Source of the DNA: a virus
Virus record (IMG/VR): IMGVR_UViG_3300043172_000653
Location: 1 to 23,482 of that record
DNA: 23,482 nt
Reading direction: 5' to 3' (one strand)
Every line of letters begins with the position of its first letter. The first letter of the stretch is position 1. This document shows positions 1 through 23,482 of the stretch, one piece after another. Position numbers and translations under genes: made by a program. Under the pieces are notes generated by a model. The model was not told where the DNA came from. It did not search any database and worked only from the letters and a program-made list of their open reading frames with translations.

Positions 1-417
1 AAAATCAACATGGTAGGGGTAGGTGAGGTACCGAACTTTGCAAAGACGAAACCACCGTGGATTAACTATGTGTGTGGTGCTAACCGAGCAGAGATGGCTC
101 AGGTTATGAGTCAGGTAGATATCTGGCTTGTCGCGTCACACTCTGAAGGCCTAGGGCGCATGACATTGGAAGCTATGTCCGCTGGGTGTGCCATCGTGTC
201 TACCAATACAGGTGCTGAGTTCTTGAAGAACGGAGAGAACTGCTTGCTCGCTGATGTGGGTGATGTACCCGCCCTCACTAGCGCAGTAAAGAAGCTGTAT
301 AATGACTCCGATCTAACCGAGAAGCTTGTAAGGAATAGCTGTGCTACGGCAGATAAGGTAGCTGACCCGACAGATTACATTAATAATTGGAACAAGATCA
401 TAGGAGATTTGTTTTGA
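1..417 (+). CDS. GT4-type glycosyltransferase, C-terminal part (cut by window edge)
   Basis: The reading frame is open from base 1, so the gene begins before the window; the ATG at 10 is internal. What remains is the C-terminal Rossmann lobe of a GT-B glycosyltransferase of the GT4/glycosyl transferases group 1 type. It has the E-x7-E nucleotide-sugar signature (SEGLGRMTLE), followed by AMSAGCAIVSTNTGAEFL and a C-terminal helical region. In this family the lobe binds the nucleotide-sugar donor; donor and acceptor cannot be told here. The stop (415-417) overlaps the next start by four bases, placing it first in a tightly coupled block with three further glycosyltransferases. Family assignment is firm; the role in the phage is inferred. 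Confidence 0.88.
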   Translation, partial: KINMVGVGEVPNFAKTKPPWINYVCGANRAEMAQVMSQVDIWLVASHSEGLGRMTLEAMSAGCAIVSTNTGAEFLKNGENCLLADVGDVPALTSAVKKLYNDSDLTEKLVRNSCATADKVADPTDYINNWNKIIGDLF

Positions 418-581
418 ATAGAACAGAGATGATGGATCTGATTGAGGAGAGATTTCTTAAGTCGGACGCTGGTGATTTTAACTCCGTTGACCACGCTTTG
501 ATTGTCGCGGCATCGGCTCTTCAGTACTTGGCTAATCAATGTGAGGTTGAAGATGGACAAGAGAGTACAGACACTGATTGA
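414..581 (+). CDS. Small hypothetical protein (55 aa), TTG start
   Basis: Unrecognised. An upstream TTG at 387 exists, but TTG at 414 is preferred because AGGAGA at 402-407 sits about seven bases before it and the start then overlaps the preceding TGA by four bases, the same coupled arrangement seen along this block. The product is short and probably helical (MNRTEMMDLIEERF...) with an acidic C-terminal tail and one cysteine. It has no signal peptide or membrane segment. Sampled bases 421-480 are about 42% GC, lower than in the following GT genes. It overlaps the next gene by 29 bases. It could be a small accessory protein of the GT block; no function is assigned. Confidence 0.62.
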   Translation: MNRTEMMDLIEERFLKSDAGDFNSVDHALIVAASALQYLANQCEVEDGQESTDTD

Positions 582-741
582 TGCCGCACTCTGGGCACAC
601 ACCCCCGCTTGGTACTGGAAAGCGGATGTCGCTGATCCGGCCCAGCCTTGGTGCTGTGGGTGTGAGGGGACCGTGTTGCATAAGGATTGCCCTGTAGTAG
701 CGGCAGCAAAGGAGTTGGAAGATGACGACCAGAGCAGTTAG
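553..741 (+). CDS. Small Cys/His-rich hypothetical protein (62 aa)
   Basis: The ATG at 553 is chosen because GAGG lies at 543-546; a longer in-frame version from 502 would overlap the preceding gene heavily and has no better ribosome site. A cysteine cluster, Cys34, Cys35, Cys37, His43 and Cys46 (WCCGCEGTVLHKDCP), suggests a small metal-binding knuckle, although the spacing matches no family I can name. The N-terminal part is helical (MDKRVQTLIDAALWAH) and aromatic-rich. Its last 20 bases overlap the start of the following glycosyltransferase and contain that gene's ribosome site. It is one of several small Cys-rich products interleaved with glycosyltransferases here. Confidence 0.62.
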   Translation: MDKRVQTLIDAALWAHTPAWYWKADVADPAQPWCCGCEGTVLHKDCPVVAAAKELEDDDQSS

Positions 742-1474
742 CATCTGCACATACAACCGAGGCAAACACCTCGCTGAGGTTATCGAAGGCGTACTATCCA
801 CGGTGCCTAACGGTACGGATGTGTTCGTAGTAGACGACGGTTCTACAGATGGTACCGGTAGTGAGGTGGATGAGTTCACCGCCAGTGGTGTCAAGTACTT
901 CCGTGGCCCCAACCTAGGCGTCGGAGCCAACAAGACCCGTGCCCTCTACCTCATGAAGAACCACCACTTCAGCTGCATCCTTGAGGATGACCTAGTACCT
1001 ACGGAGAAGATGTGGTTTGAGACATACGAAGCAGCTACTACCCTCATGGATGTCCACCACTGGTGCCGTGTAGTGGACAAGGAGATCCCTGATACTCTGC
1101 CTTCGTTCACGGAGTACATGAAGGGGGCCATGAATGCTACACCTATCTATGCCTCTTCACCGAGGGGTGACTTCACATTCATAACGAGGCGCGTTATTAA
1201 TACGGTGGGTGCCTTCAACCCTCTGTTCAAAGGTGTAGGATACGCGCATGGTGAGTGGTCAGGCCGTGTTGCTAAGGCAGGGCTCATCTCTCATCCCCTC
1301 AAGTGGCTCGATATCGTTGAGGCGCGTGACAAGTTCAAGCAGGTAGGTGATACGGAAGGTGGGCGCTGGGATGATGAAGTCCCCAAGATACAGGATCAGC
1401 TCGCGCACAATAAGAAGATAGCGTTCGGGCTGTCCAAGCAGGACTATCTTTACTGTCCCTTGAGACTCTCGTAA
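722..1474 (+). CDS. GT2-family (GT-A fold) glycosyltransferase
   Basis: A 250-residue protein with the GT-A nucleotide-binding start VSICTYNRGKHLAEVIEGVL, the VDDGSTDGT motif near residues 38-46, and an EDD (DxD-type) metal-binding motif near residue 88 in SCILEDDLVPTEKMW. These are hallmarks of GT2 inverting glycosyltransferases, which transfer a sugar from a nucleotide-sugar to an acceptor in the cytoplasm. It is a single-domain protein with no membrane segments, so a soluble acceptor or partner enzyme is likely. The ATG at 722 has AAGGAG at about 709-714. Its TAA overlaps the next ATG by one base (TAATG). The acceptor could be a virion protein, lipid carrier or modified base; nothing here decides. 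Confidence 0.88.
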   Translation: MTTRAVSICTYNRGKHLAEVIEGVLSTVPNGTDVFVVDDGSTDGTGSEVDEFTASGVKYFRGPNLGVGANKTRALYLMKNHHFSCILEDDLVPTEKMWFETYEAATTLMDVHHWCRVVDKEIPDTLPSFTEYMKGAMNATPIYASSPRGDFTFITRRVINTVGAFNPLFKGVGYAHGEWSGRVAKAGLISHPLKWLDIVEARDKFKQVGDTEGGRWDDEVPKIQDQLAHNKKIAFGLSKQDYLYCPLRLS

Positions 1475-2391
1475 TGGCAAACATTCTCCTAGGGTACAGG
1501 CAGGATAAAGATAAGCGTGGCGTGCCGGTCATGACCTACTCCAACAGTACACACAAGGCCTTACTAGACTTGGGTCATACTGTCACCGCTGTAGGTGAGG
1601 GTCACAGCCTAATCGGCTTCAAGGGTATAGCCACCTCAGCCTGGAACACCTACGACCTCTTCCTTGACATAGACAGCGGACGCAACAAAGAGGGGAAGCT
1701 GGCCTTTAAATGTCAGGAAGAACGAGCCCCTATCCCTTCTGCTGTACGCTACATCGATACTCACGGGTATCCTAGCTATCACAGGCGTGCGGCGCTGAAC
1801 TATGACCATGTCTTCTTCGCCGTGTGGGACAAGAGGGACATCTTCTCCAAGCACCCTTCAGTACACTGGTGCCCCAACGCCAGCGATGCCCACTACTTTT
1901 ACAAGGATATCCTTGATACTGAGGCTCGGCCCTTTGACGTAGGCTTCTTTGGCAGCAAGGGTGGGATCGATAGGGCTGACACCCTTAAGGAGATCTGTGA
2001 GCGTCACACTTGGAAGGCAGATATCCGTGAGATAGGTAAGAATGGCAACCGCTGGCCCCGCACATCAGAGGCGATGGCACAATGCAAGGTGCTGTTTAAC
2101 CACGGTCAGAAACACGATGGACCCAATCAGAGAGTGATTGAGTCCATGTTGATGGAGCGCCCCCTCCTCAGCGACTCGGATTCAAGGGATGGGATGTCGT
2201 TGTTGTTCGAGGAGGGGGAGCATTACTTGAGCTACCGAACCGAGGCAGAGCTAGCAAATAATCTAGCATGGTGCTTGCGCGAGCCTTCCCTGGCCGCAAG
2301 CATGGCGAAACGAGCTTACACCCTGGCCTATGAGAAGCATCAGGTTAAGCACAGGGTGGAGCAAATACTGGAGGTGTGTGATGTCAAGTGA
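1474..2391 (+). CDS. GT-B glycosyltransferase, CgeB-like
   Basis: A 305-residue protein. The N-terminal half resembles a degenerate Rossmann lobe (MANILLGYRQDKDKRG..., with YDLFLDIDSG). The C-terminal half, from about residue 150 (FDVGFFGSKGG), has the donor-lobe pattern of CgeB/DUF3880-associated glycosyltransferases, including GPNQRVIESMLMERPLLSD followed by FEEGEHYLSYRTEAEL. Members are predicted GT-B glycosyltransferases; the substrate is unknown. Start and preceding stop share one base (TAATG), implying translational coupling to the GT2 gene. The C-terminal residues LEVCDVK are encoded within a 21-base repeat that recurs at the end of the next gene, and this segment also contains the GGAGG site for that gene. 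Confidence 0.78.
   Translation: MANILLGYRQDKDKRGVPVMTYSNSTHKALLDLGHTVTAVGEGHSLIGFKGIATSAWNTYDLFLDIDSGRNKEGKLAFKCQEERAPIPSAVRYIDTHGYPSYHRRAALNYDHVFFAVWDKRDIFSKHPSVHWCPNASDAHYFYKDILDTEARPFDVGFFGSKGGIDRADTLKEICERHTWKADIREIGKNGNRWPRTSEAMAQCKVLFNHGQKHDGPNQRVIESMLMERPLLSDSDSRDGMSLLFEEGEHYLSYRTEAELANNLAWCLREPSLAASMAKRAYTLAYEKHQVKHRVEQILEVCDVK
2365..2385 (+). repeat. Direct repeat copy 1 at a gene junction
   Basis: This 21-base segment recurs at 2594-2614 with one mismatch (G versus C at position 12). It carries the end of one gene, a GGAGG ribosome site and the ATG of the next. Together the copies frame the 78-residue gene between them. Confidence 0.85.
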
Positions 2392-2617
2392 ACGGTGTGA
2401 GAAGGGACTTCCTGAGTTCGATTTGGAATGTCTGCGTCCTAAAGGACACTTTAGTCATACTTGTCCTTGCTTCTCCATTTATAGAGATCCAAAGTCAACC
2501 TTCTTTGGTATGGGAGTTTACATAGATCATAATAGTAGTGGGTCTTGGGAGTGTGATACGTGGTTGGTTGATGATGAGTTTCCTGATGATATTATACTGG
2601 AGGTCTGTGATGTCTAA
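2381..2617 (+). CDS. Small Cys-rich hypothetical protein (78 aa), repeat-flanked
   Basis: The ATG at 2381 is chosen because GGAGGTG lies at 2370-2376; an extension back to 2330 is unlikely since it lies wholly in the preceding gene. Cysteines are at 6, 17, 28, 30, 58 and 76, with a C-x5-H-x2-H-type pattern (CLRPKGHFSHTC) that suggests zinc binding. No named family is recognised. Both ends lie in near-identical 21-base repeats, so the protein ends in ILEVCDV just as its upstream neighbour ends in ILEVCDVK. Bases 2401-2580 are about 42% GC against about 60% for 2881-3060 in the next gene, consistent with separate acquisition. It overlaps both neighbours (11 and 8 bases). Confidence 0.7.
   Translation: MSSERCEKGLPEFDLECLRPKGHFSHTCPCFSIYRDPKSTFFGMGVYIDHNSSGSWECDTWLVDDEFPDDIILEVCDV
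2594..2614 (+). repeat. Direct repeat copy 2 at a gene junction
   Basis: Matches 2365-2385 at 20 of 21 positions. It again encodes a LEVCDV C-terminus, contains the GGAGG ribosome site and includes the start codon of the following gene, whose first residues (Met-Ser) match those of the repeat-flanked gene. Confidence 0.85.
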
Positions 2618-3371
2618 GATCGAGGGGCTTACCCCTACTATTCTGGTGATGAATGACTCGTACTACCTACCCTACGCCTTGGAATCTCTAAGGGGTAGGT
2701 TCAATCGGTACGTGATCTATGATGCAGGTAGTGAGGATGGCACCGAGAACATCATTGACTGGTTCACAGAGACAGAGGATGCTGAGTTCTTCGTCCGCAA
2801 GCTTCCCTTCGCTGTGCCTGATATCCAAGGGTGTTATCGCAACAGCATGCTGGTGGAGGCAGAGACAGAGTGGACGTTCATGGTGGATGCCGACGAGGTG
2901 TACCACCCTGACAGCCTGGACAACCTAGTGAAGAAGGTGAGCCCTGGTGGTCGCGGCGAGATCGTCGGCTGCTACGTACCAGCGATTCGATACGGAGTGG
3001 TTAGGAGAGTCGAGATGGCTACGAACCTGCTCCACCGCTACTCAGACGAGCGCACACACCACCGCCTGTACCGCAAGGACGCATACTTCACCGGTACCCA
3101 CCCAGGAGAAGTCCCTCGGTACAAGCAGAAAGAAAGCAGCGAGTTTCACATGGACGATGTTACATGCTGGCACTTCCACAACGCTCTACGTTCGCCCTTG
3201 GAGGGGTCGGTACCGAAGAGACTAGATCGAAAGGCACAAGGCACGTACCACCCAGGAGAGCTGGTACCTTTCGATCTGTTGAAAGAACTGCCTATCTTGC
3301 GGGAGCCGATCAATAACTTCCCAGTTAGTGAAGACTTGGGGAGGCTGCAACATGTCGCTAGTAAGATGTAA
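2610..3371 (+). CDS. GT2-family glycosyltransferase with DAD motif
   Basis: A 253-residue protein starting at ATG 2610, supported by GGAGG at 2599-2603; an earlier ATG at 2538 lies inside the preceding gene. The N-terminus (TILVMNDSYYLPYALESL, then YDAGSEDGTENI) is the GT-A donor-binding region, and FMVDADEVYHP near residues 90-98 is the DxD metal site. The central and C-terminal part is rich in His, Arg and Tyr (for example THHRLYRKDAYFTGTHPGEV), as in GT2 proteins whose acceptor region follows the catalytic core. It differs clearly from the GT2 protein at 722-1474, so it probably handles a different sugar or linkage. Its last 20 bases overlap the next gene. Confidence 0.87.
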   Translation: MSKIEGLTPTILVMNDSYYLPYALESLRGRFNRYVIYDAGSEDGTENIIDWFTETEDAEFFVRKLPFAVPDIQGCYRNSMLVEAETEWTFMVDADEVYHPDSLDNLVKKVSPGGRGEIVGCYVPAIRYGVVRRVEMATNLLHRYSDERTHHRLYRKDAYFTGTHPGEVPRYKQKESSEFHMDDVTCWHFHNALRSPLEGSVPKRLDRKAQGTYHPGELVPFDLLKELPILREPINNFPVSEDLGRLQHVASKM

Positions 3372-3549
3372 GTGTGGCAGACACACGCAGAACGGCTTCC
3401 TCTGTACTAACTGTCAGAAGGATTCGTCTATCGACATCCTGTACTACACTGCTGAGGATGTCGAGGATGAAGATGAGTTCGATGAGTATGGCTTCCTCAT
3501 CATTGATAGCTTAGAGGGATACGACGACGTAGAAGAAGAGGAAGACTAG
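3352..3549 (+). CDS. Small zinc-ribbon-like protein with acidic tail (65 aa)
   Basis: ATG at 3352 is preferred over an upstream in-frame ATG at 3328 because GGGGAGG (3338-3344) is well spaced before it. Cys6, Cys8, Cys18 and Cys21 (CKCGRHTQNGFLCTNC) form a half-zinc-ribbon-like pair of knuckles. Residues from about 30 onward are extremely acidic (AEDVEDEDEFDEYG and a GYDDVEEEED end), suggesting a flexible charged tail that could bind a basic partner or mimic nucleic acid. It is the last gene of the plus-strand block. Its TAG overlaps the TAG of the opposing minus-strand gene in a CTAG palindrome at 3546-3549. Function is unknown. Confidence 0.68.
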   Translation: MSLVRCKCGRHTQNGFLCTNCQKDSSIDILYYTAEDVEDEDEFDEYGFLIIDSLEGYDDVEEEED

Positions 3550-3923
3550 AAGTCTATCTCGTACTCAGGATTCTTCCGCACACCCGAGTCGTCACACATC
3601 AGGTTCCATGCCTTCTCAATAGATGAAGCATGCTTGTCTAGCAAATCCCATTCCATTTTCATATAGTAACACTTGAGGTGACCGTACTTGAAGTCGGAGT
3701 CGCTCTCAGCCCTCTCAAGGCAAGATTTGTAATGGTTGAAAGTATGCACCATCCCGTCATACAGGAAGGAATAAATCTCATCTAGGCCATCGCACGGCAT
3801 ACCGATGTACGCTCTCACTAGGTTGGGATCTGAGTGATCGTCGGGCGGCGGGTCAACAATCGCTCCCGCTGCCGCAGCCATGATCATCATGATCACTATA
3901 ACTATTGCGAGCATGATCTTCAT
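3546..3923 (-). CDS. Exported four-cysteine protein A (125 aa)
   Basis: Residues 3-22 are a strongly hydrophobic stretch (MLAIVIVIMMIMAAAAGA) after one Lys, fitting a cleavable signal peptide or N-terminal anchor; AAAAGA looks like a signal peptidase I site. The mature part is acidic, with cysteines at 44, 68, 85 and 110 and no others. The gene directly upstream on this strand encodes a protein with cysteines at 43, 67, 84 and 110 and matching residues between them, so the two are diverged paralogues. Even spacing and export suggest two disulphides in the periplasm. The start overlaps the upstream stop (ATGA). Function unknown; superinfection exclusion, lysis control or host-surface binding are possible. 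Confidence 0.78.
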   Translation of the reverse strand: MKIMLAIVIVIMMIMAAAAGAIVDPPPDDHSDPNLVRAYIGMPCDGLDEIYSFLYDGMVHTFNHYKSCLERAESDSDFKYGHLKCYYMKMEWDLLDKHASSIEKAWNLMCDDSGVRKNPEYEIDF

Positions 3924-4273
3924 TCTTCACCCGTGTATGTTGAGCATTCTTTAGCATTGAAGACATCCACTATCGCATTGCTTTGGCCTTGTAGAAACTG
4001 CCCGTGTTGCTTGATGAGAGCACAGTGCAGCAACCCATATCCGTTGTCAGCAGGCGAGTCAGCATATGCTATACAACCTTGCCAGTAAGCGTAGACATCT
4101 TGTAGTAGTGTGTGGTTGAAGTTGTACCCTTCCACCAGCTCCTCACATGTCAGGTCTTCAAGCAGCCAGTCGCTGTCGAAGTCAGCGCCATCACTCCGGA
4201 GCGCCACCAGAAACAGAATCGCCAGTATCATAATCAATGCAAACGCGCAAGCTGCTAACCTATGGAACATCAT
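3920..4273 (-). CDS. Exported four-cysteine protein B (117 aa)
   Basis: A hydrophobic segment at residues 7-25 (AACAFALIMILAILFLVAL) after His-Arg fits a membrane anchor or signal sequence, followed by an acidic domain predicted to lie outside the cytoplasm. Cysteines 43, 67, 84 and 110 align with those of the following gene: C-x23-C-x16-C-x25-C here, C-x23-C-x16-C-x24-C there. Two ATGs are adjacent (4273 and 4270). The AAGGGGGG ribosome site abuts the first, so the second may be the real start; either way it overlaps the TGA of the 1228-residue gene. No family recognised. The pair ends the minus-strand late operon, a position where phages often keep lysis or accessory genes. Confidence 0.78.
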   Translation of the reverse strand: MMFHRLAACAFALIMILAILFLVALRSDGADFDSDWLLEDLTCEELVEGYNFNHTLLQDVYAYWQGCIAYADSPADNGYGLLHCALIKQHGQFLQGQSNAIVDVFNAKECSTYTGEE

Positions 4274-7200
4274 CCCCCCTTAGTTCTTCGTCTGGCTTGC
4301 TGTTCATCTCTCAAGGCTTGGATCAGGGTGTTCCTCGCTCTACTTCGTGCGTCAGCTCCAAGCTGCCCTGCCAGATCCAGCCTCTTCTTAATCTCTTCAT
4401 CACTCCACATCTTCAGCTTCGGGTGTCGGCCTAGTGTCTTGGAGTGTTTCTTCAGCCACTCAGTGTACTTGAGCTGAGCTGTCCTTGGGTCATGCATGTA
4501 CTGCTCGGTAAAGGATCCCTGTATCTTGGTAAGGATACCCACTACCTCTTCATCGTCCTCCATGTCGAGGTGATAGTCTAGGTTCTTGACGAGGTGCTTC
4601 CGTACCTTGCCCATGTGCTTCTCAGTGATCGCCTCATTCGCAAGCTGCTGCTCGCCGGTAGCTGCGTAGGACTTGAACATCCCTACATTGTTCATAATGA
4701 AGTCGTGTGTCATGCTGCCAGGTCGGCCAGTCATCGGATCCACTGCGTTACCCGAGTCTACCAGCGCCCGAGAGTAATTGATAATCCCACCACCTGGCCC
4801 GTCATACAGTGGTACGTCGGGAGTGGTCAGCTTGAAGCCATACTTCTGAAGCAGCGGGGGAGCCAAGAACCCTAGCATTCCAGCGATTGTTTTCTCTAGC
4901 CCGCCACCCAGCGTGCCGTCACCTACAGCTTCACCATACGCGGTCTCACCTGAGAAGGCAGAGATCATGGGCTTGAGAATAGCCAACGGCTCAGCAGGCA
5001 TCTGTTCCAGTATGCCCTGAATATCCTTAGCAGGCATGTACTTACCGTAGTACTCTTCTGCGGTAGTGGTCTGCAAGAAGGTAGAGTGAGGGAGCCAATC
5101 CATCATAGCGCCACGCATCTGCTTAGCGTGAAACTCGTCTGTCGTCACGGACGAGAGGGCCGCAGAGATACCACCACCGATAGCAGCACCAATTCCTGCC
5201 GCGACTCCACTCTTACCTATCGCAGCACCAGCCGCACCACCCATCAACGCACCGGTGCCTCCTGCACCAAGGAGACCTATCGCTCCACCCTCACCAACGA
5301 CAGTAGTGTGCCCCTGCGCCCATACGGGGAGCTGATTCTTGACATCTTCTACTGCTTCCCGTGTGTCGGGCGCGTAGCCCATACCACTGAACACGGACTG
5401 CATGATCTGCGGGGCACGGAGCCACGGTATCATGCGTAGGGGGTGGTCTTGGATGTTGTTCTTGGTGATACGCATGGCCTCAGCCGGGAACGTAGCCCAC
5501 GGGAAGGCGAACTTACGCCCCTTCTTGATAGCAGAACCAACGGTGTTGTACATAGGCAAGCGCCGAGCTACCTCAGTGGCCGCAGCCTTACGAGATAACC
5601 CAGCTCCTCGGAGGTGCATGAAATAAGCCATCTTTGGCACCATGTCCTCTGCGAGATAAGCTTTAGTTAGGGTGTCGAACCACTTGACTCGGTCACCAAT
5701 TTGTGCAATGTTCTTTAGTTTGAGATACCCCTTGATCGCAGCCTTCGTGGTGGACTGATCCTTACCTAGAGACTGGAGCATATTACCAAGCCTGCCAGAA
5801 CCCTCAACACTTTGGAAGGCAGACTCTTCGATAAGCTCCCGAGTGATGGGATCACTCATCTCTTCCAGCATATCGAACTTCTTACCGTTGACCACGACCT
5901 TATCCATCTTGACACCCTTTATGATACCGGGCTCAAAGATCGAACGGCCTGCAATCCCTGCTTCCTTAGCCGCCATGTTCATCTGAGATATCTTACCAAA
6001 CACCGTCGTCATCTCACCCATCAGAGCGAGGTTCGCCGGTTTCAAGACGTTGAACCCTGCCTGATGTAGGAAGGTTATGTTACCTGTGAGGTTCTGAAGA
6101 TGGGTAGGGATAGAGCCCGCTGTCTTCATGGTCTTGTAGACGGTAGTCAGCACGTCCATCAGGGTACCTGTGGCGTGATCCGCCTGTTCCATCATACCAT
6201 TCTTACCGAAGATACCCTCAAAGACTGTCTTACGTATCCAGGGGAGTTGCTCTTCACCCTTGCCTGTCCTCTTGGCAATCATTCGCCTGAGCACAGCCGC
6301 AGCCTCAGAACCCGCCTCCTCAAGGGAGGTGAACCCAGCAGCTTCCATCTTCTTCTTGCTCATGCCAGCTGCCTTAACCAACGCAGCCGGTGCGATGTTC
6401 TCTGGTAGCACAGCGAAGTCAGTGATGAACTGGAAGTTGGAGTGGAGGATACCGTCCTGCATGTACCCCTTCATGGTTACGTCGGCAGGGTTGGTGATCA
6501 TGTTCCCTGTCTGCAACCGCTCCCAGATATCTTCATGGGAGCCCTTACGGGGTAGCATAGTGGGACTGTTCATCGTAGGCTTGCCAGAGAACTGAACGCC
6601 TACGTGTCGGACCTCTCCTTCGGGGACGAGTACTGTCTTTTCTTTACCGAAGAGTCTGCCTAGGCCCTTACGGGGTACCTTGGTAGCAACGAGGCCCGCG
6701 GCCTGTGCCTTACCTAGGAGGGGCTTGGTCGGAACGTAGTGAACTGTCGCTGTCCCCATACCATAGTCGGGGGTACCCTTGTACAGGGCAGGAAGGTGGG
6801 CATCACCGATACGCATGTACTGCTTCTGAGTAATGAACCCGCTCGCCAGCATCTCATCCTGTCGCTTCCGCGTGGCTTCCAGATAGAAGTCAGCCCACTT
6901 CTGGTTCTTAGGGGAGAGCTTACCGTACTTACCAATAGCCTTGGCTGCGATACCACCACCGGGAGCGATCTGTCCCAGGATGTAGCCGTAGATCGCCTCA
7001 CCAGCCTTCTCATCCGGCATCTCACGGAGGATAGTACCCACTGTATCATTCTGCCACAGCTTGTCATGCATCGCATGAAACTTGCCTTTGATATCACCAT
7101 TGTTGGCATTGGTAATCATACCGTTGTAGGTCTGGGAGAATCTCTTATCGAACTGGTGTCGTGCCGCCTCCCACGGTTTGATCTCTTCACCCGTCACAAC

Positions 7201-7956
7201 CTTACGGGCTCGTTCTTCCATCGCTCTGAAGCGATCAGTAGCAATCGTCTGCTGGCGCAGCATGGTGACTGTCTTCTCGTACTCAGGCCCGAGCTGTGAG
7301 AACTTCGTAATGTTCTGGTTGCTCAGCGCACCTATCTTCTGCCAGTTAGCAACCTCTTCAGCCTCGGTGCCGTACCGTCCTAGCTTGGTAGCGAGCTTGC
7401 CTACCTTGGCCGACTTGGTCAGCGCCATAGAAGCAGGCAAGAGGATCGTACCAACAAGGGAGGCGGTAGCTAAGGCGTTAGACCAGAGGGGTTCCTCTGA
7501 CCACTGCTGCTCCATGTTACTCACGCTCCAAGACCACCCTTCGGCGTCGTGCGCGATACCAATGATAGCAGCCTCATGACCGAACAGGAAGTCCAGCGTC
7601 TTAGCGCCTAGGCCTTGTACTGCTCCATCATCTAATCGGCTGGTTACTTGGCGTAGTTTAGGGGCGTTGATGTCCGGACCGGCCACCGGAGGTGGGGCAA
7701 AGTTGAACTCTGGTTTGTAGCTTTCTTCTCGCTCACTAGCGAACATCTTCTCTCTAGACGTTGACTGTCGTAGATGACTGGAAGAGATGCTCTTGTCCGT
7801 GGCGAAGGTGTTCTTAGCAACTAGGCTCTTAGCATCACCTTCATAATCACGCTCTTGGGGCTTCGGAGAAGAAGGGTCTAGCTTGGGGCCGCGATAGCCT
7901 TTACGAATAGGAGCGAAGAGTCCTTCCTCCTCCTCTGTGTCGTCGAATAAACCCAC
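4270..7956 (-). CDS. Large internal virion/DNA-ejection-type protein (1228 aa)
   Basis: GTG start with AAGGA six bases upstream. The first ~100 residues are charged and low in hydrophobicity, probably disordered. Residues ~155-175 form a hydrophobic segment (SNALATASLVGTILLPASMA). The middle is long and helical. Residues ~885-935 are a Gly/Ala-rich zipper (GAGGTGALMGGAAGAAIG and similar), typical of membrane-inserting segments. The C-terminus is basic and helical. Size, membrane-active segments and position as the last of three genes (407, 554, 1228 residues) parallel T7 gp14-gp15-gp16, so a protein ejected to help move DNA across the envelope is inferred. No transglycosylase or lysozyme catalytic motif is visible, unlike T7 gp16. 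It could instead be another large virion or polyvalent protein. Confidence 0.72.
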   Translation of the reverse strand: MGLFDDTEEEEGLFAPIRKGYRGPKLDPSSPKPQERDYEGDAKSLVAKNTFATDKSISSSHLRQSTSREKMFASEREESYKPEFNFAPPPVAGPDINAPKLRQVTSRLDDGAVQGLGAKTLDFLFGHEAAIIGIAHDAEGWSWSVSNMEQQWSEEPLWSNALATASLVGTILLPASMALTKSAKVGKLATKLGRYGTEAEEVANWQKIGALSNQNITKFSQLGPEYEKTVTMLRQQTIATDRFRAMEERARKVVTGEEIKPWEAARHQFDKRFSQTYNGMITNANNGDIKGKFHAMHDKLWQNDTVGTILREMPDEKAGEAIYGYILGQIAPGGGIAAKAIGKYGKLSPKNQKWADFYLEATRKRQDEMLASGFITQKQYMRIGDAHLPALYKGTPDYGMGTATVHYVPTKPLLGKAQAAGLVATKVPRKGLGRLFGKEKTVLVPEGEVRHVGVQFSGKPTMNSPTMLPRKGSHEDIWERLQTGNMITNPADVTMKGYMQDGILHSNFQFITDFAVLPENIAPAALVKAAGMSKKKMEAAGFTSLEEAGSEAAAVLRRMIAKRTGKGEEQLPWIRKTVFEGIFGKNGMMEQADHATGTLMDVLTTVYKTMKTAGSIPTHLQNLTGNITFLHQAGFNVLKPANLALMGEMTTVFGKISQMNMAAKEAGIAGRSIFEPGIIKGVKMDKVVVNGKKFDMLEEMSDPITRELIEESAFQSVEGSGRLGNMLQSLGKDQSTTKAAIKGYLKLKNIAQIGDRVKWFDTLTKAYLAEDMVPKMAYFMHLRGAGLSRKAAATEVARRLPMYNTVGSAIKKGRKFAFPWATFPAEAMRITKNNIQDHPLRMIPWLRAPQIMQSVFSGMGYAPDTREAVEDVKNQLPVWAQGHTTVVGEGGAIGLLGAGGTGALMGGAAGAAIGKSGVAAGIGAAIGGGISAALSSVTTDEFHAKQMRGAMMDWLPHSTFLQTTTAEEYYGKYMPAKDIQGILEQMPAEPLAILKPMISAFSGETAYGEAVGDGTLGGGLEKTIAGMLGFLAPPLLQKYGFKLTTPDVPLYDGPGGGIINYSRALVDSGNAVDPMTGRPGSMTHDFIMNNVGMFKSYAATGEQQLANEAITEKHMGKVRKHLVKNLDYHLDMEDDEEVVGILTKIQGSFTEQYMHDPRTAQLKYTEWLKKHSKTLGRHPKLKMWSDEEIKKRLDLAGQLGADARSRARNTLIQALRDEQQARRRTKGG

Positions 7957-7966
7957 AGACTATCCT

Positions 7967-9631
7967 TTACTTGTTACGTTCTTTGGCTTCTGCTTCCCTG
8001 CGTGCATCACGGCGTTGGCCAAGAGGAGTGAGGACTTCGTCCTGAAGACTTTCCTTGTAGGGGCTAGATACATTGTCGCTAAACAAACCGGCGACTGCTC
8101 TTCCTAGACCACCTTGCGGGCGACCTTTACCCTTCGATGTGCCTTTCTGAGCATCGGTTAGACCCGCAGTGCCGGGGCCAGTAGCACCCTTCTTAGCAAG
8201 GTACTCAGCCATCCTCTTATACACTACCTCTAGGTATTCTCTAGTGGCCGGGGCTTTAGGATCAGCAGTAAGACCCTCTAGGTTGGGGTCGCCGTTATAC
8301 CCAGCGATGGACTTCTCTAGCCATTCACCCATCACCCATGTGATACCTGCTTCTAGTGTGGGATACTCGTCGGGTTTTTCCAGCATCTCTTCGATCATCA
8401 CGTTGGAAGCAATAGCATTCCAGTCATCGGACTTCTCTTTGATCTCCTTCGGACCCATCGCTTTCGTGTTATCAACCAGCGGGGTCTTCTCCTTCGGTTT
8501 CATATCTGACCACTGTCCGGGTACTTCTTCTCCGGTTTCGTTATTGACAACCGTACCCTTTTGGAGAGCGTCAAACTGTTGCTTGGTTAGAGCGCGCTTC
8601 ACTACAAGCTTCTGAGACCTAGACAGTATCTCACCGGAACTCCTAGCTAGTTCTTGATTGAGCATGTTTTGCTCTTTCTCCGACAGTGTCGCATTCTGAG
8701 AGATACGTTGCCTATCTCTCCAAATGAACTCAGCATCGGCTGTTACCTGTGCCTGGGCCGCGGGCATTCCCGCTTCCATGAGGGCCTGTCCTTCTATCGA
8801 ACCATTGAGCCAAGGGCCAAAGCCTTCGGCTCCGTGTACTGAAAGGCCTTCAGCGATAGACTTGATCTTAGTTTTCTGTGCTCCAGCTTCTTGATTAGCT
8901 TTACGAGTTAGGGACTGCTTGTAAGCGATCTCAGCATTCTGCCCACGCATCTGACCTTCTTGGTTCTGCTGCGCCGCTGTACCTGCTGCGGGCTGGAACT
9001 GCTGCATGCCCATCTTTGCACCATGCTGGTACAGCTGTGAGATCATGCCATCTACGAGGGGGTTCTTACCATACTTAGCGGCTGCTTTGTTACTCAGCTC
9101 GATCGTCATATCCGTGATCTTCATGATCGTGTCTTTCTCAAGCTGTGATCTGAGGCGGAACATAGCCATCTGATCTGCTTCGTTCTCGGGATCGAACATA
9201 CGAGGCTCTCCTTCTCCACCGGGAGCAGGCCATCTCAGCTGATCGAGTTCCTTAGACAGGTACGAGGCTTGGTCACCCATCTGCTTGGCCTGTGCTTCAA
9301 AGGCATCGAGATACTCTTCCTTGAACTGTTTGAACTCGGCTTGGTGCCATCGGTGTTGGAGGGCGTTCTGGGTATTCTGTCCCATCTGCCGCCAGTTATC
9401 CATACCCGCAGATAGATCAGGGCGTCTACCATTGGCGTAGTTCCCGTCGTTCTCAAAGGCTTTACCAAAGGATTCAAACGCACTACCAACTAGGCCCTGG
9501 TTAATGCCCTGCATCATGGTTTTACCAACACCCTTCAACCTATCCATTCTGGTCTCAGGCTCGTCGTCCTTGAAGTACTTCTTTGTTCCTCGACCAGGGT
9601 ACGTGGGCGGGTATTGTTTTTCGTCAGCCAT
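7967..9631 (-). CDS. Internal virion protein-like, helical (554 aa)
   Basis: ATG with AGGAGA upstream. The sequence is highly helical and rich in Gln, Ala, Lys and Glu, with no membrane segment or signal peptide; long stretches such as EFKQFKEEYLDAFEAQAKQM and the middle region around residues 210-270 look like extended or coiled helices. Both ends are Lys/Arg/Asp-rich and probably disordered. No family is recognised by sequence. Its place between the 407- and 1228-residue genes, with gaps of only 10-12 bases, matches the gp15 slot of the T7-type ejection module, so an internal or ejected virion protein is inferred from synteny and composition only. Confidence 0.66.
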   Translation of the reverse strand: MADEKQYPPTYPGRGTKKYFKDDEPETRMDRLKGVGKTMMQGINQGLVGSAFESFGKAFENDGNYANGRRPDLSAGMDNWRQMGQNTQNALQHRWHQAEFKQFKEEYLDAFEAQAKQMGDQASYLSKELDQLRWPAPGGEGEPRMFDPENEADQMAMFRLRSQLEKDTIMKITDMTIELSNKAAAKYGKNPLVDGMISQLYQHGAKMGMQQFQPAAGTAAQQNQEGQMRGQNAEIAYKQSLTRKANQEAGAQKTKIKSIAEGLSVHGAEGFGPWLNGSIEGQALMEAGMPAAQAQVTADAEFIWRDRQRISQNATLSEKEQNMLNQELARSSGEILSRSQKLVVKRALTKQQFDALQKGTVVNNETGEEVPGQWSDMKPKEKTPLVDNTKAMGPKEIKEKSDDWNAIASNVMIEEMLEKPDEYPTLEAGITWVMGEWLEKSIAGYNGDPNLEGLTADPKAPATREYLEVVYKRMAEYLAKKGATGPGTAGLTDAQKGTSKGKGRPQGGLGRAVAGLFSDNVSSPYKESLQDEVLTPLGQRRDARREAEAKERNK

Positions 9632-9643
9632 TATATCTCCTAC

Positions 9644-10867
9644 TTAGTATCCAGAAGTTAGTTGGCTCGCCATGCCAGTAGTGTCCCAAGCGTCTGTTTC
9701 AGGAGCCGCATCCCAACCACCGGTAAGTCTTTGATACGCGCTGGTTGCGTCATACGGTGTCTGACCATCCGGACCTGTCGGGCCTTGTAGTACACCTTCA
9801 TCCATCAAACCTGATCCACCCATGCTCTGCTTTAGGTAGTCCATGCCTGAGCCGAGGAGGTCGCTGCCCCCTTGGTAGCCACTACCGCTACCATCAGCTG
9901 CATTCATAGTATCTGATACCGCCTTCCCAGCCATGGGTCCACCGAAGTAGGTGGCTACGGCTGTAGGTACCAGCTTAATTATACCTTCCAACAGATTGGT
10001 CCCGAAGTTCTGGGGCTGCTGGGTCATCTTCGTATTGTAAGCATTGAGGGTAGAGGTCATAGCTAGCTTGCTCGCCTCGATCTGCATCTCTGCTGTATGC
10101 ATCATAGCAGCACGATACTGGTCATTCACTAGGGGTAGGTTCTGCATGAAGGTATTGGAGAATTGCTGGGCGCTGTCAACGATCTTATGGATCGTATCGT
10201 ACATCCCGAGGTTGGCCTGCCATGTCTCCTGTACTCTCATCCTCATAGCTCGCTCACCGAGTGCCATCTCATTGGCCTCGAACATCGCTGCTCTACGGGC
10301 TGTCCCGCCCTTGGCGTACTGGTTCTTGAGGAGTCGGAGCTGGTCTCTCTGCTGGAGGGCTGAGCCCTCGTTGATGATACCGAGGATGGAATTGTTCATC
10401 ATGTCCCAGGCAGGGCCTTCTTGGTTCAGCAGCTGCTCTGCTTCAGAGACCCGCTTGCTGGCGATCCGGAACTGGGCTGTACCTGCGATGGCGTTGGCGT
10501 AGGAGTCGGCGTCTAGGATGCCACTACGGGCCACTCCAAGGACATCCTTACGGCCTACGGCATTGGGGCCTAGGTTCATCAGGTGCTGATCGGGCTGGGA
10601 TAAGCCGAATCCACTGGTATCGAACAGGCTGTCGGGGTTGTCTACGTTGTTGGAATTCTGCCAGTTCTGGTCGAAGAGGTTCTGTTGGCTGTAGGAGCCG
10701 TCAGATCCTAGCCTCTGGAACACAGACATCTTGGCGTTTTCCATCGCCTGGGCCCTGGCTTTCTCAGCCGCCACAGACTCCATGCCAATGATCCCTGCTA
10801 GCTGAGCGCCACCCGCAGCTTCTTTAGCTTTCCTGATGTTCTTTCTATTTGAAAATAGTCTGGCCAT
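9644..10867 (-). CDS. Internal virion protein-like (407 aa)
   Basis: ATG with GAGGA about five bases upstream; first gene after the candidate promoter at 10902-10930. The N-terminus is basic and helical (MARLFSNRKNIRKAKEAAGG), followed by an Ala/Met/Gln-rich helical body. A moderately hydrophobic segment near residues 280-310 (LLEGIIKLVPTAVATYFGGP) could insert in a membrane, and the C-terminal ~100 residues are Gly/Ser-rich and likely flexible. This organisation resembles the smallest T7-type ejection protein (gp14), and the two larger helical proteins follow immediately. The role is inferred from position and composition; no diagnostic motif is seen. Confidence 0.66.
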   Translation of the reverse strand: MARLFSNRKNIRKAKEAAGGAQLAGIIGMESVAAEKARAQAMENAKMSVFQRLGSDGSYSQQNLFDQNWQNSNNVDNPDSLFDTSGFGLSQPDQHLMNLGPNAVGRKDVLGVARSGILDADSYANAIAGTAQFRIASKRVSEAEQLLNQEGPAWDMMNNSILGIINEGSALQQRDQLRLLKNQYAKGGTARRAAMFEANEMALGERAMRMRVQETWQANLGMYDTIHKIVDSAQQFSNTFMQNLPLVNDQYRAAMMHTAEMQIEASKLAMTSTLNAYNTKMTQQPQNFGTNLLEGIIKLVPTAVATYFGGPMAGKAVSDTMNAADGSGSGYQGGSDLLGSGMDYLKQSMGGSGLMDEGVLQGPTGPDGQTPYDATSAYQRLTGGWDAAPETDAWDTTGMASQLTSGY

Positions 10868-10901
10868 ATAGTCCTCTCAGTTAACAGCAGTCTCCTACAT
10901 A

Positions 10902-10930
10902 ATTATAGGAATTTCCTAGGGAAATTGCAA
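10902..10930 (-). promoter_or_regulatory. Candidate sigma70-type promoter before the ejection-protein genes
   Basis: On the minus strand TTGCAA (10925-10930) is followed after exactly 17 bases by a perfect TATAAT (10902-10907). The -35 box matches TTGACA at four of six positions. It lies in a 71-base gap, the second longest non-coding stretch of the window, and would drive the 407-, 554- and 1228-residue genes. Confidence 0.55.
10910..10926. repeat. Perfect inverted repeat within the promoter spacer
   Basis: AATTTCC and GGAAATT are separated by TAG, giving 7-base arms that fill the spacer between the -10 and -35 boxes. The placement suits an operator. It has no T-run on either side, so a factor-independent terminator is less likely. 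Confidence 0.55.
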
Positions 10931-10938
10931 CTCCCCGC

Positions 10939-13900
10939 TTACGGATATGAGCCTTGTCTCTCCGTATCTTCCCCATCATTATAGGTTTTTGGCTCATCTA
11001 GTACCCCATCGGTAGTATCTGGCCTGTTTACATCGTTGCCACCCTGGGCCTCAGACACCGACCTGAAGCCCTGTCCAGGGTAGGAGAAGGCTGACATGGT
11101 GGAGCCATTGTCCGCTATCGTACCCTCAGCCTCTACAAAACCAGTGCCTGGTGTATCGGTATCCCACGCCAGGGTCAGAGGAGAGAGGATGTCTGTTACC
11201 GTGGTGGTAGCACCCCAAGAGTTAGAGCTTTTCCCTGATGCCACAGGCTCTATCTCTCTGCTCCGATTAAGATCTCCACGGTACGCATAGTGTCCCCAGT
11301 CCCTCATGGCATTCCCTTCTGTGGTAAAGGCATCCTCGGGTAAGGCTCCCCACTGCCACAGCGAGATGAGGTTCTCTGCGAAGGGGTACTCTCGTAGGGT
11401 GGTTGAATACGTACCTGATTGAGAGCCGTCGTCTTCGGGGTCACCGTTGATAGTCACTGGTGTCTCGCCACCATCGACGAGATCCTGAAGATTGCCCACC
11501 GGGTTTCCAGTATCTAACGCAGCGGATAAAGGCAGAAAAGTTTGGTCGTCACCAAACTTATAATAATGCCTCATTGCTGCTACCATTGCGGCGTCATAGG
11601 CTCCGCTGGGGGCGGCATTCTGCCAGTCAACACTGCCTGGGCTACCGCCGTTGTACAAATAATTTATCATCGTTTGAGTAAGCTCATCGGCCCAGAACCC
11701 AGCTCTATGAAAGCGAGCATTAAATTTAGAGCTAAAGCCAGCGGCTGGGAAAAACCTGGGGTCTTTCGTACTTCCTATATTAGTGCCGAAGGTGTTAGCT
11801 TTCGTTGAGGTTGCGGCACTACCAGAAGTACTCGACGGAGTATACTGATTTCCGTCTACCCATACCGTAATCTTGGTAGCAACCGTGCCTGCGGATTGAT
11901 CCCAGGAATATGCAAAAAGAGTCCACTCGTTTAGACCCTTTGGGAAGATGCTTGACATATCTCCTGAACCTGTTGTATATTCCCAGGTAGCCTTCCTACC
12001 TTGAATCGTATCGTCATAAACCTCGACTCTTAATGTCAAAGGATTTCCCGCCGCACCGCTCCTGACAATCTTTACTGTCTTTCTAGACGTATCCTCCATT
12101 GAAAATGCTGGGATAGTGAACCAATGTGCATCCATTATCCCAAGATCAGGCCCAAAACCAGGGATGAAATCAGTGGATTGAGGCTTAATCCATACAGCGA
12201 AAGAGTGATCTCCTTCACCCCACATGGTCGGATCAGCCCTAAGGTTAGTGTTAATCCCCCACATTACAGTTGGGAGATCCGGGAGAGTTCTTGGTATCTG
12301 ATCTACGCAGGTATCGAGCGTGACGCCTGGGATAAACCCTCCGTAGTTGGAGTTCTTTAGCCAGTCGATATCTGCCCCGTAGCCTTGGTTAAACAGGTAG
12401 TGGATCGAAGCCATGGAGTCTGCTCTTCCATCTGTGTGTCCTGGGTTCAACGTCAATGGAGCCCCGGGGTTATTGACATCATAGAACGGTTCGGTATCCA
12501 AGGGCCAGAGAGGACTATGCTCCTCACCCGTCCAACTGTCGATCGCTACGTTCCACATACCAGTCTCGAAAATAGCAACCGAGCCCATCTGTTCTGCGAA
12601 GTCGTCACCTTTGTAGACACCGGAGTCGATGAAGTCTAATGCGTCGGGCAACCCGTCAGAGTACGTAAAGGCTCTCGTCTGATCCTGAAAGAGAGTGGAG
12701 TTCGTAAGGATGTTGGGCATGTCAACGCCCGAGTCGTCCACGTACCATTCCGCACCATCTACTCGAAACTGATTGAGACAGGTCATTTGATTCGCGGCGT
12801 TAACCATGTTACCGTCGGTAGGATTATTAGTGTCCAACCCTCTGTTGTTCAGATACATCCTTATCTTTGGTTTCGATCCGTTAGAGGTATTAGGGCCACC
12901 TTCAAAGCACACCACTAAGAAACACCACCCACTGTTGACGATGGCGGTGTTGACCCCGTTAAGAAACATGGGGCTTGCCTGATAATCTGTGCCTAGAGTA
13001 GAGTCGGCTTCAAAGGAGGCTGTTATCGCTTCAGAGTTATCCGCGTTCGTAACCTTACAGTGAATCTCATGCTTGAAGTTTGGATCAGCACCTGACCCTG
13101 TGTACCAGATCTGTACGTTATTGAAGTGAACATTATCAGTAGACCCATCATATGACTGCCGATTGAACAGGTACGTGGTGTCTGCTACTTCCCAATCCTC
13201 TAGTCCAGTAACCCCATCGACGACCTCAGCTTCGCTAACCATCTGAGGAACCCTGGTGGAGTTGGGCCTGAACCACATGGCAACAGTCCACGTATTACCA
13301 ATCACATTGTGAAGATCATCCCTGGATCGAGTGAACATCCAGCTCCCATCGGTGACTGATCCCGCGGCGAACGCCTTCCGTTTGAATAAAAAGCTATTCT
13401 TATGGAGACCTACCGCTTCATTCTTAGCAGTATAGGAGGCTGCATTACGAACATCACTCTGCCAAGGGTCTGTTGGAGGTATGATCTCACCTACGGTTTT
13501 GAACCCTCCCCAGATAACCATAGAGAGTGCAACCTCATCATCCTCGGTATCTCGATTCGTTGCCTCTAAGAAGAAAGTCCACACCTCACCTGCATTTGCA
13601 TTAGGTACTTCCAGGGGCTCAAACATTACGGACTGGCTAGTTTCAAAGCTGCCTGATCTTACTGCTTCCGGTCTTGAAATAGACCCACCTCTTGCATTTC
13701 CATCTAGGTCGGCTGCGGATTCAGTGGCTGGGTACAGTGTAATCGCTTGCTGTAGGGTTGCGAACTCTTCATCCCATACTGCCGCAGGGCCTTCCATACT
13801 CCACAGCTTTAGGATGATGGGGTTGTTGGAGCTGCCTGCGGCATACTTATCAAGGACAAGAGACCCCCATACAAAGACACTGAACCCTTCAACTAGCGTG

Positions 13901-14397
13901 ACATCATCTTGTATCCTAGTACCTAGCTCTGTCGGACCGTGCTTGGCTCCCTCTAGGTTCATAGTCTGATTGTTAAGACTAAAGGTTACCTTCTCTATAG
14001 GGGAGCTTGTTCCATCCCTACCTACAGACTTCACTATGGCTTCATAGTCACCTACGACTCCTGTCCAAACCAAGCCATTCGTGTAGCTAGATTTAGTTAC
14101 GATAGCTCCGGTGACGATGCTTCGTATATCGATCTGGTATCTAAGATGCTCATCTGAGTCGGCAGCATTCCACGTAAGCTGTACTCTTGTCTTACCTGTC
14201 TTTGCTAACAAACCAGTAGGAGGGTAGACTACCCTGCTGCCTTTATTCCTAGACGGCTCGTATGGATTAGAAGACTGGCGGTTATTAAGCGCTGTATCCA
14301 TGAGGTCTGCGATCCTCATTAGAAGATTCTTCTCCTCCGGAGCAAGGCCCTTCAGTCTAGCGAACCTAGAGTGGATTGCGTTTCTTCTTCTAGCCAT
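10939..14397 (-). CDS. Tail fibre/appendage protein with FN3 and LamG-like domains (1152 aa)
   Basis: ATG at 14397 is preferred over one at 14496: GGAGG precedes it and it then overlaps the upstream stop by eight bases. After a helical N-terminus, residues ~60-150 are FN3-like (TGKTRVQLTWNAADSDEHL... IVKSVGRDGTSSPIEKV). Two concanavalin/LamG-like jelly-roll regions follow: about 330-600 (NTWTVAMWFRPNST) and about 700-920 (HSFAVWIKPQ, then WTLFAYSW and ITVWVDGNQY). LamG-type folds bind glycans, so attachment to host surface sugars is the likely role. The C-terminus is acidic and probably extended. It is the last of three consecutive FN3-containing genes and is followed by the promoter gap. No depolymerase motif is evident. 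Confidence 0.76.
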   Translation of the reverse strand: MARRRNAIHSRFARLKGLAPEEKNLLMRIADLMDTALNNRQSSNPYEPSRNKGSRVVYPPTGLLAKTGKTRVQLTWNAADSDEHLRYQIDIRSIVTGAIVTKSSYTNGLVWTGVVGDYEAIVKSVGRDGTSSPIEKVTFSLNNQTMNLEGAKHGPTELGTRIQDDVTLVEGFSVFVWGSLVLDKYAAGSSNNPIILKLWSMEGPAAVWDEEFATLQQAITLYPATESAADLDGNARGGSISRPEAVRSGSFETSQSVMFEPLEVPNANAGEVWTFFLEATNRDTEDDEVALSMVIWGGFKTVGEIIPPTDPWQSDVRNAASYTAKNEAVGLHKNSFLFKRKAFAAGSVTDGSWMFTRSRDDLHNVIGNTWTVAMWFRPNSTRVPQMVSEAEVVDGVTGLEDWEVADTTYLFNRQSYDGSTDNVHFNNVQIWYTGSGADPNFKHEIHCKVTNADNSEAITASFEADSTLGTDYQASPMFLNGVNTAIVNSGWCFLVVCFEGGPNTSNGSKPKIRMYLNNRGLDTNNPTDGNMVNAANQMTCLNQFRVDGAEWYVDDSGVDMPNILTNSTLFQDQTRAFTYSDGLPDALDFIDSGVYKGDDFAEQMGSVAIFETGMWNVAIDSWTGEEHSPLWPLDTEPFYDVNNPGAPLTLNPGHTDGRADSMASIHYLFNQGYGADIDWLKNSNYGGFIPGVTLDTCVDQIPRTLPDLPTVMWGINTNLRADPTMWGEGDHSFAVWIKPQSTDFIPGFGPDLGIMDAHWFTIPAFSMEDTSRKTVKIVRSGAAGNPLTLRVEVYDDTIQGRKATWEYTTGSGDMSSIFPKGLNEWTLFAYSWDQSAGTVATKITVWVDGNQYTPSSTSGSAATSTKANTFGTNIGSTKDPRFFPAAGFSSKFNARFHRAGFWADELTQTMINYLYNGGSPGSVDWQNAAPSGAYDAAMVAAMRHYYKFGDDQTFLPLSAALDTGNPVGNLQDLVDGGETPVTINGDPEDDGSQSGTYSTTLREYPFAENLISLWQWGALPEDAFTTEGNAMRDWGHYAYRGDLNRSREIEPVASGKSSNSWGATTTVTDILSPLTLAWDTDTPGTGFVEAEGTIADNGSTMSAFSYPGQGFRSVSEAQGGNDVNRPDTTDGVLDEPKTYNDGEDTERQGSYP

Positions 14398-15274
14398 CGA
14401 GTCCAACCTCCAAGACATTGAGGTGCGTCCACTCAAGGAGTGTCGCGTTCTCGTGGCGCGGTCCTCCTCCTTCGGTGGTAGTAAGATCGAATGCATCTAT
14501 TCTAACTGCTAGGCTGTACCCTTCCGCAGGGTGTTCTACTGGGAAAGGTCCGATGCTTATGGAGTTGTAGTGCTCTCCAAAGGATATCCTCAAGTATTCT
14601 GTGTCACTTTCAATAGCACCATCGGGTGTGATGACAGACACCATGACCCTAGCTTGGACTGCGGCATCACCATAAAAGGCGACGGCCGGGTCAACGTATC
14701 CGGATATGAAACCCCACACCATACTCGTACCATCTGGGTTAGTGGGGGTAAACTCTAGCTCTGACCCTGGCCCACCAAGAACTTCATGCACTGTTAGGGC
14801 TTCAAGCCGTAGATAAAATGCTTCTGCTGTGTGCGCTCTCACTTCAAACAGTTGAGGAGTAACGGCAATTACGTCTGACCAAGGTGATGTCGTCCCATCC
14901 CGTCTAACCCCCCGTACTTTAACGAACTTTTCTGAGTCCAAACCCTCAAGAGATAGGTCGGTACCGAAGGTTGTCACTGTCGAGAAGGCTGAGAAGTTAC
15001 TAAACACAGACACTTGTGCCTCATAGAAGTTGATGCGTTGGTCTGTTAATGCAATCCACGAAACCGTTCCTCCCCTCAGTGTATTGGTTACGGTGAGCTG
15101 AGGTATCGGTAGCATCTGATCTGGCTTTCTCCTAAGCAATCTAAGAGACTCATCCAGGCTCGTAAGCTCCTTGGAATTCTGCATATCGCCAAAGGCTCTC
15201 TCCAACTCTTGACGCTGAGAGGTCGTCAGGTTGGTAAAGAACTTTGCAAAGCTACCTAAGAATTCACCCGGCAT
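14390..15274 (-). CDS. FN3-containing tail/fibre-associated protein (294 aa)
   Basis: The N-terminal ~55 residues are helical (LTTSQRQELERAFGDMQ, then LDESLRLLRRKPDQ). A beta-rich FN3-like domain follows at about 57-140 (LTVTNTLRGGTVSWIALTDQ... VRGVRRDGTTSPWSDVIAV). The C-terminal half is a separate beta-rich domain of no known family. The layout matches both neighbours: helical N-terminus, one FN3-like domain, distinct C-terminal module. The start shares one base with the upstream stop (TAATG) and has no strong ribosome site, so it probably depends on coupling. A structural role in the tail tip or fibre attachment is inferred from position between the nozzle-like gene and the LamG fibre gene. 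Confidence 0.7.
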   Translation of the reverse strand: MPGEFLGSFAKFFTNLTTSQRQELERAFGDMQNSKELTSLDESLRLLRRKPDQMLPIPQLTVTNTLRGGTVSWIALTDQRINFYEAQVSVFSNFSAFSTVTTFGTDLSLEGLDSEKFVKVRGVRRDGTTSPWSDVIAVTPQLFEVRAHTAEAFYLRLEALTVHEVLGGPGSELEFTPTNPDGTSMVWGFISGYVDPAVAFYGDAAVQARVMVSVITPDGAIESDTEYLRISFGEHYNSISIGPFPVEHPAEGYSLAVRIDAFDLTTTEGGGPRHENATLLEWTHLNVLEVGLDG

Positions 15275-16317
15275 TATGTCACCAACGTTTCAAAGATGTT
15301 GAAATTCTTGACGCTCACTTGAACATCCGAGCCATATACAAACTTGCACCCGTACCCAGGGATCACATAGAAGTCATGCGCGAACCCTGCATGGTCAGGT
15401 ATCAGCCTAGCTTCCAGTTGGAATAGATAATCTCCTGCCACTAGGTCTGAGAACTTTTGAACGAACGACCCTCGTCTTGGGTTCGTCCACGTTCCCGGTA
15501 TCTCTAATGGTGTACCATAACCTGAGATACCAACCTTGAACGCATAAAACCCAGAGAGCCCAAAGCCAGAGTTGGAAGAGTAGGTTGTGGTGTGGAAGAT
15601 CTGTCCCTTTTGTACTAGAACAGCTGAGCCGGGTGCTTGCTCTACCCACCTTAGCTCGACATCACTCCACTCGATATTACCCTCACCTCCACTGTTACCT
15701 GTTTGAGACCAGCTTCGTTGTACCTCGACCTCGTAATCACAGGAGTAGTAAGCCTTGCCTCCGATCGCTGTGTACGTGCGTTGGTATACTGTCTGCCACG
15801 GGTTGTCGTTTAGGAGGCTAACCTTCTGTGTTCTCTCTGTGGCGTCTAGGAGACCAAAGCTCTGCGTGTAGGGAAGCTGTGTCTCTTCTACGTCTGACCA
15901 GGGGCCTACCTCGCCATGCTTATTGACAACCCTGACTCTTACGTAGTAGGTGGTACCCTCAATCAGGTTTGGCCACACGTAAAAGTTCTCAGGTGTCTGA
16001 GCTTGATCAACACTAAAGAACCCTGCTGTTGCACTTATCTGCAGTTCATAGAACAGCAGGTTCGTCAGCCCTCTAGGAGACTCCCAGAAGATCCGCAGCT
16101 CTTGAAACGACTTTTCAATAGTGATGTCTTGAGGCACGATCTTGGGAATGAATTCAGAGAACGTCCGCTTAGGGGACTGCTCCACCTGAGCAGCTAGGGA
16201 GATACCCACAGCCTGCTCAAGGTGACCCAAGAATATCTTTAGTTGAGACACCCGACCAGCAGGCCACTTCCGAAGTCTGACCTCGGCAGCTAACTTGGGT
16301 GTCTTTACGCGACTCAT
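15274..16317 (-). CDS. FN3-containing tail/fibre-associated protein (347 aa)
   Basis: Residues 1-55 are basic and helical (EVRLRKWPAGRVSQLKIFLG). An FN3-like domain spans about 60-150, including FYELQISATAGFFSVDQ, the strand GTTYYVRVRVVNKHGEVGPW and SDVEETQLP. The C-terminal ~190 residues form a beta-rich module rich in aromatic residues (KAYYSCDYEVEVQRSW, DLVAGDYLFQLEARL) that resembles a carbohydrate-binding or jelly-roll domain without a recognised signature. Start and upstream stop share one base (TAATG) with no strong ribosome site, pointing to coupled synthesis with the nozzle-like protein. A tail or fibre-adaptor role is inferred; the exact place in the virion is unknown. Confidence 0.7.
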   Translation of the reverse strand: MSRVKTPKLAAEVRLRKWPAGRVSQLKIFLGHLEQAVGISLAAQVEQSPKRTFSEFIPKIVPQDITIEKSFQELRIFWESPRGLTNLLFYELQISATAGFFSVDQAQTPENFYVWPNLIEGTTYYVRVRVVNKHGEVGPWSDVEETQLPYTQSFGLLDATERTQKVSLLNDNPWQTVYQRTYTAIGGKAYYSCDYEVEVQRSWSQTGNSGGEGNIEWSDVELRWVEQAPGSAVLVQKGQIFHTTTYSSNSGFGLSGFYAFKVGISGYGTPLEIPGTWTNPRRGSFVQKFSDLVAGDYLFQLEARLIPDHAGFAHDFYVIPGYGCKFVYGSDVQVSVKNFNIFETLVT

Positions 16318-18848
16318 TACGCTATCGTATTATCGACATCGGTTACCGGGAACATGGCAGGTTGGACATGATAGAAGAAGCGTATCGCTGCTATCCTCGT
16401 ATAGACATCCTTCTCAGCGTTCTGGAAGGTTAGCCTGACATACTCTCCCGGTGTAATGTCTGCATTGGGTATCCGCTGTCTAATGAGTGCGTTGTTGAGA
16501 CCGAACTCCATAGACAAAGTAGCGCTATCGAGGGCCAAGGTTTGTGTGGTACCCTCGGCTGTCTCCACTGTAGCTGTCCAGATACAAGCATCATCGCTAC
16601 CAATCCTCAGCTCCAGCGAATGCGGTGCGACTCTACCTGTTGCCATTTCTACCTCAGCTCCTAGTTGTCCAGCTCGCAGGTAGGGGATCTGAACCTTGGT
16701 ATCGATGGCGTAGGTAGTACCATCTGCGTCCACCCAGTTCTTGGACGCGCTATTAAACAACTGATAAATCATGCCATCATCGCCGCTGGCGTAGATAAGG
16801 AAGTCCCCATTGGCGTCCTCAATCTCTACCGCGTCTAGGAAGTTAAGACCCGCTGCTACCGGGGTAGAGATCGTAGACCAATACCCTGCCGTTACATCGT
16901 CCTTAGCATACTGATAACAGAAGATGGAGGTATATTCTCCTGCTGAGTCGGGGTTGAATTGCAGGAGCATGTTCTTCGACTTACTGTGTACGCAGTGAAT
17001 CAGCTCAATGTTGACCTTGTCGATGTCCGTGTCGTACTTGTCACGGATGGGCTCACTGATCTTGTGGGTTTCACTGAGGTCGAAGAGGCGCAGGCCGTCA
17101 CGGTCAACGGCGTATCCAATCAGCCGAGCCGTACCAGCAGCCCTACGTCCCACGCAGCCCATGTTCGGGACCACCTTATCCACGGAGAAGTCAGGGTTAT
17201 CACCAATGATCTGCCACTTCCCTGTCTCTGTCTCGATCACCAGCCCTGCATATGTCTCGTACATGGCGGTGATCTTACCGTCCATCTCCAGGGCGTTGAT
17301 AAGCGGGAAGCTCTCGGGCTCATCATCCTCAGAGTAGTACAAGGTGTAGGGGTTTTGTGGGTCACCAGCCATGAACATAGTCTTCTTCCACGACTTGAGG
17401 ATACCACACTTAGGCGGTATGGAATTGTCATCAGCATAGTCACCTGCCTGAGGGGCAGTTTCGTTACTGAGGCTACCATCACCGATGAAGTCAAAGTACG
17501 TGGTGGTCACGTTGTCGAGGATCTCGTCAAGGAACAACCACACAGAGCCATTGCCTACCGTTCGGTAGATTCTCCGAGCAGTAACTTGAGTATCCGGTGA
17601 TACAGGGATGCGGGTGAGATCGATGTGCAAGTTATGATCTGCAGTAATGTCCACACTCTTAGGCCCAGAATTACTAAGCTGACCATACTTACTAACATAA
17701 ACAACTTTATAACTATAGAGGCCCGTAAGATTGCCTTCTCCGAATGGTTCAGCAACCAGCGCTCCCTCGTCCACCTTTTGATAGCTGTCCAATACGATGT
17801 TTTCGGCGGTCGCAAGATCGCTTTGGAGGTAGAATTCGAATCGGGTGCTCCTAACGAGGTCCCGCTCCGGGTAAAAACTGCCTGATGCCGTACCTGCTGG
17901 TGCGCTCGTCTGTGATCCACCCGGTGGCCCCGCTGTAAAGTCTAGGTTCAGTTTGTTCCATCCTTCTCTAAGATATCCATTCGAGAAGTCGAACTGCCAG
18001 TTGTTGGTCTGTGTATCAGCCATGTCAGGGCTGACGTATAAGGAGACTACTGGGCCCTTCGTTGCGAACCCTTGGTCATCGGGGTAAGTCAGTGACTTAG
18101 TCAGGGAGCCCCTCGGTAGGTATGTGAAGAAGGATACTCGATTGGGGACGGCCTTGGTGCTATCCCTATCATCTCCATACACATAGAACCAGGGGTCTAC
18201 CTCTTTGGTCACAGTGAACGTACCCTTCGTCACATCAGGAGCGTCGATGCTCACCGCTGTCCCGTCCCAGGTTACGTCGCCGGTGGTAGTGCTCACTTGG
18301 TCTGTAAGGTTACAGTTCACCCCAGTCCATGAGGCTGCATCACTGAAGGAATCGATCGAGGTTATTTCTGAGCCGGGGGGTGCAACACCCCAGTTCGTCA
18401 TGACAGCCCCATCATACTTGACTAGCTGATCCCCGATACCCACCTTGTCAGGGTCGTAGTTGGAGATGTACAGGAAGCGGTCTTGCATATCGGAGACATG
18501 AAATAGGTCTTTGGTTCTGCCCGATAGGAGGGGAGTGAGTGAACCGCTAGACTCCCTAGCTAGGGTAGTACCTGCGGCGACAAGGGTTTGTCGGAGGATG
18601 GTCCCATCCAGGGCCGGGGCTTTGTAGAACCCCAGCCAGGACATCTTCTGAGCAACAGCACCCTCTTTGTAGATAGCATTGAGGACGCGAGAGCTACCAC
18701 GGATCTTAGCTACAGAGCCGTACTCCTCAAAGAAGTCACAGTTCTGAGCAATGCGGAGTTGCTGCGCTTGCAGGTTCTCTTGGGTGCTCTTAGTCGTAAG
18801 TCCTTGAAGTCCTTTGATATCAAGGAACGGTATGCGCTCTCTGCCCAT
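16317..18848 (-). CDS. Tail nozzle/tube-like structural protein (843 aa)
   Basis: The N-terminus (IKGLQGLTTKSTQENLQAQQ, then AQNCDFFEEYGSVAKIRGSS) matches the pattern of podovirus nozzle or hub proteins that begin with a list-and-bind region before a beta-propeller-like body. Later segments such as KTMFMAGDPQNPYTLYYSED, YAGLVIETETGKWQIIGDNP and GYAVDRDGLRLFDLSETHKI have the repeated short-strand character of such propellers. The C-terminal domain is also beta-rich. It starts one base after the adaptor gene (TGAGATG) with only a weak ribosome site. By family pattern and synteny it corresponds to the T7 gp12/SU10 nozzle slot. I am fairly confident it is a tail structural protein, less sure of the precise homology. 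Confidence 0.72.
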   Translation of the reverse strand: MGRERIPFLDIKGLQGLTTKSTQENLQAQQLRIAQNCDFFEEYGSVAKIRGSSRVLNAIYKEGAVAQKMSWLGFYKAPALDGTILRQTLVAAGTTLARESSGSLTPLLSGRTKDLFHVSDMQDRFLYISNYDPDKVGIGDQLVKYDGAVMTNWGVAPPGSEITSIDSFSDAASWTGVNCNLTDQVSTTTGDVTWDGTAVSIDAPDVTKGTFTVTKEVDPWFYVYGDDRDSTKAVPNRVSFFTYLPRGSLTKSLTYPDDQGFATKGPVVSLYVSPDMADTQTNNWQFDFSNGYLREGWNKLNLDFTAGPPGGSQTSAPAGTASGSFYPERDLVRSTRFEFYLQSDLATAENIVLDSYQKVDEGALVAEPFGEGNLTGLYSYKVVYVSKYGQLSNSGPKSVDITADHNLHIDLTRIPVSPDTQVTARRIYRTVGNGSVWLFLDEILDNVTTTYFDFIGDGSLSNETAPQAGDYADDNSIPPKCGILKSWKKTMFMAGDPQNPYTLYYSEDDEPESFPLINALEMDGKITAMYETYAGLVIETETGKWQIIGDNPDFSVDKVVPNMGCVGRRAAGTARLIGYAVDRDGLRLFDLSETHKISEPIRDKYDTDIDKVNIELIHCVHSKSKNMLLQFNPDSAGEYTSIFCYQYAKDDVTAGYWSTISTPVAAGLNFLDAVEIEDANGDFLIYASGDDGMIYQLFNSASKNWVDADGTTYAIDTKVQIPYLRAGQLGAEVEMATGRVAPHSLELRIGSDDACIWTATVETAEGTTQTLALDSATLSMEFGLNNALIRQRIPNADITPGEYVRLTFQNAEKDVYTRIAAIRFFYHVQPAMFPVTDVDNTIA

Positions 18849-18849
18849 C

Positions 18850-19539
18850 TCAAGAATCCATGTAGTGAGTTGCGAAAGGGGTCACGGCATTAGAGGAAAT
18901 CATACGTTGATCAATGAATCGCTCCCAGCGTACTTCCCACTCAGCTCGTAATCTAAGGATGCTTCTAACTCGTCCTTCTTCCTGCATCTGCTCAGCGTCA
19001 AACAGGGCAGAAGCGGTATCGAGTACAAGCAGTTCGTCCAGCATAGTAGGGAAGTCAGAGTGAAGCTGATCATCATCCACCGTAAGCTCGACAGGAGTCA
19101 TGGCATATTCCATACGGATCTGTCCAGCCTTGCCCTCAATAGGAGCAGGTTCAAGAACGAAGCCACTACCAATGGCTCTATACCTAGGGGTATAGGAGTC
19201 TCCAGAACCTGAAGGGGGATTCTTCTGACCATAGTGGCGCTCTTGTCTTTGGATGGGGACGGTGGTACCGTCTTCACGTACCAGCTCCAGCTTGAACAGA
19301 CGTTCAAAGTTAGAGGGCCACGCATACCTTTCCTGATTGGATACTGAGTCTCGGGTCGCTACGACCGTGAAGTATCCTTCAAAGGCCATGATCAGGTCAG
19401 CGCATCTAGCTCTGTAACAGGAGTTGAACACTTGCTTAACGAAGTCTTCGCTCCAAAAGCTCTTGTCTGCGTTTTCTTCTCCAAGGTATCTACGCACCCT
19501 GACAATAAAGTTAGACAGTGTGCCAGTCAATTGAGCCAT
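18850..19539 (-). CDS. Head-tail adaptor (SU10-type)
   Basis: A 229-residue, largely helical protein with the pattern of short-tail adaptors of the SU10 type: an N-terminal helix (LSNFIVRVRRYLGEE), a second helical segment (FWSEDFVKQVFNSCYRARCA), a beta insert with aromatic residues (RYAWPSNFERLFKLELV, then VPIQRQERHYG) and C-terminal helices (MLDELLVLDTASALFDAEQM and RAEWEVRWERFIDQRM). Adaptors of this type dock under the portal and connect it to the tail nozzle. Placement immediately before the nozzle-like gene fits. Strong AAGGAG ribosome site. T7 gp11 is the functional counterpart. Confidence 0.74.
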   Translation of the reverse strand: MAQLTGTLSNFIVRVRRYLGEENADKSFWSEDFVKQVFNSCYRARCADLIMAFEGYFTVVATRDSVSNQERYAWPSNFERLFKLELVREDGTTVPIQRQERHYGQKNPPSGSGDSYTPRYRAIGSGFVLEPAPIEGKAGQIRMEYAMTPVELTVDDDQLHSDFPTMLDELLVLDTASALFDAEQMQEEGRVRSILRLRAEWEVRWERFIDQRMISSNAVTPFATHYMDS

Positions 19540-19561
19540 ATTCAGTCTCCTTTTCTAGGAG

Positions 19562-20239
19562 CTAAAGGTCATCAATACTCTTTAGTCCTACGTCCGCGTC
19601 ATCAAGGGGCCTAGAAGTACGAGAGTGGTTCTTCTGGCCACTATAGCTCACGATCTTCTCTATCATAGGATTCGTGGGCGCTGTGATGCCTCGGCTCATG
19701 TTATCCCTGGCATTCTTCAGTAGCCAGGAATTCTCTTCTTGTACGGCTTCGAACCCTTCTTGCTGCGCGTCTTGCATCTTTATCTGTGCAGCTTCCTGTT
19801 CGTCCCGCGTAAGTCTGTTCCAGGCGATGTCTCCGTACTTGTCACGGAACGTCTTCTGGATATGCAATCGGCTGACCAGCAAACCAAGCCACTGGTCATG
19901 CTTAGATTCTACCCGAACCACATGTGCCCATCCGTGGGGCTCACAGAGCCTCCACACATGCCACGCGCATTCGGGGATGGGGGATCCATCACCTTTTGTG
20001 GTGACGAACCCCCATACCTCTTCGCCGTGTTCTCGGTGAATGGTGAAACGTGGATCCTCTAGCTCACCCTCGTACTGATTTATCATGTCGTCCCATATCA
20101 AAGCGAACGGGTGATACACCAAGTACAGTTTCTCATCAATTGCTTTCAGGTCGTCCATAAACCAAGAAGGTAAATCCTTCCCAGGTAGGCACTCTCTGTA
20201 TGTCGAGTTACTAGGTCGTAGCGTAGTAGGTAGTTTCAT
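19562..20239 (-). CDS. Hypothetical virion-region protein (225 aa)
   Basis: ATG at 20239 has GGGGGAGA directly upstream; a longer version from 20311 would run into the preceding gene and is less likely. No family is recognised. The N-terminal half is aromatic-rich (KLYLVYHPFALIWDDMINQY, AWHVWRLCEPHGWAHVVRV) and compact. Residues ~130-190 are helical and charged (RLTRDEQEAAQIKMQDAQQE), and the C-terminal tail is polar and basic-acidic mixed, probably flexible. It has no signal or membrane segment. The slot between head proteins and the adaptor suggests a minor head or neck component or an assembly factor; this rests on position only. Confidence 0.65.
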   Translation of the reverse strand: MKLPTTLRPSNSTYRECLPGKDLPSWFMDDLKAIDEKLYLVYHPFALIWDDMINQYEGELEDPRFTIHREHGEEVWGFVTTKGDGSPIPECAWHVWRLCEPHGWAHVVRVESKHDQWLGLLVSRLHIQKTFRDKYGDIAWNRLTRDEQEAAQIKMQDAQQEGFEAVQEENSWLLKNARDNMSRGITAPTNPMIEKIVSYSGQKNHSRTSRPLDDADVGLKSIDDL

Positions 20240-20267
20240 CTTCTCCCCCGAGATTATGTAGTGTTTC

Positions 20268-20561
20268 TTAGTGTCCGATAACGATACAACTAATATCGTC
20301 AGCAGCAGCACCGGTACTTGTCAGCGTGATTCGTTTGCCTGAGATGCTGTGCTCCCAAGCGATGTCAGCGTCGTCGTCCTGAGAGACCACGATAACAAAC
20401 TTGGGGGCTACCATCTTCGAATCAAACGTATCGGCGGTATCAACACCGGTCTGCGTGGTGGTGCCATCAGACAATGTAATAGTACCCTTGAACTGAACGT
20501 ACTCCACCTTAACCGGACCCTGTACCGTCAGGAAACTCTGTGTCGGCAGTAGATTAGCCAT
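20268..20561 (-). CDS. Small beta-rich head-region protein (97 aa)
   Basis: A short all-beta sequence with no cysteine pairs, signal or membrane segment (FLTVQGPVKVEYVQFKGTI, then PKFVIVVSQDDDADIAWEHS and ISGKRITLTSTGAAADDISC). It begins MANLLPTQSF, resembling MAKLFPSKQT of the protein at 22573-22854, and its 12-base leader (AAGGAGTAAATA) is identical to that of the gene at 22868-23248, so it may belong to the same set of small head proteins. Its start overlaps the stop of the 41-residue zinc ribbon by one base. A capsid decoration or head-fibre component is the simplest idea; unproven. Confidence 0.7.
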   Translation of the reverse strand: MANLLPTQSFLTVQGPVKVEYVQFKGTITLSDGTTTQTGVDTADTFDSKMVAPKFVIVVSQDDDADIAWEHSISGKRITLTSTGAAADDISCIVIGH

Positions 20562-20686
20562 TATTTACTCCTTTTCTTATACTCATCCTGGCGCTTCGTG
20601 CGGCAAGGGGCACAGAACTTCGGTGCCTTTCCCTGAGGGCGAACCCTCTTAATAGGGATACCACATTTAGCGCAGCGGAGAGTCAT
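20561..20686 (-). CDS. 41-residue zinc-ribbon protein
   Basis: A short gene read as MTLRCAKCGIPIKRV, continuing to FCAPCRTKRQDEYKKRSK. Cys5, Cys8, Cys25 and Cys28 give two C-x2-C knuckles 16 residues apart, a classical zinc ribbon, in a very basic protein (Lys/Arg throughout). It fits exactly between its neighbours: the start lies three bases after the upstream stop, and its TAA overlaps the next ATG (TAATG). The upstream region is the end of the coding sequence, without a strong ribosome site, so coupling is likely. Nucleic-acid or protein binding is inferred from the fold and charge. Confidence 0.72.
   Translation of the reverse strand: MTLRCAKCGIPIKRVRPQGKAPKFCAPCRTKRQDEYKKRSK
20562..20573 (-). 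promoter_or_regulatory. Ribosome-binding leader AAGGAGTAAATA
   Basis: The 12 bases before the ATG at 20561 are identical to those before the ATG at 23248, and a variant (AAGGAGGGATAAATA) precedes the ATG at 22854. The strong core and shared AT-rich spacer suggest high translation of these small head proteins. Confidence 0.7.
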
Positions 20687-20689
20687 TTA

Positions 20690-21100
20690 TTATGTAAGTT
20701 CCGGTGCCGAAGCATCGTCGCCTACCGCCAAGTAGTTTACGATCGTATAGTCAGTGTCACTGATCTCAGTAACTCCGTCAATCACGACGAAGAACAGACC
20801 ATTAGCCACATCATACCCGACATCATGTAGACCTTCATCTACTTCATACGTAGGTGTACCTACCACGCCTGTCACTGCAGGTTCGAACGTAATGAAATCG
20901 ATGTTGTTCAGACCGATAGCATTGGGACCACCACGCTCATGAAGCTTCACGCCTGCGCTTAGGTAGTACCATCGCATCTGGCCCCAAACGAGGGCCTTCT
21001 GAGTCTGGACACCATTCAAGTCATGACCGCCGCCCGGGAGCGTGATCTTTCCTCGGTGTCTAATTTGTTCAATATCACCATCATCTGCGGGATATGCCAT
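20690..21100 (-). CDS. Tandem paralogue 3 of head-region family (136 aa)
   Basis: One of three adjacent related genes. Shared features are an N-terminal strand ending in a Gly-rich turn (LPGGGHDLNGV), the segment ALVWGQMRWYYLSAGVKL, the block GGPNAIGLNNIDFITFEP and the end YLAVGDDASAPELT. The protein is all-beta, with no cysteines, signal or membrane segment. AAGGAG precedes the ATG. Position downstream of the probable capsid gene suggests minor capsid, decoration or head-fibre subunits, possibly forming a hetero-oligomer; no named family is recognised. Compared with the other two copies its centre (VTGVVGTPTYEVDEGLHDVG) aligns best with the middle copy. Confidence 0.76.
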   Translation of the reverse strand: MAYPADDGDIEQIRHRGKITLPGGGHDLNGVQTQKALVWGQMRWYYLSAGVKLHERGGPNAIGLNNIDFITFEPAVTGVVGTPTYEVDEGLHDVGYDVANGLFFVVIDGVTEISDTDYTIVNYLAVGDDASAPELT

Positions 21101-21111
21101 CTTCTATCTCC

Positions 21112-21516
21112 TTATGTCAAGTCTGCGGCGGCGTTGCTATCGCCACAAGCAAGGAAGTTAATTACGCATACGTGTCCTGCCGTAGGGTTGGTATCGCCGT
21201 CTTTCACAACGTAGATATTCTCATCATCTCTACCAATCCCAGCTGTATGCATATCTTGTTCAACGTTGTATACTGGAGTGCCAGAGGCCCCTACAGAAAC
21301 TACGTCGAACCTAATGAAGTCACAGCTAGAAAGCCCGAGAGCCGCAAAGCCACCTACATTTACGAGGTTCATTCCATGGGTGTCTTCGTGCGTGCCAACG
21401 ATCTGGCCCCAGGTCAGGACTTTGTTATTGGCAGCACCACCAAGTACGGTAGCTCCACCGCCTCCGATGGTAAACGAACCAAGAATCTTAACACTTGTAA
21501 TATCGCCATTAGCCAT
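21112..21516 (-). CDS. Tandem paralogue 2 of head-region family (134 aa)
   Basis: Middle copy of the triplet. It has the Gly-rich turn (FTIGGGGATVLGGAANNK), VLTWGQIVGTHEDTHGMNL, GGFAALGLSSCDFIRFDV, a centre GASGTPVYNVEQDMHTAGIG and the end VINFLACGDSNAAADLT, each aligning with both neighbours. It carries cysteines in the GLSSCDF block and near the C-terminus that the other copies lack, so it could make an extra contact or crosslink. AAAGGAG lies before the ATG. Likely a small virion protein; the exact role is unknown. Confidence 0.76.
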   Translation of the reverse strand: MANGDITSVKILGSFTIGGGGATVLGGAANNKVLTWGQIVGTHEDTHGMNLVNVGGFAALGLSSCDFIRFDVVSVGASGTPVYNVEQDMHTAGIGRDDENIYVVKDGDTNPTAGHVCVINFLACGDSNAAADLT

Positions 21517-21528
21517 TGTAATTCTCCT

Positions 21529-21909
21529 TTAGAGGCCAGCTACTTCGAGACCGTCGCCAACTGCCAAGAACTTTACGACACAAACTTGAGCGTCAGTAGG
21601 CTTGGTATCGCCATCAAGGGCGGGGAAGATTCGATGTAGGTTATGGTTGTACGTTGCCGTAACAACTCCGTTCGCGACTGAGGCCGTGCCGTTGACCGTC
21701 TTGACATCAAAGCTAATGAAGTCAATTGTTTCTAGACCAAGTGCAGCCGGGCCACCCTTAGCTTCCAGATCCAATCCTTCAGCAGAAAGATAGCCGCCGG
21801 TGATCTCACCAGACACGATCTGTTTGTTATTCTTAGCTACGCCAGTGAGAGAACTTCCGCCCCCCGGTACTGTCTGCCGACTAAGAACCTTAATTGCAGT
21901 AATAGCCAT
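21529..21909 (-). CDS. Tandem paralogue 1 of head-region family (126 aa)
   Basis: First-transcribed copy of the triplet. It contains VPGGGSSLTGVAKNNKQIV, GGYLSAEGLDLEAKGGPAAL, GLETIDFISFDVKTVNG and the end VKFLAVGDGLEVAGL, matching the other two. The LSAEGLDLEAKGGP stretch is closest to LSAGVKLHERGGP in copy 3, while NNK near the turn matches copy 2. A short alanine/valine/threonine-rich loop in the centre differs from the others. AAAGGAG ribosome site. The triplication argues for structural subunits present in several related forms in the head. Confidence 0.76.
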   Translation of the reverse strand: MAITAIKVLSRQTVPGGGSSLTGVAKNNKQIVSGEITGGYLSAEGLDLEAKGGPAALGLETIDFISFDVKTVNGTASVANGVVTATYNHNLHRIFPALDGDTKPTDAQVCVVKFLAVGDGLEVAGL

Positions 21910-21920
21910 GTTGTTCTCCT

Positions 21921-22310
21921 TTACTCTTCAGCCATCCAATCAGGCTGTTTGATGTTGTGGCGGCACCGATCACCTTCCTCAGCACCGCAGCTATCCCAGG
22001 AACCCCAGTCTCCACCAACCCGTACTCCTAGATAGAGTACGATAGGTGCGAGATTGAGCCACCAAGGGAGTAGTTCTCTTGCATGTTTACGTAGCGCTTT
22101 GTCAGCAAAGGCTCTAGCCTCATCGGTCATAGAACCTTTTCTGTGACAGCGCGTACAGTAGTGCCAGTCGTGGACTCGTCCTGAGATCCACAATTGCCAT
22201 CGTCTGTATATCCAATCGGGAAAATACGAGAGACCATCATCCACAAAGCTAGGATAGTCTCTGCCGATGATACTCATATAGAATGCAACCTTCTCGATTG
22301 CCATTCTCAT
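21921..22310 (-). CDS. DUF1353/phospholipase A2-like protein with HDxxY motif (129 aa)
   Basis: The central segment GRVHDWHYCTRC (His47, Asp48, Tyr51) followed by DEARAFADKALRKHA (Asp70) and then VLYLGVRVGGDWGSW fits the pattern of phage DUF1353 proteins, whose HD-x-x-Y helix plus a following Asp resembles the catalytic pair of phospholipase A2-type folds; SFVDDGLSYFPDW at ~21-33 would be the DGxSxP-like region that precedes it. The fold match is from memory and enzymatic activity is not shown. A hydrophobic stretch at ~82-98 could be buried or membrane-associated. The start overlaps the upstream TGA (ATGA), no good ribosome site is seen, and a hairpin lies just before it. A second ATG at 22304 is possible. 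Confidence 0.62.
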   Translation of the reverse strand: MRMAIEKVAFYMSIIGRDYPSFVDDGLSYFPDWIYRRWQLWISGRVHDWHYCTRCHRKGSMTDEARAFADKALRKHARELLPWWLNLAPIVLYLGVRVGGDWGSWDSCGAEEGDRCRHNIKQPDWMAEE

Positions 22311-22576
22311 GGTGTGGGTACCACACCTTTGACAGCGCCCTTAGCCAAACCTTCAACTACCTTACCGGCGTTGTCACTGAAGCCTGTATCCTTGGTGTCG
22401 TACAGTATGTCTACACAGTCGTTGACTACTTCTTTCTCGGTCTCGCCTGTGCCGAACACGGTGGACTTCACCTCAGCACACAAGGTGCCGTTAGGATAGT
22501 AAAACTTGTCGTGCGAGTGGGCACACCCGAAGGTGAGCCCAATCACACACAAGATGATTATTGCTGCAAATCTCAC
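22307..22576 (-). CDS. Putative lipoprotein (89 aa), GTG start
   Basis: The N-terminus MRFAAIIILCVIGLTFGC has one Arg, a hydrophobic core and a Cys at 18 after Gly, resembling a bacterial lipoprotein signal, though the lipobox (TFGC) is non-canonical. The mature part is short, with cysteines in NGTLCAEVKST and VVNDCVDILYD and a C-terminal Gly/Val/Lys-rich tail. The start is GTG, overlapping the upstream TGA (GTGA) with no ribosome site, so translation depends on the gene before. Phage lipoproteins commonly act in superinfection exclusion or as outer-membrane spanins; this one is too little characterised to decide. Its placement among head genes is unusual. Confidence 0.66.
   Translation of the reverse strand: MRFAAIIILCVIGLTFGCAHSHDKFYYPNGTLCAEVKSTVFGTGETEKEVVNDCVDILYDTKDTGFSDNAGKVVEGLAKGAVKGVVPTP
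22311..22327. repeat. Perfect inverted repeat before the DUF1353-like start
   Basis: GGTGTGG and CCACACC flank a three-base centre. The element lies in the last codons of the lipoprotein gene and ends directly beside the ATG at 22310, occupying the place of a ribosome-binding site. A GC-rich 7-bp hairpin here could restrict entry unless a ribosome arrives from upstream. Confidence 0.6.
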
Positions 22577-22854
22577 GTATCGGCTTTGTAATTGACCATG
22601 CCGTCATGGCGAGAAACAACAATGTATTCCGTACCAACCGTAGCACCATCAATCGCCACGTTGTTCTTATCAGATGTCAGATAGAACGTCGGATCCGCCG
22701 TACGATATGCTTGTGTCAAGAGCTGCACATCGGTGACAGTCGGAAGCTCAACATGATCTGACACGGTGGTCAGAATCTTTACGTTACTAATCAGAATCTG
22801 AGTGCCGTTACGTTGATCCACAAACGTTTGTTTGGAGGGAAATAGTTTAGCCAT
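22573..22854 (-). CDS. Small head-region protein, related to the next gene (93 aa)
   Basis: All-beta, no signal or membrane segment. It shares a pattern with the protein encoded at 22868-23248: VDQRNGTQILISNVKIL here aligns with VDTRDGNHFEIFKVVHV there, and VGTEYIVVSRHDG with VSGTYFIVARYVG. Its N-terminus also resembles that of the protein at 20268-20561. AAGGAGG precedes the ATG. The stop overlaps the lipoprotein start. A small capsid accessory or decoration protein is inferred from position beside the probable capsid gene; no named family is recognised. Confidence 0.7.
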   Translation of the reverse strand: MAKLFPSKQTFVDQRNGTQILISNVKILTTVSDHVELPTVTDVQLLTQAYRTADPTFYLTSDKNNVAIDGATVGTEYIVVSRHDGMVNYKADT

Positions 22855-22867
22855 TATTTATCCCTCC

Positions 22868-23248
22868 TTAAAGGTCTGTGCTAGTGCCGCCGCCAACGCC
22901 AGCAGCTGAGCCGACGTAACGTGCAACAATAAAGTAGGTTCCAGACACAACATTCTCATGAATGGTGATCTGCTTCAGGCCATCATTCGTTGCCCAAGTA
23001 ATACCAGTTCCACTAGCGCCTGATGTCTTGTTCTGGACAGCAACGCCTGCAGCCGTGGTCTTTTCCTGAATCGGAACGATCGCATCTACCTGATTATCGA
23101 ATAGACAAGCTGCGCTCACGCAACTATCAGGGACGGGAATATCCGTTCCGGAGCCAGAGACATGAACCACCTTGAAGATCTCAAAATGATTACCATCACG
23201 GGTATCTACGGTAGCTTGGCTTGTTCCAAGATGTGTAAAAGATGCCAT
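22868..23248 (-). CDS. Small head-region protein (126 aa)
   Basis: First gene after the capsid-gene terminator on this strand. Beta-rich, with Gly/Ser/Thr-rich loops (QNKTSGASGTGITWATNDGL) and a flexible end (GSAAGVGGGTSTDL). It is related to the following gene by the VDxRxG start region and a shared C-terminal strand (SGTYFIVARYVG), and is longer by an insertion in the centre. The leader AAGGAGTAAATA is identical to that of the gene at 20268-20561. The position favours a decoration or head-completion protein; no family is recognised. Confidence 0.72.
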   Translation of the reverse strand: MASFTHLGTSQATVDTRDGNHFEIFKVVHVSGSGTDIPVPDSCVSAACLFDNQVDAIVPIQEKTTAAGVAVQNKTSGASGTGITWATNDGLKQITIHENVVSGTYFIVARYVGSAAGVGGGTSTDL

Positions 23249-23260
23249 TATTTACTCCTT
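23249..23260 (-). promoter_or_regulatory. Ribosome-binding leader AAGGAGTAAATA (second copy)
   Basis: Identical over 12 bases to 20562-20573, although the two genes are about 2.7 kb apart. It starts immediately after a CATGT-rich stretch that ends the terminator region. Confidence 0.7.
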
Positions 23261-23291
23261 ACATGTAGGTCATGTATAACAAACATGTAGG
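23261..23291. repeat. Short direct repeat ACATGTAGG, two copies
   Basis: ACATGTAGG occurs at 23261-23269 and 23283-23291, a 22-base period, with a third partial CATGTA at 23271-23276 between them. ACATGT is itself palindromic. The second copy overlaps the foot of the terminator hairpin. Confidence 0.6.
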
Positions 23292-23318
23292 GAAGCCCCG
23301 TGAGAGGCTCCCCTACAT
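23274..23318 (-). terminator. Candidate terminator after the probable capsid gene
   Basis: On the minus strand 23318-23306 and 23297-23285 can pair over 13 positions, twelve Watson-Crick and one G-U, around an eight-base loop. The following bases (GTTTGTTATAC, 23284-23274) are T-rich but not a clean run. The mispair would be A-C on the plus strand, so the hairpin is better suited to minus-strand transcripts. Partial termination would lower expression of the genes downstream relative to the capsid gene. Confidence 0.65.
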
Positions 23319-23345
23319 TAGTCACTTACTACTTAGCCATTCGGC

Positions 23346-23482
23346 TTAGTAGGTAGGCGTAGTCAGACCAGTCAGCTTGGCTGTCTGGTTAATCATACGA
23401 GCCACGTTCTCACCGTAGTACTTCATGAGAACCGTGAACGCATCCTGACCCGGCACCCACGCCATATTGACTCGCTCGTCAA
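23346..23482 (-). CDS. C-terminal 44 residues of probable major capsid protein (cut by window edge)
   Basis: The frame is open to the right edge and reads ...DERVNMAWVPGQDAFTVLM, then KYYGENVARMINQTAKLTGL and TTPTY before TAA (23346-23348). The rest lies outside the window. The fragment has no diagnostic motif. The call rests on position: it is followed by a strong hairpin, then small decoration-like genes, then adaptor and nozzle, the usual place of the major capsid gene in short-tailed phages. It could also be another abundant head protein. Confidence 0.5.
   Translation of the reverse strand, partial: DERVNMAWVPGQDAFTVLMKYYGENVARMINQTAKLTGLTTPTY

Follow-up and report, generated by a model that had tools for sequence, protein, structure and literature searches.

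Among the described systems with which the present locus can be compared are two small proteins of phage T4. Spackle (gp61.3) is small, all-helical, and disulphide-bonded; a signal sequence directs its export, and its expected site of action is the periplasm (PMC7677548, PMC7650644). Its gene is early, and the protein binds the tail lysozyme at a basic patch (PMC7677548). The antiholin RI is small too; it is made with a cleavable signal peptide and is periplasmic (PMC8385771). The two genes analysed here, A (P0001) and B (P0002), lie in tandem at positions 3546-4273 of the window, by which we mean the whole 23,482-base virus record (IMG/VR IMGVR_UViG_3300043172_000653). Like Spackle, both products are small, apparently exported and helical, with predicted disulphides and a predicted periplasmic site. 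However, Spackle is a single-copy, early protein of five short helices with one disulphide, whereas A and B are two paralogues, encoded late, each with a two-helix hairpin and four cysteines. With RI they share small size and apparent export, and sequence inspection revealed AXA-type sites in all A orthologues, but A and B form a paralogous pair, one member of which is probably anchored, and the putative lysis cassette is found elsewhere.

Both genes are located on the minus strand, as are all features below unless stated otherwise, and close the late operon, where the original prediction had placed them. Gene B (3920..4273) encodes a four-cysteine protein of 117 aa with a conserved N-terminal segment that is probably an anchor, and gene A (3546..3923), the last of the operon, its exported four-cysteine paralogue of 125 aa. 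The stop codon of B and the start codon of A overlap by four nucleotides (ATGA, 3920..3923), probably with translational coupling, and another four-nucleotide ATGA overlap (4270..4273) connects the start of B to the stop of the upstream gene, which encodes a late protein of 1228 aa (4270..7956). The ATGA coupling to the upstream gene was found in the window and in the relative L032. A family search with the 1228-aa protein gave no match; judged by its position, it is possibly an ejection or internal virion protein. A promoter-like site was looked for near A and B and none was found. At the other side, a convergent small gene overlaps the end of A by four bases, and glycosyltransferase genes lie beyond it. 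The convergent gene (3328-3549, plus strand), whose overlap includes the stop codon of A, encodes a small acidic CKCG zinc-ribbon-like protein and is kept at the same position even in the relatives without the pair (L034, L038, L039). The glycosyltransferase cluster (1-3371, plus strand) is phage-borne, convergent with the late operon, and present in relatives both with and without the pair.

BLASTP aligned A with B at 34.7 bits (E 4e-8, 26% identity over 66 aa, ungapped), and their local alignment reached z = 10.7 against 5,000 shuffles, none of which scored as high. With the cysteines masked, the shuffle test gave z = 5.2 and p = 0.0006. The similarity is thus not due to chance, and on these scores A and B are genuine paralogues, in agreement with the tandem pair originally proposed. 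The ectodomain cysteines, C1 to C4, are residues 44, 68, 85, and 110 in A (codons 3792..3794, 3720..3722, 3669..3671, and 3594..3596) and 43, 67, 84, and 110 in B (codons 4145..4147, 4073..4075, 4022..4024, and 3944..3946), with the spacing x23, x16, x24 and x23, x16, x25, respectively, exactly as first reported for the pair. The fifth cysteine of B, C9, is inside the hydrophobic N-terminus. The four cysteines are kept in all relatives, B of L009 being cut before C4, and their spacing is conserved in the homologues at 23 / 15-16 / 24-26. Identical positions had also been seen to recur between the two proteins. This held within the pair, where C-x2-L-x-[ED]-x-Y-x-F and a Y-G-x-L block are common to A and B of the window, but in the wider set of orthologues only C1, L, Y, F, C2, L, and C3 were strictly invariant; C4, D, and G occurred in at least 90% of the rows of the alignment. 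In the ectodomain tree a 100/100 branch separated all A from all B, and the duplication is therefore older than the divergence of these phages.

The AlphaFold models had a pLDDT of 79 for A (about 88-93 across most of the core) and 78 for B. Predicted each alone, the two proteins gave the same layout and not unrelated folds: an N-terminal hydrophobic helix, a short helix, and two long helices forming an antiparallel helical hairpin. The AF2 helices span residues 44-72 and 78-109 in the A ectodomain (aa 22-125, 3549..3860) and residues 43-71 and 80-107 in the B ectodomain (aa 30-117, 3923..4186). The midpoints of C2-C3 and C1-C4 are at most one residue from each other and at most two from the hairpin turn, while C1-C2 and C3-C4 would be separated by about 36-39 Å along a straight helix. 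With the midpoint shared and these distances to span, only the bonds C1-C4 and C2-C3 would be possible, given a correct model; in A these would join Cys44 to Cys110 and Cys68 to Cys85. Most simply, the disulphides would be intramolecular staples of the helical hairpin. The C1-C4, C2-C3 topology across antiparallel helices is known from the CHCH (twin CX9C) and small TIM (CX3C) hairpins. Those are mitochondrial proteins with a spacing of 9 or 3, in contrast to the CX23C and CX24-26C of the phage proteins; the twin CX9C and CX3C motifs are absent from A and B, and no sequence match or significant fold match to these families was obtained. The Rap1a/Tai immunity family (PF18602) comprises periplasmic proteins that are small and helical and have conserved cysteines, features that A and B have or are predicted to have; its model matched none of the contigs and no A or B member.

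Foldseek gave nothing at E below 0.001 for either model against PDB or for the A model against BFVD, returning generic helical hairpins only. The compact five-helix bundle of Spackle was rejected as the fold, since AF2 gives A and B a short helix and a long two-helix hairpin and Foldseek found no significant match in PDB. Sequence searches of Pfam, PHROGs, NCBIfam, and PADLOC yielded chance-level matches only; the best PHROG match, phrog_17412, a group of unknown function, had a best E of 0.0036, with three members matched; in P0002 the match covered 23 residues. Homology to Spackle was rejected as the A/B profile had no match among PDB sequences at E 10, membership in the RI family as no match came from Pfam, PHROG, NCBIfam, or PDB, and relation to the anti-phage defence proteins of PADLOC as none of its models matched A or B. 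The original prediction had recognised no family, and none has emerged from Pfam, PHROGs, NCBIfam, PADLOC, or PDB. As judged from sequence, A and B represent a conserved, exported, phage-borne family which is absent from all databases searched here.

Both proteins had initially been taken for an exported periplasmic pair. Hydrophobic N-termini were found in both, but this view had to be refined, as A looks secreted and B looks membrane-anchored. The signal peptide of A (aa 1-21, 3861..3923) is hydrophobic with A-G-A preceding the predicted cleavage site, and an AXA-type site follows the hydrophobic stretch (maximum KD 1.6-3.0) in all A orthologues; it looks like a cleavable-type signal peptide by which A would be secreted to the periplasm. 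The N-terminal segment of B (aa 1-29, 4187..4273) is very hydrophobic, with a maximum KD of about 3.0, and its mean identity is 0.71, versus 0.36 for the A signal peptide. Since it is longer, very hydrophobic, and better conserved than the signal peptide of A, we read it as a probable signal anchor holding B in the membrane. A conserved string in B, S-x-G/S followed by A, may be a cleavage site, which would remove the anchor. No lipobox was found in any A orthologue; some B proteins have a lipobox-like string (residues 5-9), which precedes the hydrophobic core and would be an implausible site of lipidation. The ectodomains are acidic, with a net charge of -6 to -11 in A and -12 to -14 in most B, and -4 in B of L032.

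Scans of IMG/VR revealed orthologous pairs in L001, L002, L003/L012, L004/L011, L010, and L013; in L009 only B was recovered, at the point where the contig is cut. Another pair, that of L032 (contig G008, 119,470 bases), was reached via the 1228-aa upstream protein. The phage origin assumed from the start is supported. No A/B relative was found in two scans of GTDB genomes, tblastn against sequenced (named) phages gave none that was convincing, and against plasmids it gave a single match (E 0.7) over the hydrophobic segment only. The pair was present in relatives whose upstream protein has 48% or more identity to that of the window. In L034, L038, and L039, with 29-40% identity, the pair is absent from this position and the upstream gene abuts the convergent gene; a profile search of these contigs, which are fragments, found no A/B copy elsewhere. 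The pair is accessory in this phage clade. One relative, represented by two assemblies (L035/L036), has a single gene in which the B anchor is joined to the A ectodomain and the B ectodomain is deleted, and this membrane-anchored fusion suggests that the A domain alone can suffice. With one fused gene and the more distant relatives lacking the pair at the locus, the two-gene arrangement is not obligatory.

The ectodomain of B in the window is 95% identical to that of L001 versus 64% to that of L004, whereas the anchor is 90% identical to L004, which places an approximate recombination breakpoint in B at 4134..4149. Between L001 and L002 the A signal peptide is hypervariable (44% DNA identity), whereas its flanks are 97% identical. 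From these mosaic identities it follows that export segments have recombined separately from ectodomains, and that the breakpoints are close to the border between the two domains. Whatever the function, this is a clear example of signal/ectodomain borders as recombination sites. The ectodomains of the window have 93-95% DNA identity to L001/L002, whereas over its final 1,500 bases the upstream gene has about 68% to both L001 and L004; a test for linkage between the ectodomain type and this structural gene revealed none. The window shares its A and its B ectodomain jointly with L001 and L002, which are one lineage, and this is consistent with A and B being partners. Modular exchange is not peculiar to the pair, since several other late genes (for 225-aa, 129-aa, and 93-aa proteins and an 89-aa lipoprotein) are 87-97% identical to L001/L002. 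The ectodomain cores are under purifying selection, with a dN/dS of 0.00-0.06 between the window and L001/L002; comparing the A domain in L032 with that in the fused L035 gave 0.22. Among the late genes mentioned, the 89-aa one (22307-22576) encodes a lipobox (LTFGC), has 97% DNA identity to L001/L002, and overlaps the 129-aa one (21921-22310). The 129-aa product contains cysteine and a hydrophobic stretch (about 87% DNA identity to L001/L002). Its HDWHY...ADKAL motif presumably recalls phospholipase A2-like phage proteins; a Pfam search found nothing.

Superinfection exclusion, lysis timing, and envelope binding had been proposed as roles of the pair, and they stand as inference. The reading we tentatively favour, as possible rather than probable, is that A and B are a late periplasmic factor of envelope protection, excluding superinfection or lysis from without, Spackle-like in effect without being a Spackle homologue. 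Genes B and A encode a family of small exported proteins that has been duplicated and is specific to this phage clade, each ectodomain being a two-helix antiparallel hairpin, as predicted by the models, and stapled at both ends if the proposed pairing is right. To judge from the gene overlaps, they would be made late and in translational coupling to the last structural gene; A would be secreted to the periplasm, and B would be held in the inner membrane by its hydrophobic anchor with the ectodomain outside. The two ectodomains would probably serve the same envelope process, possibly as partners, and would shield the envelope of the infected cell, blocking the entry of DNA or enzyme from further phage particles or lysis from without. 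The acidic ectodomains were counted in favour of envelope protection when set beside the binding of Spackle to a basic lysozyme patch. The late position weighs against it, Spackle-type exclusion proteins being early. So does the lack of a target, as no lysozyme domain was found in the late proteins of the phage, and so does the lack of any sequence or fold relative of known function. Two further points against it are the modular exchange seen in other late genes as well and the possible cleavage of B with loss of its anchor. A more specific version, which we regard as quite unlikely, is a two-part periplasmic system in which the secreted and the anchored stapled hairpins are matched partners, their ectodomains being exchangeable specificity modules for allele-specific exclusion of competing phages. 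If confirmed, the role would place the pair beside Spackle and RI as a third, unrelated type of small phage effector in the periplasm. The natural fusion and the natural ectodomain/anchor recombinants make structure-function tests easy to design.

The main rival, which we find rather doubtful, is that A and B regulate the timing of lysis from the periplasm by acting on the phage holin or muralytic enzyme, as T4 RI does when it binds the periplasmic domain of holin T. Their late-operon position agrees with this, as does their being small, helical, and exported, RI likewise being small and periplasmic with a cleavable signal peptide (PMC8385771). An accessory distribution would suit a modulator, and conservation of the B anchor is what contact with a membrane protein would lead one to expect. 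However, neither protein resembles RI or the members of any lysis family, no holin bearing a periplasmic domain came to light, and the putative lysis genes of G008 are distant. The latter (L048:12958-13803, about 92.96-93.80 kb) encode a lipoprotein, a 125-aa peptidase, of which a Microviridae relative weakly matches hedgehog/M15 models, and a small protein of membrane/coiled-coil type that gave a weak Rz-like match. They adjoin the large terminase, while the pair is at 28.4 kb, about 64 kb away, and such a separate cassette makes A and B less likely to be essential or core lysis proteins. G008 also encodes an 855-aa protein (L046:8510-11077, minus strand) in which a uracil-DNA-glycosylase-like domain is fused to a DNA polymerase of family A that includes a 3'-5' exonuclease.

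It is also conceivable, if somewhat unlikely, that the pair raises burst size by modifying a periplasmic or membrane process of the host, e.g., through protease inhibition, envelope stress, or redox, with no relation to other phages or to lysis. Genes which are exported, acidic, allele-shuffled, and accessory would fit such a role, but nothing specific speaks for it. We consider it improbable that the pair, being coupled to the 1228-aa gene, helps phage structural or ejection proteins from the periplasm by chaperoning or anchoring the ejection machinery. Besides the ATGA coupling in the window and L032, a pair of disulphide-stapled hairpin paralogues would agree with this, and the small TIM helical-hairpin chaperones of mitochondria offer a loose analogy. 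Virion assembly is cytoplasmic, however, the upstream gene is retained in relatives without the pair, and the ectodomain type is independent of that gene (window against L001: 95% DNA identity in the ectodomain, 68% upstream). A two-component, Rz/Rz1-type spanin pair, with B as the inner-membrane subunit and A as its outer partner, is very improbable and largely refuted: the genes are adjacent and overlapping, both encode envelope proteins that appear exported, and B has an N-terminal TM, but the reading was rejected because A lacks the lipobox of a lipoprotein partner in every orthologue; A and B are, moreover, paralogues of a single hairpin fold and dispensable, with one phage having a single anchored gene and others none, and a candidate Rz-like protein and a lipoprotein are located elsewhere. 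An inner spanin subunit combines its N-terminal TM with a periplasmic coiled coil; in B the TM is followed by a disulphide-type hairpin ectodomain.

Between the capsid and tail genes of the window, at 20268-21909, there are also tandem, similar proteins of 97-136 aa. They have a common G-GG motif near the N-terminus and are apparently duplicated and fast-evolving.
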